Of a stretch of 64,000 nt of DNA, positions 1-64,000 are shown one piece after another (positions within the stretch are counted from its first letter, which is position 1; every line of letters starts with the position of its first letter). Source of the DNA: Chryseobacterium camelliae (GTDB lineage Bacteria; Bacteroidota; Bacteroidia; Flavobacteriales; Weeksellaceae); NCBI RefSeq assembly GCF_002770595.1, contig NZ_CP022986.1:4154001-4218000 (forward strand), written 5' to 3'. The notes beneath the pieces are model-generated. The model had not been told where the DNA came from and ran no database searches. It saw only the letters and a list, made by a program, of their open reading frames with translations. The position numbers and the translations under genes were made by a program.

Positions 1-899
1 TTCTGCTGGTATTGCTCAAGGTTTTCAAAGCTTGCCATCCTGAGCATCTGGGCCAGGAGGAGCCCGCCGCTTGACGGCAGCGGCATGGAAACCACACGGT
101 TGCCTTTATAATCGAATTCAAGCGCCTTTCTTTCTGCGACCTTATAGTTTTTAAGATCCTGCAGGGTGATAATCCCGTTGCCCTTCTTCATTTCCGCAAC
201 GATGAGGGCAGCCGTTTTACCTTCGTAAAAACCTTTGGCACCCAGTTTCTGGATCAGCTTTAACGTTTCCGCCAGCTCTTTCTGGATGAGGATGTCGCCT
301 GCCTTCCAGGGTACATCCTTAACAAACGCATTGGCTGTCGTATTGTGTTTTTTGAATGCATCCCTGTGCCTGTTGAGCATATCCGCTTCCTGTTCCGTGA
401 CGGCGAATCCTTTTTCAGCTAAGTCAATTGAGGGCTGGATGATCTTTTCCATCGGAAGCCTGCAGTATTTCAACGTCGCAAAAAAGCCTGCAACACTTCC
501 GGGAATGCCTACGGCAAGCCGCCCGTTCTGGGAAAGGTCTGTACTGGCTTTTCCGCTTTTATCAAGGTACATATCCCTCGATGCTTTCAGGGGAGCAGTT
601 TCCCGGTAATCCAGGGTAAACTTTTCGCCGTTGTTTTTGACGCCGACCAGAAATCCGCCGCCGCCAATATTGCCTGCCTGAGGATAAACGACGGCCAATG
701 CATACTGCGTAGCAACTGCTGCGTCATAAGCATTGCCGCCCATTTTCAAAATGCTGGCACCGGCTTCGCTGGCCAGCGGATGGGCGGAGACTACCACACC
801 TTTGTTTTTTACTTTTACCTCCTTTACAATCGTAATGTCTGTGTACTGTGCTGAGAAATATTGCGTTATCAGTACCCCTATAATGATCATCTTCTTCAT
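1..899 (-). CDS. ggt: Gamma-glutamyltransferase, N-terminal part (cut by window edge)
   Basis: Gamma-glutamyltranspeptidase removes the gamma-glutamyl group of glutathione and related peptides in the periplasm. The reading frame runs from an ATG at 899 leftwards past base 1, giving about 299 residues. It begins with a signal peptide (MKKMIIIGVL.., ending FSAQ) and shows family hallmarks: GGNAYDAAVA, GNIGGGGFLV and YRETAP. The autoprocessing Thr and the small subunit would lie outside the window, so intactness cannot be judged. It is divergent from the gene at 988 with an 88 bp gap. Confidence 0.93.
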   Translation of the reverse strand, partial: MKKMIIIGVLITQYFSAQYTDITIVKEVKVKNKGVVVSAHPLASEAGASILKMGGNAYDAAVATQYALAVVYPQAGNIGGGGFLVGVKNNGEKFTLDYRETAPLKASRDMYLDKSGKASTDLSQNGRLAVGIPGSVAGFFATLKYCRLPMEKIIQPSIDLAEKGFAVTEQEADMLNRHRDAFKKHNTTANAFVKDVPWKAGDILIQKELAETLKLIQKLGAKGFYEGKTAALIVAEMKKGNGIITLQDLKNYKVAERKALEFDYKGNRVVSMPLPSSGGLLLAQMLRMASFENLEQYQQ

Positions 900-932
900 G
901 ATAAAAAATATACCCGAATTTACAATTTTGTT

Positions 933-963
933 TTTGAATAGGGGGTTAAAATCTTTATTTTTG
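933..963 (+). promoter_or_regulatory. Bacteroidota promoter TTTG-N19-TATTTTTG
   Basis: TTTG at 933-936 and TATTTTTG at 956-963 are separated by 19 bp, matching the -33/-7 pattern used by the Bacteroidota primary sigma factor. Transcription would begin about 5 nt downstream, leaving a leader of about 20 nt before the ATG at 988. This argues against the longer frame that starts at 733 inside the divergent ggt gene. Confidence 0.7.
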
Positions 964-987
964 CTTCAATCAACTAAAAAGAAAACA

Positions 988-1953
988 ATGGAATCCTATA
1001 CGGAAAAAATCCTGATTACCGGTGCTTTGGGCCAGATCGGCACAGAGCTTACCAACCGCCTGGTTGAAATTCACGGCGCAGACAATGTAGTAGCTTCGGG
1101 TCTTGACAAATGGCAGGAAGGCATCAGCTCGGCAGGTCATTATGAGAGACTGGATGTGACCAATACAAAATTGGTGAGGCAAGTCATCAAAGATTATGAA
1201 ATCACTACGGTATACCATCTGGCATCCCTGCTGTCAGGAACTTCGGAAAAACAGCCGCTGTTCGCATGGAAACTGAACCTGGAGCCTCTTATCGATTTTT
1301 GTGAAATGGCGAAGGAAGGGCTTATCAAAAAGATTTTCTGGCCAAGCTCTATTGCGGTCTTCGGGAAAGGGATTCCAAAAGAAAATGTGGGGCAGGAGGT
1401 AGTGCTGAATCCTACCACCGTATATGGGATCTCCAAAATGGCAGGGGAGAAGTGGTGCGAATATTACTTCGATAAATACGGCGTAGACGTTAGAAGCATC
1501 AGGTATCCCGGATTGATCTCCTGGAAGACTCCGGCAGGCGGCGGGACTACGGATTATGCTGTGGAAATTTTTTATAAAGCCATAGAGGACGGAAAATACA
1601 CCAGCTTTATTTCTGAAGATACCGCCATGCCGATGCTGTATATGGATGATGCTATTGAAGCTACCCTGAAATTGATGGATGCTCCTAAGGAGAGCCTGAC
1701 GGTCCGTTCATCGTACAACCTGGGCGGAATGTCTTTCACCCCCAAACAGCTGGCTGAAGAAATCAGGAAAGAAATCCCGGGATTTGAGATCAGCTATGAG
1801 CCCGATTTTAGACAGGCCATTGCAGATTCCTGGCCGGCATCCATTGATGATTCCACGGCAAAAAACGACTGGAAACTTTCTTACAATTTCGGAATTTCCG
1901 AAATGACTCAGGACATGATTAAAAATCTAAGAATAAAATTAGGTAAAAATTAA
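988..1953 (+). CDS. NAD-dependent epimerase/dehydratase, L-threonine 3-dehydrogenase-like
   Basis: Extended SDR oxidoreductase of 321 residues. The Rossmann motif GALGQIG lies at 12-18 and the catalytic YxxxK at Tyr146/Lys150, with Ser120/121 before it. The sequence resembles the SDR-type threonine dehydrogenases known from Flavobacterium, which oxidise L-threonine to 2-amino-3-ketobutyrate with NAD; that substrate is an inference from family resemblance. Start chosen at ATG 988 because a promoter ends at 963 and the protein begins at the usual place just before the glycine motif. It is a single-gene unit followed by an AT-rich gap. Confidence 0.85.
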   Translation: MESYTEKILITGALGQIGTELTNRLVEIHGADNVVASGLDKWQEGISSAGHYERLDVTNTKLVRQVIKDYEITTVYHLASLLSGTSEKQPLFAWKLNLEPLIDFCEMAKEGLIKKIFWPSSIAVFGKGIPKENVGQEVVLNPTTVYGISKMAGEKWCEYYFDKYGVDVRSIRYPGLISWKTPAGGGTTDYAVEIFYKAIEDGKYTSFISEDTAMPMLYMDDAIEATLKLMDAPKESLTVRSSYNLGGMSFTPKQLAEEIRKEIPGFEISYEPDFRQAIADSWPASIDDSTAKNDWKLSYNFGISEMTQDMIKNLRIKLGKN

Positions 1954-2036
1954 TGCTTTAATTTTAACTTTAAATAAGAGTATTTTTAACATCTGATTTT
2001 TAATATATTATAATAATTATCTAGAATTATATTTAA

Positions 2037-2789
2037 ATGGTATTATTGACTTTTAATATTGTTACTATTGAAGCCTCCTGTCAAAATGGGAATGAAATCT
2101 CTGATGAAATGAGGTTGAATATAACTATAGATAATACCAAAGCCATACTCAGGATTTTAGATCTTCATGATGTAAAAGCCAGTTTCTTTATTGAGATTTC
2201 CATCACAGGAAAACTTAAAAATCTTATCAAAGCAATTTCATCCCAAGGGCATGAAATTGCTTTTTATAATAAGAATTCTACCATCGAAAATATTGAGGAA
2301 ACTAAAAAAGAAACGGAATATTTCCTGGAGAAACAGATCAGGGGCATCCGTCAGAAAGACGTGCTGATCCCTTCAGAAGACCTGAAGATGATCGGGTTTA
2401 ATTATATATCGCGGATCGATCATGCCCATGTGCTTTTTCCTTTCAAGCGGTTAAAGACTACCACAAAGATTACAGAAGAAGACGGATTGAGCATCATTCC
2501 CGAAAGTATTTCTCCCTACAGCCAATTGCCTTATAATGATTTTATTTTCCAGTTCCTGCCGGTGAAATACTATCAGAATATGGTCTTTGAAACCCTTAAA
2601 AACGACGATTTTGTACTCATCTATCTGGAGTCCTGGCAGTTTACGGACCTGAATAAACACCGCTTTTCTGTCCCCTTCTACAGGCGGCTGAATGCAGGCA
2701 AAAAAATGGAGGACAAACTGGATGCCCTCCTTAACTGGATCAATGAAAAAGAACTGGCTACTTCCCGTGTCAAGGATTATATTTTCTGA
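2037..2789 (+). CDS. Polysaccharide deacetylase-like protein with degenerate active site
   Basis: A 250-residue protein with the NodB-type fold pattern: a first strand LLTFNIVTIEA, then VKASFFIEIS, then a GHEIAFYNKN segment. Active deacetylases have an Asp pair in the first motif and H(S/T)xxH in the third. Here the first motif reads EASCQ and the third reads HEIAFYNKNS, with only one histidine. Metal-dependent catalysis is therefore doubtful. It has no signal peptide. Its 3' end overlaps the convergent methyltransferase gene by 13 bp. It may act in surface polysaccharide work with that methyltransferase, but the sequence gives no direct support for this. Confidence 0.7.
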   Translation: MVLLTFNIVTIEASCQNGNEISDEMRLNITIDNTKAILRILDLHDVKASFFIEISITGKLKNLIKAISSQGHEIAFYNKNSTIENIEETKKETEYFLEKQIRGIRQKDVLIPSEDLKMIGFNYISRIDHAHVLFPFKRLKTTTKITEEDGLSIIPESISPYSQLPYNDFIFQFLPVKYYQNMVFETLKNDDFVLIYLESWQFTDLNKHRFSVPFYRRLNAGKKMEDKLDALLNWINEKELATSRVKDYIF

Positions 2790-3613
2790 TCTTTTTCTTC
2801 ATTCATGCAAACCGCCAGAAGATCGGTTGAGTATTGCATATCTTTCTGAAATAGGATAACATCACTGGAATACCCCGAACTGAAGTCATTCTGAGCAATA
2901 TTTCCTGTAGCAGGTGCATTTCCTGATTTTAATTTTTTCAGGTAATCAAATGCCTTCTTTTGCAGTTTTAACAGGAAAACACGTAATGGATAAGGATATA
3001 CCGATAATGTCGAAGGAAGTACCATTAGCCGTTCCTTTCTGGTCCGTTTAATTTCTTCAAGGACCAGGTCTGAATCTGACCCGATTTTTAAAATTTCCAC
3101 TTTGTCAAAGTGCCGTTCAAGCAGGTTTGTAAGGCTTTCCGGGCTGTATTCTTTCAGATGGAAAATATTCCAGGGCTGCTGGTATCTGAATAGCCGGTGT
3201 TTCTTATCCGGAGTGGAGATCATTAACATTCCGCCAGGATTCAAAAGCTTTTTTAATGTTGATGCATACGCCTGGTCATCCGGAACATGTTCTATGACCT
3301 GAAACGAAGTAATGACATCGAATTTTTCGTTTCCCAATTCGGCAATCGTCATAAAGCTCAGGTTAGGGGACAGGTATTCCTTCCTGGCAAAATCAACCGC
3401 CTCCCTGCTGATATCCACGCCTGTAACGCTTTTTGCCTTCAGGGAAAGCATGTGGGAACCGTAACCTGAGCCACAGCCAAAATCGAGCACTTTTTTACCT
3501 GCTGCAAATTTTTCAGCATATTCATAAGTAGCAATATGCATCAGGTGCAGGTACAGTTCAGATTTGTTTTTAAAGCTGCCGTTCACGATATGTCTTTCGC
3601 CGGTATCTTTCAT
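2777..3613 (-). CDS. Class I SAM-dependent methyltransferase
   Basis: A 278-residue methyltransferase of the UbiG/Methyltransf_11 type. Motif I is VLDFGCGSGYGSHML near residues 44-58, followed by the acidic VTGVDIS and the post-motif VITSFQVIEHVPDD. The substrate cannot be told; similar proteins often lie in polysaccharide loci. The ATG lies 24 bp after the stop of the metallophosphoesterase gene, so the two are probably co-transcribed. The C-terminal 80 residues are basic and low in similarity to known domains by eye. Confidence 0.85.
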   Translation of the reverse strand: MKDTGERHIVNGSFKNKSELYLHLMHIATYEYAEKFAAGKKVLDFGCGSGYGSHMLSLKAKSVTGVDISREAVDFARKEYLSPNLSFMTIAELGNEKFDVITSFQVIEHVPDDQAYASTLKKLLNPGGMLMISTPDKKHRLFRYQQPWNIFHLKEYSPESLTNLLERHFDKVEILKIGSDSDLVLEEIKRTRKERLMVLPSTLSVYPYPLRVFLLKLQKKAFDYLKKLKSGNAPATGNIAQNDFSSGYSSDVILFQKDMQYSTDLLAVCMNEEKDQKI

Positions 3614-3637
3614 AGATCTACTTTCTTAAATATTTAA

Positions 3638-4843
3638 TCAGGATAGTTCAAAAAGCGTTATTTCAGGTAAAACACCCACTCTTCCAGGGTAACCCAGCAC
3701 GCCGAAACCGCGGTTCACATACAGCATTTTGCCCTCGCTTTCGTATAGGTCAGCCCATTTCGGATAGCGGTACTGCACAGGCGACCATTTGATGTTTTTA
3801 AGATCAAGCCCGAACTGCATGCCGTGTGTATGGCCGGAAAGCGTCAGCTGGACATTTCCCGGATGTTTTTTAACCACATAATCAAAATGGGTAGGGTCAT
3901 GGCTCATCAGGATTTTAGCAGCGGATTCCGGGACGTTTTTAAGGGCTTTATCAAGATCCCCGAACTGAGGGAACGGTTTGAGGCCCCAGTTGTCTACCCC
4001 AAGGATATACAGCTGTTCGCCGTTCTTCTCAATGATCCTGTGCTCGTTACGCAGCATTTCAAAGCCGGCTTCTTTTTCATATCCGATCAGGGTTTCCAGG
4101 TTTTTCCTTTTTGCATCCAGGGAATTCCAGGTAACGTAGTCTGCATAATCATGGTTTCCCAGCACGGCAAATTTACCGTCGTTTGCGTTGATCGTTGAAA
4201 ACAGGGGGATGAACGGCTTGAATTCCTCTGCCACATTGTTCACCATATCCCCGGTAAACAGCACCAGATCAGGTTTTTGCTCATTGATCAGGTGGATGGC
4301 ATGTTCAAGCTTTGAAGGGTCGGAGAAGCTTCCGCTGTGGACATCCGAAATCTGAACGATCTTGTATCCCCTGAAACTTTCGGGCAGGTTTTTTATTTTG
4401 ACCTTTACTCTTCTTACTTTATGCCGGTATTTCCCGAAGGTGATCCCGTCGATGAACAATGCCGAAAGCACACCACCGAGACCCAGCCCTAAAAGGCTTA
4501 AAAACTTCCTTCTTTCCGGGAAAAGATGCTCATCCGGCTTTGCAAGGCCGATGAGATAGGTTCCGGTACGGAAGATATCATCGATCAGCAGGAATAAGAC
4601 AATGAATATTTTAGGCAGGATCGCCACCAGGAACAGCGACATCATCAGATGGATTCTGAAAGGGTTTCTTTCCGAACGCTGGAAATGAGTGATCTCGTAC
4701 GCAAACACGCCGTAGATGGCCAGAGAGATAATCCAGTACCCGAGCCTCAGCCAGAAGTTGTCCGTAAGGGTCCTTACTGCCTGGTAAACATAGATTTCCA
4801 GGACCAGGAAAATTGCTGCTATAAGTAAAAAATTCTTTTGCAT
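3638..4843 (-). CDS. Membrane-anchored metallophosphoesterase (YkuE/YaeI-like)
   Basis: A 401-residue calcineurin-type phosphoesterase. The N-terminal 135 residues hold about four hydrophobic segments (about 5-22, 33-50, 66-88, 116-135). The catalytic domain carries all dinuclear metal motifs in order: ISDVHSG (165-171), FTGDMVN, LGNHDYAD, MSHDPTHF and LSGHTHGMQ. Related bacterial enzymes hydrolyse lipid pyrophosphates such as UDP-diacylglucosamine or other phosphodiesters at the membrane; the exact substrate is not visible. Gaps of 69 bp to the upstream FabH-like gene and 24 bp to the downstream methyltransferase suggest one operon. Confidence 0.88.
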   Translation of the reverse strand: MQKNFLLIAAIFLVLEIYVYQAVRTLTDNFWLRLGYWIISLAIYGVFAYEITHFQRSERNPFRIHLMMSLFLVAILPKIFIVLFLLIDDIFRTGTYLIGLAKPDEHLFPERRKFLSLLGLGLGGVLSALFIDGITFGKYRHKVRRVKVKIKNLPESFRGYKIVQISDVHSGSFSDPSKLEHAIHLINEQKPDLVLFTGDMVNNVAEEFKPFIPLFSTINANDGKFAVLGNHDYADYVTWNSLDAKRKNLETLIGYEKEAGFEMLRNEHRIIEKNGEQLYILGVDNWGLKPFPQFGDLDKALKNVPESAAKILMSHDPTHFDYVVKKHPGNVQLTLSGHTHGMQFGLDLKNIKWSPVQYRYPKWADLYESEGKMLYVNRGFGVLGYPGRVGVLPEITLFELS

Positions 4844-4912
4844 AGGGTGGTTTAAAAAAGCACAAAGAATAACTTCCCTGTGCTTCTGAATTTATTAATA
4901 TTAAATTATGGC

Positions 4913-5980
4913 TTAAGGAAATCGGTAAACAATAGCATTGATGTTCATTCCGGCTCCCACCGAAGTCATCACTATGTTGCCTTTATCTTTAAACGATTGA
5001 CCCTCCATTTTTCCTTTAACGATAAGATCGAACATGGTAGGAATGGTGGCCACGGATGAATTTCCGAACTCCTGGATCGTCATCGGGGAGATGCTGTGGT
5101 CGTAATCTTTGATTTCATACAGCTTATGAAGCCTTTCGATCATCGCATAGTCCATTTTGGCATTCGCCTGGTGGATCAGGATCTTGTTAATATCCGTGAT
5201 GGAAAGTCCTGCATCGTCAATGGTTTCTTTAATGGCTACGGGAACATTTTTAAGCGCGTACTCATAAATTTTTCTTCCCTGCATTCTTACGAAGAGTCTG
5301 GTCTGGTCGGATTCTTTATTGATGGAAGGTCCGTTCGCCAGGTAATCCAGCTCGGGCCCGTTATCACAGATCGTATTATGAGCAATGATTCCCACATTTT
5401 CCTGCTCGGTAGCCTGAACCACAACAGCACCTGCGCCGTCGGCAAAAATCATCCTGTTCCTGTCATAAGGATCGGTTACACGACTTAATGTTTCGCCACC
5501 GATAACAAGGATGGTTTTAGCGGTTTTGGCTTTGATCAGGGTGTCGGCAAGGATTATGGCTTCCACCCATCCCGGACATCCGAAAAGCATATCATACGTA
5601 ACGCATTTTCTGTTCCGGATTCCAAGTTTGTTTTTAACTCTTGCAGCCATGGTCGGCATGAAATCGGCATACCCGTGAGGTGTAACTTCTCCGAAATTGC
5701 TGGCATAAATAATATAATCCAGCTCTTCACCGTCGATGTTGGCATCTTCAAGCGCTTTTTTGGCCGCTTCGTAACCGATTTGCGAATTCGAAAGATCATC
5801 TTCTATGAATCTGCGGTTTTCGATTTCCGTAATTTCTACAAATTTCCCGATAGTTTCTGCAGCAGGTTTGTCAATCTTTATTCCGTCTTCCGTGTAAAAC
5901 TCTGAATCTAGAAAGAAATCTCTACCAATAATTCGGCTGGGAATGTAAGACCCGGAACCAATGATGATCGTATTCGGCAT
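4913..5980 (-). CDS. 3-oxoacyl-ACP synthase III family protein
   Basis: A 355-residue thiolase-fold condensing enzyme. The catalytic triad is complete: Cys135 in FGCPGW, His270 in LIHQANAKM and Asn307 in EFGNSSVATIP. The C-terminal glycine-rich SVGAGMN is also present. It could start fatty acid synthesis (FabH) or prime a specialised lipid or aryl polyene. No acyl carrier protein or other fab gene is adjacent, so a specialised role is equally possible. A TAnnTTTG element (TAACTTTG, minus strand, 6007-6014) lies 26 bp upstream of the ATG. Confidence 0.87.
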   Translation of the reverse strand: MPNTIIIGSGSYIPSRIIGRDFFLDSEFYTEDGIKIDKPAAETIGKFVEITEIENRRFIEDDLSNSQIGYEAAKKALEDANIDGEELDYIIYASNFGEVTPHGYADFMPTMAARVKNKLGIRNRKCVTYDMLFGCPGWVEAIILADTLIKAKTAKTILVIGGETLSRVTDPYDRNRMIFADGAGAVVVQATEQENVGIIAHNTICDNGPELDYLANGPSINKESDQTRLFVRMQGRKIYEYALKNVPVAIKETIDDAGLSITDINKILIHQANAKMDYAMIERLHKLYEIKDYDHSISPMTIQEFGNSSVATIPTMFDLIVKGKMEGQSFKDKGNIVMTSVGAGMNINAIVYRFP

Positions 5981-6006
5981 TCGTTAATATGTTTTTTTTA
6001 AAAATG

Positions 6007-6014
6007 CAAAGTTA
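6007..6014 (-). promoter_or_regulatory. -7 element (TAACTTTG) of the FabH-like gene
   Basis: The minus strand reads TAACTTTG, an exact TAnnTTTG match, 26 bp before the ATG at 5980. A divergent TAAATTTG element on the plus strand lies at 6052-6059, so this 100 bp gap serves both genes. Confidence 0.55.
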
Positions 6015-6051
6015 ATAATTAATCTTAATAAGAAAGAATTAAAAATATTAT

Positions 6052-6059
6052 TAAATTTG
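6052..6059 (+). promoter_or_regulatory. -7 element (TAAATTTG) of the 6081 gene
   Basis: TAAATTTG is an exact TAnnTTTG match. A start of transcription about 5 nt further on would lie downstream of the TTG at 6057. The translation start must then be the ATG at 6081. Confidence 0.55.
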
Positions 6060-6080
6060 CAAAAATGTACTTTACCCCTT

Positions 6081-6650
6081 ATGAAAAATAACGCATCCCT
6101 GAAAGGTTTATTAGTTGCAGTTGTGGCGTTTATGGTTGCTTTTGGGATCTACTACTTTTTTCTGGCAAAAAGAAACTACTACGTTATCGATAACCCTACT
6201 TCCGGTACTTTTTACTTCAAGATCAACAATGGCTCGGAAGGGATTATTTCCGGCGGGCAGACGGTTCCCGTAGATCTGGACAAAGGCAAAAATTCTATCA
6301 AAGTATTTGACCAAAACAAAAGACTCCTGTACGATTCTGCTTTTGAAGTGAACAAGATCCGTGGCCTTTTGAATATCGCACATCAGGATTATTATATCAA
6401 TACCCAATATTATGGGTACAACCTTAAGAAAGATTCATTACTTTTGGAGCTCGATAAAACGATGATCGACGGAAAACCTTACCTGGGAGCGCCTAAACGC
6501 TTCACTAAGCTCTATACCGACGATTTCTACTACAATGTGGATGAAGACTATGACAAGCTCATTAAAAACATCCAGAAAGTGGAATCCAGATCGAAAATTT
6601 TCAGGAAGCAGGATTTCCTCAATTATTATAAAGAATACTATAAGTTTTAA
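6081..6650 (+). CDS. Membrane-anchored hypothetical protein
   Basis: A 189-residue protein of unknown function. Residues about 7-25 form one hydrophobic segment with charged flanks (KNNASLK before, LAKRNYY after), so the protein is probably a single-pass inner membrane protein with its main domain outside. The rest is rich in Tyr, Asp and Lys with an alternating beta-like pattern. Start set at ATG 6081 because the -7 element ends at 6059. Only 3 bp separate its stop from the ubiE start, so it leads an operon with ubiE and the PorT-like gene. Confidence 0.75.
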   Translation: MKNNASLKGLLVAVVAFMVAFGIYYFFLAKRNYYVIDNPTSGTFYFKINNGSEGIISGGQTVPVDLDKGKNSIKVFDQNKRLLYDSAFEVNKIRGLLNIAHQDYYINTQYYGYNLKKDSLLLELDKTMIDGKPYLGAPKRFTKLYTDDFYYNVDEDYDKLIKNIQKVESRSKIFRKQDFLNYYKEYYKF

Positions 6651-6653
6651 GTT

Positions 6654-7385
6654 TTGGCAAAAGATATCAATCAAGTAACGCCCTACAATTCTGAGGCTAC
6701 CAAAAAGAGCCAGGTAGAGGATATGTTCGACAATATTGCACCTAAATATGATCTTCTGAATCATGTTTTATCCATGAAAATTGACGTTTTATGGAGGAAT
6801 ATCCTGGTGAAATGGATGAAAAAAGATGAACCCCGCGAAGTGCTGGATGTGGCTACAGGAACGGGTGATCTGGCCATTGCGGTTCAGAAGGGAACACAGG
6901 CCAGAGTAGTTGGTTTGGATTTATCGCAACAAATGTTAAATGTTGGCGTTATTAAAATAAAAAAACTTAATTTAGACGGCAAAATTTCAATGCAAAAGGG
7001 CGATGCGGAAAATCTTTCATTTGAAGACAACCGCTTTGACGCAGTATCCGTTGCATTCGGAGTAAGGAATTTTGAAAATCTTACCAAAGGTTTAGCAGAG
7101 CTAAGAAGGGTTGTGAAGGATAACAAGAGTGTGTATATACTGGAGTTTTCAAAGGTTGAGGGTTTTATGGGGCCACTGTATATGTTTTATTTTAAAAATA
7201 TCCTGCCGGCCATCGGCAGACTGGTGTCTAAGGACAACAGGGCATACACATACCTCCCGGATTCTGTAAATGCTTTTCCGTATGGGGAGAAAATGAAGCA
7301 GATTCTTTTAGATACAGGATTTAAAAAAGTTGAATATAAAAAACTAAGTTTAGGTATAGCCACAATTTATAAAGCAACAAAGTAA
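6654..7385 (+). CDS. ubiE: Demethylmenaquinone methyltransferase
   Basis: MenG/UbiE C-methylates demethylmenaquinone to menaquinone, the respiratory quinone of Bacteroidota. The 243-residue protein has the UbiE N-terminal signature MFDNIAPKYDLLNHVLS (24-40), the SAM loop VLDVATGTGDLA (63-74), and the family block FGVRNFENLTKGLAEL. The start is a TTG at 6654: the next ATG (6720) would remove the conserved N-terminus. The gene sits 3 bp after its upstream neighbour and 3 bp before the PorT-like gene. Confidence 0.95.
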   Translation: MAKDINQVTPYNSEATKKSQVEDMFDNIAPKYDLLNHVLSMKIDVLWRNILVKWMKKDEPREVLDVATGTGDLAIAVQKGTQARVVGLDLSQQMLNVGVIKIKKLNLDGKISMQKGDAENLSFEDNRFDAVSVAFGVRNFENLTKGLAELRRVVKDNKSVYILEFSKVEGFMGPLYMFYFKNILPAIGRLVSKDNRAYTYLPDSVNAFPYGEKMKQILLDTGFKKVEYKKLSLGIATIYKATK

Positions 7386-7388
7386 CCT

Positions 7389-8171
7389 ATGAATAAATTT
7401 CTATTAAAAGCACTGGTTTTAGCCTCAGTAAATGTTGCCGTGTTATCCAACGCGCAATTCAGAACCCGAAACAGAATGGACAAACTGGAAGAGTTTGATC
7501 AGCAGACATTCAGCTGGGGGTTCTACTTAAACGGCAACAGGCTGGATTACCGCATCGTCCTCAACCCGAGATACGGTATGAATGGCAATCAGAATCTTGT
7601 GACCTCTAAAGAAAGTTATAGCTTCGGCGCCGGATTGATCGGTAAATGGAGGCTGAACGACTATTTGGATCTCAGACTGGAGCCGGGCTTGCAATTTGCT
7701 CAAAGGCAGCTTACTTTCAATACCCAATCCAATGACATCTATGCCAACGGAAGCTTAACGAATGCTCCTTTTACCCCGATTCCGTTAACGGAGAAAGACC
7801 GGGTAAGGGATGTAAAATCAACTCTGGTGGATATTCCGGTATTGCTGGAGCTTCACGGTGACCGGTGGTACAATTCCAGGCCTTATGTGGCAGCCGGGGT
7901 CAACTATATCGTTAACCTGCAGTCCAATTCAGACTCTACGGATGATAACCGTCAGCAGGTATTCAGGTCTACCACCCATAATTTCGCATGGTCTGCGGAA
8001 ATGGGGGTCCAGTTCTACTTCAATAAATTTAAGCTTACACCTGCCATCAGGGGAACCTTTATCATGAACAATGAGATTGTGGCAGATAACGCTACGACAC
8101 CGCCATACTGGACGGCTGCTATGTCTACGTTGCAGACCAGGGCAGTAATGTTCGTGTTGAAATTCGAATAA
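7389..8171 (+). CDS. porT: PorT-like outer membrane beta-barrel protein
   Basis: A 260-residue protein with a signal peptide (MNKFLLKALVLASVNVAVLSNAQ) and alternating amphipathic strands ending in an aromatic/hydrophobic C-terminal strand (AVMFVLKFE), as in small outer membrane barrels. PorT/SprT is needed for type IX secretion and gliding in Bacteroidota and is commonly found directly after ubiE; the arrangement here is the same. Identification rests on this synteny and on the barrel pattern rather than a unique motif. It ends the operon before a strong terminator. Confidence 0.75.
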   Translation: MNKFLLKALVLASVNVAVLSNAQFRTRNRMDKLEEFDQQTFSWGFYLNGNRLDYRIVLNPRYGMNGNQNLVTSKESYSFGAGLIGKWRLNDYLDLRLEPGLQFAQRQLTFNTQSNDIYANGSLTNAPFTPIPLTEKDRVRDVKSTLVDIPVLLELHGDRWYNSRPYVAAGVNYIVNLQSNSDSTDDNRQQVFRSTTHNFAWSAEMGVQFYFNKFKLTPAIRGTFIMNNEIVADNATTPPYWTAAMSTLQTRAVMFVLKFE

Positions 8172-8194
8172 AGACAAAAATAGAAATATACGGG

Positions 8195-8222
8195 AAGGAT
8201 GCACGTTTGTGCATCCTTTTTT
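8195..8222 (+). terminator. Intrinsic terminator after porT
   Basis: A perfect 10-bp stem (AAGGATGCAC / GTGCATCCTT) with a GTTT loop is followed by a T tract. It closes the ubiE-porT operon 23 bp after the porT stop. Confidence 0.9.
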
Positions 8223-8253
8223 CGTGCGATTCCAAAATATAGGGAGTTTTATT

Positions 8254-8283
8254 TTTGTTAGTGTTAATATTTTTTTATTTTTG
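8254..8283 (+). promoter_or_regulatory. Promoter TTTG-N18-TATTTTTG of the coiled-coil/zapA operon
   Basis: TTTG at 8254-8257 and TATTTTTG at 8276-8283 are 18 bp apart. Predicted transcription start is near 8288, 20 nt before the ATG at 8308. Confidence 0.65.
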
Positions 8284-8307
8284 CTACTAGTTAGAATAAA
8301 ACCTGAA

Positions 8308-8610
8308 ATGCTTCAAGACTTAGAAAACAATTTTTCAGAGCTGGAAAAAAAGATTGCGGGCCTGCAGAAAAGCCACAGAAATCTTACCGAAAAATTTTCA
8401 GAGCTGAATACGGAGCATGAAGAGCTGAAGAAGAGATACGATGAGGAACGGAAAAGAAATCAGGTATTAGCAGAAGAACAAAAACATATAAAACTTTATT
8501 CAGCGATATCAGGAAACCCTGAACACAACAGGCTAATGAAAAACCACATTAACCGATTGGTGAAGGAGATTGATTTCTGTATTGCTCAGCTTCAAAACAG
8601 TGGATTGTAA
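8308..8610 (+). CDS. Coiled-coil protein encoded upstream of zapA
   Basis: A 100-residue protein whose first about 65 residues are a continuous heptad-like coiled coil rich in Glu, Lys and Leu (LENNFSELEKKIAGLQ onward). The C-terminal 30 residues (HNRLMKNHINRLVKEIDFCIAQLQ) form a second helix. Its stop overlaps the zapA ATG (TAATG), so the two are translationally coupled. Coupling to zapA and the coiled-coil form suggest a partner in divisome organisation, comparable to ZapB; this is inference. The longer frame back to 8209 would run through the porT terminator and is not used. Confidence 0.8.
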   Translation: MLQDLENNFSELEKKIAGLQKSHRNLTEKFSELNTEHEELKKRYDEERKRNQVLAEEQKHIKLYSAISGNPEHNRLMKNHINRLVKEIDFCIAQLQNSGL

Positions 8611-8897
8611 TGGAAGTAAGAAGAATTACCATTAATATCGCCGGAAGGGTATATCCGCTGAATGTTCCCGCAGCAGAAGAAGAAACGCTGCGTAAAGTGG
8701 GGAAGCAGATTGAAAATATGATCAAAGATTTTGAACAGAATTTTGATGTAAGAGACAAACAGGATGCCCTGGCCATGTGTGCCCTTAAGCTGGGAACCAA
8801 TGCCGAAGTGGTATCTGCGAACTATGATAAGACCGTACATTCTGCCAGCGAAAGATTAGCAAAAATTGCACAATCGTTGAACGAAGTAAAGGAATAA
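8610..8897 (+). CDS. zapA: Cell division protein ZapA
   Basis: A 95-residue protein with the ZapA pattern: N-terminal strand MEVRRITINIAGRVYPL, an EEETLRKVGKQIENMI helix and the KQDALAMCALKLG segment, then a C-terminal helix. ZapA cross-links FtsZ filaments at mid-cell. It is coupled to the preceding coiled-coil gene. The 6S RNA candidate follows within 40 bp; a zapA-ssrS linkage is also known from other phyla. Confidence 0.9.
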   Translation: MEVRRITINIAGRVYPLNVPAAEEETLRKVGKQIENMIKDFEQNFDVRDKQDALAMCALKLGTNAEVVSANYDKTVHSASERLAKIAQSLNEVKE

Positions 8898-8920
8898 TAT
8901 AAGAGGGAATAGATTTTTTT

Positions 8921-9104
8921 CCCCGGAAAGACTGCCTACAATAATTCTAACACATTAAAGGTAAACTCAACGCTAAACAATTACCGGACAAATGTTCATG
9001 GAATGGCGTGCCGGATCCGTCCGGATTACAGACCATGAAAATCAGTTCAAATCGTGTTGATTAGGAGTTTACTCTCAATCTCTGGATTATTGTGGGCTTT
9101 TTTT
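8921..9104 (+). ncRNA. ssrS: 6S RNA candidate (ssrS)
   Basis: The 253 bp gap between zapA and rny folds like 6S RNA. The ends pair: 8934-8947 (GCCTACAATAATTC) with 9084-9097 (GGATTATTGTGGGC), 14 pairs including G-U. An inner helix pairs GTAAACTC (8961-8968) with GAGTTTAC (9065-9072) without mismatch. A terminal arm pairs TTCATGG (8996-9002) with CCATGAA (9033-9039) and is capped by CCGGA-TCCG-TCCGG (9011-9024). The large unpaired stretches between helices would be the RNA polymerase-binding bubble. A T tract follows at 9098-9104. Position after zapA supports the call. The 5' end is approximate (possible -7 box TAGATTTT at 8910). Confidence 0.78.
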
Positions 9105-9150
9105 ATGTACAAAAACAGGATATAAAGACAATTAAAACTTAATATACATT

Positions 9151-10716
9151 ATGATAGAATTTATAATCGGCGCTATTTGCCTGGTAATCGGTGCAGTTGC
9201 AGGGATCCTATTCTCTAAAAGCTCACTTAATACTAAAGGGAAATTCATTATTGACGATGCCAAGAAAAATGCCGAAAATCTTATAGAAAAAGCCAATGTA
9301 CAGGCGGAATCCATAAAGAAAGAGAAAAACCTTCAGGCTAAGGAAAAATTCCTGGAGCTGAAATCACAGCATGATGCTGATATCCAGGCCCGAGAAAAGA
9401 AAATGCAGGAAGTTGAAAAAAGGATCAAAGACAAGGAGCATAAACTTAATGATGACCTCAGTAAGGTAGGAAAGCTTGAAAAAGACCTTGACAAACAGAT
9501 TGCAGACTATGCCAAGAAGAATGAGATCTTAGAAAAGAAACAGCACGACCTGGATACGGCTACCGCTAAAAAAGTGGAAATCCTGGAAAAAATCGCCAAC
9601 TATACTGCCGAGGAAGCCAAAGCAGAACTGGTAGAGACCATGAAGGCTGAAGCCAAAACCAGAGCACAGGCACACGTTCAGAGCATCATGGAAGAAGCCC
9701 AGCTGAATGCTAAAAGCGAAGCCAGAAAGATCGTTATCCAGACCATCCAGAGGATCGGAACCGAGCAGGCTATTGAAAACTCCGTCTCCGTATTCAATAT
9801 AGAATCCGATGAGGTGAAAGGAAGAATCATTGGTAGGGAAGGTAGAAATATCCGTGCCCTTGAAGCTGTTACCGGCGTTGAAATCATTGTTGACGATACT
9901 CCGGAAGCCATCCTTCTTTCATGCTTTGACCCTGTAAGAAGGGAAATCGCAAGATTATCCCTCCACAGGCTGGTAACAGACGGAAGAATCCACCCGGCAA
10001 GAATTGAGGAAGTCGTGGAAAAGACAAGGAAACAGATCGAAGAGGAAATCATTGAAGTAGGAAAGAGGACTATCATCGACCTGGGTATCCACGGATTGCA
10101 CCCTGAGCTGATCAAGATCATCGGTAGAATGAAATACCGTTCCTCATATGGACAGAACCTGTTGCAGCACTCCAGGGAAGTAGCGAATATCGCTGCTACG
10201 ATGGCTGCTGAATTAGGACTGAATGTAAAACTGGCGAAAAGAGCAGGCCTTTTACACGATATCGGTAAAGTTCCTGAACAGGAGTCTGAACTTCCTCACG
10301 CATTACTCGGTATGCAGTGGGCTGAAAAATACGGGGAGAATCCTGAGGTGGTAAATGCCATCGGAGCCCACCACGATGAGATCGAAATGAAGTCGTTACT
10401 ATCTCCGATCATCCAGGTAGCCGATGCGATTTCAGGGGCAAGGCCGGGCGCAAGACGTCAGGTGCTTGAATCTTATATCCAGAGGCTGAAAGACCTGGAA
10501 TCTGCTGCATTGAGCTTCGACGGAGTATCCAGTGCGTACGCGATCCAGGCGGGTAGAGAACTTAGGGTAATGGTAGAAAGCGGAAAAGTAAATGATGAAG
10601 TCGCTTCCCAGCTTTCCTATGATATTTCCGAAAAGATCCAGAATGAGCTTACCTATCCGGGACAGGTTAAAGTAACCGTAATCCGGGAGACCAGAGCCGT
10701 GAATATTGCGAGATAA
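9151..10716 (+). CDS. rny: Ribonuclease Y
   Basis: Endoribonuclease that starts mRNA decay at the membrane. The 521-residue protein has the full architecture: an N-terminal transmembrane helix (about 3-22), a long coiled coil (about 30-200), a KH domain with [10 protein letters not shown] (224-233) and an HD domain with the metal-binding His369-Asp370 in LLHDIGK. Length and order match the family. It is followed by a terminator with a GAAA loop. Its leader contains the 6S RNA candidate, so it may share transcripts with zapA or have its own promoter. Confidence 0.96.
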
Positions 10717-10741
10717 TCAGAAGAAAAAGATATTTGACAAA

Positions 10742-10770
10742 AACCTTTCAGGAAACTGGAAGGTTTTTTA
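10742..10770 (+). terminator. Intrinsic terminator after rny
   Basis: Stem AACCTTTCAG / CTGGAAGGTT (one G-U pair) with a GAAA tetraloop, followed by a T tract. Confidence 0.85.
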
Positions 10771-10794
10771 TTTTTATCCAAATTAAAACGCAAC

Positions 10795-12036
10795 ATGCAG
10801 GAACTTTCTTTATCGTCAAAGATCAAACACATACTTTCCATTCCCGTGATCATTTCTGCTTTAGGGTACTTTGTAGACATTTATGACCTTTTGCTGTTCG
10901 GCATTGTACGGATCCCAAGTCTCAAAGACCTCGGACTGAACCCGGATACTGACGGAACCTTTATCCTGAACTGCCAGATGGCCGGCCTGCTGATCGGTGG
11001 GATATTTTGGGGTATTTTCGGTGATAAAAAAGGACGGCTCTCCGTTCTTTTCGGGTCTATCCTCGTGTATTCGCTGGCTAATATTGCCTGCGGATTCCTG
11101 CCCTATTTTCCTAAAACCCACCTGGAGTACCAATATGCAGCTTTAAGGTTTATTGCAGGTATCGGGCTGGCCGGAGAACTGGGAGCGGGCATTACCCTGG
11201 TTTCCGAAAGCCTGCCGAAGAATCTTAGGGCAATAGGGACTTCCGTGGTTGCCGGTTTCGGGTTGATGGGAGCGGTAGTTGCCCAACTGACGGTAGAACT
11301 GGCCGGCGGATGGAATATTTCCTATATCATTGGCGGTGTTCTGGGTATTGCACTCCTTTTTCTGAGGATCAGTGTTTCAGAATCCGGGATTTACAAAACA
11401 ATGGAGCATAAGGCTGTTTCAAAAGGCAATTTCCTCTCTTTCTTTACCCATAAAGACCGGTTCATACGGTATCTGAAATGCATCGCCGTGGGATTGCCTA
11501 CGTGGTACTGCATCGGCATCCTGGCCGTTCTGGCGAATCAGTTTGCTCCTGAGCTGGGAATCAGGGATATCAGCCCTGGTAAGGCTATTATGTGGGCTTA
11601 CGTAGGTATTTCAGTAGGGGATCTGCTGAGCGGTTTTATTTCCCACGCACTGAAGTCCCGGAAAATGGCCATTTTTTATATGCTGGCTTTTACCGTTGTG
11701 GGGGTGGCCAGCATGCTGTTCGGCCATACGGATTCCGAGACCAAATATTATCTGTTCTGCGTTTGGCTCGGCCTGGGAACAGGCTATTGGGCTATGTTTG
11801 TAACGCTTGCGGCAGAGCAGTTCGGAACCAACATCAGGAATACGGCAACCACGACTGTCCCGAATATGGTCAGGGGACTTGTTCCGGTCATGATTTTTGC
11901 TTTTGATTTTTTTAAGAAAGATTTCTCCGTGGTAATCAGTGCTGCGATTGTAGGGGTGATTGTATTCGGGCTTGCCTTTTATTCTTCCTTTACCATATCG
12001 GAAACCCACAATAAGGATCTTGATTTTACAGAATAA
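10795..12036 (+). CDS. MFS transporter
   Basis: A 413-residue major facilitator with about twelve hydrophobic segments. The loop 2-3 signature appears as GIFWGIFGDKKGRLSVLFGS, and a second-half counterpart follows helix 8. It resembles the sugar or carboxylate/metabolite:H+ symporter branch (Asp-rich first helix GYFVDIYDLLLFG). The substrate cannot be assigned. It begins 25 bp after the rny terminator, and the gap shows no clear TAnnTTTG match. The following gap up to 12208 is AT-rich. Confidence 0.85.
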   Translation: MQELSLSSKIKHILSIPVIISALGYFVDIYDLLLFGIVRIPSLKDLGLNPDTDGTFILNCQMAGLLIGGIFWGIFGDKKGRLSVLFGSILVYSLANIACGFLPYFPKTHLEYQYAALRFIAGIGLAGELGAGITLVSESLPKNLRAIGTSVVAGFGLMGAVVAQLTVELAGGWNISYIIGGVLGIALLFLRISVSESGIYKTMEHKAVSKGNFLSFFTHKDRFIRYLKCIAVGLPTWYCIGILAVLANQFAPELGIRDISPGKAIMWAYVGISVGDLLSGFISHALKSRKMAIFYMLAFTVVGVASMLFGHTDSETKYYLFCVWLGLGTGYWAMFVTLAAEQFGTNIRNTATTTVPNMVRGLVPVMIFAFDFFKKDFSVVISAAIVGVIVFGLAFYSSFTISETHNKDLDFTE

Positions 12037-12154
12037 TTACAGGTGTTTAAGAAATATTTATGAAGGTTTCTGCGTTATAAGATTAATAAGTCAGTCATAA
12101 TAAATAATTTATAAAAATACTATTAAATTATGCTGTGAATAATTAATATTTGTT

Positions 12155-12162
12155 TAACTTTG
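12155..12162 (+). promoter_or_regulatory. -7 element (TAACTTTG) of the bacteriocin-like peptide gene
   Basis: TAACTTTG is an exact TAnnTTTG match 46 bp before the ATG. No good TTTG lies 19 bp further upstream, so the promoter may be weak or need an activator. Confidence 0.45.
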
Positions 12163-12207
12163 AAGCATACCAAACAATTTGTTTAATCTATAAAAATCCA
12201 AAATCAC

Positions 12208-12399
12208 ATGTCAAACAACATTTTCAAAAACGCAAAAAAATTAGGGAAGTCTGATCTTAGAAACATCACAGGGGGAATCAGCGGAAACCCGGATCTCAGC
12301 CAGTGTAAATGCAGCTGTTCAGGTGCCGTTACAGGTCCTGCTTATTGCGTGAAGTATATCGGATGTCCGCAGGTATATACCTGCAACGACCAGGTATAA
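12208..12399 (+). CDS. Bacteriocin-like Cys-rich peptide with double-glycine leader
   Basis: A 63-residue peptide. The first 23 residues form a leader with KKLGKSDLRNITGG ending in Gly22-Gly23, like the GG leaders cut by C39 peptidase/ABC exporters and found in the bacteriocin-like family common in Chryseobacterium. The 40-residue core has six cysteines (33, 35, 37, 47, 53, 59), the first three as CKCSC, plus Ser/Thr residues. It could be disulfide-bonded or a modified peptide (for example lanthipeptide-like), but no modification enzyme, protease-exporter or immunity gene is within the window. It is a monocistronic unit with its own terminator. Confidence 0.75.
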   Translation: MSNNIFKNAKKLGKSDLRNITGGISGNPDLSQCKCSCSGAVTGPAYCVKYIGCPQVYTCNDQV

Positions 12400-12446
12400 T
12401 GCTGAGGATCTTAAATTAAAAAACATTTCCACATTTAATACGCAGA

Positions 12447-12473
12447 AGCCTTCCGGATTTCCGGGAGGCTTTT
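12447..12473 (+). terminator. Intrinsic terminator after the peptide gene
   Basis: Stem AGCCTTCCGG / CCGGGAGGCT with an ATTT loop and a short T run. Confidence 0.8.
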
Positions 12474-12486
12474 GTACTTATTGCAT

Positions 12487-12519
12487 AACCTTGCCAGGGT
12501 TCAAAACCCTGACAAGGTT
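12487..12519. repeat. Palindromic repeat at convergent gene ends
   Basis: Arms AACCTTGCCAGGGTT and AACCCTGACAAGGTT flank a 3-nt loop. It overlaps the stop codon of the ClC gene and can act as a terminator for both strands. A related palindrome with the same AACCTT..AAGGTT ends is at 56731-56765, so it is probably one member of a dispersed family. Confidence 0.75.
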
Positions 12520-13822
12520 ACAGGTCAGAAAAGCTTTTGTCACGGTCGTTGCGGTACCGGCTGTTTTTTTCTGAACCGATTTTCTGCTGGGAATAAATGC
12601 TGTTGTGCCCGGAAAAGAGATAGGAAACCACACAGGCAATGGCAACATAGATGCCGCATTCGGCGCCGAAGAGTTCAATACCCATCAGGATGCAGGCCAG
12701 AGGCGTATTGGTCGCTCCTGCAAATACGGCCACAAAACCCATTCCGGCAAGTAATCCGAACGGGAGCGGAATGAAAAGGGATAAGGCGCTGCCCAATGCT
12801 GCGCCTATGAAGAACAGCGGGGTAACTTCCCCGCCTTTAAAACCTGCGGCAAGAGTGATGATGGTAAAAGCCATTTTTAAGGCAAAATCATACATCGGAA
12901 GACGGTGTTGAAATGATTCCGTGATGACCGGAATTCCGAGGCCTATATAACGTGTTGTTCCCAATGCAAAAACAGCCAAAGCAACTATAATTCCTCCGAT
13001 GAACGGACGAAGCGGCGGAAATGCTATCCTTGCTCTTAACACCGCGCCCGTTTTATGGAGCAGCTTACTGAATGCTGCTGCGCAGATCCCGAAGACCATT
13101 CCCGCGATAATGCTGTATATTACCGGTAAAAAATCAGGAGCAGGGATTTTTCCGATGTGGTAATGGGTATGCTTTGCTCCCCAGAGATCCGTCATGAGGC
13201 TGGCCAGGACTGCGGAAACAAAAACCGGAAAGATAGCATGGTACCGGATTTTCCCGATGAACAGTATTTCCAGGGCAAAAACGGCTCCGGCCAGTGGCGT
13301 CCCGAATACAGACCCGAAACCGGCCGCGATGGCTGCCATCAGCAGTGTTTTTCTGTCATCACGGTTAAGGCTGAAAGGTCTGGAAAGCTGATCCGAAATG
13401 GCTCCTGCCATCTGAAGCGCCGTTCCTTCACGCCCAGCCGAACCCCCGAAAAAGTGTGTCATCACGGTGCCCAGGTAAACGAAAGGTGCCATTCTGAACG
13501 GAATCGTTTTTGCGGGATCATTAATGGTATTCAGCAGAAGGTTATTCCCGGCTTCCACCTCCTTGCCCCAGTAATGGTATAAAAGCCCAACAGCCATACC
13601 TGCAACAGGTAAAAGCCCGATAAGCCAGAGATGGTTTTCCCTGAAATCCGTAGCCCATTGAAGGGAAATGAGAAAACCTGCGGAAGCGGTCCCTACCAAT
13701 GCTCCGATGACTAAGCTGATGCACAGCCATTTCAGCACATAAGGCAATGCCGGATATTTCCTGAAGAAAAACCTGATGTTAAATAACACTATTCCGATAT
13801 AATTTCGATGACGTACAGACAT
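12518..13822 (-). CDS. ClC-type F-/H+ antiporter (CLC-F clade)
   Basis: A 434-residue ClC family transporter with about ten or more hydrophobic segments. The gating-glutamate motif reads GREGT (130-134) in place of the GKEGP of chloride ClCs, and the first selectivity motif GSGIP is replaced by VEAGNNLLL (about 89-97). Both changes are typical of fluoride-exporting CLC-F proteins. A fluoride riboswitch directly upstream confirms the link to fluoride. The ATG at 13822 has an AGGA just before it and is preferred to the TTG at 13837. The stop lies inside a palindrome. Confidence 0.9.
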   Translation of the reverse strand: MSVRHRNYIGIVLFNIRFFFRKYPALPYVLKWLCISLVIGALVGTASAGFLISLQWATDFRENHLWLIGLLPVAGMAVGLLYHYWGKEVEAGNNLLLNTINDPAKTIPFRMAPFVYLGTVMTHFFGGSAGREGTALQMAGAISDQLSRPFSLNRDDRKTLLMAAIAAGFGSVFGTPLAGAVFALEILFIGKIRYHAIFPVFVSAVLASLMTDLWGAKHTHYHIGKIPAPDFLPVIYSIIAGMVFGICAAAFSKLLHKTGAVLRARIAFPPLRPFIGGIIVALAVFALGTTRYIGLGIPVITESFQHRLPMYDFALKMAFTIITLAAGFKGGEVTPLFFIGAALGSALSLFIPLPFGLLAGMGFVAVFAGATNTPLACILMGIELFGAECGIYVAIACVVSYLFSGHNSIYSQQKIGSEKNSRYRNDRDKSFSDL

Positions 13823-13857
13823 AGTTTCCTGATTCAATTACGGTTAATAATCTATTA

Positions 13858-13922
13858 ATCAGGCGTCATCAGTCCCGTATGAAACGGGGCGGTTGGGTAA
13901 GGAAGAACACCATTTCCTTTTG
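13858..13922 (-). promoter_or_regulatory. Fluoride riboswitch (crcB motif)
   Basis: On the minus strand the leader contains the conserved blocks of the fluoride aptamer in order: AGGAAATGGTGTTC, TTCC, AACCGCCC, a variable CCCGT..ACGGG hairpin, and CTGATGACGCCT. GG..ATGG, AACCGCC and TGATGACGCCT are the consensus parts that form the pseudoknotted fluoride pocket. It starts about 6 nt after the -7 box and ends about 36 nt before the ClC ATG, so control at translation or by premature termination in that short space is likely. Confidence 0.93.
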
Positions 13923-13927
13923 TAAGG

Positions 13928-13935
13928 CAAAGATA
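13928..13935 (-). promoter_or_regulatory. -7 element (TATCTTTG) of the fluoride operon
   Basis: The minus strand has TATCTTTG, an exact TAnnTTTG match. Transcription would start almost at the first base of the aptamer, which is the expected layout for a riboswitch leader. Confidence 0.65.
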
Positions 13936-13945
13936 AAAATAATTT

Positions 13946-14782
13946 TTAGTTTTTATAATGCATCGCCTTGTCAATCTCAACAGGGTTATTGTATTTTTTG
14001 ATGATCTCCTGCATGCTTTTAACCTGAGCATTCAGTTCATCGATAGTAGAAACCTCTTTTGCGTTGATATTGATGTGCAAAGTGTCATTCTTAGTGAAGT
14101 TTGTTCTTTCAAATGAAAAAGGATCATCAAAAAATTCTGTTAAAAGCTTTTGCCTCTGTTTTTCATTAATATAAATTGCTTTATTCCCAAAATTGGATTC
14201 AAGAAAGTCCTCGGTATGAAATGTGTCCGATAATTCCCGGCTTTTAATAAGGTTGTAAATAAAATTTTTCTTTGTATCGTAAATTTCGAAAACCAGGCCC
14301 GGAAGTCCGGAAAATTTGAAAGGTCCTTCATTAAAGGGAATCTCCTTGCTAAACCAGGCTATCCAATTTCTTCCTCCAAATGTTGCAGTCGCCTTTTGCA
14401 GCGTATATGGCTGGACCTGTCGGGTTTCGCCGGAGATCTTCCAGTTTATTTTGTCGGTAGTTTTAAAGGAATAATATCCAAATTTAATATTGATAAAATT
14501 TTCGTTTTCACTGGTATTTGTTTTCCTTTTTACCACTTGCCCGGTCATGTCAATATGCCTGTTATCAATATTTCCGAACTTTTTATTGAGGGAATCGTTA
14601 ACCAAAAGGTCTCTTCCATAAAATTTCATCTCTCTCGAATTGATATCCAGAATCATGTTGTATTTCTGATAATCTGCGTCGGTAGAATCCATTTTACACT
14701 GAAGCTCATAGATAAACCGATGCGTTTGTGAATTCAGTACGCTGATAATCAATATGAAAAAGAGTATTGGAATTTTTTTCAT
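13946..14782 (-). CDS. GLPGLI family protein
   Basis: A 278-residue secreted or periplasmic protein with a signal peptide (MKKIPILFFILIISVLNSQ). It carries the block that names the family: GPFKFSGLPGLVFEIYD, within a beta-rich context. GLPGLI proteins are abundant in Bacteroidota and have no established function; some are encoded beside TonB-dependent receptors. Here it is the last gene of a leftward group (thioesterase, isomerase-like lipoprotein, GLPGLI), 22 bp after the isomerase-like gene. The fluoride promoter lies just beyond its stop. Confidence 0.88.
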   Translation of the reverse strand: MKKIPILFFILIISVLNSQTHRFIYELQCKMDSTDADYQKYNMILDINSREMKFYGRDLLVNDSLNKKFGNIDNRHIDMTGQVVKRKTNTSENENFINIKFGYYSFKTTDKINWKISGETRQVQPYTLQKATATFGGRNWIAWFSKEIPFNEGPFKFSGLPGLVFEIYDTKKNFIYNLIKSRELSDTFHTEDFLESNFGNKAIYINEKQRQKLLTEFFDDPFSFERTNFTKNDTLHININAKEVSTIDELNAQVKSMQEIIKKYNNPVEIDKAMHYKN

Positions 14783-14804
14783 GGTTCATCTTTTTGATCG
14801 GATT

Positions 14805-15680
14805 TTATTTAAAATAAGGATGTTCAGAAATATATTTTTTACTTATTTTAATGCTGTCAAACATGTCCTTATCACTCGAATCCTGCTCCAAAAACCAATA
14901 CTGAAGACCTGCTTTTTCCCGGGCTTTAAAAATTCTCTCAAAATCGATGGTTCCGTTTCCGATTTCTGCAAAATCTTTTGAGCCGGCTTTCATGTCTTTT
15001 ACATGCCACAGCGGAAATCTTTTCGGATATTTTTCGAAATAAGACAACGGGTCAATTCCTGCTTTTGCCATCCAGTACAGGTCAAGCTCCATTTTTACCA
15101 GTTCCGAGGAAGAGCAATTTAAGATAAAATCATATACAGTGCCCGATTCATCAAGCTTTTCAAATTCAAAATCATGGTTGTGATACGCCATCTGCATTCC
15201 GGCTTTCCGGACAGTAGTTCCTGCAGTATTGAGAAGGTCGGGCAATTTACGGTAATTCTCAGGTGTCCTTTCTTCCGGGAAAATATACGAGCAGACCATA
15301 TATTCTGCACCCATATTCTGCATATCTTCCACTGTTTTTTCCCAGCCGTGGAGCAATGTCCCAGGATCAGGATGCGCGATTCCTGTGGTGTGGTGCGAAC
15401 TGACTACGCGCTGGCCGGTATTCTTCAGGATGGATCTGAACTCATTCGCGGTCCGGCCGAAAAATGTCCCGTTATAACCATAGATTTCCAGGTCTGTAAA
15501 ACCCATTTCAGCGAGTTTTTCCAAAGCTTTTTCCGGGTCGGCAGAAAGTGCTTCTCGTACCGTATACAACTGGATGCCCAATGTTCTGTTCTGGTGGTGG
15601 TTCTTTTTATGTGTCATTCCGCAGGAGTATAATCCTAAGAGCCCAAATGATGAAAGTCTGATGAAATCTTTTCTTTGCAT
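14805..15680 (-). CDS. Sugar phosphate isomerase/epimerase-like lipoprotein (TIM barrel)
   Basis: A 291-residue xylose isomerase-like TIM-barrel protein (AP endonuclease family 2 fold). The N-terminus MQRKDFIRLSSFGLLGLYSCG has a lipobox-like YSCG, so it is probably an exported lipoprotein. Visible fold motifs are GIQLYTVREAL, LEIYGYNG, AYHNHDFEFE, ELDLYWM and WHVKDMK, which carry the metal-binding His, Glu and Asp positions of the family. The substrate is unknown. It lies 5 bp after the thioesterase gene. Confidence 0.85.
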   Translation of the reverse strand: MQRKDFIRLSSFGLLGLYSCGMTHKKNHHQNRTLGIQLYTVREALSADPEKALEKLAEMGFTDLEIYGYNGTFFGRTANEFRSILKNTGQRVVSSHHTTGIAHPDPGTLLHGWEKTVEDMQNMGAEYMVCSYIFPEERTPENYRKLPDLLNTAGTTVRKAGMQMAYHNHDFEFEKLDESGTVYDFILNCSSSELVKMELDLYWMAKAGIDPLSYFEKYPKRFPLWHVKDMKAGSKDFAEIGNGTIDFERIFKAREKAGLQYWFLEQDSSDKDMFDSIKISKKYISEHPYFK

Positions 15681-15685
15681 GTGTA

Positions 15686-16153
15686 TTACAGGAACGGTTT
15701 CATTTCATTTTCGATCTGGCTCCTCAGTTCCATCAGGCGTTTGGCATACTGTTCAAGCTGCTTTTCCTCATCGGTTTCGGGTGTCCATTTGGGAACCGGA
15801 AGCTTTTTACCATTCTCGTCTACGGCAACAAACACAATAATGCAGTGGGTTTTCTTTTCGAAATCCGGCTGCTTCAGGTTTCTGGAATAGACGTTGATGG
15901 CAATATGCATGCTCGACGTCCCGGTGTAAATGACCTGGGCATCTACTTTGACCACTTCACCGATCTTGATGGGATCATAAAAACGGATTCCTCCCACATA
16001 GACTGTAACGGAATAATTCCCGCTCCAGGTCGTGGCACAGGCATAGCCGGCTTGGTCGATCCATTTCATGACGCTTCCGCCGTGTACATTGCCTCCGTAG
16101 TTGACATCCGAAGGCTCGGAAATAAACTGAAAGGTGATAGGTTTATTCTGCAT
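15686..16153 (-). CDS. Acyl-CoA thioesterase (hotdog fold, YciA-like)
   Basis: A 155-residue hotdog thioesterase. The family block NYGGNVHGGSVMKWIDQAGY is at about 19-38, followed by VGGIRFYDPIKIGEVVKVDAQV and TIM-like strands ending in the VFVAVDENGKKLPVP segment, as in BACH/YciA. It should hydrolyse medium to long acyl-CoAs in the cytoplasm. It is the first gene of the leftward three-gene group. Confidence 0.9.
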   Translation of the reverse strand: MQNKPITFQFISEPSDVNYGGNVHGGSVMKWIDQAGYACATTWSGNYSVTVYVGGIRFYDPIKIGEVVKVDAQVIYTGTSSMHIAINVYSRNLKQPDFEKKTHCIIVFVAVDENGKKLPVPKWTPETDEEKQLEQYAKRLMELRSQIENEMKPFL

Positions 16154-16263
16154 GCTGAAAAATTTCGAATAAAGATATTTAATAATTTCCGGAATTTTAG
16201 ATTAAATCCTACTTTTGACCTTTGAAACTCCTGAAAAGGACAGCAAAATAAAAGAAACCGACA

Positions 16264-16617
16264 ATGAAGAAAGTATTTTACCTCAAAACATGTGATACCT
16301 GCCGGAAAATCATGGCTCAGTTTGACCTTACCGACTGGGAGCTGCGGGAAATTAAAAAGGATCCGGTAAAGGAAACCGAACTGGAAGAGATGCATCAAAA
16401 AAGCGGATCATACGAAGCACTGTTCAGCAAGAAATCTACCCAGATCAAATTGAGGGGGCTGGATTTAAAAACGCTTGGTGAAAAGGACTTCAAATCGCTG
16501 CTACTTGATCATTACACTTTTCTCAAACGACCGATTTTTATCACTGATGAAAAGATTTTCATTGGTAATGACCAGAAAACCGTTGCAGATCTCAGGACAT
16601 TTTTCGGGGTTGAATAA
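16264..16617 (+). CDS. ArsC/Spx-family glutaredoxin-like protein
   Basis: A 117-residue thioredoxin-fold protein with CDTC at residues 10-13 and the C-terminal RPIFITDEKIFIGND segment of the ArsC/YffB family. The arsenate-type catalytic Cys (Cys10) and a KSSTQ-like loop (KKSTQIKLRG) are present. Arsenate reduction is possible, but no ars genes are nearby, so a general redox role is as likely. A TACTTTTG element lies at 16210-16217. The next gene follows directly and is probably co-transcribed. Confidence 0.85.
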   Translation: MKKVFYLKTCDTCRKIMAQFDLTDWELREIKKDPVKETELEEMHQKSGSYEALFSKKSTQIKLRGLDLKTLGEKDFKSLLLDHYTFLKRPIFITDEKIFIGNDQKTVADLRTFFGVE

Positions 16618-16620
16618 GTG

Positions 16621-17082
16621 ATGAATCCCGCCAGTAGAACAATGACCATCCTGCTGATCTGTTGTTCAGCCTGCATTCCTGTTCAAGCCCAGCAAAAGAA
16701 ACCATCGGAGACTGTTGCAGATAAGGTAAAGCCGGCAATACCGGATACTTTATCCTACCTCAAAGCTTTTGAAATTCATAAAAAGGACTATATCGGCAAG
16801 CCATTCTCTGTTCTTTTAAATAAAATGACCCTGATCAAACCTAAAACCGTCTGGACAGTTCCCGGTAAATATGACCATAATGTGATTGAAAAATCTGTAT
16901 TCCGGTTTTATACACTGAACTATCCCGTGATGAATGAAACCAAAATGCTGATCACCTGGGAGTCTCCTCTGTCCTACCGAACAGTAAGCAGCAATACCCA
17001 ACGGAATAAGTTTTATTTTTCCGAATCTGAGGAGAAGTTTTACGGAAAGCAGGTAGTGAAGAATATTCTGGTCTATCGGTGA
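16621..17082 (+). CDS. Secreted hypothetical protein
   Basis: A 153-residue protein of unknown function. The N-terminus MNPASRTMTILLICCSACIPVQAQ looks like a signal peptide ending at AQA-Q. The mature part is basic and beta-like with no recognised motif (YIGKPFSVLLNKM, MLITWESPLSYRT). ATG 16621 is preferred to the GTG at 16618. It starts 3 bp after the ArsC-like stop, which implies an operon. Confidence 0.7.
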   Translation: MNPASRTMTILLICCSACIPVQAQQKKPSETVADKVKPAIPDTLSYLKAFEIHKKDYIGKPFSVLLNKMTLIKPKTVWTVPGKYDHNVIEKSVFRFYTLNYPVMNETKMLITWESPLSYRTVSSNTQRNKFYFSESEEKFYGKQVVKNILVYR

Positions 17083-17400
17083 CAGTTGGAGTGTAATATG
17101 GTTAAAGGGTAAGAGTGTTGGAGTGTTATAGGGTTGGAGAGATTTAGGGTTTGAGTGTCTGAGCGTAAAGGATTTGAAATGAGCTAGTGAGTTTTTATAG
17201 TATATGCTTAGGTATTGATGTGACGAGTGGCCTATATTGATCTCGTCTGAATATTAGTCAGAATTTGAAATAGGAGAGGAGATTGATGAAATTAGGTTTT
17301 GATCGCCAGAAAAGCCTATGGAATATCTGTAGTCCTACTGTAAACAGACAATCACACCAGACAGATCCATAAGCTTTTTCAGTGGATCACGAGGCTGTTG
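17083..17400. other. 318 bp intergenic stretch with degenerate G/T-rich repeats
   Basis: Between 17090 and 17165 short units such as GTTGGAGTGT, GGGTTGGAG and GGGTTTGAGTG recur without strict period. No reading frame, tRNA or clear terminator is seen. Such degenerate words are common in flavobacterial intergenic DNA. Confidence 0.5.
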
Positions 17401-17760
17401 TTATTTTTTCTCAATACTGTTGCCAACTCCGCTGGAAGATACAGCCGGTTTTCCGGTCTTCGTAGGAGCGCTTTTGTAATATACTTTATTACTGGTCCCT
17501 TCAACAACAATGCTCGAAACTTTATCTGTCATGATCGTATTACCGGATCCGGATACTTCGAGTCTTGATATACGTCCATTGATAGTAATGATGTTATTGG
17601 CCCCGGAAACTTCAGCGTTTCCGCCTTCTGAGATATAGGTCTTTGTCTGGCCAACGCCCTCAACTGAAATCGTCTTATTGTTTTTTGATTGAGTCCCTGC
17701 CTGTGCACTTACATATTGTACACCAAATAAAAGAATGCATACAGCGGCTAATTTTTTCAT
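17401..17760 (-). CDS. DUF3060-type secreted beta-repeat protein
   Basis: A 119-residue protein with a signal peptide (MKKLAAVCILLFGVQYVSAQ). The mature part has repeated short strands with the pattern x-N-x-I-x-V-x-G (GGNAEVSGANNIITING, RLEVSGSGNTIMTDK, SIVVEGTSNKVYYK), typical of DUF3060 proteins, which probably form a small beta-solenoid. The role is unknown. It stands alone on the minus strand, downstream of the gcvT terminator. Confidence 0.8.
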   Translation of the reverse strand: MKKLAAVCILLFGVQYVSAQAGTQSKNNKTISVEGVGQTKTYISEGGNAEVSGANNIITINGRISRLEVSGSGNTIMTDKVSSIVVEGTSNKVYYKSAPTKTGKPAVSSSGVGNSIEKK

Positions 17761-17818
17761 AATAATGATTTAGGAAACTGATAGCAAGGAAAATGCCAAT
17801 TGAAAAAATGGATAAAAA

Positions 17819-17844
17819 AAGCCGTCCTTTCAAAGGGACGGCTT
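17819..17844 (-). terminator. Intrinsic terminator of gcvT
   Basis: Stem AAGCCGTCCTTT / AAGGGACGGCTT, followed on the minus strand by a T tract. Confidence 0.85.
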
Positions 17845-17865
17845 AGTATATTGTTGTTCCGGTCG

Positions 17866-18942
17866 TTATACGAAAGGGGCCTTCACAACTTTAGCCGGGA
17901 TATTTTTGTTCCTTACCTGGATAAAGATTTCTGATCCCAGTTTGAAATGCGGCTGATCTACGTAAGCCAGTCCCAAACCGATTTTCTTCATCGGGGATTG
18001 GGTTCCTGAAGTTACTTTGCCGATCACGTTACCTTCAGCATCAACCACCGGATAGTCGTGTCTCGGAACACCTTTGTCCGTCAGCTCAAAACCAACCAGT
18101 TTTCTGCTTACGCCTTCTTCTTTCTGTTTGGCAAAGGTATCTTTTGAAACAAAATCCTTATCGAATTTGGTGATCCATCCCAGTCCGGCTTCAATCGGCG
18201 ACGTAGTGTCATCAATGTCGTTTCCGTACAGGCAGAATCCTTTTTCCAGTCTCAGGGTATCTCTGGCAGCCAGTCCGCAAGGGATGATGCCTTCTTCTTT
18301 TCCGGCTTCCATGATGGCATCCCAAAGTTTCTCAGCCGATTCGTTCTTAAAGTAGATTTCGAAACCGCCGCTTCCGGTATATCCGGTATTTGAAATGATC
18401 ACGTCGCTTACACCGGCAACGGAACCTACGGTAAAATGATAGTAAGGAATATCTGAAAGCTGAGTGTCCGTAAGTTTCTGAAGAATTTCAGTTGCTTTAG
18501 GCCCCTGAACCGCCAGTAACGACATTTCGTCTGAAGCATTGGTCATTTTTGCCCCGAATGTATTGTGTTTTGAGATATGATCCCAGTCCTTTTCGATATT
18601 GGAAGCATTAACAACCACGAAATACTTTTCGTCTTCCATTTTGTACACGATAAGGTCATCCACGATCCCTCCGTTTTCATTCGGAAGGCATGAATACTGT
18701 GCTTTTCCGTTTTCCAGAGCGTCTACGTTATTGGTGGTTACCCACTGTAAAAGTTCCATGGCCCCCGGACCTTCCACAAAAAACTGTCCCATGTGGGAAA
18801 CATCGAATATTCCGGCTTTTTCTCTTACGGCAAAATGCTCTTCCGTAACTCCTGAATATTGTACAGGCATTTCAAATCCTGCGAAAGGTACGATCTTCGC
18901 TCCCAGGGAAACATGTTTGTCGTACAGGGCTGTTTTCTTCAT
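17866..18942 (-). CDS. gcvT: Aminomethyltransferase (glycine cleavage T protein)
   Basis: The T protein moves the methylene group from the H-protein-bound aminomethyl to tetrahydrofolate, releasing ammonia. The 358-residue sequence is typical in length and has [11 protein letters not shown], the folate-site Asp region ([20 protein letters not shown]), and the family blocks [14 protein letters not shown] and [11 protein letters not shown]. It is the last gene of the idi / secreted protein / gcvT group with a 14 bp gap upstream. P and H protein genes are not in the window. Confidence 0.96.
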
Positions 18943-18956
18943 TTTCTATTGTTTGT

Positions 18957-19433
18957 TTATTTCTTTACGCTAAAACTATTGAGGGATTCGCTGAACAGCT
19001 TGCTGTAATTGCCGTTCCAGTATTTCTGTTCACAGTTGACGGAAACCAGGTAAAGGTCTTTCCCTTTCTGGAATACTTTGGTGATCCAGAAAAGCTTATT
19101 CTTTTCATCCGCATATTCATATACGTATTCCGTATATCCTTTTTTACTGCCTCTGCTTTTCACTTTTGATTCGTCATCACCGGATTTGTACAGGTCTATG
19201 ATGAACTTTTTGGTTTCCGTTTTCGGGAGGTTCAGGTCATGGTATTCCGAAATGGTAACGGCTCCTATTTCATTCCCGGGAAAGATGTTGATGATATCGC
19301 TGTCATTCGTCAGTTTCCAGCCTTCAGGGTAGGAGATGGAATAGTGTTCATTGTCATAGGTCTTCGTGGGTACAGTCTGCGCTGATATCAGTCCCGCGGC
19401 GAATAAAAAGAATATTCCGAATATATTTTTCAT
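18957..19433 (-). CDS. Secreted PsbP/DUF1795-like protein
   Basis: A 158-residue protein starting with MKNIFGIFFLFAAGLISAQ, a signal peptide. The mature part begins with YSISYPEGWKLTND and continues VTISEYHD, KFIIDLYKSG, then a C-terminal strand, the order seen in PsbP-like single-domain proteins. Function is unknown. The start overlaps the idi stop (ATGA at 19430-19433), so translation is coupled. The longer frame to 19478 would run into idi and hide the signal peptide. Confidence 0.75.
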   Translation of the reverse strand: MKNIFGIFFLFAAGLISAQTVPTKTYDNEHYSISYPEGWKLTNDSDIINIFPGNEIGAVTISEYHDLNLPKTETKKFIIDLYKSGDDESKVKSRGSKKGYTEYVYEYADEKNKLFWITKVFQKGKDLYLVSVNCEQKYWNGNYSKLFSESLNSFSVKK

Positions 19434-19945
19434 GATCTGAGGTGGTCTTTGTATTCCTGTAAAATAATTTTGAACCACTCCGTAAAATGTTCGGGATTTT
19501 CAGACAGTTCGCGGTCCAGTTCTTCCATGGAAATGTAGCGTACTGCTTCCACTTCTTCACGGTTGAGATAGAATTCATCTTCGTAGGTTCCTGTGAATAC
19601 GTGGTCCAGTTCATGTTCCCAGAGTCCGCTGCCTACATCGGCTTTATAAATGAAACTGAATTTTTCGGAGAGTTCTGCGTCTATGCCCAGTTCTTCCTTT
19701 ACCCTGCGGCGGGCACCTTCCAGATACGATTCATCGGATCTTGGATGCGAACATACGGCATTGGTCCACTGGTTCGGGGAATGGTATTTGCCGGTAGCCC
19801 TTTTCTGCAACAGCATTTCGCCTTTGCTGTTGAATAAGAAAACGGAAAAAGCACGGTGTAACAGTCCGTTGATATGGGCCTGCTGTTTTTCCATAAGCCC
19901 CAGAACCTCATCACCAGGATTCACTAAAACTACGAATTCTTCCAT
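19430..19945 (-). CDS. idi: Isopentenyl-diphosphate delta-isomerase, type I
   Basis: Idi interconverts isopentenyl and dimethylallyl diphosphate for isoprenoid and menaquinone side-chain synthesis. The 171-residue Nudix-fold protein has the catalytic Cys in NAVCSHPR, a Nudix-like helix (ARRRVKEELGI) and the catalytic Glu region WEHELDHVF. ATG 19945 (MEEFVVLVN) gives the usual length; the frame extends upstream to 20035 without conserved sequence. It heads the operon with the PsbP-like gene and gcvT. Confidence 0.94.
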   Translation of the reverse strand: MEEFVVLVNPGDEVLGLMEKQQAHINGLLHRAFSVFLFNSKGEMLLQKRATGKYHSPNQWTNAVCSHPRSDESYLEGARRRVKEELGIDAELSEKFSFIYKADVGSGLWEHELDHVFTGTYEDEFYLNREEVEAVRYISMEELDRELSENPEHFTEWFKIILQEYKDHLRS

Positions 19946-20155
19946 CCCCACAAATGTAAGCCTAATAAATGTATTTTGGAAATTTTTGATGAATATCATA
20001 AGCGAGGTGGCTGAAACAATGGAGATAAGCCTCATTTATACCATGCCTGTATCAGAACAACAGGCCCGTCTGTATTGCGGATTTTTTAAATGTAAAACAA
20101 GTTTAACATACTTTTTACACACAAAAACCTTAACTTCGTAGTTCAAATCGTAATA

Positions 20156-20563
20156 ATGGAGTTAGAACACAAAGACCACATCAGTCCAATTCTTAAGGAC
20201 GGAATCAAAAATTACCTGATCGATATAGACGGAACCATTACGGAAGATGTCCCTAACGAGGAACCCGAAAGAATGGTGACCTGTGAGCCTTTCCCGGACG
20301 CACTGGAAACCATCAACAGATGGTATGACGAAGGCCACCAGATCTGCTTTTTCACTTCCAGAACCGAAAACCTGAAGCAGATTACCATCGACTGGCTGGA
20401 TAAGCACGGATTCAAATACCATAGTGTGCTTTGCGGAAAGCCAAGAGGCGGAAACTACCACTGGATAGACAACCACCTGGTAAGGGCTACACGGTACAAA
20501 GGAAGGTTTACCGACCTGGTGGAAAAACAAGTAACCATAGAAGTTTTTAGAGAAGACGAATAA
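20156..20563 (+). CDS. HAD-superfamily protein
   Basis: A 135-residue haloacid dehalogenase-fold protein. Motif I is LIDIDGTIT (two Asp), motif II FFTSRTE, and a lysine follows in VLCGKPRGGNYHWIDNH, which also holds the acidic motif. Such short HADs lack a cap and act on small phosphoesters. Homologues are sometimes labelled phosphoheptose isomerase, which the sequence does not support. A TAACTTCG box at 20131-20138 is a near match to the -7 consensus. The 3-PGDH gene follows after a hairpin. Confidence 0.8.
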   Translation: MELEHKDHISPILKDGIKNYLIDIDGTITEDVPNEEPERMVTCEPFPDALETINRWYDEGHQICFFTSRTENLKQITIDWLDKHGFKYHSVLCGKPRGGNYHWIDNHLVRATRYKGRFTDLVEKQVTIEVFREDE

Positions 20564-20577
20564 ATTGAATTGAAAGG

Positions 20578-20616
20578 CCGGCCTTTTTTAATCTGTAGGA
20601 GGTTGAAAAAGGCCGG
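20578..20616. terminator. Hairpin between the HAD and 3-PGDH genes
   Basis: CCGGCCTTTTT (20578-20588) pairs with AAAAAGGCCGG (20606-20616) around a 17-nt loop. A shorter alternative AAAGGCC/GGCCTTT sits at its left side followed by T residues. It may attenuate or terminate the HAD transcript. Confidence 0.55.
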
Positions 20617-20645
20617 TTGGATTATAATAACATGATAAAGTATTT

Positions 20646-21605
20646 ATGAAAGTTTTAGCAAACGACGGGCTGGACCAATCCGGCATTGACGCACTTACTG
20701 AAAAGGGCTTTGAAGTGATTACCACCAAAGTGCCTCAGGAATTCCTGATGGATTATATCAATGAACATAAAATCCGTACCCTGCTGGTGCGCAGTGCCAC
20801 ACAGGTAAGGAAAGACCTGATTGACAACTGCCCGTCCCTTGAGATTATCGGGAGAGGAGGTGTAGGAATGGACAATATAGATGTGGATTACGCCAGGGAG
20901 AAAGGCATCCATGTCATCAATACTCCGGCGGCTTCATCAGAATCGGTAGCCGAGCTGGTATTTGCACATCTTTTTTCAGGTGCGAGATTCCTTCAGGATT
21001 CCAACAGGAAAATGCCGGTTTCCGGAGATACGGAATTTGCAGGCCTTAAGAAAGCTTATGCAGCAGGAATAGAGCTGCGCGGAAAAACCATCGGTATCGT
21101 AGGAATGGGAAGAATCGGGCAGGAAGTGGCGAGAATCGCTTTAGGATTAGGCATGAGGGTAGTAGCTGCGGATAACAATGTAGGAAGAGCAAGCATTAAG
21201 GTTAAATTTTATAACAACCAGTTCATCAACGTGGATATTGAAACCGAACCTTTACAGGAGGTCCTGAAGCATTCGGATTTTATAACCCTGCACGTTCCGG
21301 CACAGAAAGACGGCTACATGATCGGTAAAAATGAATTCGACAGCATGAAAGACGGTGTGGCGGTCATCAACTGTTCGAGAGGCGGTGTGATCGATGAATC
21401 TGCCCTGATTGACGCATTGGATTCCGGAAAAGTAAGGTTTGCAGGGCTTGATGTATTCATCAATGAGCCTACGCCATCCAAAGCTGTCCTGAATCATCCT
21501 AAGATTTCCCTGACGCCACATACCGGAGCCTCCACGCTGGAAGCTCAGGACAGGATCGGGTTGTCCCTGGCAGATCAGATCTGCAGCATTTTACAGATTC
21601 ATTAA
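20646..21605 (+). CDS. serA: D-3-phosphoglycerate dehydrogenase (short form)
   Basis: NAD-dependent oxidation of 3-phosphoglycerate, the first step of serine synthesis. The 319-residue protein has the D-2-hydroxyacid dehydrogenase pattern: GRGGVGMDNIDV, the dinucleotide loop GIVGMGRIGQEVA, the substrate Arg in NCSRGGVIDESAL, and the catalytic His in TPHTGAST. It lacks the C-terminal ACT domain, so it is not controlled by serine in the E. coli way. It is a family member beyond doubt; the exact substrate is probable. Confidence 0.88.
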   Translation: MKVLANDGLDQSGIDALTEKGFEVITTKVPQEFLMDYINEHKIRTLLVRSATQVRKDLIDNCPSLEIIGRGGVGMDNIDVDYAREKGIHVINTPAASSESVAELVFAHLFSGARFLQDSNRKMPVSGDTEFAGLKKAYAAGIELRGKTIGIVGMGRIGQEVARIALGLGMRVVAADNNVGRASIKVKFYNNQFINVDIETEPLQEVLKHSDFITLHVPAQKDGYMIGKNEFDSMKDGVAVINCSRGGVIDESALIDALDSGKVRFAGLDVFINEPTPSKAVLNHPKISLTPHTGASTLEAQDRIGLSLADQICSILQIH

Positions 21606-21625
21606 ATCTTTGACATCAAAACAGA

Positions 21626-21650
21626 AACACCTCTTTTTCAGAGGTGTTTT
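21626..21650. terminator. Bidirectional terminator between serA and mscL
   Basis: A perfect 9-bp stem AACACCTCT / AGAGGTGTT with a TTTTC loop; T residues on the plus strand side and A residues on the other serve the convergent genes. Confidence 0.85.
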
Positions 21651-21654
21651 TAAT

Positions 21655-22035
21655 TTATAATGTATTTTTGCTTTTAAGGATATCCCGGATTTCCATAAGG
21701 AGCTTCTGGTCCTGGGTGGGGCCTGCCGGAGCAGCTTCCTCTTTGCGGACAATCCTGTTGGCCGCCTTGACTATCCAGAACAGCACAATGGCAATACAAA
21801 GAAAGCTGATAACAGCAGACAGAAAATTACCGTAGGTAACGCCGTTCCATGACAGCTTTGATATATTTTCCGCGCCGGCTGCTTTCAGGGCAGGATTAAG
21901 GATCAGCGGTGTAATGACATCTTCCACCAGTGAAGAAACGATTTTCCCGAACGCGCCTCCGATAATTACACCGACAGCCAGATCGAGAACATTGCCTTTA
22001 AATGCAAAAGACTTGAATTCTTTAATCAATCCCAT
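21655..22035 (-). CDS. mscL: Large-conductance mechanosensitive channel
   Basis: MscL opens on membrane tension to release solutes during hypo-osmotic shock. The 126-residue protein has the N-terminal amphipathic helix (MGLIKEFKSFAFKGNVLDLAVGVIIGGAFG), TM1 with the gate region, an external loop, TM2 (FLSAVISFLCIAIVLFWIVKA) and a C-terminal helix. It is a single-gene unit read leftwards. Confidence 0.96.
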   Translation of the reverse strand: MGLIKEFKSFAFKGNVLDLAVGVIIGGAFGKIVSSLVEDVITPLILNPALKAAGAENISKLSWNGVTYGNFLSAVISFLCIAIVLFWIVKAANRIVRKEEAAPAGPTQDQKLLMEIRDILKSKNTL

Positions 22036-22212
22036 AATTTATATTTTTTATATTTTTCAAAATGATTTTAAAAATATAAAAATTTTCAGATATTTTTTGT
22101 CTTTTTTCCTTAAAATTATCTATTTCGTATTGATTTAATCCCGATACAAAGATGAAATTCCTTCCGGATCGAAAAATATTCGTACCTTTTTCTGACCAAA
22201 TTTAAAATATCC

Positions 22213-23730
22213 ATGAAAATATTGACTTCTGAAGACATCCGGAAATGTGATCAATACACCATACTCCATGAGCCGGTCTCATCCGTACAATTGATGGAAC
22301 GTGCTGCATTAGCCTGCACCAATTGGATTGCCGAGCATTGCAAGAGCCATAAGAATATAGCTGTTTTCTGCGGTACCGGCAACAACGGGGGAGACGGACT
22401 TGCCATAGCAAGGCTGCTGCATTCGAAAGGGTTTGATGTAGAGATTTTTACCAACAACCTGAAAGCTAAATTTTCCGAAGACGCTGCAGCGAACCTGAAA
22501 AAACTAAGGGATATTCCCGGCCTTTCGGTAAAGAGCTTTAAAGATAAGCTCAACTACCGCTTTGACAGTAAGACAATCATTATTGATGCACTTTTCGGGA
22601 CCGGACTTTCCAGGCCTCTGGAAGAAGACTATAAAGAAGTGGTTACCCAGCTGAATGCAATGTCAAACATCAGAATTGCGATTGATATCCCGTCCGGCCT
22701 TCCGGCAGATGGCACGATAGCCGAAGACGCTGTAGTCCTTAAAGCAGACTATACCCTGAGTTTCCAGTTCTGGAAGAAAAGTTTCCTCCACCCGGAAACC
22801 GGGAAATTTGCCGGAAAGGTCGTGATCCTCGACATCCACTTAAGCGAAGATTTTATTGAGGCAACAGATACAAATGACTATGTGATTGACGATAGCGTCA
22901 TCGAAAGTATCTTCATACCCAGGGAAAATTTTACCCACAAAGGCAGTTATGGAAAAGTATTGGTGGCAGCCGGAAGTTACGGGAAAATAGGCGCAGCGGT
23001 CCTGGCGACAAAAGCTGCCCTCAGAACCGGTGCAGGGCTCACACTTACGCTGGCTCCTGCATGCGGATACAGAATTTTGCAGGCCTCCTGTCCCGAAGCA
23101 ATGTTTATTGAAGGTGGTGACAGGTATACCACTCATTTCGAACATGATGAAGACGCCGTATACGGAATCGGACCCGGATTAGGTAAAGAACCTGAAACTG
23201 CTGCTGCCCTGATGAAATTCCTGAAAAAGCATAAAAAACCTTTGGTGCTTGATGCTGATGCCCTTAATATGCTGGCAGAAAATGAAAAATACCTCAGACT
23301 GATCCCGGAATATTCCATCATTACGCCCCATCCGAAGGAATTCGAAAGGCTGTTCGGGAAAACAGACAACTCATTTGAAAGGGTAGCGCTGGCCCGCAGG
23401 AAGGCAGCTGAATATAAGATTCACATTGTACTCAAAGACCACCACACCCAGGTTATAAGTCCGGATGGAAAGGTATTTTATAATATCAACGGAAATTCAG
23501 GGCTCGCCAAGGGCGGAAGCGGCGATATCCTGACCGGCATTATTACTTCGCTTCTGGCGCAGGGCTACTCTGAAGAAAATGCCGCCATGCTCGGCATCTG
23601 GCTTCACGGCAGGGCGGCCGACTTTGCCGCTGAGAAACATTCAAAAGAATCAATGTTGCCTACCGATGTCATCGATGCCTTAAGCCGCGCTTTTGAAGAG
23701 CTGAATAAAAAGGTAATGGTAAAACTATAA
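22213..23730 (+). CDS. nnrD: Bifunctional NAD(P)H-hydrate repair enzyme
   Basis: Repairs NADHX and NADPHX. The 505-residue protein joins two domains: an N-terminal YjeF_N epimerase (about 1-210, with FCGTGNNGGDGLAIAR) and a C-terminal ADP-dependent dehydratase of ribokinase fold (about 225-500, with GIGPGLGKEPE, VLDADALNML, ITPHPKEF and KGGSGDILTGI). Both halves appear intact. It is monocistronic with a terminator shared with lgt. Confidence 0.95.
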   Translation: MKILTSEDIRKCDQYTILHEPVSSVQLMERAALACTNWIAEHCKSHKNIAVFCGTGNNGGDGLAIARLLHSKGFDVEIFTNNLKAKFSEDAAANLKKLRDIPGLSVKSFKDKLNYRFDSKTIIIDALFGTGLSRPLEEDYKEVVTQLNAMSNIRIAIDIPSGLPADGTIAEDAVVLKADYTLSFQFWKKSFLHPETGKFAGKVVILDIHLSEDFIEATDTNDYVIDDSVIESIFIPRENFTHKGSYGKVLVAAGSYGKIGAAVLATKAALRTGAGLTLTLAPACGYRILQASCPEAMFIEGGDRYTTHFEHDEDAVYGIGPGLGKEPETAAALMKFLKKHKKPLVLDADALNMLAENEKYLRLIPEYSIITPHPKEFERLFGKTDNSFERVALARRKAAEYKIHIVLKDHHTQVISPDGKVFYNINGNSGLAKGGSGDILTGIITSLLAQGYSEENAAMLGIWLHGRAADFAAEKHSKESMLPTDVIDALSRAFEELNKKVMVKL

Positions 23731-23736
23731 AATAAG

Positions 23737-23775
23737 AAAGGCAAATCTACCTATGCAGATTTGCCTTTCTTTTTA
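23737..23775. terminator. Bidirectional terminator between nnrD and lgt
   Basis: A 12-bp perfect stem (AAAGGCAAATCT / AGATTTGCCTTT) with an 8-nt loop, followed by a T tract on the plus strand. Confidence 0.88.
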
Positions 23776-23787
23776 TTTATGTGTGCA

Positions 23788-25056
23788 TCAATCAGGTTTT
23801 TCGTTCTCTGCCTGAGTAATGGTAAACTTTTTAGAAACGATCATGATGATGACTCCTGCAATCATGAAAGGGATTGACAGTACCTGTCCGGTGTTTAATG
23901 ATCCTATCTGGATGAATTCGTCCCCCTGGGGCATCTTCAGAAATTCTACAAAGAACCGGATGGCCCAGAGAATAATGAAGAACAGTCCGAACAACCATCC
24001 CTGCTGGTACTTTTTGTTTGTTTTCCTGTACAGGATCCATAGTAAAATAAACAGGCATACATAGCCGAAAGCTTCAAACAGCTGGCTGGGATACCGCGGA
24101 ACAGTCACTCCGTATTCGCTGCTCTGCTGCGGAAATAGTAGAGCAAAAGGGGAATTGGGATCTACTGGTTTCCCGATGATTTCAGAATTGAAGAAGTTAC
24201 CCATCCTTACAAAAGCTCCTCCCAAGGCCACAACGATTCCGAGGCGGTCATATACCCAGAACGGATTCTTTTTGATGATTTTGAAGGAATAGTATAAAGT
24301 GGTGAATATCAATGCAATAGTAGCTCCATGGCTGGCCAGGCCTGAAAATCCGGTAAATTTAAGCCCTCCTTTGGTACTGATCGGTAAAAATACACTCCAG
24401 AAATCTTCCCTGAACAATTCCGGCTGGTAGAAAATGACATGGCCTAACCTTGCTCCCAGGATCGTCCCGATCAGGGTCCAGGTGAACAACGGCTCCAGGT
24501 ATTTCTGGTTCACATTGTCGATCTTGAAAATCCTGGACATCAGCAGGTAACCGAAACCGAATGCAAAAATAAACATCAGGCTGTAGAAGTGCAGGGTAAC
24601 AGGCCCTAAAGTGATTCCTTTCGTAGGATCCCAGATTTTAAAAGGCGTTTCCAGCTTTACCTGATCCGTGGCAGCAATAGGTTTTGATGTTTTTACGGCG
24701 TACTTGAATTGTTCAGCATTTTCTTTGGTGACAGGCAGTTTAAGCATTCTGAAGTCCTTATCAAAAAACTGGTACCCTCCCTGTCCGAATTTTTCCATGG
24801 TTGCAGCGCTGTAATTGAAATAGGAAGGCTCAAAATTGGATTCATTAAGGATAACAAGCGTATTGTCCTCAGTTTTCCTATCTGCAAAGGCATTAAGGTC
24901 CCCGATCTCCGTTGTGGTATAAATCTTAACCGGAGTGCCTGCCGAGTTCACCTTTAAAGTTCCCTCAGACATACCGTCCGGATAGCTCTGGGCAAAAATG
25001 CATTGCGTCATAAAGACCAGTATGAACAGGTAAATCCTGAAAAAAATGCTATTCAT
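23788..25056 (-). CDS. lgt: Prolipoprotein diacylglyceryl transferase with N-terminal extension
   Basis: Lgt transfers diacylglycerol to the lipobox Cys. The core (about residue 136 to the end) carries the signatures ASHGATIAL, FVRMGNFFNSEIIG (Lgt signature, with the essential Arg and Asn) and YPSQLFEA. The protein is 422 residues, against about 260-300 for usual Lgt. The first 135 residues are additional: a signal peptide (MNSIFFRIYLFILVFMTQCIFAQ) then a soluble, probably periplasmic domain (GTLKVNSAGTPVKIYTTTEI.., FDKDFRMLKLPV). It is 27 bp after yidD, so the two may be co-transcribed. Confidence 0.93.
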   Translation of the reverse strand: MNSIFFRIYLFILVFMTQCIFAQSYPDGMSEGTLKVNSAGTPVKIYTTTEIGDLNAFADRKTEDNTLVILNESNFEPSYFNYSAATMEKFGQGGYQFFDKDFRMLKLPVTKENAEQFKYAVKTSKPIAATDQVKLETPFKIWDPTKGITLGPVTLHFYSLMFIFAFGFGYLLMSRIFKIDNVNQKYLEPLFTWTLIGTILGARLGHVIFYQPELFREDFWSVFLPISTKGGLKFTGFSGLASHGATIALIFTTLYYSFKIIKKNPFWVYDRLGIVVALGGAFVRMGNFFNSEIIGKPVDPNSPFALLFPQQSSEYGVTVPRYPSQLFEAFGYVCLFILLWILYRKTNKKYQQGWLFGLFFIILWAIRFFVEFLKMPQGDEFIQIGSLNTGQVLSIPFMIAGVIIMIVSKKFTITQAENEKPD

Positions 25057-25083
25057 GTCTATTTTATTTTTTAGTAGTTTAAA

Positions 25084-25329
25084 TTAAGGTTTTTTAGGGG
25101 GAACAGGATCATAACCGCTCCCGCCCCAGGGGTGGCAACGGGCAATTCTTTTCAGGCCGAGCCACAGTCCTTTGAATGGTCCGTGAACCTGTAGCGCCTT
25201 TACCATATAATGCGAACATGTAGGCTCATAACGGCAGTTCTTGGGTAGCAACGGCGAAATGAACCATTGGTAAAACCGGATCAGAATTACCAAAGGAAAA
25301 GTAATGATTTTATTGAATGCAGGTTTCAA
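25084..25329 (-). CDS. yidD: Membrane protein insertion efficiency factor YidD
   Basis: An 81-residue YidD with the family core: [24 protein letters not shown], then [29 protein letters not shown], including the conserved cysteines. It helps YidC-dependent insertion. No ATG precedes the conserved part; the start is the TTG at 25329, seven bases from a TACTTTTG element (25337-25344), so the leader would be only a few nucleotides. The lgt gene follows. Confidence 0.92.
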
Positions 25330-25336
25330 AACAATG

Positions 25337-25344
25337 CAAAAGTA
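25337..25344 (-). promoter_or_regulatory. -7 element (TACTTTTG) of yidD
   Basis: An exact TAnnTTTG match on the minus strand, seven bases before the TTG start of yidD. Transcription start would lie within 3 nt of the start codon. Confidence 0.5.
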
Positions 25345-25576
25345 GGGTAAAAAAATAAAAGCGGGATTACATTACCGCGGTTTTGTTGTTAATTGTTGGG
25401 TAATGCATCAATAAAGTGCGGAACCGTTATCAGTGCATCATTTGTGATCGTACGGTACCATATACCGGCATTGTGAATTTTTAATACCTGTTTATTTTGT
25501 TTTATATTTACCGCAAATTCCGGTTCTGCATCCATATGAGTTCGCATCGATGCGCCGTAAAAGACCTGATCTGCTT

Positions 25577-26809
25577 ATGAAAAATCTATACAGTTTCCTG
25601 ATGAATTTCAAAACCCTGCTGATATTCAACGGTATTGTACTGACAGGTAAAATCCTATATTCCTTTCTTACCGGTTTCAACGGCAATACCTTTGAAGACT
25701 GGAGCATTGCCGAAAACTTAGTCCGGTATGGGAGCTATTCCGAGTTCATCAGTATAGGGCCAACCGCTTATAAGCTGCCTGTATATCCTTTGTTTCTTTC
25801 CGCCTTCATGTTTCTTTTCCAGGATTACGCCAAAGAAGTCATCGTGATTGCGCAGCATATCATTTACTTTTTCATTCCGGTGCTGATGATCAGGATTTCG
25901 GGAATGTTCAATATAAAAAATGTCGGGCTGCTTACCGGCTACCTCTTTCTTTTGTCGCCTGCTTATTTTATTTATTCCAATACACTTGAAAGTACCAATG
26001 TTTTCATCATCATTTTCATGAATTTCCTGTACCAGTGGAGCAACGTCTGGCTGAAAGGCTTGAATCCGGCGCGGATCATCCGGCTTTCAGTGAGTACGGC
26101 TTTGCTGTTTTTGTGTCAGGTCGTCGTGGTGCCTTTAGCTTTATTGCTTTTGATGTCATTGTACATCTTCAGAAGAGCCAATCTGAAACCGCTTGCCCTG
26201 GTATTTGGTATGGTCGTTCTCGGGTATTCACCCTGGGTCATACGCAATTACCTCACTTTTGACAGGTTGGTTATCTCCAAAACCCCGGTCTGGCAGAACC
26301 GGTATTTCGGCTATTATTCAGATGTGCAGGTTTTTAAGGATCTTCAGGTGTATTCGGTATCACATGAGGCTGAAATCCTGCGCATGAGACGGAATACCGA
26401 TGAATTCAGGATGGAAGATCTGTACCGGCGTGAAGTGAAGAAAATAGAAACGGCCGAGCCCTTAATTGTCGTTAAGAAAGCTTTGGCGAATACACTGATG
26501 CTCTGGTATGTACCCTCCAGGTATTACCATGATCACAGCCTGTCGATATGGATCACGCGTAAACTGTATGTAATTATCCTCAATATCTTAACGGTCTGCT
26601 CACTCATCTTTCTGTACAGAAAGAAATCGTGGAAGCTGATGGCTTTTTCAGTCCTGCTTTTTTTGAATTTTACTGCTCCTTACGCGCTTACGCATAGTGC
26701 CAATACCCGTTTCAAATTAGATTTTGAATGGTTCCAGCTTTTCCTCACTGCATACCTCCTGTATTTTACGATCCTTAAACGGAAATATGAAGATAAAATG
26801 CTTTGTTAA
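25577..26809 (+). CDS. Glycosyltransferase-like polytopic membrane protein
   Basis: A protein of about 410 residues with roughly ten hydrophobic segments and a short external loop at the start (FNGNTFEDWSIAENLVRYGSYSEF) that matches the first-loop acidic motif of GT39/PMT-type enzymes (E/D before helix 2). Such enzymes use polyprenyl-phosphate sugars. The donor and acceptor cannot be told. The start may also be ATG 25550, giving nine more basic residues. It stands alone, with 200 bp gaps on both sides without other features. Confidence 0.7.
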   Translation: MKNLYSFLMNFKTLLIFNGIVLTGKILYSFLTGFNGNTFEDWSIAENLVRYGSYSEFISIGPTAYKLPVYPLFLSAFMFLFQDYAKEVIVIAQHIIYFFIPVLMIRISGMFNIKNVGLLTGYLFLLSPAYFIYSNTLESTNVFIIIFMNFLYQWSNVWLKGLNPARIIRLSVSTALLFLCQVVVVPLALLLLMSLYIFRRANLKPLALVFGMVVLGYSPWVIRNYLTFDRLVISKTPVWQNRYFGYYSDVQVFKDLQVYSVSHEAEILRMRRNTDEFRMEDLYRREVKKIETAEPLIVVKKALANTLMLWYVPSRYYHDHSLSIWITRKLYVIILNILTVCSLIFLYRKKSWKLMAFSVLLFLNFTAPYALTHSANTRFKLDFEWFQLFLTAYLLYFTILKRKYEDKMLC

Positions 26810-26978
26810 TCAGTTTTTAGATATGAAATACTCACTTTTGCTTTCTTCAAAACAGTATTATAACTGAATTTCCTGAATTGAATCTGTAAGAAAATGATCT
26901 GATTAAGATGGTTTCTTCATGATTATTGCATGTATTTCATACATCTGCTATCGATAGCGGGATTAAAAAATTAAAATT

Positions 26979-26986
26979 TAACTTTG
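26979..26986 (+). promoter_or_regulatory. -7 element (TAACTTTG) of rarA
   Basis: An exact TAnnTTTG match; transcription would start near 26991, upstream of both possible rarA start codons. Confidence 0.55.
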
Positions 26987-27017
26987 TAGTATCAGTACAG
27001 ATTCTTGCAGGCAGGTG

Positions 27018-28328
27018 ATGTCTGATAAGGTCTGTTTAAAATTCAACATCTTGAACCAGAATATACCATTAGCTGAAAAATTAAGGCCTAAAACACTCAA
27101 TGATGTTTTGGGACAGGAACACCTTACCGGAGAAAAGGGGACAATAAGGAAAATGCTGAACAACAATACCCTGAATTCTGTGATCTTCTGGGGCCCTCCT
27201 GGAACCGGGAAAACGACACTGGCAGAGATCATCTCTGAGCAGTCCGGAAGGAAGTTTTATAAACTTTCCGCCGTTTCTTCAGGAGTGAAAGATGTACGTG
27301 ATGTGATTGAAGATGCCAAAAAGCAGAACCTTTTTTCCGGTAAGTCACCAATTCTGTTCATTGATGAGATTCACCGATTCAATAAATCGCAGCAGGATTC
27401 TCTTCTCCATGCCGTTGAAAAGGGATGGATTGTCCTGATCGGTGCCACCACAGAAAATCCGAGTTTTGAAGTGGTATCGGCATTGCTTTCCAGAAGCCAG
27501 GTATACATATTGAAAGCCCTGAGTTATGAAAAGCTGGAAGAACTTATCGATATTGCTTCTGAACGGTACAATCATGATGAAAATACCCGTTTTACAATAT
27601 CCGAAAAGGAAGCCTTTATACAATATTCCGGAGGGGATGCCAGAAAACTGATCAATTCTGTAGAGCTCGTGCTTAATCAGTACAAAGACCATTCAGACAG
27701 GGAGATCACCAATCAAGATGTCATGGAAGTATTGCAGGAAACGATGGCGCTGTACGATAAAAACGGTGAGCAGCATTATGATATCATTTCAGCATTCATC
27801 AAATCCATGCGCGGCAGTGATCCTAACGGTACGGTATACTGGCTGGCTAGAATGATTGCCGGAGGGGAAGATATTAAATTTATAGCCAGAAGGATGCTGA
27901 TCCTTGCTTCGGAAGATATCGGGCTTGCCAATCCGAACGCACTCATCATGGCTAACAGTTGTTTTCAGGCCGTTAATGTAATCGGAAATCCTGAAGCCAG
28001 GATTATCCTGAGTGAAACAGCCGTTTACCTTGCGGTGTCCCCGAAAAGCAATTCTACCTATATGGCCATCAATGAAGCATTGGCCCTGGTCAAGAAGACG
28101 GGTAACCTTCCGGTTCCCCTCCACCTGAGGAATGCACCGACCAAACTGATGAAGGACCTTGATTATGGCAAGGAGTACAAATATGCTCATTCCTATGAGG
28201 GCAGTTTTGTAGATCAGGACTTCCTGCCTGCTGAAATTAAGGATATTAAACTGTATGAACCGGGGAATAATGCCACGGAAAAGAAAATATATGAAGAACT
28301 GAAGAAAAAGTGGACTAATAAATATTAA
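27018..28328 (+). CDS. rarA: Replication-associated recombination protein A
   Basis: RarA/MgsA is a clamp-loader-like AAA+ ATPase acting at stalled replication forks. The 436-residue protein has Walker A GPPGTGKT (59-66), Walker [10 protein letters not shown], sensor 1 GATTENPSF and the C-terminal MgsA domain with [18 protein letters not shown] and the [10 protein letters not shown] region. The start may be the ATG at 27018 or the TTG at 27051 ([10 protein letters not shown]), which better fits usual family starts. The operon context is single gene. Confidence 0.95.
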
Positions 28329-28356
28329 AGGATACTGTATAAATATCCCTTATCAT

Positions 28357-28788
28357 CTATTTTGTGGAAATAAATAAGGTTTTCTTTCCTTCGTAATCCT
28401 TCACTTCCGTTTTTGCTATGATATCTCCGTAGACTCTGGTAGCGGTATCACTGAAAATATATCCATCAATAACTACCGGATGTTCTTTAGGAATACTGAA
28501 CTGCTCATTCAGGGAAGCCAGAGAAATCCTGTCCAGGTTCTCGTAACCGGATTTAATCTTGAATTCAGAAATTCCGTTATCTGCAATAAACGCATATTGT
28601 TTCAGGCTCTGTGGGAGATTGGCGGCGGTCTTATAGACATTCATGCTCTGGATCATATCCTTTTTATTATTGAACATATCCACTATTCCTACAATACCGT
28701 TGGCTACTGCAAACCTGGTAGCTGTATTTTTCTGTGCAAAAAGCATAGCTGACGACAGTATTAAAAGGGAGTAAAATAATTTTTTCAT
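28357..28788 (-). CDS. Secreted hypothetical protein
   Basis: A 143-residue protein of unknown function with a signal peptide (MKKLFYSLLILSSAMLFAQ). It holds a short hydrophobic-glycine segment (ANGIVGIVDMFNN) and then a beta-rich part (VVIDGYIFSDTATRVYGDIIAKTEV). No family is recognised. It converges with rarA 28 bp away and follows the large DUF2339 gene on the same strand after 112 bp. Confidence 0.7.
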   Translation of the reverse strand: MKKLFYSLLILSSAMLFAQKNTATRFAVANGIVGIVDMFNNKKDMIQSMNVYKTAANLPQSLKQYAFIADNGISEFKIKSGYENLDRISLASLNEQFSIPKEHPVVIDGYIFSDTATRVYGDIIAKTEVKDYEGKKTLFISTK

Positions 28789-28900
28789 AATAAAAAATTT
28801 AAAGCATGATTAAAAACGGTATAAATATACTTAATTTTTATGAATAATGATTGAAAATGCTGTTTCGATACATCATTTGACAGCGCATTCTTTCACGGAT

Positions 28901-31111
28901 TCACGGTTTTTCTGGATTTTGTTTATCAGCATTTTTGATTAATGACTGTATTATTTTCTTCAGCCTCTGAAATATAAATGAACTTAGTAGTAAAATGATG
29001 CCTAAGATAATGAATGCAATGATCCTTGAAACATGGTCCATCTGCCATACGTCATACAGGTATAATTTAATAATCGTAATCCCGGTAAGGAAAAAACCGA
29101 TCTTACGCAGTTCTATCAAATCTTTTTTGATCCCGGTATAAATAAAAACGCTGGCAAGCAGCATCCAGATGATCGGTAAATACAGGGTGATATAATGTTT
29201 TCCGTATAATCCGTCGTGTACTCCGATTCCTTTGCCCAGAATGTACAGATGGCCGATTTCCAGGCTTAGGGTAACAATCCATACAAATGAATTGATTCGG
29301 TAGTCGAATGGTGGACGGTGTACTTTTTTGTTTGAGAAAAAATTCCATACAGTATAGGCTAAAGGAATAAGGTATAGCGCATACACGAAATAGAAAGTAC
29401 CCGGTATTGTGTGGTGCAGAATATTATCGGCCAGGAAAGAACCGTTGATGGAAATGTGAACTGCAGTCAGGATCAGCAATGAATAATTGAGTATGTTTTG
29501 TACAGGCCTGTTGATTTTAAGTACTTTGCTGCATAAAAGTAGTATGAAAATATAATATAGTGTATATAATGCTGCAATACTGTCGATTACAGTTAAAGGT
29601 TGAGCTGAGATATGGTACAGCAGTTCAAAAAGAAGGGTAGCATAGATAAGGCAGTATACAGTAGCAGAACATATCACCTCCAGCCGTGAGTAGGGCGTTT
29701 CATCCGTTTCGGTTTTCCTTCTGATCAGCAAAAGATTAATCACGGCACTTAGTGCAGTTACACAGCTTGTGATGAATACCGGATTGAAGACAATGTTTAA
29801 GTTTTCTTTTTCAAAATACCGGGCCCATGTAGCCATCTGTGCTATCATCACCAACGGAAAAATGACGTAAAAAGCCTTCCTGAAGATAATATGTCCGTTT
29901 TTTTTCAGGATAAAGAGCAACAGGGTAGCCTCAATGGCCCATATACTGGTAATGAGGTGTGTGTTGAGTTGTAAAGCCGCAGCAACCGTAATCAGGCTGA
30001 TGGTGAGTGCGCTAAAAACTGAGTAGCTGGTACCGGATCTTTTTGCCCGGTATTCGCGTATTGCAAGCATGAGATTGAGCAAGGCAAAAACCAGCGGGAA
30101 GATGATAACAGGTTCCAGATGAAGCGTGTTGAATATATAGACCAATCCTGTAATGCTGAAAAAATTAAGTAAGACCAGCATCAGGATGTCTGCGGCCAGG
30201 AGCGTCCGGTTTCTCACAAATCCCTGAAGCCCGTATGCATAAAAAAGAACATAGGAGAGGAGGTAGAAGTAAATGGCCGGGGCTTCCGTTTTTGATGCCG
30301 TCCAGTAGGAGAGATAACAGAAAGTCAGGATAAAAGAGATCCAGCCTGTATTTCTCCGTTCCCTTAACCACACAATAATCAGCATTCCTGCGTTCAGGAC
30401 CATGATGTAGGAGAAGAGAAAAAGATAATTGCTCTGCCCTGTACTGATCATTAACGGAGCGGCAAACCCGCCTAATAAAGCAAATATACTGAGCGTTTCA
30501 CTTTTGTATGCATAAGAAAAAGCAATGGACAGCAAAGTAATCAGGCAGGTAACGGCAAATGCGACCTGCTGTGAAAACAGATGGTAATCCCGAAAGGCAA
30601 TGGTTACCGTGAAATACAGTACAGAAATTCCGCCACCCGTGATGACAGAGGAAAATACAGCGTAATTTTTCCTTACCGGATATCCGATTCCTATAATCAG
30701 AAGACCGGCTATGAAACCTATTGCTGCTCTCGCAGTTTCTCCGATCCAGTTATTGTCTACGGCATATTTGATAAAGTAACCGATTCCCAGGACAAGGGTA
30801 AAGATTCCTACGACGGTAAGTGCATTTTGTTTCAGGAATTCAGACAACTGGGAAAACCAGTTGTTCCCTTTCTGATGAGGCATTTCCTGATCATCCGGCT
30901 TTATTATCGGGAGTTCTGCACGAGCAGGAGTAGATTTTTGATGATCGAGTTCTTCTGATATTGCCGGCAGAGAGCCGGAATTCACCGCTGTACCGGCAGA
31001 CCTGTTGCTGATCTTGCGGATTTCCTGTTCCAGACGGCGGATCTTTTGATCCATCCGGTAAAGAACAAATAGGATAACGACCAGGATAAAAATGAAAAAT
31101 ATATAGTTCAT
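28901..31111 (-). CDS. DUF2339 polytopic membrane protein
   Basis: A 736-residue protein with an N-terminal transmembrane segment, a short coiled-coil (MDQKIRRLEQEIRKIS), a linker, then some twenty hydrophobic helices. The sequence GNNWFSQLSEFLKQNALTVVGIFTLVLGIGYFIKYAVDNNWIGE and the GGGISVLYFTV segment are characteristic of DUF2339. The role is unknown; some relatives affect envelope integrity. ATG 31111 is preferred to TTG 31129. It is a single-gene unit. Confidence 0.85.
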   Translation of the reverse strand: MNYIFFIFILVVILFVLYRMDQKIRRLEQEIRKISNRSAGTAVNSGSLPAISEELDHQKSTPARAELPIIKPDDQEMPHQKGNNWFSQLSEFLKQNALTVVGIFTLVLGIGYFIKYAVDNNWIGETARAAIGFIAGLLIIGIGYPVRKNYAVFSSVITGGGISVLYFTVTIAFRDYHLFSQQVAFAVTCLITLLSIAFSYAYKSETLSIFALLGGFAAPLMISTGQSNYLFLFSYIMVLNAGMLIIVWLRERRNTGWISFILTFCYLSYWTASKTEAPAIYFYLLSYVLFYAYGLQGFVRNRTLLAADILMLVLLNFFSITGLVYIFNTLHLEPVIIFPLVFALLNLMLAIREYRAKRSGTSYSVFSALTISLITVAAALQLNTHLITSIWAIEATLLLFILKKNGHIIFRKAFYVIFPLVMIAQMATWARYFEKENLNIVFNPVFITSCVTALSAVINLLLIRRKTETDETPYSRLEVICSATVYCLIYATLLFELLYHISAQPLTVIDSIAALYTLYYIFILLLCSKVLKINRPVQNILNYSLLILTAVHISINGSFLADNILHHTIPGTFYFVYALYLIPLAYTVWNFFSNKKVHRPPFDYRINSFVWIVTLSLEIGHLYILGKGIGVHDGLYGKHYITLYLPIIWMLLASVFIYTGIKKDLIELRKIGFFLTGITIIKLYLYDVWQMDHVSRIIAFIILGIILLLSSFIFQRLKKIIQSLIKNADKQNPEKP

Positions 31112-31217
31112 TGCAGAGCACTCTTTCAAATATACACAATTGATTCATATAAATAATTAATCCACCATACAAACGCATGATGGATTAATCGTGTAGAGTT
31201 ATTAAGCTATATGTTTT

Positions 31218-31931
31218 TTAGTCGGATATCTTATAAATGTAAAAGTTTGAGGTACTGGTAGCCAAAATACTGCCATCCAGAACGCTTGATCCTGTAAGAC
31301 CAAACGAAATTTTGTCTCCGGCCTGTAGAGGGTACAGCGAATTCACATTGCTTTCGGAAATGGTCAGACTTAAAAGAACCAGATTGGCACCAGAAAATGA
31401 ACGGCTGTCGATCACTGTAGAGACACCGGCTCTGGTTCTGACCAATCCGACACCCGGAGAATTAGGTAATAGTGCTGCCTGTAGCCCGGTACCGTAACGG
31501 AAGTAGAACCCAATGGCATATACTCCTGTGGAAGGTACTGTATACGTATTGTCATTATCTGAAAATAATGATGCCTGTCCCACAGTTCGTTCTGCATTCA
31601 CAAAATTAACGGCACGGAAACCGCTGGGGAAAATCCCAAGACTTAAAAGCGTTACGGAACCCGATGCTTTTCTGGCTGCGTATACTGAACTGTTGACGGT
31701 TGACCCACCTCCCGAAAGAAGTGCGGGATCTAATCGCGATACTTCTGAATTCGTCTGATTAATCGCCAAAACCTGATAGCCTGAAACACTGGATCCCTGA
31801 GGAGTCTGTCTGATAATTACATTACCGTTTACATCAAGGGTAGACTGCGGTGTTGTAGTATTGATCCCAACTTGGGAGAAAACAGGAATTGCAGCAATGG
31901 ACAGAAGCAAGGTGTAGAACTTTGTTTTCAT
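31218..31931 (-). CDS. Secreted C1q/TNF-like or tail-fibre-like protein
   Basis: A 237-residue secreted protein with a signal peptide (MKTKFYTLLLSIAAIPVFSQ) then VGINTTTPQSTLDVNGNV, the phrase that opens many Bacteroidota surface and phage-fibre-like proteins. The C-terminal half has the order of a C1q/TNF jelly roll: a strand with YTVPSTGVYAIGFYFRYG, a paired strand, and the end motif ATSTSNFYIYKISD. It probably trimerises and binds a ligand at the cell surface. No T9SS signal is seen. It is alone, with a 617 bp AT-rich gap upstream. Confidence 0.75.
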   Translation of the reverse strand: MKTKFYTLLLSIAAIPVFSQVGINTTTPQSTLDVNGNVIIRQTPQGSSVSGYQVLAINQTNSEVSRLDPALLSGGGSTVNSSVYAARKASGSVTLLSLGIFPSGFRAVNFVNAERTVGQASLFSDNDNTYTVPSTGVYAIGFYFRYGTGLQAALLPNSPGVGLVRTRAGVSTVIDSRSFSGANLVLLSLTISESNVNSLYPLQAGDKISFGLTGSSVLDGSILATSTSNFYIYKISD

Positions 31932-32548
31932 GTTAAAAAGATTAAATAGTTAATATTTAGTGTAGATTAGTTTCATTCAAATATAGCAAAAATTATGCTT
32001 AAGAAAGTGAATTTTTTTTCTTTTTTCATAGGTTATAAGTTTATGATTTTAATTAAAGCACGGATTTGTATAAAAAATTTAAGTAAAAATAACGATATCG
32101 CTAATTTAAAACTATTTTTTTTAAATCAAAATAAATTTATGTCACATTGGGTAGACTTCAAGAAAAATGCAGATGATCTGATTATTTAATAATCCTGATG
32201 TGGAAGAATTTCGATTATATTTTATTTCTGTAGTTTTTTTTTATAAAAGCTGGAGAAAACCATAATATATAGCCGTCTATCTTCGATATTGCCTTACAAT
32301 TAAAACAATAACTATGCTTTGAATAACAAATATGATATAGGCAAGTGCCTGTATGACAACTTTATAGAAAATGATGTAAGAAAAGAAAGTACAGGTATGC
32401 AGAGCTATCGATAATCCTGTCTTGATTATACTGAAAATAAATCTGTCTCAAAAGCGCCTTATTGCTTTCTGTATAATAGATTAAACAGATAAGAAAGATC
32501 AGGCAGAATGGTATCCTGACTTTTGAGACAGCATTTAACGATATAAAG
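31932..32548. other. 617 bp AT-rich gap with a small inverted-repeat element
   Basis: Strongly AT-rich between pheA and the C1q-like gene. The only long frame (31995-32189) has no known features. The region holds a MITE-like inverted repeat at 32443-32531 (separate entry). Confidence 0.5.
32443..32531. mobile_element. 89 bp MITE-like element with 12-bp perfect inverted ends
   Basis: CTGTCTCAAAAG (32443-32454) and CTTTTGAGACAG (32520-32531) are exact inverted repeats around a 65 bp AT-rich core. The ends resemble the CTGTCTCAAAAG-type termini seen in Bacteroidota transposons. No clear target duplication is seen and no transposase gene is in it, so it would be a remnant or non-autonomous copy. 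It lies just downstream of the pheA stop (32549). Confidence 0.55.
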
Positions 32549-33400
32549 TTAAGCCTCAAGAAGAAATTCTTTGTAGCTTCCCAGAAAATCAACTTCCGCA
32601 TGGATGGATTTCAGCTCCTCCAGCGCATTTTCATGCAGAACCGATTCCCATTTGCCTGCGATATTAATATAAAAGAAATAATTTCCGAGACCGGTTTTCA
32701 GGGTCCTGGATTCTATCTTGCTTAAATTCATTTTTCTCCAGGCGAACACAGAGAGCACCTGATGAAGACCGCCGGCATGGTCTTCAGGAAGGGTAACCAA
32801 CAGCCCTGATTTTTCACCCAGCACTTCAAGTTGTGCGTTGTTATATAGTTCATTGCCTTTGGATATGATAATAAACCGTGTATGGTTCTGCTCAAAATCC
32901 TGAATGTTGCGATGGATGATTTTCAGTCCATACAGGTTCGCTGCAAACTGGTTGGCCACGGCTGCAATCCTGAGCTTTGGATTTTCCGAAACCATCAGTG
33001 CTGCCGCTGCTGTGGAAGAAAAATCCTGCCTGATGGTATTTTTATAATGCGTGTCCAGGAAATGAAAAGTCTGCGCTAATGCCTGCGGATGGGAATATAT
33101 TTTTTCCAGTTCCTGCTGTTCATTATCGGGATGAACCATCAGATGATGGGCAATCGGCATTACACCCTCTGCTTCTATTTTGATCGAAGGGATCTTATAA
33201 AGGTAATCAAGGGTCATGGACACGGTACCCTCAATGGAATTCTCCAGTGGAACCACAGCTTTATCAGCGGTCCCGTTTTCCACCGCATGGAAGCAGTCCA
33301 GGATGTTGGCCTGCGGAATCAGTTCGTCGTGCGGGAAGAACTGGGTAGCGGCCAGCTGGGTAAAACTTGCCTGTGGCCCTAGAAATGCAATCTTCATCAT
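32549..33400 (-). CDS. pheA: Prephenate dehydratase
   Basis: Converts prephenate to phenylpyruvate for phenylalanine synthesis. The 283-residue (or 282 from ATG 33397) protein has the PDT domain with KIAFLGPQASFTQ, VPLENSIEGTV, STAAAA and the TRF motif (NHTRFIII), then an ACT domain with KIESRTLKTGLGNYFFYINI, which senses phenylalanine. The usual ESRP is ESRT here. It lies 7 bp after the thioesterase gene and is likely co-transcribed. Confidence 0.95.
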   Translation of the reverse strand: MMKIAFLGPQASFTQLAATQFFPHDELIPQANILDCFHAVENGTADKAVVPLENSIEGTVSMTLDYLYKIPSIKIEAEGVMPIAHHLMVHPDNEQQELEKIYSHPQALAQTFHFLDTHYKNTIRQDFSSTAAAALMVSENPKLRIAAVANQFAANLYGLKIIHRNIQDFEQNHTRFIIISKGNELYNNAQLEVLGEKSGLLVTLPEDHAGGLHQVLSVFAWRKMNLSKIESRTLKTGLGNYFFYINIAGKWESVLHENALEELKSIHAEVDFLGSYKEFLLEA

Positions 33401-33406
33401 ATGTAT

Positions 33407-33817
33407 TTAATGTTTCCAGTTGTTTTCAATCAGTTTCAGTAAAAAATCCGGACATTTAACCACTTTTTGTGTGGCTGCGTCCAGAAAGAAAAGAGTGGTG
33501 GAGGCTTCGGTAATCTTTACACCTTCTTCATTGAAGATTTCATAATCGAATTCAATCCTTACGCCGGGCATTTTTTTTACAAAGGTATGGATCTCCAATT
33601 TCTGATCATATAAGGCAGGTTTTAAATACTTAATTTTATACTCCGAAACCGGCAGCCAAATTCCCTGGTTTTCAATCTCATTATAGGGCATTCCTATGCT
33701 CCTGAAAAGTTCTACCCGGCCCACTTCAAAGTACTCTGCATAATTGCCGTAGTAGACATATTTCATAGGATCTGTTTCTCCGTAACGTACTCTTAATGAG
33801 TGTGTTGTGTGTATCAT
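33407..33817 (-). CDS. Acyl-CoA thioesterase (YbgC-like, 4-hydroxybenzoyl-CoA type)
   Basis: A 136-residue hotdog protein with the YbgC pattern: RVRYGETDPMKYVYYGNYAEYFEVGRVELFR, in which the catalytic Asp (ETD) and the FE.GR helix are clear. It should hydrolyse short or aromatic acyl-CoAs. ATG 33817 (MIHTTHSLRVRYGETD) is preferred to longer starts. It precedes pheA. Confidence 0.9.
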   Translation of the reverse strand: MIHTTHSLRVRYGETDPMKYVYYGNYAEYFEVGRVELFRSIGMPYNEIENQGIWLPVSEYKIKYLKPALYDQKLEIHTFVKKMPGVRIEFDYEIFNEEGVKITEASTTLFFLDAATQKVVKCPDFLLKLIENNWKH

Positions 33818-33954
33818 AATCAGGCTTAATTTATACATACAAATATATTTTTAAATAATCAATACCTGCAAAATTTTTTTTTGAAAATAAAAAATTGGAC
33901 CTTTGTCTCCCTTCTACAAAACGTACTAATCTAAGAATAATCAGGGCATAAGTT

Positions 33955-35409
33955 ATGGGTGAAAATTTAATGTTGATATGGCAGAAATGCCTTCAGTTTA
34001 TGCGGGACAATCTTAACGCTGCTGAAGATAATTCTGATTTAAAAAAACTCGAAAAATCCTTCGACCTTCTGTTTGATAAAGTCCAGCCGATTTCTTTGGT
34101 GGACAATAATCTTACATTAATGGTACCGAGTGATTTTTACAAGGAATATATTGAAGACAATTACCTGTCTTTACTTTCGGCTGCCCTGAAGAAGAACATC
34201 GGGAAAGGGGTTAAGCTGTGGTATTCCGTAATGGAAAACAAGCCGGCAGGGCTGGAAAAACCTGTCACCATGAATATGAAAGGCAAAAGCGTTCCTACGC
34301 CCAAAGTTCAGGAAACTTTGCCACCGGGATTTTCATCCAATATCGTCAATCCTTTTGTCGTTCCGGGGATCAAGAAAGTGAATATCGATTCCAACCTGAA
34401 ATCAGATTTTTCTTTTGATAATTACGTAGAAGGAGAAAGCAACAAGTTTGCGGCAACCGTAGCACGGTCTATTGCAAAAAGACCAGGAGCAACCGCATTC
34501 AACCCATTATTCTTATATGGAGGATATGGGGTGGGGAAAACCCACTTAGGGCAGGCCGTAGGTCTGGAAGTAAAAAGCCAGTTCCCGGATAAAGTGGTTT
34601 TATACCTTTCCTCAGAAAAATTCATCCAGCAGTTTATCTCTGCAGCCAAAGCCCATAAGCAGACTGAGTTTGCCAACTTTTACCAGATGGTGGACGTACT
34701 GATCATTGATGATATCCAGTTCCTTTCCGGAAAATCGGCTACTCAGGACAGTTTCTTCCATATCTTCGATTATCTGCACCAGAACGGGAAACAGATTATC
34801 CTGACTTCCGATAAGGCACCGGCAGATATCATGGATATCCAGGACAGGATTGTATCCAGGTTCAAATGGGGACTTTCTGCTGAGATCAAATCTCCGGATT
34901 ACGATACCCGTAAGAAGATCATCATCAATAAGCTGAGCCGGGACGGTATCGTGCTTACAGATGATATGCTGGATTTCCTTGCTTCTGAGACGAAGACCAA
35001 TGTAAGAGAGCTGATCGGGGTGATCAATTCCGTGATTGCATATTCAACCATTTATAAGTCTGACCTGAGCCTTGAGCTGTTGAAGGATACCATCAATAAG
35101 ATCGCGGCCAATCAGAAAAAAGTCATCAACATCCCATATATCCAGGAAGTGGTGTGCGATTATTTCGGAATTAAAAGGGAACAGCTGCTTTCCAAGACCC
35201 GAAAAAGAGAAATTGCACTTCCGAGACAGCTGGCAATGTATTTTGCCAAGGAATTCACCAATGCCACCTTTACCAAAATTGGTGAAGAGATGGGAGGGAA
35301 GGACCATTCTACTGTAATGTATGCCTGCGATACTATTAAGGATGTCTCTAAAATTGATAAGGAAGTAAAAAAATATGTAAAGGAGCTTACCGAAAAAATA
35401 AAGCACTAA
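33955..35409 (+). CDS. dnaA: Chromosomal replication initiator DnaA
   Basis: DnaA binds oriC and opens the duplex. The 484-residue protein has domain I (about 1-90), a linker, an AAA+ domain with Walker A GGYGVGKT (189-196) and Walker B VLIIDDIQFL, and the DNA-binding domain IV with the signature GGKDHSTVMYACDTI. No DnaA boxes (TTATCCACA) are visible in the upstream 137 bp, and dnaN is not adjacent, so the origin may be elsewhere. A weak box (GACCTTTG, 33898-33905) may be the promoter. Confidence 0.97.
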   Translation: MGENLMLIWQKCLQFMRDNLNAAEDNSDLKKLEKSFDLLFDKVQPISLVDNNLTLMVPSDFYKEYIEDNYLSLLSAALKKNIGKGVKLWYSVMENKPAGLEKPVTMNMKGKSVPTPKVQETLPPGFSSNIVNPFVVPGIKKVNIDSNLKSDFSFDNYVEGESNKFAATVARSIAKRPGATAFNPLFLYGGYGVGKTHLGQAVGLEVKSQFPDKVVLYLSSEKFIQQFISAAKAHKQTEFANFYQMVDVLIIDDIQFLSGKSATQDSFFHIFDYLHQNGKQIILTSDKAPADIMDIQDRIVSRFKWGLSAEIKSPDYDTRKKIIINKLSRDGIVLTDDMLDFLASETKTNVRELIGVINSVIAYSTIYKSDLSLELLKDTINKIAANQKKVINIPYIQEVVCDYFGIKREQLLSKTRKREIALPRQLAMYFAKEFTNATFTKIGEEMGGKDHSTVMYACDTIKDVSKIDKEVKKYVKELTEKIKH

Positions 35410-35430
35410 ACTTTACATTGACATACACCG

Positions 35431-35463
35431 AAAAATGAAGAATATCCGTATTCTTCATTTTTT
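35431..35463 (+). terminator. Intrinsic terminator of dnaA
   Basis: A perfect 14-bp stem (AAAAATGAAGAATA / TATTCTTCATTTTT), loop TCCG, followed by T residues. Confidence 0.9.
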
Positions 35464-35466
35464 GTT

Positions 35467-35474
35467 TAGTTTTG
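35467..35474 (+). promoter_or_regulatory. -7 element (TAGTTTTG) of the phosphatase gene
   Basis: An exact TAnnTTTG match right behind the dnaA terminator, 41 bp before the ATG. Confidence 0.5.
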
Positions 35475-35514
35475 TAACGCAACAAACATTGTAACATTTA
35501 AAAGTACTCAACCG

Positions 35515-35979
35515 ATGAACATACTGATGGTCTGCCTGGGAAACATATGCCGTAGCCCGCTTGCCGAAGGGATTATGAAAACCAAGCTTCCGGAAGGCTT
35601 TTCTGTAGATTCTGCAGGAACCATTTCGCAGCATGAAGGCGAGCACCCGGACAGAAGAGCTGTTAAAACAGCAGCCAATCATGGAATAGATATTTCCCGA
35701 CAGGTTTCCAGGCCGATTACTGCCCAGGATTTTCAGAATTTTGATAAGATCTACTGCATGGATATTGATGTATACGAAGATGTCATCTCCAAAGCAGCTG
35801 ATGAAGAGCAGCGCCGGAAAACAGCCCTCTTCCTCGAAGCCGCCGGCAATCATGAAAATGCGGAAGTGCCCGATCCTTATTGGGGCGATATGGAAGATTT
35901 CGAAGACGTGTATCAGCTGCTCGACAGAGGGTGCGAACAGATTGCCCGCCAGTTAAAAGCTTTTATCACGTCAGATTAA
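35515..35979 (+). CDS. Low-molecular-weight protein-tyrosine phosphatase
   Basis: A 154-residue cytoplasmic phosphatase. The P-loop CLGNICRSP holds Cys7 and Arg13 (C-x5-R) and the general acid Asp120 is in VPDPYWG. In other bacteria such enzymes act on tyrosine kinases of capsule assembly or free phosphotyrosine proteins; no kinase gene is near. A 66 bp gap with degenerate TAACTCATAACT words separates it from the RsmI-like gene, so co-transcription is possible. Confidence 0.93.
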   Translation: MNILMVCLGNICRSPLAEGIMKTKLPEGFSVDSAGTISQHEGEHPDRRAVKTAANHGIDISRQVSRPITAQDFQNFDKIYCMDIDVYEDVISKAADEEQRRKTALFLEAAGNHENAEVPDPYWGDMEDFEDVYQLLDRGCEQIARQLKAFITSD

Positions 35980-36008
35980 CATCCAGCCAGGTGTACAATT
36001 ACCTCCTG

Positions 36009-36042
36009 TTACTCATAACTCACAACTTATAACTCATAACTC
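36009..36042. repeat. Short degenerate repeat (ACTCATAACT-type)
   Basis: Units ACTCATAACT, CACAACTTAT, AACTCATAAC run in tandem between two genes. No structure is evident. Confidence 0.45.
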
Positions 36043-36044
36043 TA

Positions 36045-36743
36045 ATGCTTTTCCTTCTCCCTGCCTACCTTTCTGAAAATACTTCCATCACTCATTTTTC
36101 ACCGGTGATCAAAGATTACATCATGCAGACGGATTATTTCTTTGTTGAAAATGAAAAAACCGCAAGGAAAGTAGTAAAATTCTTTGCGCCTGAAAAGAAG
36201 CAGTCTGATCTCAAGCTTTTTCTGCTGGACAAGTACACGGAGAATGCGGACATCCGGGAAGCGCAGGCACTTATGCTGAGAGGGCAGGATTTCGGGCTGC
36301 TGTCTGAGGCAGGGCTTCCCTGTATTGCCGATCCCGGAAATCTGATGGTGAAGTGGTGCCATGAGAAGAATATCAGAGTAATCCCTATTTCAGGGCCTTC
36401 GTCTATTATCCTGGCCTTAATTTCCAGTGGGTTCAATGGCCAGGAGTTTACGTTCAATGGATATCTTCCCATTGATAAAAGCGAGAAGAAAAAACAGATC
36501 CAGCATCTGGAAAGCATGGTTCAGAAAACCGGATATTCCCAGATTTTCATGGAAACACCGTACCGCAACAATCAGCTGCTGGAAGACCTTATCAAGTTCC
36601 TGTCGCCCAATACAAAGCTCTGCATCGCTGCGAACATCAACGATCCTGAACATGAATTCATCAGGACAAAAACCATAAAAAACTGGCAAAAAGAAAAACC
36701 TGAACTGCATAAAGTCCCTACGGTATTTGTACTGGGAAGATAA
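36045..36743 (+). CDS. RsmI-like SAM-dependent methyltransferase
   Basis: A 232-residue tetrapyrrole-methylase-fold protein. Motifs are LLSEAGLPCIADPG and the SAM-binding GPSSIILALISSGFNGQEFTFNGYLP, as in RsmI, which 2'-O-methylates C1402 of 16S rRNA. The N-terminal MLFLLPAYLSE and length (232 against about 285) differ from classical RsmI, so it may be a second, shorter paralogue. Its target is unknown. Confidence 0.85.
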   Translation: MLFLLPAYLSENTSITHFSPVIKDYIMQTDYFFVENEKTARKVVKFFAPEKKQSDLKLFLLDKYTENADIREAQALMLRGQDFGLLSEAGLPCIADPGNLMVKWCHEKNIRVIPISGPSSIILALISSGFNGQEFTFNGYLPIDKSEKKKQIQHLESMVQKTGYSQIFMETPYRNNQLLEDLIKFLSPNTKLCIAANINDPEHEFIRTKTIKNWQKEKPELHKVPTVFVLGR

Positions 36744-37065
36744 TACATTTAACTCTAAGATTTATTTTCTGCCAGAATCATAAGTGTCTTTAACCATAGG
36801 AGAATCCTGAAATTAACAAGGTTGAAACAGAACAACACATGAGTTGAAAAGCAAGAGGTTTTTCAATATGCAATCGTATGACAGATTAGGTATTAATTTC
36901 TGAAAGATTCTTATATAATTATGTATTAATCAAGATACATCATACAAATCAAAAGTATTTGTATCGTCGCATGTAGCTTAGCTCCTGTCATTTTAACAGC
37001 TTGTTAACGTATGCTTTGCATCATTCTTGTTTATGCAGAGGTACAACATCAAAAAATCAAAAATT
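36744..37065. other. 322 bp intergenic stretch without recognised feature
   Basis: AT-rich DNA between the methylase and the 37066 gene. No frame, hairpin with T tract or full promoter was found. Confidence 0.4.
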
Positions 37066-37443
37066 ATGTCAGAAAAAAAATTAGCAGGAATCTGGATGGA
37101 TAAAGAAAAGGCTATTGTCGTTAAAAACCATGATGCGCAGAATGCATTTAAATTCTTCCTGTGCAATCCCGTGAAAGCTGAGATACAGCATGGGAATTCC
37201 AGTGAAAATGCCGGTAATAATGCTGAAAAGACAAACAGAGCCAAATATTTTAAAGAAGTTGAGCATCTGCTGATCAATTCCCAGGAAGTGTACATTACCG
37301 GTCCAGGTACCATTCAGGAGGAGTTCAAAAATTACCTTCATGATACGGCTCAATTCAAGAATTTAACCGTTCATCTTGATACTGCGCAGCAGATGAGTGA
37401 TGAGCAGGTTCTTGAAAAGGTGAAGGAATATTTTAATGCTTAA
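37066..37443 (+). CDS. Small cytoplasmic protein, possibly eRF1-domain-like
   Basis: A 125-residue protein. Its pattern is K(L)AGIWMDKEKAIVV.. at the start, then a charged linker, AKYFKEVEHLLINSQEVYITGPGTIQEEFKNYL and a final strand-helix (NLTVHLDTAQQMSDEQVLEKVKEYF). This layout resembles bacterial proteins with a release-factor domain-3-like fold, which are of unknown function and may bind ribosomes or RNA; this is a guess from pattern only. ATG 37066 is preferred to TTG 37027. It has its own terminator. Confidence 0.6.
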   Translation: MSEKKLAGIWMDKEKAIVVKNHDAQNAFKFFLCNPVKAEIQHGNSSENAGNNAEKTNRAKYFKEVEHLLINSQEVYITGPGTIQEEFKNYLHDTAQFKNLTVHLDTAQQMSDEQVLEKVKEYFNA

Positions 37444-37463
37444 AAATGATAATGCAATAACGG

Positions 37464-37494
37464 ATCCGGATGTCTTTTGACATCCGGATTTTTT
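37464..37494 (+). terminator. Intrinsic terminator
   Basis: A perfect 11-bp stem (ATCCGGATGTC / GACATCCGGAT) with a TTTT loop and T tract. Confidence 0.9.
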
Positions 37495-37519
37495 ATATAT
37501 TTAAAATATGAAAGGAAAA

Positions 37520-39892
37520 CTATTGCATCCTTTTCCGTTCTTCCTCACTCGCTGTTTTTCTGTTTCGGGGAGCAGATATGTTATTACCAAACCGGTATAG
37601 CAGACTAAGCGTAATGAATCTGCTTTCGCGCTGATAGAAAAAGCGGCTCTGCTGATCCCGGAAATGAATGCTCACCAAATTGTTGTTGGTATTAAAAATA
37701 TCGGTGATGGTAAATTTTAGTGTTCCGGCATTTTTCAGGACGTTCATCTTGACCCCTAAATCCACAAAGAAATTGGCACGCACCCGGTAAATACCCTGTA
37801 TTCCGGAACTGTTGTAGGTCCCATTGATTTCCGCTTTCAGTCCGGTTTTTTTATCTATCGAAAACGATTGGCTCATCGAGCCGGAGAATGAAATCATGTG
37901 ATTGTCATAACTGCCTGATAAATAATCTGATTTTTCTCGCTGGCGGTATATATCTGCTAAGATATTCACGTCCCACCAGGATGCAGGCTTTACCGGTGCC
38001 GATAAACGAATTCCCGCCATAGTGCTAAGCCCGAGGTTAGCCTGGGTGCCGTAATATCTTTTCGTATCATTATCCTGAATATTAATATTGGTGAACACAT
38101 CGCGGGTAGAGGTGTAGTATGCCGTAAGGTTATATTTCTTACTATAGGTATAGCCTGCTTCCAGACTATGGACAAATGCTGGCTGCAGAGCAGGGTTTCC
38201 TGCATAGACACTGTAAGGAGATAAGAAGCGTTTGGCGGGATTCAGCCGGTTGTATTCCGGACGTTCGATGCGATAGGCATAATTAAACTGAAACTCATGA
38301 TTTTCACAAGGTTTGTACTGAATGAATACCGTGGGAAACAGCTTGAAATAATTTTGTTCGTTCAGCAGGTTCAGGTTCTGTTCGTATCCTCTGGTACGGG
38401 TGTATTCGCCTCGCAGTCCACCCTGTAAACTCCATGACCCGAAATTACCCGATACACTAGTGTACGTGGAAGCTACCTTTTCACGGTAAGTAAAATGGTT
38501 GCGGTTGGCTTCTACTGCTTTCAGTTCAGCGCCGTCACGGTTGAAATAGTCAAAAATACTGATGCTTTCTGTACTGCTGTATTTGATTCCTGATGTTATT
38601 TCCAGTCCTTTCGCTGCTTTAAAATAATAATCTGCTTTTCCCGACATGATGCTGATTTCCTGAGAACTTGGAGTATAAATATGGAAAAAATCGGAAGTAA
38701 GGCTGCCATCGGGAAGCAAGGTAACATTATCTGTAAAAGGCCGGTTAACGTTTCGGAATGGAGCATAATCAAGATCAATATTCAGGCTGCTTTTAGCGGA
38801 ATCAAGTTTTAGGTTGTAATTAAGGTTAAAGGCATGCTGGCTTCCGAGTGTAGAAGCATAATTATCGGTATTCAGGGTAGAATCAAGCTTCATGGCAGGC
38901 GATGTGATTTCTGTAATGGCGGGGCTTTCAGAACTGCCTTTCCGGTTATTTCCTGTTATCAGGAAGCCCAGCACCTGGTTGTCAGAAACCTGGTAGTCAA
39001 CCCCCAAACGGTAATCATGGGTGTCTGAATCGTATACGGTACGGCTGAGACTGTTCCATAAAGAATTTCCGTAATTGATGAAAATATTATGGTCCTGAAT
39101 GGTTTTGCGATGGGTAAATCCGTAATTTCCATACATATTCCATTTATTTTTACGGTAAGTGAAGGTCGTATTTCCGGTATAGCCGGTATAGTTGCCCTGA
39201 TTGATTCCGCCACTCAGACTCAGGTTGAAACCTTGTTTCTTTGCTTTTTTGGTCACAATATTAACTACTGAAGCTCCTTCAGCATCAAACCTGGCTGGGG
39301 GATTGGAAAAAATCTCGACCTGGGAGACTTGGTCCGAAGGCATTCCCTGAAGGTAGGCGGCCAGATCATCTCCTGATAACTGCAGTGGCTTTCCGTCCAG
39401 GTAAATCCGGACATTTTTACGATTGGCGGTTACTGTATTGGCGGATGTGATCTGAATACCGGGCGCTTTTGTCAATGCTTCCCACGCGCTTCCGCCCGAA
39501 GCAATAATGCTGTTTTCCACATTAAAGCTGACACGGTCGATCTTTCTTTCAATAAGCGGCTTTCTTTTAGTCAGGGTTACTTCCTGTATTGTATGCTCAT
39601 TCCTGTGCATGGTAATCATCATGCTTTCTTTCGGAAGCTGTACTAACATTTCTACAGGCTGATAGTCCGGCAATGTTACGGTCAGGGTATAATTTCCGGC
39701 TTCCGGATAGCCCATACTAAAATTTCCGAGATCGGAAAAAACTGTAGCTACCTTTTTTTGATCTTTTGATAACGTAACCGTTGCGGCATCCAGCATCCGG
39801 CCGTTACCATCCTGTATAATTCCTTTTTGAAGGATTTGGGAATACATGAGTCCTGAAATAAAGATCAGGAGATATAAAATTGCATTTTTCAT
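37520..39892 (-). CDS. Outer membrane beta-barrel receptor (TonB-dependent receptor-like)
   Basis: A 790-residue protein with a signal peptide (MKNAILYLLIFISGLMYSQ), a carboxypeptidase-regulatory-like domain (about 20-95), a plug region (about 110-215, with RIYLDGKPLQLSGDD and IEIFSNPPARFDAEGASVVNIVTKK) and a long barrel. It belongs to the outer-membrane-beta-barrel family related to TonB-dependent receptors, though no classical TonB box is clear. It is divergent from a histidine kinase/response regulator pair. The ATG is four bases after a TAGGTTTG box, so the mRNA may be leaderless. The phased TTAA array starts 12 bp upstream of that box. Confidence 0.85.
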   Translation of the reverse strand: MKNAILYLLIFISGLMYSQILQKGIIQDGNGRMLDAATVTLSKDQKKVATVFSDLGNFSMGYPEAGNYTLTVTLPDYQPVEMLVQLPKESMMITMHRNEHTIQEVTLTKRKPLIERKIDRVSFNVENSIIASGGSAWEALTKAPGIQITSANTVTANRKNVRIYLDGKPLQLSGDDLAAYLQGMPSDQVSQVEIFSNPPARFDAEGASVVNIVTKKAKKQGFNLSLSGGINQGNYTGYTGNTTFTYRKNKWNMYGNYGFTHRKTIQDHNIFINYGNSLWNSLSRTVYDSDTHDYRLGVDYQVSDNQVLGFLITGNNRKGSSESPAITEITSPAMKLDSTLNTDNYASTLGSQHAFNLNYNLKLDSAKSSLNIDLDYAPFRNVNRPFTDNVTLLPDGSLTSDFFHIYTPSSQEISIMSGKADYYFKAAKGLEITSGIKYSSTESISIFDYFNRDGAELKAVEANRNHFTYREKVASTYTSVSGNFGSWSLQGGLRGEYTRTRGYEQNLNLLNEQNYFKLFPTVFIQYKPCENHEFQFNYAYRIERPEYNRLNPAKRFLSPYSVYAGNPALQPAFVHSLEAGYTYSKKYNLTAYYTSTRDVFTNINIQDNDTKRYYGTQANLGLSTMAGIRLSAPVKPASWWDVNILADIYRQREKSDYLSGSYDNHMISFSGSMSQSFSIDKKTGLKAEINGTYNSSGIQGIYRVRANFFVDLGVKMNVLKNAGTLKFTITDIFNTNNNLVSIHFRDQQSRFFYQRESRFITLSLLYRFGNNISAPRNRKTASEEERKRMQ

Positions 39893-39896
39893 AAGG

Positions 39897-39904
39897 CAAA
39901 CCTA
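39897..39904 (-). promoter_or_regulatory. -7 element (TAGGTTTG) of the receptor gene
   Basis: An exact TAnnTTTG match on the minus strand; the ATG (39892) follows after four bases. No TTTG -33 motif is present; the (G/A)TTAA array occupies that place. Confidence 0.6.
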
Positions 39905-39916
39905 CGTCAGTCTTAT

Positions 39917-39971
39917 GTTAAGGCCTGTTAAGCAGAGTTAAACAGCATTAACCAAGGTTAATTAAGGTTAA
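39917..39971. promoter_or_regulatory. Six (G/A)TTAA direct repeats at exact 10-bp spacing
   Basis: GTTAA or ATTAA begins at 39917, 39927, 39937, 39947, 39957 and 39967. Spacers are not conserved. Ten-bp phasing puts all units on one face of the helix, as for tandem sites of OmpR-family winged-helix regulators (for example Pho boxes or PmrA sites). The gene for such a regulator begins at 41476 and its kinase at 40023, right of the array. The array lies about -25 to -80 from the inferred receptor start. Confidence 0.8.
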
Positions 39972-40022
39972 ATCTTTACCGGCAGGTTGTTCAGTCTGGG
40001 TAATTATCATCAAATTAGCGGG

Positions 40023-41486
40023 ATGAAATGGCTCTCCAACCAATATGCTTATCCGCTTGTTATTTTCGCTATGATCGCTAGTATCGGTCTGCAGACTGCC
40101 TGGCTGATCCAGCTGTTTAATGCCCAGCAGGTGCAGGTGAAAAGAGACCTGGACCAGGCCGTGGCGGATGCCGCCCGCATGAGTGAATACCTCAGTGTAG
40201 CTCCGGGGCATGAAAATAACGAGAATTTTCGGAATTTTTTCCTCTCTCCGGAATGGCTACAGCTGAAACAAGCCTATTCCAGTATGCGGAACGTGGGAGT
40301 CAGCAGCCGGTTTGAGACAGAATTAAAAAACGACAGTACGCTGATTAATATAGAGTTAAAGATTGCCAATAAGAAATCCGGTTCGAGAAAAAGAAAGGTG
40401 ATTTCTGTTTTTGATGATGGCGAAACCCTTCAGTCTGTGATGGCGGCAGATAAAAAAGACCTGAAGCGGATGGACAGTCTGGTAGAAGTCGAATGCAGAA
40501 AGCAGAATATCAATGAAGATAGATTTTTCATCCTGTACAATTATAAGACCGGTCAGCCAGAATCTGAAAAAGACTGGAACAGAGCGAAGAATGCTGATTA
40601 TCAAAGCAGGCATTTCGGGTATAACCTTAATTTTTTTATCCATACTTATCAGCTGGTAGTTCCTTCTATCACTAAAACAGTTGTTTACCGGATGCGGTAT
40701 TACCTGATTTCTTCATTGCTGATGATCCTTCTCACCGGCCTTGTTTTCCGGTTTCTATTTAAAGTAATCCGCAGCCAGCGTTTGTATACTCAGGCGCGGC
40801 TTGCCTTTACCGGAAATATGACACACGAGCTGAAAACACCGGTTGCCGTCATTGAAGCTGCATTGGATTCCATTACGCGTTACCAGTTGACTAATGATCC
40901 GGGCCGCATGGAAAATTACCTGGCCATCAGTAAAAATGAAATTAACCGCCTGAACCTGATGATTGATAAAGTGCTGAGCCTGGAGCAGCTGGATAACGGC
41001 GAAATCAACCTTCGGCCTGAACTTTACGATGTGCAGCAGGGATTGGAAAATGTGGTGTCTTCGATGAGATTACGCAACAGAAGCGGCTCGGTACATATCG
41101 ACTACATCCCGTCTGAAGAACCGTGTTTTGTGGATGGGGATCCCGTACATCTTACGAATGTCTTTTATAATCTGATGGATAATGCCATTAAATACAGTGG
41201 ATCTGAAGTACTCATTCAGGTATTGTGCACATCTGTGGATGACCAGATCGTGGTAAAAGTTCAGGATAACGGTCCCGGGATTGCCAAGAGTTACCATGAG
41301 CGTATTTTCGAACGGTTTTTCCGGATTCCCGAACATAATGATATCCACACTGTAAAAGGAACCGGCCTCGGTCTGCATTATGTAAAAGAGATCATTGCTA
41401 TGCATGGAGGCAGCATTGAAGTTTTAGACCGGCCTGAAGGAGGAGCCGCTTTCATTATCCATTTACCCGCCTATCATGAAATATAA
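40023..41486 (+). CDS. Sensor histidine kinase
   Basis: A 487-residue kinase. Two transmembrane segments (about 11-31 and 226-247) flank a periplasmic domain of about 190 residues with no known sensor fold. The HisKA box is MTHELKTPV (His268), then the N box NLMDNAIKYS, G1 DNGPGI and G2 KGTGLGLHYV. ATG 40023 is preferred because it lies just before TM1. The 3' end overlaps the response regulator by 11 bp. Confidence 0.93.
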   Translation: MKWLSNQYAYPLVIFAMIASIGLQTAWLIQLFNAQQVQVKRDLDQAVADAARMSEYLSVAPGHENNENFRNFFLSPEWLQLKQAYSSMRNVGVSSRFETELKNDSTLINIELKIANKKSGSRKRKVISVFDDGETLQSVMAADKKDLKRMDSLVEVECRKQNINEDRFFILYNYKTGQPESEKDWNRAKNADYQSRHFGYNLNFFIHTYQLVVPSITKTVVYRMRYYLISSLLMILLTGLVFRFLFKVIRSQRLYTQARLAFTGNMTHELKTPVAVIEAALDSITRYQLTNDPGRMENYLAISKNEINRLNLMIDKVLSLEQLDNGEINLRPELYDVQQGLENVVSSMRLRNRSGSVHIDYIPSEEPCFVDGDPVHLTNVFYNLMDNAIKYSGSEVLIQVLCTSVDDQIVVKVQDNGPGIAKSYHERIFERFFRIPEHNDIHTVKGTGLGLHYVKEIIAMHGGSIEVLDRPEGGAAFIIHLPAYHEI

Positions 41487-42165
41487 AGTACTGTACGCCG
41501 AGGATGAAGCTACCCTGGCAGAGATTATCGGTGACGGCCTCAAAAGCAGCGGCTATGAGGTAGCACTCGCAACGGACGGACAAAAAGCTCTGGAGCTTTT
41601 CCGGTCCGTAATACCTGATATCTGCGTTCTCGATATCATGATGCCATTAAAGGATGGATACACTTTAGCAGAAGATATCCGCAAAATGGACAATAATGTC
41701 CCTATAATTTTTCTCAGTGCCAAATCTTTGGGCGATGATGTGGTGAAAGGATTCAGGAGCGGGGGAAACGATTACCTTAAAAAACCTTTTACGATGGGTG
41801 AGTTGCTGGTACGCATGGATGCTTTGCTCACCAGGTTCGGGAGTGCTCCGCCGCAGCATACTCCGTCTTCCAACCGGAAAACATTTGGCGGCTGTGAACT
41901 GAATACCGTTAGTCAGGAACTGAATACGCCAAAAGCAAGCTATAAAATTTCCTATAAAGAAACTGCTATTCTTGAAATGCTTTTAGAAAACAGGAATGAT
42001 TTGCTGTCCCGACAGACGGCACTGCTTAAAATCTGGGGTGATGATAGTTATTACAACACCAGAAGTATGGATGTCTTTATGTCGCACCTGCGGAAAATGC
42101 TCAGAGATGATCCGGAAGTAGAACTGATGAGCATTAGGGGAATAGGATATAAACTGATTTGCTGA
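41476..42165 (+). CDS. OmpR-family response regulator
   Basis: A 229-residue two-domain regulator. The receiver has the acidic pair in YAEDEATL, the phospho-acceptor Asp53 in VLDIMMPLKDG, the Thr/Ser in FLSAKS and the Lys in YLKKPF. The C-terminal winged helix shows the trans-reg-C pattern (SRQTALLKIWGDDSYYNTRSMDVFMSHLRKML .. IRGIGYKL). Its start lies within the kinase gene. The likely targets are the (G/A)TTAA array and the divergent receptor gene. Confidence 0.95.
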   Translation: MKYKVLYAEDEATLAEIIGDGLKSSGYEVALATDGQKALELFRSVIPDICVLDIMMPLKDGYTLAEDIRKMDNNVPIIFLSAKSLGDDVVKGFRSGGNDYLKKPFTMGELLVRMDALLTRFGSAPPQHTPSSNRKTFGGCELNTVSQELNTPKASYKISYKETAILEMLLENRNDLLSRQTALLKIWGDDSYYNTRSMDVFMSHLRKMLRDDPEVELMSIRGIGYKLIC

Positions 42166-42387
42166 TATGAATTACCCACATCGCTGCTGGATTTTCTAAA
42201 ATTCCGATTTTATAGTACACAACCAGCATTCTGATGCCGTTTCTGATAAAATTTCAGTCATCTCATCATATCCATGATAAAAAAGAAGAGTGATTTACCG
42301 TTCAAATACATGCTAAAAGCCGCCATTTACCAAACACCGAATACAGGTTTTAGTAAATTTTGATACATTAGTTATAATATTTTAGAT

Positions 42388-42822
42388 ATGGAAATAAGCG
42401 TAACAGTAAAGCAGCTAGGGAGAAAGCACCCGCTTCTCCATGAAGAAAAAATGTCCATTTCCACTGAAGAAACACAGCTCTCGGTAGAAGAACTGATCCG
42501 CCTCATTGTCCTGCAGCAGGTAGAATCATTTAATACCCAATCTTTCGAACAGGAAGATGCTGATTATACCAAAGCTCCGCGGGAAGACTATTTAAACATT
42601 CTTACGGATACAGGGAAAGCAGGATTCGGAAGCATATATAACGAAAGGCGTGCTGATCCTGAAAAAGCCCGGGAAAATGCAATTCAGGCCTTTGAAGACG
42701 GTATGTATGCCATTTTTTACGGTGATGAAGAACTGCAGGATTTGAAACAGGAGATTGATCTGAGCCAGGGCCGTACCTTCGTTTTCATCCGGCTTACGTT
42801 TCTGGCAGGAAGCTACTGGTAA
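42388..42822 (+). CDS. Small partner protein upstream of DUF4132 gene
   Basis: A 144-residue cytoplasmic protein of unknown function. It starts with a beta-like segment (MEISVTVKQLGRKHPLL) and has an EELIRLIVLQQVESF helix and an acidic end with RADPEKARENAIQAFEDGMYAIFYGDEEL. Its last strand (GRTFVFIRLTFLAGSYW) is hydrophobic. It lies 23 bp before the DUF4132 gene, and the pair is probably one operon; a structural or regulatory link is inferred from that. Confidence 0.75.
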   Translation: MEISVTVKQLGRKHPLLHEEKMSISTEETQLSVEELIRLIVLQQVESFNTQSFEQEDADYTKAPREDYLNILTDTGKAGFGSIYNERRADPEKARENAIQAFEDGMYAIFYGDEELQDLKQEIDLSQGRTFVFIRLTFLAGSYW

Positions 42823-42845
42823 ACATTACATTAACAATCACATAT

Positions 42846-45800
42846 ATGGAAATTACAGAAAAATTAGCCTCTAAAAAAATTGCAAATTACCATGCCAATT
42901 TACGGAAGAGTTTAAAAGAGCAGACTGAAAAAGGGTTGTTATCCAAGATTTTCTCACCGCCTCAATTGAAGCAGGAAGTCGCCGAATTAGGGCTTCTGCT
43001 GGCTGGTAAAGAAGAGTATTATCAGGAATTGGAGCTCGGCAGCAAAAAGTCTGAAAATCTTAAAAAATACATCAGGCCCGATATCTGGGAAGATAAAGAG
43101 TACTACAAACTGCTGGTTTACTTATTTGGTTCCCAGGCACCGCTGGTGAAATATGCTTGGGACAGGATGCCGTATAAAATGTACCAGACCGGTTATTACC
43201 GAAGGTCTTTCCGTGCTCCGGAAAATGAACGCTACACATTTCTTAACCAGGTTAATTTAGTCAGGGGATTACTCCAGTTTCCCTGCATCTACTCATATAA
43301 CAACGGGTATGAATATTATGGACTGTCCTTGGAAGAACAGATCATTTACGACCATGCCATATCCAATAATGTCCATCAGTTTTACATCTGGTCGGCAGCG
43401 ATAGACAGCGGAAATACGGAGATCTACCAGCTGATCGAGGATATTGTTTTCAACAAGCATCCGGAAGGTAAAATCACCCAGAAAATAATCAAAGCTCTGC
43501 TGAACAGTGAACAGCAGCATTGCTGGGAACTGGTGGAGAAGCTTTTGCTGGCAGCCCAACGGCAGGAAGGACTGCGGCAAACTGTACTGGAGGCCCTTGA
43601 CGAGACAAGTATAGGTGCCCTGCAGTATATGATACGCGTTATGGTGGAACATAAACTGTCCCGATTTTCATCTGTGGTCCGTGCCGTAGACACCTGGACC
43701 GGCTTAGGATGGGAGGCGGAAAAAGAAACGGTGGTACGGAATATCCTGTCACTGGCTGATCAGTATTTTACTCATCCCGAACAGATCCCGGAAGCTGTAG
43801 AAAGCAAAAATAATAATGAAGCTTATATGGCGCTCTGGGCACAGGGAGTGTGGGGTGTTGACAGGACCGTTCCGTATCTTCATCAGCTGCTTGATCATGG
43901 AAGCACGGACAAGAAATGCCTGGCTATAAAATTTGCCGTGGAAACCCAGGATCCTTATATACAGATGCCATTATATTATAAAGCAGTCCTGGAAGGAGAT
44001 ATTCAGGTGCTTGCATTTTCCGGGCAGCCTATGTCTGCTCTGCTGAAAGCCAATGCAGCATCAGGGTTTTATATAGGAAATACCGATTACCCGGATTTCT
44101 TCGAAAAACTCCACGAGCTGACCCAAAAAATCAACGTTAAAGAAAAGAAATTTGAAGGCAGGGTCTTTTCCTGGCTGAATGCTGCTTTCAAAAAGAGCCA
44201 TCTCTTTGCCTCTATGTTCTACCTGGTAGGAGACGATCTCAGTAAGCTTGACCTCGTGCTTTCGTACTTTGAGGAATTCGAGCTGTCTCTGAGGGAGGAA
44301 CTTGCCAGAAGCCTGCTAGGTGATTTTTACTGCTATTCTTATTCTTATAATTTCGGAAAGCAGGACAAAAAAATCACTCCTTTTCAGAAAGAGTTTGCAT
44401 TCAGAATTATCAAAGACCGGGGCGAATCTATGGTGGCTTCAGGAATCAATGTATTGCAGCAGGAGGCTCTAGCGGCTGAAGAGGTGATGAAACTATCAGA
44501 TCTGTTCAAAAGAAAAGGTGGTGCTCTGAGGAAAAAACTTATTGAGCTTGTATTGAAACAGGAAGATGACCATATTGATCCGCTGATCGACCACCTGATA
44601 ACCGGTGATATTGAACAGCGAACCGCTGCCCTTGATATCATGCTTCAGCTGCAGAAAGAAAAGAGGATGCAGGCGCAGATAGCCCGATGGATGGAAGGAT
44701 ATGCTGAAAAATTAAAAGTGTCCCAGAGGGAGCAGATGCTTCTGGATCAGATCCATCCGTCAGGAAACAAGGAGACTGTGTCAGCTGCCAACGGATACGG
44801 ATTCTATGACCCGTCCGTAAAAACCCCTTATGAACTGCCAAAACCCACACCGGGTTCCTTATATATCCAAGCGACCCAAAAAGACCGGTATGGTTTCACG
44901 AAGCCCTTGGACTATATCCGGAAGGAACTCACGAGTCTTAATGACCTGTTTCTTCAGAATACAGATTATGAATATGAAATCCATGTATGGGATGGATCGG
45001 TAGAAAAGCAGCTGATGGGAAATGATTTCCGCCAGATAAAAAGCAATACCGAGGGATTTACCAATGAAGAACTGGCTCAGAACTATCCGCTGCATGAGCT
45101 TTGGGAACAGTGGTACAAAGATTCGGGACTACAGCCGCGCGACCTCTTTCTGCTGACCTTTGCAGAGCATTGTGACCGTGCGGTTTTCAGGGAATTTCTT
45201 GAAAAGTACGTATTCTTCCACCGGGATTTCCTTCCTAACCCGATGAAGGACGGCTATTACTGGAATAATCCTGTAAAAAAAATTATGGTCTCCCTTCAGC
45301 ACAAATTTGTTTTTGAAGAACAGACGGATTTCCTTATTGACGCGTGCAGTACGATGTTTGCCCATTTACCGGACAATGTCATCAGCTACAAAGCAAAAAA
45401 GAACGAATACTATCAGAACTACGGTACCGGATGGCAGCATACGGGATATTTCAGGATTTTTTTACAGTCGGTTCCGTTGTATACGCTTACGGATGAGCAG
45501 GTCATCAAAGTGTGGAATTTATACCGCTGGATGCAGTTTACCGGACTGGAAGAAAATATCCCGCTCACGGTACCGCCATTCTATCTTTTCTGCAGGGCTT
45601 ACGAACTGAAGGCCATCACAGAAGATGAATTGTATGAAGGTATTTTCACAGAAGAATCAGCCATAAAGGAACTGACTACAACGCGGTTCCACCATCGCAG
45701 TATGCAGTATCTGGAAAGGTTTCCTTTTTTAGAGCCTATGATACAAGAAATCCGAAATAAATTCCTGGATATCGAACTGGTCCGCGGGGATGCCGGAACA

Positions 45801-47876
45801 CCGGTCTCCGGATTCGTTCAGTCATTCCAGACCATTTACGGGACAAACCGGTTTGCTCAGATCCTGAAAGGTATAGGAAAGTCCGGGCTTTATGCCAATT
45901 ATATATACAGCTACAATAATGAAAGCATGACCAGGCAGAAGCTGTTCTCCTACCTGCTGTCTAATTGTGAACCATTGGAGACCGATACCCAGGAAGTTTT
46001 TGATGCTATCGTGAGTAAAGAAGAGATCAGTGAACTGCGTCTGTTGCAGGCAGCACTGTATGCTCCGCAATGGCAGAAGCTGGTCAGCGGTTACCTGGGA
46101 TGGAAAGGATTGGATTCGGCCATCTGGTGGATGCATGCCCACACCAAAACAGGTTCATACCAGGCTACCAGTTCAGTTGTTGAAAGTGAAGTGGCCAAAT
46201 ATTCTGCGGTAGACCTGCAGGATTTCAAAGATGGGGCTGTGGACAGCGAATGGTTTGCAAAAGCGTACAGGGAGCTTGGTAAAGCGCGTTGGGAAATGCT
46301 TTACGAGTCTGCCAAATATATTTCGGACGGAAACGGACACCGCAGGGCGAGGCTGTATTCGGATACGCTGACGGGAAACCTGAAGATCAAGGAAGTTGCG
46401 GCAAAAGTCAAAGACAAGCGCGACCAGGATTATCTCCGTGTGTATGGACTGGTACCGCTGAGCAGGACCAATCCGGCCAAAGATGTCCTGAACCGGTATG
46501 AATACCTGCAGCAGTTCAAAAAAGAGAGCCGGGAATTCGGTTCCATGAAACAATCCAGTGAGGCACTGGCCATCCGTATTGCCCTGGAAAACCTGGCGCG
46601 GAATGCAGGGTATCCTGATCCGGTAAGGCTCACCTGGGCCATGGAAACCCGGCAGATCCAGGAGCTTTTATCGAAAGAAACCCAGGTAACGGTAGACGGG
46701 GTTACCGTAGGACTGGTGATTGAAGAAGACGGGAAAGCAGAACTGGCCGTGTTCAGGGATGACAAACCCTTAAAGTCCATTCCTCCGAAAATTAAAAAGG
46801 ATAAAGGTGTTGTTGAACTGATCAGCAACCGGAAAACCATGCGTGAGCAATGGTCGCGTTCCCGGAAAGGCCTTGAGGAAGCGATGGTAAGAGGAGATGT
46901 ATTCATGCTGGGCGAGATCAAAAAGCTTTTTGAACATCCGGTGATTGTCAGGCATCTGGAAAAGCTGGTCTTTATATCGGATGATTCCATAACAGGCTTT
47001 TTCCGGGATGGGAACCTGATCAGTGCCCATGGGGAAATCCAGGAACTTTCCGAAACCAGTACGCTCAGGATTGCCCATTGTGTAGACCTGCATATCCACT
47101 CCGTCTGGAGCGATTACCAGCATTACTGTTTTGAGGAAAAGCTTGTTCAGCCTTTTAAACAGATATTCAGGGAACTGTATGTTCCTACGCCGGATGAATT
47201 GCAGGAAAAATCAGTATCACGGCGTTACGCAGCGCATCAGATTCAGCCTAAACAGGCGCTGGCACTCTTAAAAACCAGAGGATGGAAAGTGGATTATGAA
47301 GAAGGCCTTCAGAAAGTCTTCCATCAGGAAGGTTTCCAGGTAAAGCTGTATGCCATGGCCGACTGGTTCTCACCGGGAGAAGTGGAAAGCCCAACCCTTG
47401 AAACGGTAGAGTTCCATTCACTAAAAACGTATAAAAACATTCCGTTTGAGGAAATCAATCCAAGGATATTCTCAGAAGTGATGCGGGATATCGATCTGGT
47501 GGTATCGGTAGCGCATGCCGGAGGCGTGGATCCTGAAGCCAGCCATTCATCTGTTGAGATGAGGGCCGTCCTGTTGAAAGAAACGGCACGGCTGTTCAAG
47601 CTTGATAATGTGCGGATCGAAGGCTCGCATGTGCTGATCAAAGGAAACCTTGCCGATTACAGTGTGCACCTGGGAAGTGCAGTGGTCCATCAGGTTCCCG
47701 GGAAATACCTTTCCATATTACCTGTCCATTCACAGCACAGAGGCAGGCTGTTCCTGCCATTTGCGGATGACGACCCCAAATCTGCGGAAGTCATGTCCAA
47801 AGTCCTGTTGCTGGCAAAAGACCGGGAAATTCAGGATCCGACGATTCTTTCACAGATCCGGCAGGAGTATAAGTAA
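42846..47876 (+). CDS. DUF4132 giant protein
   Basis: A 1676-residue cytoplasmic protein, the largest in the window. The first about 1300 residues are mainly helical with HEAT-like repeats (for example SIGALQYMIRVMVEHKL, LARSLLGDFY). The C-terminal part carries the DUF4132 core (about residues 1290-1470, with KEVAAKVKDKRDQDYLRVYGLVPL and TLRIAHCVDLHIHSVWSDYQHYCFEEKLVQPFKQIFREL). DUF4132 proteins include E. coli MolR/YehI; no biochemical role is settled. The frame is open throughout, so the gene looks functional. It follows the 144-residue partner. Confidence 0.85.
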   Translation: MEITEKLASKKIANYHANLRKSLKEQTEKGLLSKIFSPPQLKQEVAELGLLLAGKEEYYQELELGSKKSENLKKYIRPDIWEDKEYYKLLVYLFGSQAPLVKYAWDRMPYKMYQTGYYRRSFRAPENERYTFLNQVNLVRGLLQFPCIYSYNNGYEYYGLSLEEQIIYDHAISNNVHQFYIWSAAIDSGNTEIYQLIEDIVFNKHPEGKITQKIIKALLNSEQQHCWELVEKLLLAAQRQEGLRQTVLEALDETSIGALQYMIRVMVEHKLSRFSSVVRAVDTWTGLGWEAEKETVVRNILSLADQYFTHPEQIPEAVESKNNNEAYMALWAQGVWGVDRTVPYLHQLLDHGSTDKKCLAIKFAVETQDPYIQMPLYYKAVLEGDIQVLAFSGQPMSALLKANAASGFYIGNTDYPDFFEKLHELTQKINVKEKKFEGRVFSWLNAAFKKSHLFASMFYLVGDDLSKLDLVLSYFEEFELSLREELARSLLGDFYCYSYSYNFGKQDKKITPFQKEFAFRIIKDRGESMVASGINVLQQEALAAEEVMKLSDLFKRKGGALRKKLIELVLKQEDDHIDPLIDHLITGDIEQRTAALDIMLQLQKEKRMQAQIARWMEGYAEKLKVSQREQMLLDQIHPSGNKETVSAANGYGFYDPSVKTPYELPKPTPGSLYIQATQKDRYGFTKPLDYIRKELTSLNDLFLQNTDYEYEIHVWDGSVEKQLMGNDFRQIKSNTEGFTNEELAQNYPLHELWEQWYKDSGLQPRDLFLLTFAEHCDRAVFREFLEKYVFFHRDFLPNPMKDGYYWNNPVKKIMVSLQHKFVFEEQTDFLIDACSTMFAHLPDNVISYKAKKNEYYQNYGTGWQHTGYFRIFLQSVPLYTLTDEQVIKVWNLYRWMQFTGLEENIPLTVPPFYLFCRAYELKAITEDELYEGIFTEESAIKELTTTRFHHRSMQYLERFPFLEPMIQEIRNKFLDIELVRGDAGTPVSGFVQSFQTIYGTNRFAQILKGIGKSGLYANYIYSYNNESMTRQKLFSYLLSNCEPLETDTQEVFDAIVSKEEISELRLLQAALYAPQWQKLVSGYLGWKGLDSAIWWMHAHTKTGSYQATSSVVESEVAKYSAVDLQDFKDGAVDSEWFAKAYRELGKARWEMLYESAKYISDGNGHRRARLYSDTLTGNLKIKEVAAKVKDKRDQDYLRVYGLVPLSRTNPAKDVLNRYEYLQQFKKESREFGSMKQSSEALAIRIALENLARNAGYPDPVRLTWAMETRQIQELLSKETQVTVDGVTVGLVIEEDGKAELAVFRDDKPLKSIPPKIKKDKGVVELISNRKTMREQWSRSRKGLEEAMVRGDVFMLGEIKKLFEHPVIVRHLEKLVFISDDSITGFFRDGNLISAHGEIQELSETSTLRIAHCVDLHIHSVWSDYQHYCFEEKLVQPFKQIFRELYVPTPDELQEKSVSRRYAAHQIQPKQALALLKTRGWKVDYEEGLQKVFHQEGFQVKLYAMADWFSPGEVESPTLETVEFHSLKTYKNIPFEEINPRIFSEVMRDIDLVVSVAHAGGVDPEASHSSVEMRAVLLKETARLFKLDNVRIEGSHVLIKGNLADYSVHLGSAVVHQVPGKYLSILPVHSQHRGRLFLPFADDDPKSAEVMSKVLLLAKDREIQDPTILSQIRQEYK

Positions 47877-47911
47877 AAAAAATTATTGTTTTTTAATTTT
47901 TTATGATGAAT

Positions 47912-47941
47912 AAGGCAGCCTGTCATTGGACAAGCTGCCTT
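47912..47941. terminator. Hairpin between DUF4132 and DUF4349 genes
   Basis: AAGGCAGC(C)TGTC pairs with GGACA(A)GCTGCCTT. It lies between convergent genes and can serve both, although T tracts are weak. Confidence 0.65.
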
Positions 47942-47964
47942 ATTAAATTCTAGGAGTACAATCT

Positions 47965-48864
47965 TTACGATTTGTTTGTTTTTCTCCTTCTCCAACGCTT
48001 CAAGAGGACTACAAATACAGGAACCAGCAGCAGAAACGGCCATAACGAAATTAAACCTAAGAAGAAGGAAACAAAAGTGTTCCATCCTTCTGTCAGGGAA
48101 TCGCCAAACCGGCTTCCGAATCCAATGTTGGAAGTGGCAGAAGTCCGGACCTTTTCTTTGTAGAGGCTGAGGTCCAGGGTGCTGTAGTTGACACGGTCAT
48201 CAATAAACCTGAGCTTGCCTTCGGAGACATCAATTTCATCCTCCAGTTCACGGATGTTCTCCTGGATTTCAAGCATATCTTTGGTTGTCTTTGCACTTTT
48301 CAGCATGTCCCTGTACTTTTCCAGGTATATTCTTTTGTTGGCTAGTTTGATGGAAACATCAGTATATTCTTCCGTAACGTCATCTGATGAAATATTTTTG
48401 GACAACACGGCACCTACACCGTCTGAGAAGGAATTCACCAGCGCATCAAAACCCTGATGGGGAACCCGAACCATAATATTCAAGATTTCATCGGTATCCG
48501 TATTCCGGAATTCTTCTTTCTGAATGTACGCTTTATTTTTCTGAATGATTGCATTCACCTGATCCTGCGCCTTCCGGATATCGGTCACCTGTATCCTCAT
48601 TTCCCCGTTTTTAATGATCTTTTTTGAAACCGTTTCAACAGGCGTACGTGATTTCTGTTCATTGTTTGCTGCATTGGAAACAGCACTGCTTACGGCCTTA
48701 TCCTGTGAAGTTTTTTCCATTGGAGGCGGTGGAGGCATTTCATTTTGTGCTACAGCAGTTTCAGGAGTACTGTTGACAAAGTCAGCATTTAATGCATTTT
48801 TATTTCCGGATTGGCTGCAATGGATAAACATTAGAAAACATACAGGCAAGAACACATTTTTCAT
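47965..48864 (-). CDS. DUF4349 lipoprotein
   Basis: A 299-residue protein. MKNVFLPVCFLMFIHCSQSG has a lipobox-like IHCS. The main domain has two strands around KKIIKNGEMRIQVTDIRKAQDQVN and VRVPHQGFDALVNSF, then a long helix pair (KLANKRIYLEKYRDMLKSAKTTKDMLEIQENIRELEDEI), and a final transmembrane segment (FVSFFLGLISLWPFLLLVPVFVVLL) with a basic tail, all typical of DUF4349. The role is unknown. ATG 48864 is preferred to the longer frame at 48933. Confidence 0.82.
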   Translation of the reverse strand: MKNVFLPVCFLMFIHCSQSGNKNALNADFVNSTPETAVAQNEMPPPPPMEKTSQDKAVSSAVSNAANNEQKSRTPVETVSKKIIKNGEMRIQVTDIRKAQDQVNAIIQKNKAYIQKEEFRNTDTDEILNIMVRVPHQGFDALVNSFSDGVGAVLSKNISSDDVTEEYTDVSIKLANKRIYLEKYRDMLKSAKTTKDMLEIQENIRELEDEIDVSEGKLRFIDDRVNYSTLDLSLYKEKVRTSATSNIGFGSRFGDSLTEGWNTFVSFFLGLISLWPFLLLVPVFVVLLKRWRRRKTNKS

Positions 48865-49410
48865 AATACTGTTTTTTACAATATTAAAGAAAAATAAGAT
48901 AGGATAGGTAATAGGGTTGAAGTACTCGTCCATTTTCAGTTTACATCAGGTTGCTATACCGATAAACTTAACCCAAAAAACCTGAAAATGATTAAGATCT
49001 GATGGATGTTTATTTTTGTTTCTTTTTTATATCAAATTTTTGTTAATGCAAAGCTTATTTTCCTATGCCTCATATAAGCTGATCAGCTTCATCAGCGGCT
49101 CTGCCGCCTTTTTTTACTTTCTCTGAAATGTGCTTTATGATGATCATACTTTGCGTCAGTTGTCTGTATTTCCAGGCATGAATTCATACTGAACGGGCAA
49201 TAGGTGAATTGATAAATCCTTTTTGGATGGCCTGTAGTCAATTTTTTTTTTCAGTATAAATTAGTTTCCGTTGCGTGCTGATATTCTTAACAGGGATTAT
49301 AGTAAGGGTATGAATGAGAATCTTTTGATTCTTGGTTCATTGATCAGGTCTTTTACTCACAACTTCTGTTACGGGATACAATCAACCATATATTTTTCTA
49401 TTTTTATCGT
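48865..49410. other. 546 bp intergenic stretch
   Basis: Low-GC DNA between divergent genes. It holds a palindrome and terminator-like hairpin near 49076-49115 (separate entry) but no reading frame of note. Confidence 0.4.
49019..49115 (+). ncRNA. Possible small RNA with its own terminator
   Basis: TATTTTTG (49011-49018) is a -7 match. About 60 bp later AAGCTGATCAGCTT (49076-49089) is a perfect palindrome, followed by the stem GCGGC / GCCGC (49095-49107) with a TCT loop and a T tract (49109-49115). No plus-strand gene ends nearby, so a terminator here needs a transcript of its own. No -33 box is seen and no known family is recognised. Confidence 0.3.
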
Positions 49411-50481
49411 ATGAAAAACAGTCTTTTAATCCTTCTGGGAATCCCGTTTTCTGTTTGTGCGCAGGAAATACCGAAACTTACCGATGAAATGGCGATGAAA
49501 CTGGCTGAAAAGCCCCTGCATTGCATCAATCAGGAATATCCTAATAAAACGGCCCATATCATCAACAATGCAGGGGAAGTTCCGCTAAGCCCAAAGCACC
49601 TGCACCCCAGTTTTTACGGATGCTTCGACTGGCATAGCTCCGTACACGGCCACTGGATGCTGGTACGGCTTCTCAAGACAAAACCGGATCTGAAAGCGGC
49701 CCAAGAAATTGAAGCTGTTCTCGACCGCTCCCTGACTAAAGAAAACCTTCAGGCAGAAGCAGATTACTTCACCAAATACCAGCTTACCACTACCTTTGAA
49801 AGAACATACGGCTGGGCCTGGCTGCTTAAACTGGATGAAGAGCTCATTACCTGGAACCATCCCAAGGCTAAACTATGGCACCAGAACCTGAAGCCGCTGA
49901 CGGATAAAATACTGGACTCGTGGAAAACATTCCTTCCTAAGCAGACGTATCCGAACCGGACCGGTGTCCATCCCAATACCGCATTTGCCATGGCTTTCGC
50001 CATCGACTGGGCCAGAGCCAATCAGGATAAGGCTTTCGAGGCTCAACTGGTGGAAAAGGCTAAATATTTTTACCTGAAAGATGAAAAAACACCGGCTTAT
50101 CTGGAACCTGATGGCTCAGATTTCTTTTCCCCAAGCCTGGAGATTGCGGACCTGATGAGAAGGGTGCTTCCACAAAAAGAATTTGTTGTGTGGCTGAATA
50201 CGTTCTATGAAAAGCGGAGCCTGGAAAATATTGAGAAGATTCCTGTAGTCAGTGACCTGAGCGATTACCAGACCGTTCACCTGGTCGGACTGTCGTTTTC
50301 AAAAGCCTGGTGCATGAAAGGCATTGCCCAATCGCTTCCGGCCGGCCATCCGCTGAAAAAGCAGTTCAATACCACAGCCAGCGTATTTTTGTCCAATGGC
50401 TTGCCGCTGCTGTTTCAGGGCAATTATGGCGGCGATCACTGGCTTGCCAGTTTTGCGGTCTATGCGCTGGAAGACGAGTAA
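49411..50481 (+). CDS. DUF2891 secreted protein
   Basis: A 356-residue protein with a signal peptide (MKNSLLILLGIPFSVCAQ). The conserved blocks of DUF2891 are present: GCFDWHSSVHGHW, NRTGVHPNTAFAM, EPDGSDFFSP and NYGGDHWLASFAVYAL, with many His, Trp and Asp residues that suggest an alpha/alpha-toroid like those of glycoside hydrolases or lyases. The enzyme activity is unknown. It converges with the Mpo1-like gene. Confidence 0.88.
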   Translation: MKNSLLILLGIPFSVCAQEIPKLTDEMAMKLAEKPLHCINQEYPNKTAHIINNAGEVPLSPKHLHPSFYGCFDWHSSVHGHWMLVRLLKTKPDLKAAQEIEAVLDRSLTKENLQAEADYFTKYQLTTTFERTYGWAWLLKLDEELITWNHPKAKLWHQNLKPLTDKILDSWKTFLPKQTYPNRTGVHPNTAFAMAFAIDWARANQDKAFEAQLVEKAKYFYLKDEKTPAYLEPDGSDFFSPSLEIADLMRRVLPQKEFVVWLNTFYEKRSLENIEKIPVVSDLSDYQTVHLVGLSFSKAWCMKGIAQSLPAGHPLKKQFNTTASVFLSNGLPLLFQGNYGGDHWLASFAVYALEDE

Positions 50482-50537
50482 ATTATTATATGAATACTGC
50501 AAATAGATTTCAGGAGAGCAATTGACGGCAGATTACC

Positions 50538-51008
50538 TTAGTATCTGATCCCCACTTTCTTCAGGATAAAGCTCAGCAGCCAGATTGGCCCGACCAGCAA
50601 AAACTGGAGGTCTTTGAGGAAAGACGGTTTCTTACCTTCGATCTTATGGCCTACAAACTGGAAGATCCAGGTAATGATGAAGACGGAAAGGTAAACCAGC
50701 CATGGCCTTTCCGTACGGGTATTCACTCCGAATGCAAAGCTTTCCATCAGCACCATCAGCGCCAGCATGATGCTGCCGATCAGAAAAGACAGCCGCATAT
50801 AGAATAAGGTGACCAGAGCCATGGCTGCAAGACTTACATAACTGATGCATCCGATGTAAATAAAACAGATGGATTTTGAAGGAATCAGCGAAATGAAGCC
50901 CAGGATCGTCCAGAATATCAGGGGCACACAGATCCAGTGGATCAGTTTATTGGTTGCATTTCTGTGGCTTTCTGCATATTCTGCAAAAAGCAGGTCAATT
51001 TTTCTCAT
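50538..51008 (-). CDS. DUF962/Mpo1-like membrane protein
   Basis: A 156-residue protein with about four hydrophobic segments. The N-terminus MRKIDLLFAEYAESHRNATNKLIHWICVP and the C-terminal WIFQFVGHKIEGKKPSFLKDLQFLLVGPIWLL are family hallmarks, including the conserved His residues. Yeast Mpo1 is an Fe(II)-dependent dioxygenase of 2-hydroxy fatty acids; the bacterial role is unknown. ATG 51008 or 51017 are both possible starts. Confidence 0.88.
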   Translation of the reverse strand: MRKIDLLFAEYAESHRNATNKLIHWICVPLIFWTILGFISLIPSKSICFIYIGCISYVSLAAMALVTLFYMRLSFLIGSIMLALMVLMESFAFGVNTRTERPWLVYLSVFIITWIFQFVGHKIEGKKPSFLKDLQFLLVGPIWLLSFILKKVGIRY

Positions 51009-51199
51009 ACCGGTCATTTGGAAGACACTAAAATAATAAAATTTTGTAATTGAGCTCAATGATTGGTACTGAAAACTTGCATCACTTAAAAAATCCAAGT
51101 AATCCATCAGAGGTCCATCGATACAAATCGTTATTAAAATGAATGCAGGTCGATGTGGAAAATACAGATATCCTCAATCATGACTTCCTTTGAATTCCT

Positions 51200-51207
51200 T
51201 ACATTTG
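51200..51207 (+). promoter_or_regulatory. -7 element (TACATTTG) of the AraC gene
   Basis: An exact TAnnTTTG match, four bases before the ATG at 51212, consistent with a leaderless or nearly leaderless mRNA. Confidence 0.55.
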
Positions 51208-51211
51208 CGGT

Positions 51212-52057
51212 ATGTCTGTCCTGGAAAAATTCGGCGTTGAGATTTTTACGCAACACAACATTTTCGAGCGCATTGCGGTTGATAAGCCCTTCCGTCCCGA
51301 TAATCCGGCCTTTATCTTTATCAAGACCGGAACCATCAAGATGAAACAGCATTTCAGGGACCTGGAGCTTTCCGCCAATATGTTTATGGTAACGGATCCG
51401 CAGACGGTCTATGAAATGATCTCTGTCAGTGATGATTTCCAGTCCAGGATGGTATCGTATAAGCGTGAATTTATTTCAGCATTGTCGCTCAAATTCAACA
51501 GGCTCATTACCTACCGGTATTTCAGGCAGCAGATGAATATCGGCGTCCCGTTTCAGGCTGATGAAATGGAAGTGGTATGGAAAAGCGTCAATTTTCTGAA
51601 ATATATCCTCGACTCCGAAACGGAAATGACCTACAAAAAAGAGATTGTGGAGCACTTGTTTTCTGTGTTCTGCTATCAGATGGCCGGAATCATCTCAAAA
51701 GAAGACAGCAACGCGATGAACCAGATGTCCAGGCAAGAGGAAATTGTTTTTATCTTCCTGAACGACCTGGCCAAACACCATCATACGGAACGCAGTGTGG
51801 AGTTCTATTCGGAACGGCAGTCGATTACAACCAGACATCTTTCGGCAGTGGTCAAAGAAGTGACGGGAAAGTCTGCCAGCCAGGTAATTGCACTGGTAGT
51901 TCTCAATGAGGCTAAAGTCTTATTAAACTCCTCCAAAAAGCCGGTTTCGGAAATTTCTTCCATTCTTGGATTCAGCGATCCTTATTCGTTTTCCCATTTT
52001 TTCAAAAAGCATTTAGGCGAAAGTCCGTCACAGTACAGGAATCAGTTCGAAAGCTGA
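51212..52057 (+). CDS. AraC-family transcriptional regulator
   Basis: A 281-residue regulator. The N-terminal part has a cupin-like ligand domain (about 1-150). The C-terminal two helix-turn-helix motifs are in the usual order, ending in the signature EISSILGFSDPYSFSHFFKKHLGESPSQYRNQF. It sits immediately upstream of a TolC/EmrA/EmrB efflux operon whose promoter carries an inverted repeat, so it probably controls that operon. Confidence 0.92.
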   Translation: MSVLEKFGVEIFTQHNIFERIAVDKPFRPDNPAFIFIKTGTIKMKQHFRDLELSANMFMVTDPQTVYEMISVSDDFQSRMVSYKREFISALSLKFNRLITYRYFRQQMNIGVPFQADEMEVVWKSVNFLKYILDSETEMTYKKEIVEHLFSVFCYQMAGIISKEDSNAMNQMSRQEEIVFIFLNDLAKHHHTERSVEFYSERQSITTRHLSAVVKEVTGKSASQVIALVVLNEAKVLLNSSKKPVSEISSILGFSDPYSFSHFFKKHLGESPSQYRNQFES

Positions 52058-52088
52058 AATCTTACATTTGAACATCTTTTTCCAAATT

Positions 52089-52126
52089 TCAAACATTTGT
52101 TTGACTTTCTTGGTGCCCTAACTTTG
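52089..52126 (+). promoter_or_regulatory. Efflux operon promoter with inverted-repeat operator
   Basis: TTTG (52096-52099), a 19 bp spacer and TAACTTTG (52119-52126) form a full Bacteroidota promoter. The -33 box overlaps an inverted repeat TCAAAC-ATTT-GTTTGA (52089-52104), a possible regulator site. The ATG of the tolC-like gene is at 52147. Confidence 0.65.
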
Positions 52127-52146
52127 CACTCGTAAAACAAGGTACA

Positions 52147-53457
52147 ATGGTAAAGAATATAAAAACAGCACTGTCTATAATGGCAGCGGTCTTTCCTGCG
52201 CTGTTTTTTTCCCAGGAAATCAGGCAGATGACCGCAGAAGAGGCGGCGCAGCTCGCAGTGCAGAATCATCAGCAGCTGAAAGTCTCAGCACAGAACATCA
52301 ATATTGCCCGGCAGAATACCGAAGTGGTAAAACTTCAGAAACTGCCGACAATCACTGCCTCCACAAGCCAGTTCTATCTGGGTAATGCGGTAGCTATCGA
52401 TAAAGACTTTTCGAATACAACCACCATACAGATGCCGCATTACGGAAGTTCCTATGCCGTTCAGGCTACCCAGCTGATCTTCAAAGGAGGTCTGGTCAAC
52501 AAATCCATTGAGCTGGCCGGACTGCGTGAACAGCTTTCTGAGTTAGATCTTGAGAAAAACAGGCAGGATGTGAAGTTCCTCGTCATTTCCAATTATCTGG
52601 ATGTGTATAAGATCGTCAACCAGCAGGAAGTTTTCCGGAACAATAAAAAACTTGCGCAGGAGCGGTTGAAAAACGTTCAGAAGTTTTATCAGCAGGGAAT
52701 GGTGACCCGGAATGAAGTGATCCGTGGAGAGTTGGCGATTAAAAACCTCGACCAGGGAATCCTCACGCTGGTGAATAACCGTAAAATCCTGAACTACAAT
52801 CTTACTATTGCTTTAGGCCTGCCGGAAGATACGCAGATTGTCCCCGTAGAAAACCTGGAAAATAAAGAAGCCGGAATCGGAATGGATTATTATATGACCC
52901 TTGCCCACGACAGCAATCCGGTGATGAAATCCGCGAAAACCAATATTGATGTGGCTGACAAGAATATCGACATCATTAAAACGGATAAAATGCCGACGAT
53001 AGCAGGATTTGGAGGTTATTCGCTGCAAAAACCCATCACCACAAGGAATCCGGTCCTGGACATGTATTCCGGAGGATGGCAGACCGGAGTTTCACTGACG
53101 TATAACATTGACAATCTTTATAAAACCAAAGAAAGGGTGAAACTGGGGGAACTTCAGAAAAACCAGGCTTATGATGCCATGACGCTTACGCAGCAGAATA
53201 TCGATATGGCAGTAAATGCAGCCTATGTAAAATACCAGGAATCCATCCAGCAGGCAGATATCCTGAATGAGGCTAAAAAACTGGCGGAAGAGAACTACAA
53301 AATCACGGAAGCCAAATACCTCAACCAGCTTGCCGTGCAGGCAGAAATGATTGATGCGCAGAACCAGAAGCTCCAGTCCGAACTGGATTTTGCCAATGCG
53401 GAAATCAATGTCCTGTACCAATACTACAATCTTCTGAAAACAACCGGAACTCTTTAA
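52147..53457 (+). CDS. TolC-family outer membrane efflux protein
   Basis: A 436-residue protein with a signal peptide (about 1-25) and the two OEP repeats of long helices (EEAAQLAVQNHQQLKVSAQNINIARQNTEVVKLQKLP near the start; a second copy in the middle with VMKSAKTNIDVADKNIDIIKTDKMP). It should form the outer channel for the HlyD-like and MFS proteins that follow. Start is 17 bp before the next start region; the HlyD-type gene begins 18 bp after its stop. Confidence 0.93.
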   Translation: MVKNIKTALSIMAAVFPALFFSQEIRQMTAEEAAQLAVQNHQQLKVSAQNINIARQNTEVVKLQKLPTITASTSQFYLGNAVAIDKDFSNTTTIQMPHYGSSYAVQATQLIFKGGLVNKSIELAGLREQLSELDLEKNRQDVKFLVISNYLDVYKIVNQQEVFRNNKKLAQERLKNVQKFYQQGMVTRNEVIRGELAIKNLDQGILTLVNNRKILNYNLTIALGLPEDTQIVPVENLENKEAGIGMDYYMTLAHDSNPVMKSAKTNIDVADKNIDIIKTDKMPTIAGFGGYSLQKPITTRNPVLDMYSGGWQTGVSLTYNIDNLYKTKERVKLGELQKNQAYDAMTLTQQNIDMAVNAAYVKYQESIQQADILNEAKKLAEENYKITEAKYLNQLAVQAEMIDAQNQKLQSELDFANAEINVLYQYYNLLKTTGTL

Positions 53458-53474
53458 TAACAGTACTGAAAACA

Positions 53475-54599
53475 ATGGAAAACAAGGAACATACAACCAC
53501 TACAGCTCAGCCGGCTCCTGCTTCATCAGGTGCGGTGGCGAAGAAAAAAGAAACTAAGAAAAATAAGATCAGGGCCATCATTTCAAATATCGTGGTATTC
53601 CTGATCATCGGATTCGGCCTGTTCTGGCTGGTCCGGGAATATTTCCACGTAGGCGATAAGACCTATACGGAAGCGGCGCAGGTAGAGGAATTCATCAACC
53701 CGATCAATACCCGGGTTTCCGCCTACATTAAAGATATTAAATTCATCGAGCACCAGCAGGTGAAGAAAGGCGATACCCTGGTGATTTTAGATGACCGTGA
53801 AATCCTGACCCAACTGGGACAGGCGGAAGCGGCTTACCAGAATGCACTGGCACAGCGTACCGCAACCAGCTCATCTGTCAATACCGTTTCCAACAATGTC
53901 AATGTAATGGAATCCAATATTGCCGGAGCCAAAGCCCGGTTATGGAATGCCGAACAGAATTTAAACCGGTATAAAAACCTGCTGGCCTCCGAGGCGGTCA
54001 CCAGGCAGCAGTATGATCAGGTAAAAACGGAATATGATGCGCAGAAAGCAGCTTACGAAACCCTGGTGAACCAGAAGCAATCTGCCAATCTCTCCACCAC
54101 GGAAGTGAAAAGTAAATTCGGGATCATCGATGCGGAAATCAAACGGACCAAATCGGCACTGGATATGGCAAAAATAAATTTATCCTATACCGTGATTACC
54201 GCTCCTTACGATGGCGTCATGGGAAGAAGAACCATCTCCGAAGGCCAGCTGATCCAGCCCGGACAGCAGGTAGCCACCATCGTACTGAACGGACAGAAAT
54301 GGGTCACAGCCAATTTCCTGGAAAGCCAGATGCCGGATGTGAAAATCGGGGAGAAAATGATGATGACGGCTGATGCTTTGGGAGGGAAATCATTCGAAGG
54401 GGTGGTTACGGCCATTTCAGCCGCTACCGGATCGCGGTATTCCAGCGTACCGACGGATAATTCCACCGGAAACTTCATCAAAGTGCAGCAGCGGATCCCG
54501 GTACGGATCGAATTTACTTCCGCCAATACGAAAGAAGATATTGCGAGGCTGAGCGCAGGGATGAACATGAATGTGAAGATTAATACAGGGGAGAAATGA
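53475..54599 (+). CDS. HlyD/EmrA-family periplasmic adaptor
   Basis: A 374-residue membrane fusion protein. One transmembrane segment (about 33-55) follows a Thr/Ala-rich start. Then come a lipoyl half (VEEFINPINTRVSAYIKDIKFIEHQQVKKGDTLVILD), an alpha-hairpin with coiled coil, the second lipoyl half (LSYTVITAPYDGVMG) and a beta-barrel domain. It links the TolC-like channel to the MFS pump. It is the middle gene of the operon. Confidence 0.94.
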   Translation: MENKEHTTTTAQPAPASSGAVAKKKETKKNKIRAIISNIVVFLIIGFGLFWLVREYFHVGDKTYTEAAQVEEFINPINTRVSAYIKDIKFIEHQQVKKGDTLVILDDREILTQLGQAEAAYQNALAQRTATSSSVNTVSNNVNVMESNIAGAKARLWNAEQNLNRYKNLLASEAVTRQQYDQVKTEYDAQKAAYETLVNQKQSANLSTTEVKSKFGIIDAEIKRTKSALDMAKINLSYTVITAPYDGVMGRRTISEGQLIQPGQQVATIVLNGQKWVTANFLESQMPDVKIGEKMMMTADALGGKSFEGVVTAISAATGSRYSSVPTDNSTGNFIKVQQRIPVRIEFTSANTKEDIARLSAGMNMNVKINTGEK

Positions 54600-54932
54600 T
54601 TTTGAGAGGTCAGATATTAGATTTCAGACACAAGATTTCAGATGTCAGATATCAGATGTCAGACTTTAGAATTCGGATAAGTAGTATAAATGTCATACAT
54701 ACAAATAAATCTGATGATCTGCAATAAGTCTGTAAACACACCGAAATTAAAAATAACACCGTCTGAAATCTTGTGTCTGAAATCTGAAATCTAATATCAA
54801 ATTAATTGGAAAAAATGAAAATCACCAGTAAATAAAAAATAGAATTTTTAAAATGCTACCGTCTGACATCTGATGTCTGATGTCTGGTATCTGAAATCTG
54901 ATATCTAAAATCTTACTTTTAACAACCAAACA
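54600..54932. repeat. Intergenic array of ATCTGA-type words with a 30-bp inverted repeat
   Basis: Between the adaptor and pump genes, blocks at 54611-54664, 54761-54798 and 54861-54913 are made of words such as GATTTCAGA, GTCAGATATC and ATCTGACATC. The first block (54613-54642) is inverted against 54762-54798 with one 7-nt insertion (TGAAATC). A related block lies at 58357-58427. No fixed period or frame exists. Confidence 0.6.
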
Positions 54933-56525
54933 ATGTACAACAAAGGACTTTACCACGACTGGGTGCCGAAACCCGTACAGCTCCTGCTGATGGTCTTGCT
55001 GCTTGCCGTAGTGATGCCGATCGGGGGTGTATATACCGGGAACATCAGTTACCTGGTCAGCGGAACCGGTTCCATGACCGAATATTTTATGTGGGCCAAT
55101 TATGCTTCCACCATCGGGATGGGGGCGTGTATGCCAATCGTACTCAGGATGAAAATGCGGTTTAAGGTACGGGATAAAATGACTGTACTCCTGGTTCTGC
55201 TGGGACTGCTGAGCTACATCAATTCTACGACCTATGAGCCCATGATTTTTGTATTCAGCTCATTAATCATCGGATTCCTGAAAATGATGGTTACCATAGA
55301 ACTTTTTCTTCCGTTGATGGCTATGATCGGCAACCGGGGGATGTTTTACGGTGCATTTTACACATTTGTGCTGGTGCTGAACCAGGTGTCTGCGTATTAT
55401 GCCGTAGACATTTCCATCCGGTACAACTGGCAGCAGTTTTATGTGATCGCTGCGGTAGGATGTTTTGCGCTGGCTTTACTGCACTGGATTTTCATGCATG
55501 ACAAGTATTTTGCCCTGAAAGTGCCGCTGCATTACATCGACTGGCTCAGCATCCTGCTTTTCGTTTCCACATTTATGTGTTCAGCTTACGTGTTCTCCTT
55601 CGGGAAACAGCAGGACTGGCTTCATTCAAAGAAGATTATGGATGCAGGTATCGCAGCTTTCGTAAGTTTTTCCTTATTGGTGATCCGGCAGCTGACCCTG
55701 AAACGGCCGTATTTGTCATTCAAGATATTTTCAAAAAACAATGTGCTGCACGGCCTGTTCATGCTATTCTGGCTCGGGATGTTCCTGGGTACGACTTCTA
55801 TTCAGAATACTTTTGCGGTAGGCGTATTGGGATATGACCAGCTGACCAATGCACGACTTAACCTCCTGATGATTCCGGGACTGGTACTCGCCGGTGTAAC
55901 GGCTATATTCTGGTTCAAAAGAGAAATTCCCTTAAAAATGTTCATCTTTTCAGGCTTTTCGGCCATGATGGGATATGCCATCATCATGTATTTTTCCATG
56001 GTGCTGGAATTCAACTACGAGTACTGGTACCTGCCGATGTTCCTGAAAGGCTATGGAATGTGTTCATTGTTCATTTCAGTCTGGTTTTATACCTTAGATA
56101 AGCTTGAAATGGATGATATGCTGGCTGCGATCGGGCTGGTCCTGGTCTGGAGGACGTTTCTGGCAGTCGGGATCTTCTCGGCGCTGTATTCATGGTTTCA
56201 GTACCGATTCCAGGTCATTGCTGTTGGAGACCTGGCTGTATATCTGGATGGTATGACCCTTACACCCCAGAATGTCGCAGGAAATATGAAAGCGATCCAG
56301 CTCAATGCGATTCTCATTGCAGGTAAAAAACTGTTCGGATACATTATCCTCGCCGGTTGCGGAGTACTGCTGTATGTATTCACCCATCATTTCGGCCGTG
56401 AACGGTTTGAATATGTGCGTTTCATCAGGGTACTGACCGGAAAATCAGTCATAGCCAGGAGAAGGCTGCGTGAAAGGAAAAAATTAATCGAAGAAATAAA
56501 AGACGCCGCAGGTCCTGCCGTCTGA
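54933..56525 (+). CDS. EmrB-like MFS drug/proton antiporter
   Basis: A 530-residue 14-helix major facilitator of the DHA2 type, the pump partner of the HlyD and TolC proteins. TM segments are spread through the sequence (LLLMVLLLAVVMPIGGVY, LMLFWLGMFLGTTS and others). Basic loops and a C-terminal cytoplasmic tail (RERKKLIEEIKDAAGPAV) follow. The substrate is unknown. Its gene is separated from emrA by 333 bp of repeat DNA, unusual for an operon. Confidence 0.88.
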   Translation: MYNKGLYHDWVPKPVQLLLMVLLLAVVMPIGGVYTGNISYLVSGTGSMTEYFMWANYASTIGMGACMPIVLRMKMRFKVRDKMTVLLVLLGLLSYINSTTYEPMIFVFSSLIIGFLKMMVTIELFLPLMAMIGNRGMFYGAFYTFVLVLNQVSAYYAVDISIRYNWQQFYVIAAVGCFALALLHWIFMHDKYFALKVPLHYIDWLSILLFVSTFMCSAYVFSFGKQQDWLHSKKIMDAGIAAFVSFSLLVIRQLTLKRPYLSFKIFSKNNVLHGLFMLFWLGMFLGTTSIQNTFAVGVLGYDQLTNARLNLLMIPGLVLAGVTAIFWFKREIPLKMFIFSGFSAMMGYAIIMYFSMVLEFNYEYWYLPMFLKGYGMCSLFISVWFYTLDKLEMDDMLAAIGLVLVWRTFLAVGIFSALYSWFQYRFQVIAVGDLAVYLDGMTLTPQNVAGNMKAIQLNAILIAGKKLFGYIILAGCGVLLYVFTHHFGRERFEYVRFIRVLTGKSVIARRRLRERKKLIEEIKDAAGPAV

Positions 56526-56547
56526 AGAAACCTTGTTTTCACTAGTG

Positions 56548-56579
56548 AAGCCCTGCTCTTATCATGAGAGCGGGGCTTT
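56548..56579 (+). terminator. Hairpin after the emrB-like gene
   Basis: AAGCCCTGCTCT pairs with AGAGCGGGGCTT (with G-U), loop 7 nt, followed by a short T run. It probably ends the efflux operon. Confidence 0.65.
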
Positions 56580-56600
56580 GCGTCTAAAGATGCTGCGTAT

Positions 56601-56700
56601 TGGCAGGAGCTTTTTCCCGCTATCCGCTCATACTCCTCGCGCCATTGCTTTCCCGGCGCCTGCTGTGGGGTAACCGCTCCTATCGGGGCTAGGCTGTAGT
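56601..56700 (+). ncRNA. Flavo-1-like RNA element
   Basis: The stretch has GGAGC, CCCGCTATCCGCT, a hairpin GCGCC/GGCGC and TATCGGGGCTAGG in the order remembered for the Flavo-1 RNA motif of flavobacteria. CCCG pairs with CGGG and AGC with GCT, and the internal hairpin is intact (GCGCC at 56639-56643, GGCGC at 56655-56659). It is GC-richer than surrounding intergenic DNA. The family assignment is from memory of the motif, not a search. Confidence 0.5.
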
Positions 56701-56730
56701 CCTTTGTTTGCATTCTTTGCCATAAAGTGA

Positions 56731-56765
56731 TAAACCTTATAGGTTTTTAAAACCTATAAGGTTTA
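56731..56765. repeat. Perfect 35-bp palindrome
   Basis: Arms TAAACCTTATAGGTTTT and AAAACCTATAAGGTTTA with a 1-nt centre. It lies between the emrB-like and AAA genes (convergent) and may act as a terminator. It resembles the repeat at 12487-12519. Confidence 0.8.
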
Positions 56766-56830
56766 ATGACAGTCAAAAAACGTCCCCTGAACTATTCAGG
56801 GGACGGAATTTATAAGCTAAACCAAAAATT

Positions 56831-58285
56831 TTAATTCCTGTAATACGGGTTGATTTCCGCAGAATCAAAAGTAAAGGCATTGCTGTTTTCAGATTTATCC
56901 AGCTTTTTGCTGATGGTCAGTGCCCATAAGACAAGCTCCTTGCAGAAGTTCTGGTCTTCCGGGCTAAGGTCTGATGCATTTTCTTCCACCACGGTTGATA
57001 ATGGAGCAATGCTGTCCAGCTTGCGGTAAAATTCTTCATCGGTATCATTATAATGAAGCTCTAGCTGATTTTTATTGAACCATTTGATCAGATCTGTGTA
57101 CGGCGTCTTGATGCTTTCTTTCTCCAGCTTGGAAATGCGAGGGAATAGGCTTTCAAACTGGGTCATCACGGCTTTGTCAATCAGGATTTTGGCCACATAG
57201 TCGGCACCTTCCTGTTCACCTTCGTAGACCAGTTCTATTTTCCCGGTGATGGAAGGGATAATCGATATAAAATCAAGCAGGCGGACCGTTGTGCGTTCGG
57301 CTCCGGATTCAATCAGTCTTAGCCTGGCTGCGGCCATCAGGTTTTCCATGGCACTGATGCTGAGACGGGCACTGACACCGCTTTTCGCATCCACATATTC
57401 ACTGTCGCGTGCGGCAAAGGATACTTCTTCCAGCAGGTCTTTTGCGAGGTCCGGAATATGGATTTTAGACTGTTCCTCGGCAGGAACCTGCGCTTCCTGT
57501 TCGGTAATCTGACGCGCGAGCGCAATCGTCTGCGGGTAATGGGTGAAAATCTGGGAACCGATCCGGTCTTTCAGCGGAGTAACAATGCTGCCCCGGTTGG
57601 TATAATCTTCCGGATTAGCCGTAAATACAAACTGGATGTCCAGTGGCATCCTCAACTGGAATCCGCGGATCTGGATATCGCCTTCCTGCAGGATATTGAA
57701 CAGGGAAACCTGGATCCTGGCCTGTAGATCCGGCAATTCATTCAGCACGAAAATGCAGCGGTTGGCGCGTGGGATCATTCCGTAATGCAGTACGCGTTCA
57801 TCAGAATACGGAAGCTTTAATGTAGCAGCCTTGATCGGGTCGATATCTCCGATCAGGTCGGCAACGTTTACATCCGGCGTGGCCAGCTTTTCAAAGAAAC
57901 GGTCTGAGCGGTGTACCCAGGAAATCGGGGTATCGTCACCCATTTCGGCAATCAGGTCCCTGGCATATTTGGAAATCGGCTGGAACGGGCTGTCGTTGAT
58001 TTCAGAACCTTGTACAATTGGCATGTATTCATCAAGAAGGCTTACCATGCTCCTGGCGATCCTGGTTTTGGCCTGTCCGCGCAATCCGAGCAGGTTAATG
58101 TGATGGCCGGCAAGCAGGGCCTTCTTCAGTTGCGGAACTACGGTATCTTCGTAGCCCCAAAGCCCTTCAAATACCGGTTCCTTCGCCCTGATCTTGGCAA
58201 CCAGGTTCGCCTGGATTTCTTCATTAATGGTTTTATGGGTATATCCTGAGTTTTTTAGTTCTTTAAATGTCGTATCGTTTTTCAT
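56831..58285 (-). CDS. MoxR/ChlI-like AAA ATPase
   Basis: A 484-residue AAA+ ATPase. The Walker A loop reads GLRGQAKT (67-74), unusual in having Ala before KT. The Walker B region reads CIFVLNELPDL, with Asn-Glu where Asp-Glu is expected. The sensor VFTANPEDYTNRGS and an Arg-finger region follow. ChlI/MoxR-type ATPases work with VWA proteins to remodel or insert metal in partners. The VWA gene lies upstream on the same strand (126 bp). ATG 58306 is an alternative start. Confidence 0.85.
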   Translation of the reverse strand: MKNDTTFKELKNSGYTHKTINEEIQANLVAKIRAKEPVFEGLWGYEDTVVPQLKKALLAGHHINLLGLRGQAKTRIARSMVSLLDEYMPIVQGSEINDSPFQPISKYARDLIAEMGDDTPISWVHRSDRFFEKLATPDVNVADLIGDIDPIKAATLKLPYSDERVLHYGMIPRANRCIFVLNELPDLQARIQVSLFNILQEGDIQIRGFQLRMPLDIQFVFTANPEDYTNRGSIVTPLKDRIGSQIFTHYPQTIALARQITEQEAQVPAEEQSKIHIPDLAKDLLEEVSFAARDSEYVDAKSGVSARLSISAMENLMAAARLRLIESGAERTTVRLLDFISIIPSITGKIELVYEGEQEGADYVAKILIDKAVMTQFESLFPRISKLEKESIKTPYTDLIKWFNKNQLELHYNDTDEEFYRKLDSIAPLSTVVEENASDLSPEDQNFCKELVLWALTISKKLDKSENSNAFTFDSAEINPYYRN

Positions 58286-58356
58286 TGTATTTTGAGCAGT
58301 AATCATTTAATAATATAATATAGTACATTGTTCATTATCCTAAAATTTATTCTAAT

Positions 58357-58427
58357 CTCAGATTTCAATCTAAAATCTGGCATCTGACATCTGACATCTG
58401 GCATCTGATATCTGGTATCTGAAATTT
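58357..58427. repeat. ATCTGACATCTG-type repeat block
   Basis: A run of CATCTGACATCTGACATCTGG-like words (repeated ATCTG/ATCTGG units) between the VWA and AAA genes. It resembles the blocks at 54611-54913 and is probably the same repeat class. Confidence 0.55.
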
Positions 58428-58431
58428 ATCA

Positions 58432-59574
58432 TCATATCCTTCTTTTCCTGTTCTTCTCATAATCCTCAAAAATCATCTGGCCCAGTCCGGAAAGCCCCGT
58501 CAGGAATGCTTTTCCCTGGTTCTGTTCGGTAAAGGCTTCCACAAACTTCCTGAGGTAAGGGTCCTGGGCAATCATAAAGGTGGTGATTGGGATTTTCAGT
58601 TTCCGGGCCTGCGCGGCTCTGTTGAGGCATTGTGACACGATCATCTGGTCGAGCCCCACACTGTTCATGTAAAATTCCCCGGTAGGCAGCTGGATGCAGC
58701 TCGGCTTTCCGTCGGTGATCATGAAGATCTGCTTATTGGTATTCCGTTTCCTGCGGAGGATGTCCATCGCCAGTTCCAGTCCGGCCACCGTATTGGTATG
58801 GTAAGGCCCGACTTTCAGATAGGGAAGGTCTTTGATCTTGATCGGCCAGGCTTCATTCCCGAAAACAATAATGTCGATGGAATCTTTCGGGTATTTACGA
58901 TGAATCAGTTCTACCAGTGCCATGGCCACTTTTTTGGCCGGTGTGATCCGGTCTTCGCCGTATAGAATCATCGAGTGGCTGATGTCGATCATCAGTACCG
59001 TGCTCATCTGTGCTTTATGGCGCGTCTCTTCTACGATGAGGTCATCTTCCGTCAGCTGAAGGTCACCGATGCCGTTGTTTACCTGGGCATTTTTAAGGCT
59101 TTCAGTCATGTTCACCAATGAAAGGTCATCACCGTACTGAAACGACCGGTGGTCACCATCCTTTTCATCTCCAACACCGGTTTTGGAAGTGCGGTGGTTT
59201 CCAATCCCGCTTTTTTTCAGCTTTCCGAATATCTGGTCTAATGCGTATTCGCGAAGTGCAGATTCCAGTTTGGGAGTCAGGATGTTCTTTCCTTTTCCCG
59301 TTCCGGTATTTCCGTCTTCTTCATCCACTTCTTCCCTGATGTAGCCGCGCTTCTTAAGGTCTTCCTCAAAATCCTCCAGGGTATATTCATCGGTGAAGAT
59401 GTCGTATTCCTGGTCCAGCATATCAAGCCACTCGAAAGCCTCCTCGATATCACCGGAAGTATGGGTCAGCAGATCTTTGAATACATCAAAAACCCGGTCG
59501 AAATTCGATATTTCCTCCGGAACGTGTTTGCTGAAGATGTATCCTTTCTGGAAATTAAATTCTTTATTGGTCAT
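58432..59574 (-). CDS. VWA domain protein (partner of AAA ATPase)
   Basis: A 380-residue cytoplasmic protein with an N-terminal helical part (1-170) and a C-terminal von Willebrand factor A domain. The MIDAS motif DISHS is at 197-201, and the later Asp in MITDGKPS and the Thr in HTNTVAGL complete the metal site. It is encoded 126 bp upstream of the AAA gene on the same strand, the usual MoxR-VWA pairing, and probably acts in folding or metal loading of an unknown target. Confidence 0.88.
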   Translation of the reverse strand: MTNKEFNFQKGYIFSKHVPEEISNFDRVFDVFKDLLTHTSGDIEEAFEWLDMLDQEYDIFTDEYTLEDFEEDLKKRGYIREEVDEEDGNTGTGKGKNILTPKLESALREYALDQIFGKLKKSGIGNHRTSKTGVGDEKDGDHRSFQYGDDLSLVNMTESLKNAQVNNGIGDLQLTEDDLIVEETRHKAQMSTVLMIDISHSMILYGEDRITPAKKVAMALVELIHRKYPKDSIDIIVFGNEAWPIKIKDLPYLKVGPYHTNTVAGLELAMDILRRKRNTNKQIFMITDGKPSCIQLPTGEFYMNSVGLDQMIVSQCLNRAAQARKLKIPITTFMIAQDPYLRKFVEAFTEQNQGKAFLTGLSGLGQMIFEDYEKNRKRRI

Positions 59575-59714
59575 TCAATCAATCTTCTTTTGAACAATAC
59601 AAGTTAGGGAATATTATGATAAGTTTCAGAGTTTGAAAGATAGAATTTGGTTATGATCGTGATGGCAATCGGATGATAAAAAATATACAGCTATAGCCGC
59701 AAAATTCAAATTGC

Positions 59715-59722
59715 TATATTTG
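59715..59722 (+). promoter_or_regulatory. -7 element (TATATTTG) of the lipoprotein gene
   Basis: An exact TAnnTTTG match 20 bp before the ATG at 59743. Confidence 0.5.
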
Positions 59723-59742
59723 TACTGCGAGACCTTTTGATT

Positions 59743-60288
59743 ATGAAAAAAATAATATTGCTTTCCCTGTCCGTTTTAGTATTGAACTCCTGTGTGGTAT
59801 CCACTGCCGCTAAAGCCGTAAAAGGAGCGGTCAACCTCAGTTACAAAGCCGTAAAGGGAACCGTTAACGGAATCAGCTGGGCCGTTCGTAAGGCCAATGG
59901 AAAAATTGATGAAGACCGGATTGACGGTACCTGGAAAGTAGTGGGGGTATACCGGGGGTCTTTTGAAGACTTCACCAAAGACCAGAACCCGGAAAGTTCA
60001 TTCACTTCAGAATGTGTAGACAGTTACGACCAGATCATCTTTAAAGCCAAAAGATCTAAGTTTCAGCCGGTACACTGCAGCTCCGAAAAGGAAGACTGGA
60101 TAAGGTATTCTTTTGAATTTGGTAAAAATCCTGTTACCAAAGAGAAAGAGAATTATATAGAATACAATTCCAACAACTACATTTCTGTGATCGACGTCAA
60201 TAACAAGACCATGGTCCTGGAGGGAAATCTGATGCCGAAACTGTCATTTTCAGGGGCTAAATTATACCTGCTGGAAAAAGTGAAATAA
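59743..60288 (+). CDS. Lipoprotein with unknown beta domain
   Basis: A 181-residue lipoprotein. The lipobox is in LVLNSCVV, with the acylated Cys near residue 17. After a short Ala/Lys-rich linker comes RIDGTWKVVGVYRGSF, a lipocalin-like first strand, and a domain of roughly 120 residues with paired Cys (SECVDSYD, PVHCSSEKED). The protein has a lipocalin-like appearance but the family is not certain. ATG 59743 is used; the TTG at 59737 is a longer option. Confidence 0.75.
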   Translation: MKKIILLSLSVLVLNSCVVSTAAKAVKGAVNLSYKAVKGTVNGISWAVRKANGKIDEDRIDGTWKVVGVYRGSFEDFTKDQNPESSFTSECVDSYDQIIFKAKRSKFQPVHCSSEKEDWIRYSFEFGKNPVTKEKENYIEYNSNNYISVIDVNNKTMVLEGNLMPKLSFSGAKLYLLEKVK

Positions 60289-60390
60289 AGATTCTTTCAA
60301 TACCGGAAACCTTGTCTTCAACGGATGCATTGTAGTCTTACTTTCTTGTGAAAGAAGAGTAAGGATATTCGTTTTTGGTATCTAAAGCCT

Positions 60391-60398
60391 TATCTTTG
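60391..60398 (+). promoter_or_regulatory. -7 element (TATCTTTG) of the methyltransferase gene
   Basis: An exact TAnnTTTG match 19 bp before the ATG at 60418. Confidence 0.5.
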
Positions 60399-60417
60399 CC
60401 TCCATTAAAACTGCAGC

Positions 60418-61122
60418 ATGAAAGACCTGATGGGCCAAGCCATTCACGACTATTATCACAACAACAATCCTGAAGATTTACAGACCGAAACTTCCATTTC
60501 GGAACTGGATGAAATGCCGGTGGCGTACCTCTTCCGGAAATTTGAGGAAATGAATGCCCTTGAGCGGAAAGCCCTGAGCTTATGCCGGGGAAAAGTCCTG
60601 GATATAGGAGCGGGAGCCGGTTCGCATTCCTTGTACCTCCAGAATGAAAAAGGTCTTGAGGTAACCGCACTCGATATTTCACCCAAATCCATCGAAATAT
60701 GTAAAGCAAGAGGCCTTCAAGAGGCAGTCTGCGGAAATATGCTCCAGTTTCCGGAGCAGGAATTTGATACTATTGTACTGCTGATGAACGGTACCGGGAT
60801 TTTCCAGAGCCTGCAGGTTATTGATATCTACCTTAAAAAGCTGTATTCACTCCTGGATAAAAACGGGCAGATCCTCATCGACAGTACGGATATTATTTAC
60901 ATGTTTGATGCAGATGAAGATGGCGGGGTCTACATTCCGGCAGAGGGCTATTACGGGGAACTGGACTATATCGTTCATTACAAAGGACAGTCGGAAGACC
61001 CGATCAAATGGCTGTACCTGGATTTCAATACCCTGAAAAATGCGGCTGAGCACAACGGTTTCAGGATTGAAAAAGTCCTGCAGGAAGAAGATTCTTATCT
61101 GGCAAAGCTGAAGAAGAAATAA
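60418..61122 (+). CDS. Class I SAM-dependent methyltransferase
   Basis: A 234-residue methyltransferase. Motif I is VLDIGAGAGSHSLYLQ (about 60-75), then TALDISPKSIEICKARG and the motif IV region DTIVLLMNGTGIFQSL. The substrate is unknown. It is a single-gene unit. Confidence 0.88.
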   Translation: MKDLMGQAIHDYYHNNNPEDLQTETSISELDEMPVAYLFRKFEEMNALERKALSLCRGKVLDIGAGAGSHSLYLQNEKGLEVTALDISPKSIEICKARGLQEAVCGNMLQFPEQEFDTIVLLMNGTGIFQSLQVIDIYLKKLYSLLDKNGQILIDSTDIIYMFDADEDGGVYIPAEGYYGELDYIVHYKGQSEDPIKWLYLDFNTLKNAAEHNGFRIEKVLQEEDSYLAKLKKK

Positions 61123-61234
61123 CAGACAAAAAATGAATTAACAGCGTATCAGGGAGATATGCTGAAGTGTTCTTACCAAGTCATTAAAAAATGTTGGATA
61201 TTTAATAAGGCCGGGATCCCGGAATTATGCATTG

Positions 61235-61620
61235 TTATGATTCCGTAAATAATTCTTGATAACTACCGATCAGGCTGTTGATAATATTGTACGAAAACAA
61301 ATGATGATCATTCACCACAATGAGGTACAGCATGATGCATGAAATGATGATTGGTAATAGATAGGATGTCGTCCGGTAAGGAAGCTTTTTAGGAGTGTAT
61401 ACCACCCACAGGACCATCAGGAAAATTGTACCGAATGCTGAAATAAAAAACTCCGGACTTCTTTTAAATACAATGATCTCTCTTCACTGAAAATTCTTCC
61501 TCTTCTTTCCAGCATTTCAAAAGCCATCTGAACTGCTTCGGGCGTAAGCCTGTTGCCTTCCTTCAGATAGTCTTCAAGTTCGGAGTCTGTACATTTTTCT
61601 AAAACTTTTCTCTATATCAT
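61235..61620 (-). pseudogene. Broken gene for a small membrane protein
   Basis: On the minus strand a conserved-looking protein can be read in two frames. From the ATG at 61620, the second sense codon is followed by TAG at codon 3, then RKVLEKCTDSELEDYLKEG and EAVQMAFEMLERRGRIFSE in the same frame to about 61455. At a T6 run (61446-61451) the frame breaks; with one added T it would continue FISAFGTIFLMVLWVVYTPKKLP.. to the stop at 61235. The remaining open part (61235-61417) gives two membrane segments. It appears to be a decayed gene: early stop and frameshift. Confidence 0.65.
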
Positions 61621-61623
61621 GCC

Positions 61624-61650
61624 AAAAAAAATGGGCAAAAATGCCCATTT
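61624..61650 (-). terminator. Intrinsic terminator of metG
   Basis: On the minus strand ATGGGCA / TGCCCAT with a TTTT loop is followed by a T tract. It lies 20 bp after the metG stop. Confidence 0.9.
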
Positions 61651-61669
61651 CAAAATATGATCAAAAAAA

Positions 61670-63706
61670 TTATCCGATTTCAATACCATTCTCAACAGTG
61701 CTGTCGTCCGGCGTCACGAAAGACAGTTTACCATCCGGCTTGGTCGTCAATAATAACATTCCCTGCGATTCGATACCCCTGATTTTTCTCGGAGCCAGGT
61801 TCAGTAGGATCATCACCTGCTTGCCAATCAGTTCCTCGGGGGTAAAGCTTTCAGCAATCCCTGAAACCACGGTTCTTACATCTACTCCGGTATCCACTTT
61901 CAGCTTCAGAAGTTTGTCTGCTTTTTCTACTTTTTCAGCTTCCATGATGGTTGCCGTTCTCAGGTCGATTTTCGTAAAATCATCAAAAGTGATTTCTTCT
62001 TTCATAGGATTCGCGTTAGGATTGGTTTTTTTATTGTTTTGCTTTGTATTTTCCAGCTTCTGGATCTGAGCTTCGATAACGTCGTCTTCAATTTTGGAAA
62101 ACAGAAGAGAAGCTTCGTTGATCTGATGTCCGGTTTCTATTAGAACCTGCTTTGTTTCCACATCATTCCAGTCCATTTTTTCAACATTGAACATATTGAG
62201 AAGTTTACCTGAACTGAAAGGCATGAATGGTTCACAAAGCTGAGCCAGTGCTACAGCAATCTGAGCTCCTACAAATAAGGAATGTGCAGCCTTTTCAGGG
62301 TTATCCTTGATGGTCTTCCAGGGCTCTTCCGTCTGAAGATACTGGTTCCCGAAACGCGCAAGGTTCATCAGGGCAGACAATGCATTCCGGAACTCATAAC
62401 GGTTCAGGAATTCTGAAATTTCTTTGGCTGATCTGTTGATTTCCTTTAGTTCAGGAGCATGGACATCACCCTGTGGAATAACACCATCATAATATTTGTG
62501 CATCAGAACGGCAACCCGGTTGATGAAGTTCCCGAAAATTCCAACCAGCTCAGAATTATTCTTTGTCTGGAAATCCTTCCAGGTGAAATTATTGTCCTTG
62601 GTCTCCGGAGCAGAAGACAGAAGCGCATATCTCAGCACATCCTGCTGTCCCGGAAAATCATCTACATATTCATGTGCCCACACCGCCCAGTTTCTGGAGG
62701 TGGAAATCTTGTCGTTCTCAAGGTTCAGGAATTCGAAAGCCGGAACATTGTCGGGCATAATGAAATCACCGTGTGCCTTCATCATCGATGGGAAAATAAT
62801 GCAGTGAAAAACAATATTATCCTTTCCGATGAAATGGACCAGGTCGCTTTCCTCGCTTTGCCAGTAGTCTTTCCAGTCTTTTCCGTTTTTCTCTGCCCAC
62901 TCTTTGGTAAAGGAAATATACCCGATAGGAGCATCAAACCATACGTACAGCACTTTCCCTTCTGCACCCGGTAGCGGAACCGGAACGCCCCAGTTGAGGT
63001 CACGGGTCATAGCCCTAGGTTTCAGGCCGTCGTTCAGCCAGGACTTTACCTGTCCGTACACATTAGGCTTCCAGTCATCTTTATGGCCTTCGATGATCCA
63101 TTCATTTAAGAAGGTTTCGTATTCATTCAATGGCAGGTACCAGTTTTTCGTTTCCTTAAGGATGGGTACATTTCCGCTGAGCATGGATTTTGGGTTGATG
63201 AGCTCGGAAGGCGACAGGGTAGAACCGCATTTTTCGCACTGATCGCCATAGGCGTTCTCATTGCCGCAATTAGGGCAGGTCCCTACAATATAACGGTCGG
63301 CCAGGAATTCTCCGGCCTGCTCATCAAAATACTGCTCGGAAACTTCTTCTGTGAATTTCCCTTTTTCATACAATACCTTAAAGAATTCCTGGCTGGTTTC
63401 GTAATGTTTCTGAGATGTAGTCCTGGAATATTCATCAAATGAAATTCCTAAATCCGAAAATGATTTTTTAATGATTTCATGATACTTGTCCACGATATCC
63501 TGAGGCGTTACGCCCTCTTTTTTAGCTCTGATGGTGATGGGGATCCCATGCTCATCCGAACCGCATATAAAAGCGACTTCCTTTCCTGATCTTCTCTGAA
63601 ATCTTGCGTAAACATCTGCGGGAATATATACTCCTGCCAGGTGTCCTATATGAACCGGTCCGTTGGCATAAGGCAACGCAGCCGTAATCATTTTTCTGTT
63701 CGACAT
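61670..63706 (-). CDS. metG: Methionyl-tRNA synthetase
   Basis: Charges tRNA-Met. The 678-residue protein has HIGH (19-22), a zinc knuckle with Cys144, 147, 157 and 160, and the second signature as KISTS (333-337), a variant of KMSKS. The C-terminal region from about 570 is a tRNA-binding EMAP/OB domain (DLRTATIMEAEKVEKADKLLKLKV, LAPRKIRGIESQGMLLL). A TATCTTTG box lies at 63729-63736 upstream. Confidence 0.97.
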   Translation of the reverse strand: MSNRKMITAALPYANGPVHIGHLAGVYIPADVYARFQRRSGKEVAFICGSDEHGIPITIRAKKEGVTPQDIVDKYHEIIKKSFSDLGISFDEYSRTTSQKHYETSQEFFKVLYEKGKFTEEVSEQYFDEQAGEFLADRYIVGTCPNCGNENAYGDQCEKCGSTLSPSELINPKSMLSGNVPILKETKNWYLPLNEYETFLNEWIIEGHKDDWKPNVYGQVKSWLNDGLKPRAMTRDLNWGVPVPLPGAEGKVLYVWFDAPIGYISFTKEWAEKNGKDWKDYWQSEESDLVHFIGKDNIVFHCIIFPSMMKAHGDFIMPDNVPAFEFLNLENDKISTSRNWAVWAHEYVDDFPGQQDVLRYALLSSAPETKDNNFTWKDFQTKNNSELVGIFGNFINRVAVLMHKYYDGVIPQGDVHAPELKEINRSAKEISEFLNRYEFRNALSALMNLARFGNQYLQTEEPWKTIKDNPEKAAHSLFVGAQIAVALAQLCEPFMPFSSGKLLNMFNVEKMDWNDVETKQVLIETGHQINEASLLFSKIEDDVIEAQIQKLENTKQNNKKTNPNANPMKEEITFDDFTKIDLRTATIMEAEKVEKADKLLKLKVDTGVDVRTVVSGIAESFTPEELIGKQVMILLNLAPRKIRGIESQGMLLLTTKPDGKLSFVTPDDSTVENGIEIG

Positions 63707-63728
63707 CTTATCGTATAGTTTTATCGGG

Positions 63729-63736
63729 CAAAGATA
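63729..63736 (-). promoter_or_regulatory. -7 element (TATCTTTG) of metG
   Basis: An exact TAnnTTTG match on the minus strand, 22 bp before the ATG at 63706. Confidence 0.5.
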
Positions 63737-63805
63737 AGGAATATCCGCGGAAAATTTATTTCCGGTTTTTGGAGCGTCAGGATGTCCGAATGTTAACTGA
63801 ATGTT

Positions 63806-63837
63806 ACAAATAGTTAAACGACTGTTTAACTATTTGT
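63806..63837. promoter_or_regulatory. Perfect 14-bp inverted repeat, TetR-like operator candidate
   Basis: ACAAATAGTTAAAC and GTTTAACTATTTGT are exact inverted arms with a GACT centre. Its length, AT-rich arms and short centre fit operators of TetR-type dimeric regulators. It lies 100 bp upstream of metG and 163 bp from the right edge, and probably controls a rightward gene beyond the window. Confidence 0.6.
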
Positions 63838-64000
63838 TAAAACAACTTAACTGTTATGTTGTGCATATTTAAATTGATTATTTTGAAAATCAATGTTTTA
63901 ATGTGCATAACTCGTTAAATATATACAAAATTAACTTAATTTAAAATAAAATTACCATCGTTAACTTTTTTTTATAAATTGCAAAAGCTTTAGCTTTTAT

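Follow-up and report, generated by a model that had tools for sequence, protein, structure and literature searches.

A run of six phased (G/A)TTAA units, lying in the gap that separates an outer membrane receptor gene from the genes of a histidine kinase and an OmpR-type regulator in Chryseobacterium camelliae, is probably a shared operator, which would be bound by the neighbouring regulator, control the regulator's own operon together with the receptor gene, and most likely activate the latter. The array, its step, its conservation, its geometry, its co-occurrence with the gene pair and one joint difference of recognition helix and operator can be read directly in the DNA; binding of the regulator to the array is considered very likely, and activation of the receptor is favoured over repression. 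The regulator would bind as head-to-tail dimers, and one array would serve two divergent promoters, both lacking good core elements; binding, the number of dimers, a dependence on phosphorylation, activation and the signal are what we infer. Coordinates are positions in the window, a 64,000-nt stretch of C. camelliae contig NZ_CP022986.1, and the elements of the locus are as follows.

37520–39892, minus strand: outer membrane receptor gene, 790 amino acids, divergent from the kinase gene (PF14905, 3e-92; PF00593, 1.3e-14)
39904–39897, minus strand: receptor -7 box TAGGTTTG, 4 nt before the start codon, without variation in 11 six-unit loci
39905–39916, no strand: linker of 12 bp, fixed in length and variable in sequence (mean column identity 0.71)
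39917–39921, plus strand: unit 1, GTTAA, without variation across 11 six-unit loci
39927–39931, plus strand: unit 2, GTTAA, without variation across the same loci
39937–39941, plus strand: unit 3, GTTAA, without variation across the same loci
39947–39951, plus strand: unit 4, ATTAA, degenerating (mean identity 0.82)
39957–39961, plus strand: unit 5, GTTAA, without variation across the same loci
39967–39971, plus strand: unit 6, GTTAA, without variation across the same loci
40001–40008, plus strand: probable -7 box of the kinase operon, TAATTATC, 29 bp after unit 6, a position matching the 27–29-bp boxes of related loci
40023–41486, plus strand: sensor histidine kinase, 487 amino acids (HisKA, 3e-11; HATPase_c, 2.6e-27)
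41476–42165, plus strand: OmpR-type response regulator, RprY-like, 229 amino acids (Response_reg, 2.2e-25; Trans_reg_C, 2.5e-16)

The six units, starting at 39917, 39927, 39937, 39947, 39957 and 39967, form an intergenic array (39917–39971) of three GTTAA, one ATTAA and two further GTTAA in exact 10-bp steps, with the receptor open reading frame (minus strand) on one side and the kinase and regulator genes on the other. The array thereby shows the pattern of an OmpR/PhoB-type direct-repeat operator, tandem half-sites on the same strand about one helical turn apart. The coordinates given in the initial annotation were correct, and shuffled sequences fell far below six units: in 20,000 dinucleotide shuffles of the 130-bp gap, a phased chain of three was obtained once and a longer one never, and in 60 shuffles of the whole window the longest phased chain was two.

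Lack of conservation among orthologous loci had been named as one result that would refute the initial interpretation; the array is conserved. The kinase was present in 11 of 173 Chryseobacterium genomes, and all 11 carried the array, with six units in ten genomes and four in one; the 162 genomes without the kinase yielded one array match, a loose one with 2 mismatches. Outside the genus, 13 orthologous loci had four units (eleven loci) or three (two loci), and the core was kept across Chryseobacterium, Pedobacter/Mucilaginibacter and Dyadobacter. Four units are the common form and six a lineage-specific one, the gaps of six-unit and four-unit loci differing in length by 20–21 bp. The 10-bp phase was kept while the spacers varied, and the 12-bp distance to the receptor -7 box was likewise steady. 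Column identity was 1.0 for the receptor box and five of the six units, versus 0.71 for the linker; unit 4 appeared as ATTAA, ATGAA, ATAAA, CCGAA, ATCAC or ATCAG. The regulator gene was found 3' of the kinase gene in 10/10 loci of the genus and in 11/13 loci of a further comparison, tblastn recovering it in the two missed loci (L060 and L068) and also in L067 and L206. An adjacent, co-conserved OmpR-type regulator, as expected of a direct-repeat operator, therefore accompanies the array.

The divergent gene encodes a protein with an OMP_b-brl_3 domain, a TonB-receptor-like barrel and a CarboxypepD_reg-like N-terminal domain, and its score against PF14905 (310.3 bits, gathering cut-off 27) places it in the OMP_b-brl_3 family. 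An orthologue, 71–83% identical, was found in the same position in 9/9 other array genomes of the genus, two of the nine being cut by the end of the stretch examined. The promoter features claimed for this gene were largely borne out. Exactly 12 bp separate its -7 box from unit 1, a distance shared by 23 of 25 family loci, and in the other two the first intact unit lies at 22 bp, in the same register; in three loci box and array are shifted jointly relative to the ATG, with the 12-bp distance kept. A TTG ending 14–24 bp upstream of the box was absent from all 25 family loci, this one included, in agreement with the reported lack of a -33 box. The -7 box itself, described as good, is present but not fully good: both of its free positions are G, at least one of them is G in the TAnnTTTG box of 25/25 family loci, and in Flavobacterium johnsoniae promoters G is almost never found at these positions (PMC6847099). 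Mapped sigma-A boxes sit at -12 to -5 (PMC9723704). If the receptor box is set accordingly, the A of the receptor ATG becomes +1, and the mRNA would be leaderless.

On this side the array lies where the absent -33 element would be, with 12 bp between it and a weak -7 box, an arrangement that would most readily serve activation. The same operator, bound by the same regulator, could instead repress the receptor by blocking polymerase at the -33 region while the regulator controls its own operon, a possible but unlikely alternative. The array does overlap the expected position of polymerase at the receptor promoter, and its polarity follows the kinase side, GTTAA reading on the kinase strand and opposite to the receptor gene. 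Half-sites of PhoB-type activators run in the direction of the gene, and the opposite orientation found here is a point against activation of the receptor. A parallel for repression exists in Riemerella anatipestifer, where a phoP mutant shows increased expression of a PhoP-site-bearing gene for an outer membrane beta-barrel, suggesting repression there (PMC9603813). However, the lack of a -33 TTG and the disfavoured G in the -7 box in 25/25 loci make this look like a promoter that depends on assistance rather than one held in check, and occlusion would not need the rigid 12-bp distance. At Pho boxes the PhoB operator replaces the upstream core element about 10–12 bp from the -10/-7 element. 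The array resembles such class II sites in its place at the receptor (12 bp in 23/25 loci, no -33 TTG) and differs from them in the orientation of its half-sites; the PhoB half-site, moreover, differs from GTTAA.

On the kinase side, the start codon in the list of open reading frames (TTG, 39987) was replaced by ATG 40023, the start MKWLSN being conserved. A conserved block, AATTATSATSAAATTAGC, supports a -7 box on this side; a placement of that box directly before the start, with 4 nt between its end and the ATG, gave way to 40001–40008 on comparison with 46 related loci. The sequence at this position, TAATTATC, has two mismatches to TAnnTTTG; among 24 family loci, 21 had one or two mismatches and three had three. 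The array thus lies upstream of the probable box at a distance typical of related systems, which would allow autoregulation. For the sensor domain of the kinase, the AlphaFold2 model reached a mean pLDDT of 50.9, which is too low for searching by fold.

Related kinase–regulator loci of Bacteroidota were surveyed using 60 hand-picked loci, 59 of them taken from among the matches listed, first from the top and then from lower ranks, skipping apparent near-copies within one genus and including C. camelliae's own paralogue, and one (G541) whose array was already known. Six were dropped because no kinase lay upstream in the same direction, leaving 54; kinase start codons were taken from the open frame. 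The regulator's best NCBIfam model is RprY (NF051850), yet its score of 223.3 bits lies below the curated cut-off of 370, and it is not counted as a member of the RprXY systems of Bacteroides and Porphyromonas; 'RprY-like' in the survey denotes 37–48% identity to this regulator, by similarity rather than by that model. At least two phased GTTAA units preceded the kinase in 46/54 loci, and a perfect TAnnTTTG started 27–29 bp past the last unit in 32 of these 46 and at other offsets in 3, versus 6 scattered boxes in the reversed control. In 42/54 loci the best of the GTTAA arrays was the one at the operon start, and the 26 strongest arrays all had the kinase-sense polarity. Many of these loci come from related genera, which inflates the nominal significance of the counts, and no such probabilities are given; without G541 the counts become 41/53 (operon start), 25/25 (polarity) and 31/45 (perfect box). 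Steps of 10 and 11 bp were mixed among related loci, with 10 bp in the orthologous family. Since no features are conserved more widely than the array polarity and the 27–29 bp to the kinase-side box, the 'perhaps' that the initial annotation attached to autoregulation was too weak.

Eight of the 54 loci lacked two phased GTTAA units. Two had arrays of TTATC instead (scores 19 and 18 of 20, with the other 52 loci at 15 or less), and precisely these two adjoined regulators with H for D in the recognition helix (RSLHVF), D being present in the other 52. Each had a perfect -7 box at 27–28 bp, that is, an unchanged geometry. Both loci are from one genus and count as one event; this co-change of helix and half-site gives indirect support for regulator binding to the repeats. 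G531 (L131), with a divergent gene judged receptor-like by eye, had no TTATC array (score 12 of 20). The remaining six, including the C. camelliae paralogue, had neither array type despite recognition helices resembling those of array-bearing loci, which is a point against the shared-operator reading. On balance, operons of RprY-like two-component systems across Bacteroidota would appear to be driven by tandem half-sites, usually GTTAA, with the last unit 27–29 bp from TAnnTTTG; on its other side the same array would face, phased at 12 or 22 bp, a divergent gene whose product is often exported or located in the outer membrane. Its letters would follow the recognition helix while the spacing stays constant, and dose could be tuned by whole dimer sites of 20 bp, as in Chryseobacterium.

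That another OmpR-type or global regulator binds the array, the neighbouring pair being merely one of its targets, is improbable. The genome encodes 11 Trans_reg_C proteins, and GTTAA-like half-sites are used elsewhere, for example by R. anatipestifer PhoP (PMC9603813); within the genus, however, the array occurs only alongside this pair, and operator letters co-vary with the helix of the neighbouring regulator. Exact three-unit sites are also nearly absent elsewhere: the 4.38-Mb genome has one further site (C1:1562411), and in G180 they were found at this locus only. The further site (L001, C1:1562401–1562435), flanked by ECF-sigma-like and FecR-like genes (named by eye), did not recur in G067 or G180, both closely related; it was treated as chance or private to this genome, and a wider regulon was discarded. 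A plasmid search with the gap sequence gave no match. Still less probable is a structural element in which phased TTAA steps bend or soften the DNA and there are no half-sites. Such a bend would also need the strict 10-bp phase, but most units begin with G or A, all 26 of the strongest arrays in related loci share one polarity, and the motif follows one regulator subfamily and changes along with its helix; phased TTAA is, besides, distinct from a classical A-tract bend. Chance or neutral tandem-repeat slippage, to which the near-identical units and the 20–21-bp gap difference might point, was ruled out by the shuffles and by conservation of the core across genera, the repetition being limited to 5 bp between differing spacers.

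Related operators are known from the OmpR/PhoB family. The ArcA half-site is TGTTAA-like. In Escherichia coli, ArcA boxes are cooperatively bound direct repeats, 2–5 per site, in site-dependent copy number, and the array shares with them the tandem direct repeats of the OmpR/PhoB family; ArcA repeats are, however, mainly 11 bp apart centre to centre, degenerate and at most five (PMC3798270), whereas here six near-invariant units stand exactly 10 bp apart, rather than 11, at fixed distances to two divergent promoters. The 10-bp step, initially held to be unusual, is ordinary for the OmpR family, OmpR itself having two half-sites of 10 bp each, so that a dimer spans 20 bp (PMC7380067), and several upstream boxes at ompF and ompC (PMC3798270). 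The initial interpretation is supported in part: the array is conserved, tracks the pair and recurs beside its relatives, but the step is not unusual and the box not fully good. OmpR half-sites are degenerate, whereas GTTAA is nearly invariant and sits between two divergent promoters, the 10-bp half-site being common to both. Closer at hand, in the same family (Weeksellaceae), R. anatipestifer PhoP recognizes a similar core (TTTAACA, or TGTTAAA on the other strand), binds the promoters of its own operon, a TonB receptor and an outer membrane barrel, and has GLPGLI genes among its direct targets; it differs in having 583 peaks genome-wide, and the available part of that report mentions no tandem array or step (PMC9603813). 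Direct repeats of the OmpR/PhoB/ArcA kind are already known, and what seems to be new is the combination of six units with a two-sided geometry; in the open-licence literature searched, no description of this operator geometry was found, and few mapped response-regulator operators for Bacteroidota were met.

Bacteroidota promoters (TAnnTTTG) are unlike those of the E. coli type. If the proposed operator holds, a sensor operon and its target would be tied to one ruler-like element, and a readable half-site with fixed core-promoter distances would allow the genes directly controlled by many uncharacterised sensor pairs to be predicted from sequence. The TTATC loci offer a natural test of helix residue against base read, and the change from four to six units one of dimer number against promoter output.

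Pattern searches were extended to 296 genomes of the phylum. An 11-10-11 pattern (up to 2 mismatches) occurred in 7, versus 1 for the control. The exact four-unit 10-bp pattern occurred in 8, several being simple tandem repeats, versus 7 for the control; given this near-control level, whole-genome pattern counts alone are no evidence. Three-unit matches elsewhere in 18 genomes were mostly AT-rich, the reversed control also matching in 10/18, and some recurred between relatives (for example L172 and L194, or L176, L190 and L191).

The 130-bp gap that separates a divergent outer membrane receptor gene from a kinase-regulator pair carries six units, in the order GTTAA, GTTAA, GTTAA, ATTAA, GTTAA and GTTAA (39917-39971), repeated with a step of exactly 10 bp. 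The genes concerned are:

37520-39892, minus strand, divergent outer membrane receptor gene (PF14905)
40023-41486, plus strand, kinase gene, first of the kinase-regulator pair
41476-42165, plus strand, regulator gene, second of the pair

Upon dinucleotide shuffling of the gap, a phased chain of three units was obtained once in 20,000 trials and a longer one never, and in 60 shuffles of the window the longest phased chain was two, confirming the six-unit array described in the initial annotation. The genome scan for further arrays suggested there returned the exact three-unit pattern at a single other site. That site (L001, G000:C1:1562401-1562435) is a four-unit CTTAA/GTTAA array with 10-bp steps, flanked, as judged by eye, by an ECF-sigma-like gene and a FecR-like gene; it was not seen in the close relatives G067 and G180. 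The regulator scored 223 bits against the curated RprY family model, below its cut-off of 370, and hence does not belong to that family; the ORFs adjoining the locus (42388-42822 and 37027-37443) had no Pfam or NCBIfam match at E 0.001.

Conservation was assessed in 173 Chryseobacterium genomes with a pattern of five GTTAA that left unit 4 free. Ten genomes matched perfectly, G080 matched with two mismatches, and the reversed control pattern found none of the 173. A profile of the sensor part of the kinase detected 11 genomes, namely the ten with the exact pattern and G115, whose locus (L206) carries a four-unit form. The array is present in all 11 kinase-positive genomes, and the loose match of G080 was the only one among the 162 kinase-negative genomes. 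The ten array loci examined share orthologous receptor, kinase and regulator genes in one and the same arrangement, two of the receptor genes extending beyond the retrieved stretch. In a paralogous receptor-kinase locus (L185) the array has four units, the first being CTTAA. Scanning the genome collection with the kinase alignment left 78 loci, 20 of which (L049-L068) matched over the kinase length. Seven came from the genus or its family, six already counted and one, L050, new and with six units. The other 13 (L056-L068), from Pedobacter, Mucilaginibacter, Dyadobacter and two sources named only to family or phylum, all contained the array, with four units in 11, a lenient count since the first unit is often xTTAT, and three intact units behind a degenerate first position in L066 and L067. 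Outside the genus the half-site loosens from GTTAA to RTTAA, TTA being invariant or nearly so. The conservation at orthologous loci on which the initial annotation had made its reading depend was thus found both within the genus and beyond it.

In 23 of the 25 receptor/kinase loci of this family, 12 bp separate the receptor -7 box (TAnnTTTG) from unit 1; in L066 and L067 the first intact unit lies at 22 bp, with the register unchanged. The box stands 4 or 5 nt from the receptor ATG in all 25; where the distance is 5 nt (three loci), the array is displaced together with the box. On the other side, the kinase ATG lies 50-51 bp past the last unit in 24 of 25 loci (83 in L067, with the start chosen). 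Across the eleven six-unit loci the receptor box and five units are invariant, with identities of 0.82 for unit 4, 0.71 for the linker and 0.74 for the 33 bases past the array, so that, by the test that had been proposed, the phase is kept while the spacers drift.

On a kinase tree of 26 rows (midpoint root, for drawing only), the six-unit loci form one side of a single branch (support 98/98, one change, 97% of bootstrap trees). They are surrounded by four-unit loci, of which one belongs to the genus, and the two outlying rows carry three or four units, which makes a single expansion from four to six units the simplest reading. Gap lengths of six-unit and four-unit loci differ by 20-21 bp, that is, two units or one dimer's worth. 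That the cassette of receptor, operator and sensor moves between lineages is suggested by its scattered occurrence in the genus (11 of 173 genomes) and by the intermingling of genera of different orders on the tree.

A survey was made of loci of regulator relatives (37-48% identical), hand-picked among the matches listed from genomes of the phylum, plus G541; in 54 of the 60 fetched loci the kinase lies upstream in the same direction as the regulator. The best four-unit GTTAA array of the 7.2-8-kb locus fell inside the operon-start window, about 5% of the locus, in 42 of these 54, and the array score was higher inside than outside in 40, tied in 4 and lower in 10. The 26 arrays scoring at least 17/20 are all oriented along the kinase strand, their steps being a mixture of 10 and 11 bp, and 46 loci had two or more exact GTTAA in phase, one or two turns apart. 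A perfect TAnnTTTG starts 27-29 bp past the last unit in 32 of these 46, whereas all other offsets up to 79 together gave three and the reversed motif gave six scattered matches. Among the 26 strongest loci, 25 have a divergent ORF as their nearest upstream neighbour (1,085 bp away in one of them), and six of ten divergent proteins scanned match the GLPGLI model, one of them under cut-off, the others giving DUF1573, PDZ, a T9SS sorting tail and no match, one each. Boxes with at most one mismatch on this side lie at 22 bp (16), 9 bp (5), 23-24 bp (4) and 12 bp (3); this evidence is weaker than that of the kinase side, since the reversed control clusters here too (7 at 25 bp). In L263 (scanned) and L265 (by eye) the array faces a divergent DUF1573-type gene, not a GLPGLI or receptor gene. 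In L182 (G588, 1501-1535) four GTTAA with 10-bp steps lie between a different kinase and, by eye, a divergent thioredoxin-like gene, so the operator exists outside the receptor family. Four TGTTAA with 11-10-11 steps stand upstream of distant kinases in L069, L074 and L129; one of these contigs bears the label Chlorobiota, a hint that the code might extend past Bacteroidota.

The recognition-helix segment carries D in 52 of the 54 regulators (RSMDV, RSLDV, RNLDV and the like) and H (RSLHVF) in two, L231 and L246, of a single genus. Both, and no others, have strong TTATC arrays at the kinase start. These arrays have 11-10-10 steps, and their last unit is followed after 28 and 27 bp by a perfect -7 box; they score 19 and 18 of 20, whereas none of the remaining 52 loci exceeds 15. 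Kept geometry with changed letters is as expected if the neighbouring regulator were the binder; the two loci count as a single event. Six other loci, including the paralogue in the C. camelliae genome, lack a GTTAA array although their helix is of the ordinary D type, a lack for which the helix does not account. L231 is from G417 and L246 from G425; in L128, which is the same G417 locus, the divergent gene looks by eye like an outer membrane receptor.

This kind of operator is already known. The array unit resembles the motif of ArcA, whose half-site is TGTTAA-like. The R. anatipestifer PhoP motif, TTTAACA, is likewise TGTTAA-like (PMC9603813). The 10-bp step, first described as unusual, is not so: OmpR binds as a tandem dimer on two 10-bp half-sites (PMC7380067), and 10 bp between half-site starts is stated for CenR, although the motif as printed, TGA-N8-TGA, gives 11 (PMC9275681). 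ArcA sites are described as comprising two to five cooperatively bound repeats with a spacing of mostly 11 bp (PMC3798270), fewer than the six near-invariant units found here. By analogy with the OmpR half-site pairs and the multi-repeat ArcA sites, six 10-bp units would fit three dimers on a single helix face. No description of the two-sided ruler, or of its recurrence beside RprY-like systems, was found in the open-licence papers searched.

With the -7 box at -12 to -5, the last unit would occupy roughly -45 to -41 in the kinase operon, a usual place of an activator, and units 1-3 would cover about -29 to -49 of the receptor promoter, the site of a -33 element. This box position is that of mapped sigma-A boxes (PMC9723704). 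The receptor promoter indeed lacks the -33 box reported as missing: in none of the 25 family loci does a TTG end 14-24 bp upstream of the -7 box. All 25 boxes also carry G at -10 or -9, which is described as virtually absent from F. johnsoniae promoters (PMC6847099). On both counts the receptor promoter seems in need of help, which favours the regulator as its activator. Two points argue against activation: the half-site polarity is opposite to the receptor gene, and in R. anatipestifer the expression of an outer membrane barrel gene bearing a PhoP site goes up in a phoP mutant (PMC9603813). The regulatory reading of the initial annotation is largely supported, with autoregulation raised from a possibility to a probable main function and activation of the receptor favoured over repression. 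Within 39893-39904 the receptor -7 box ends 4 nt ahead of the ATG, predicting a leaderless mRNA, a class accounting in F. psychrophilum for 5.5% of the examined mRNAs (PMC9723704).
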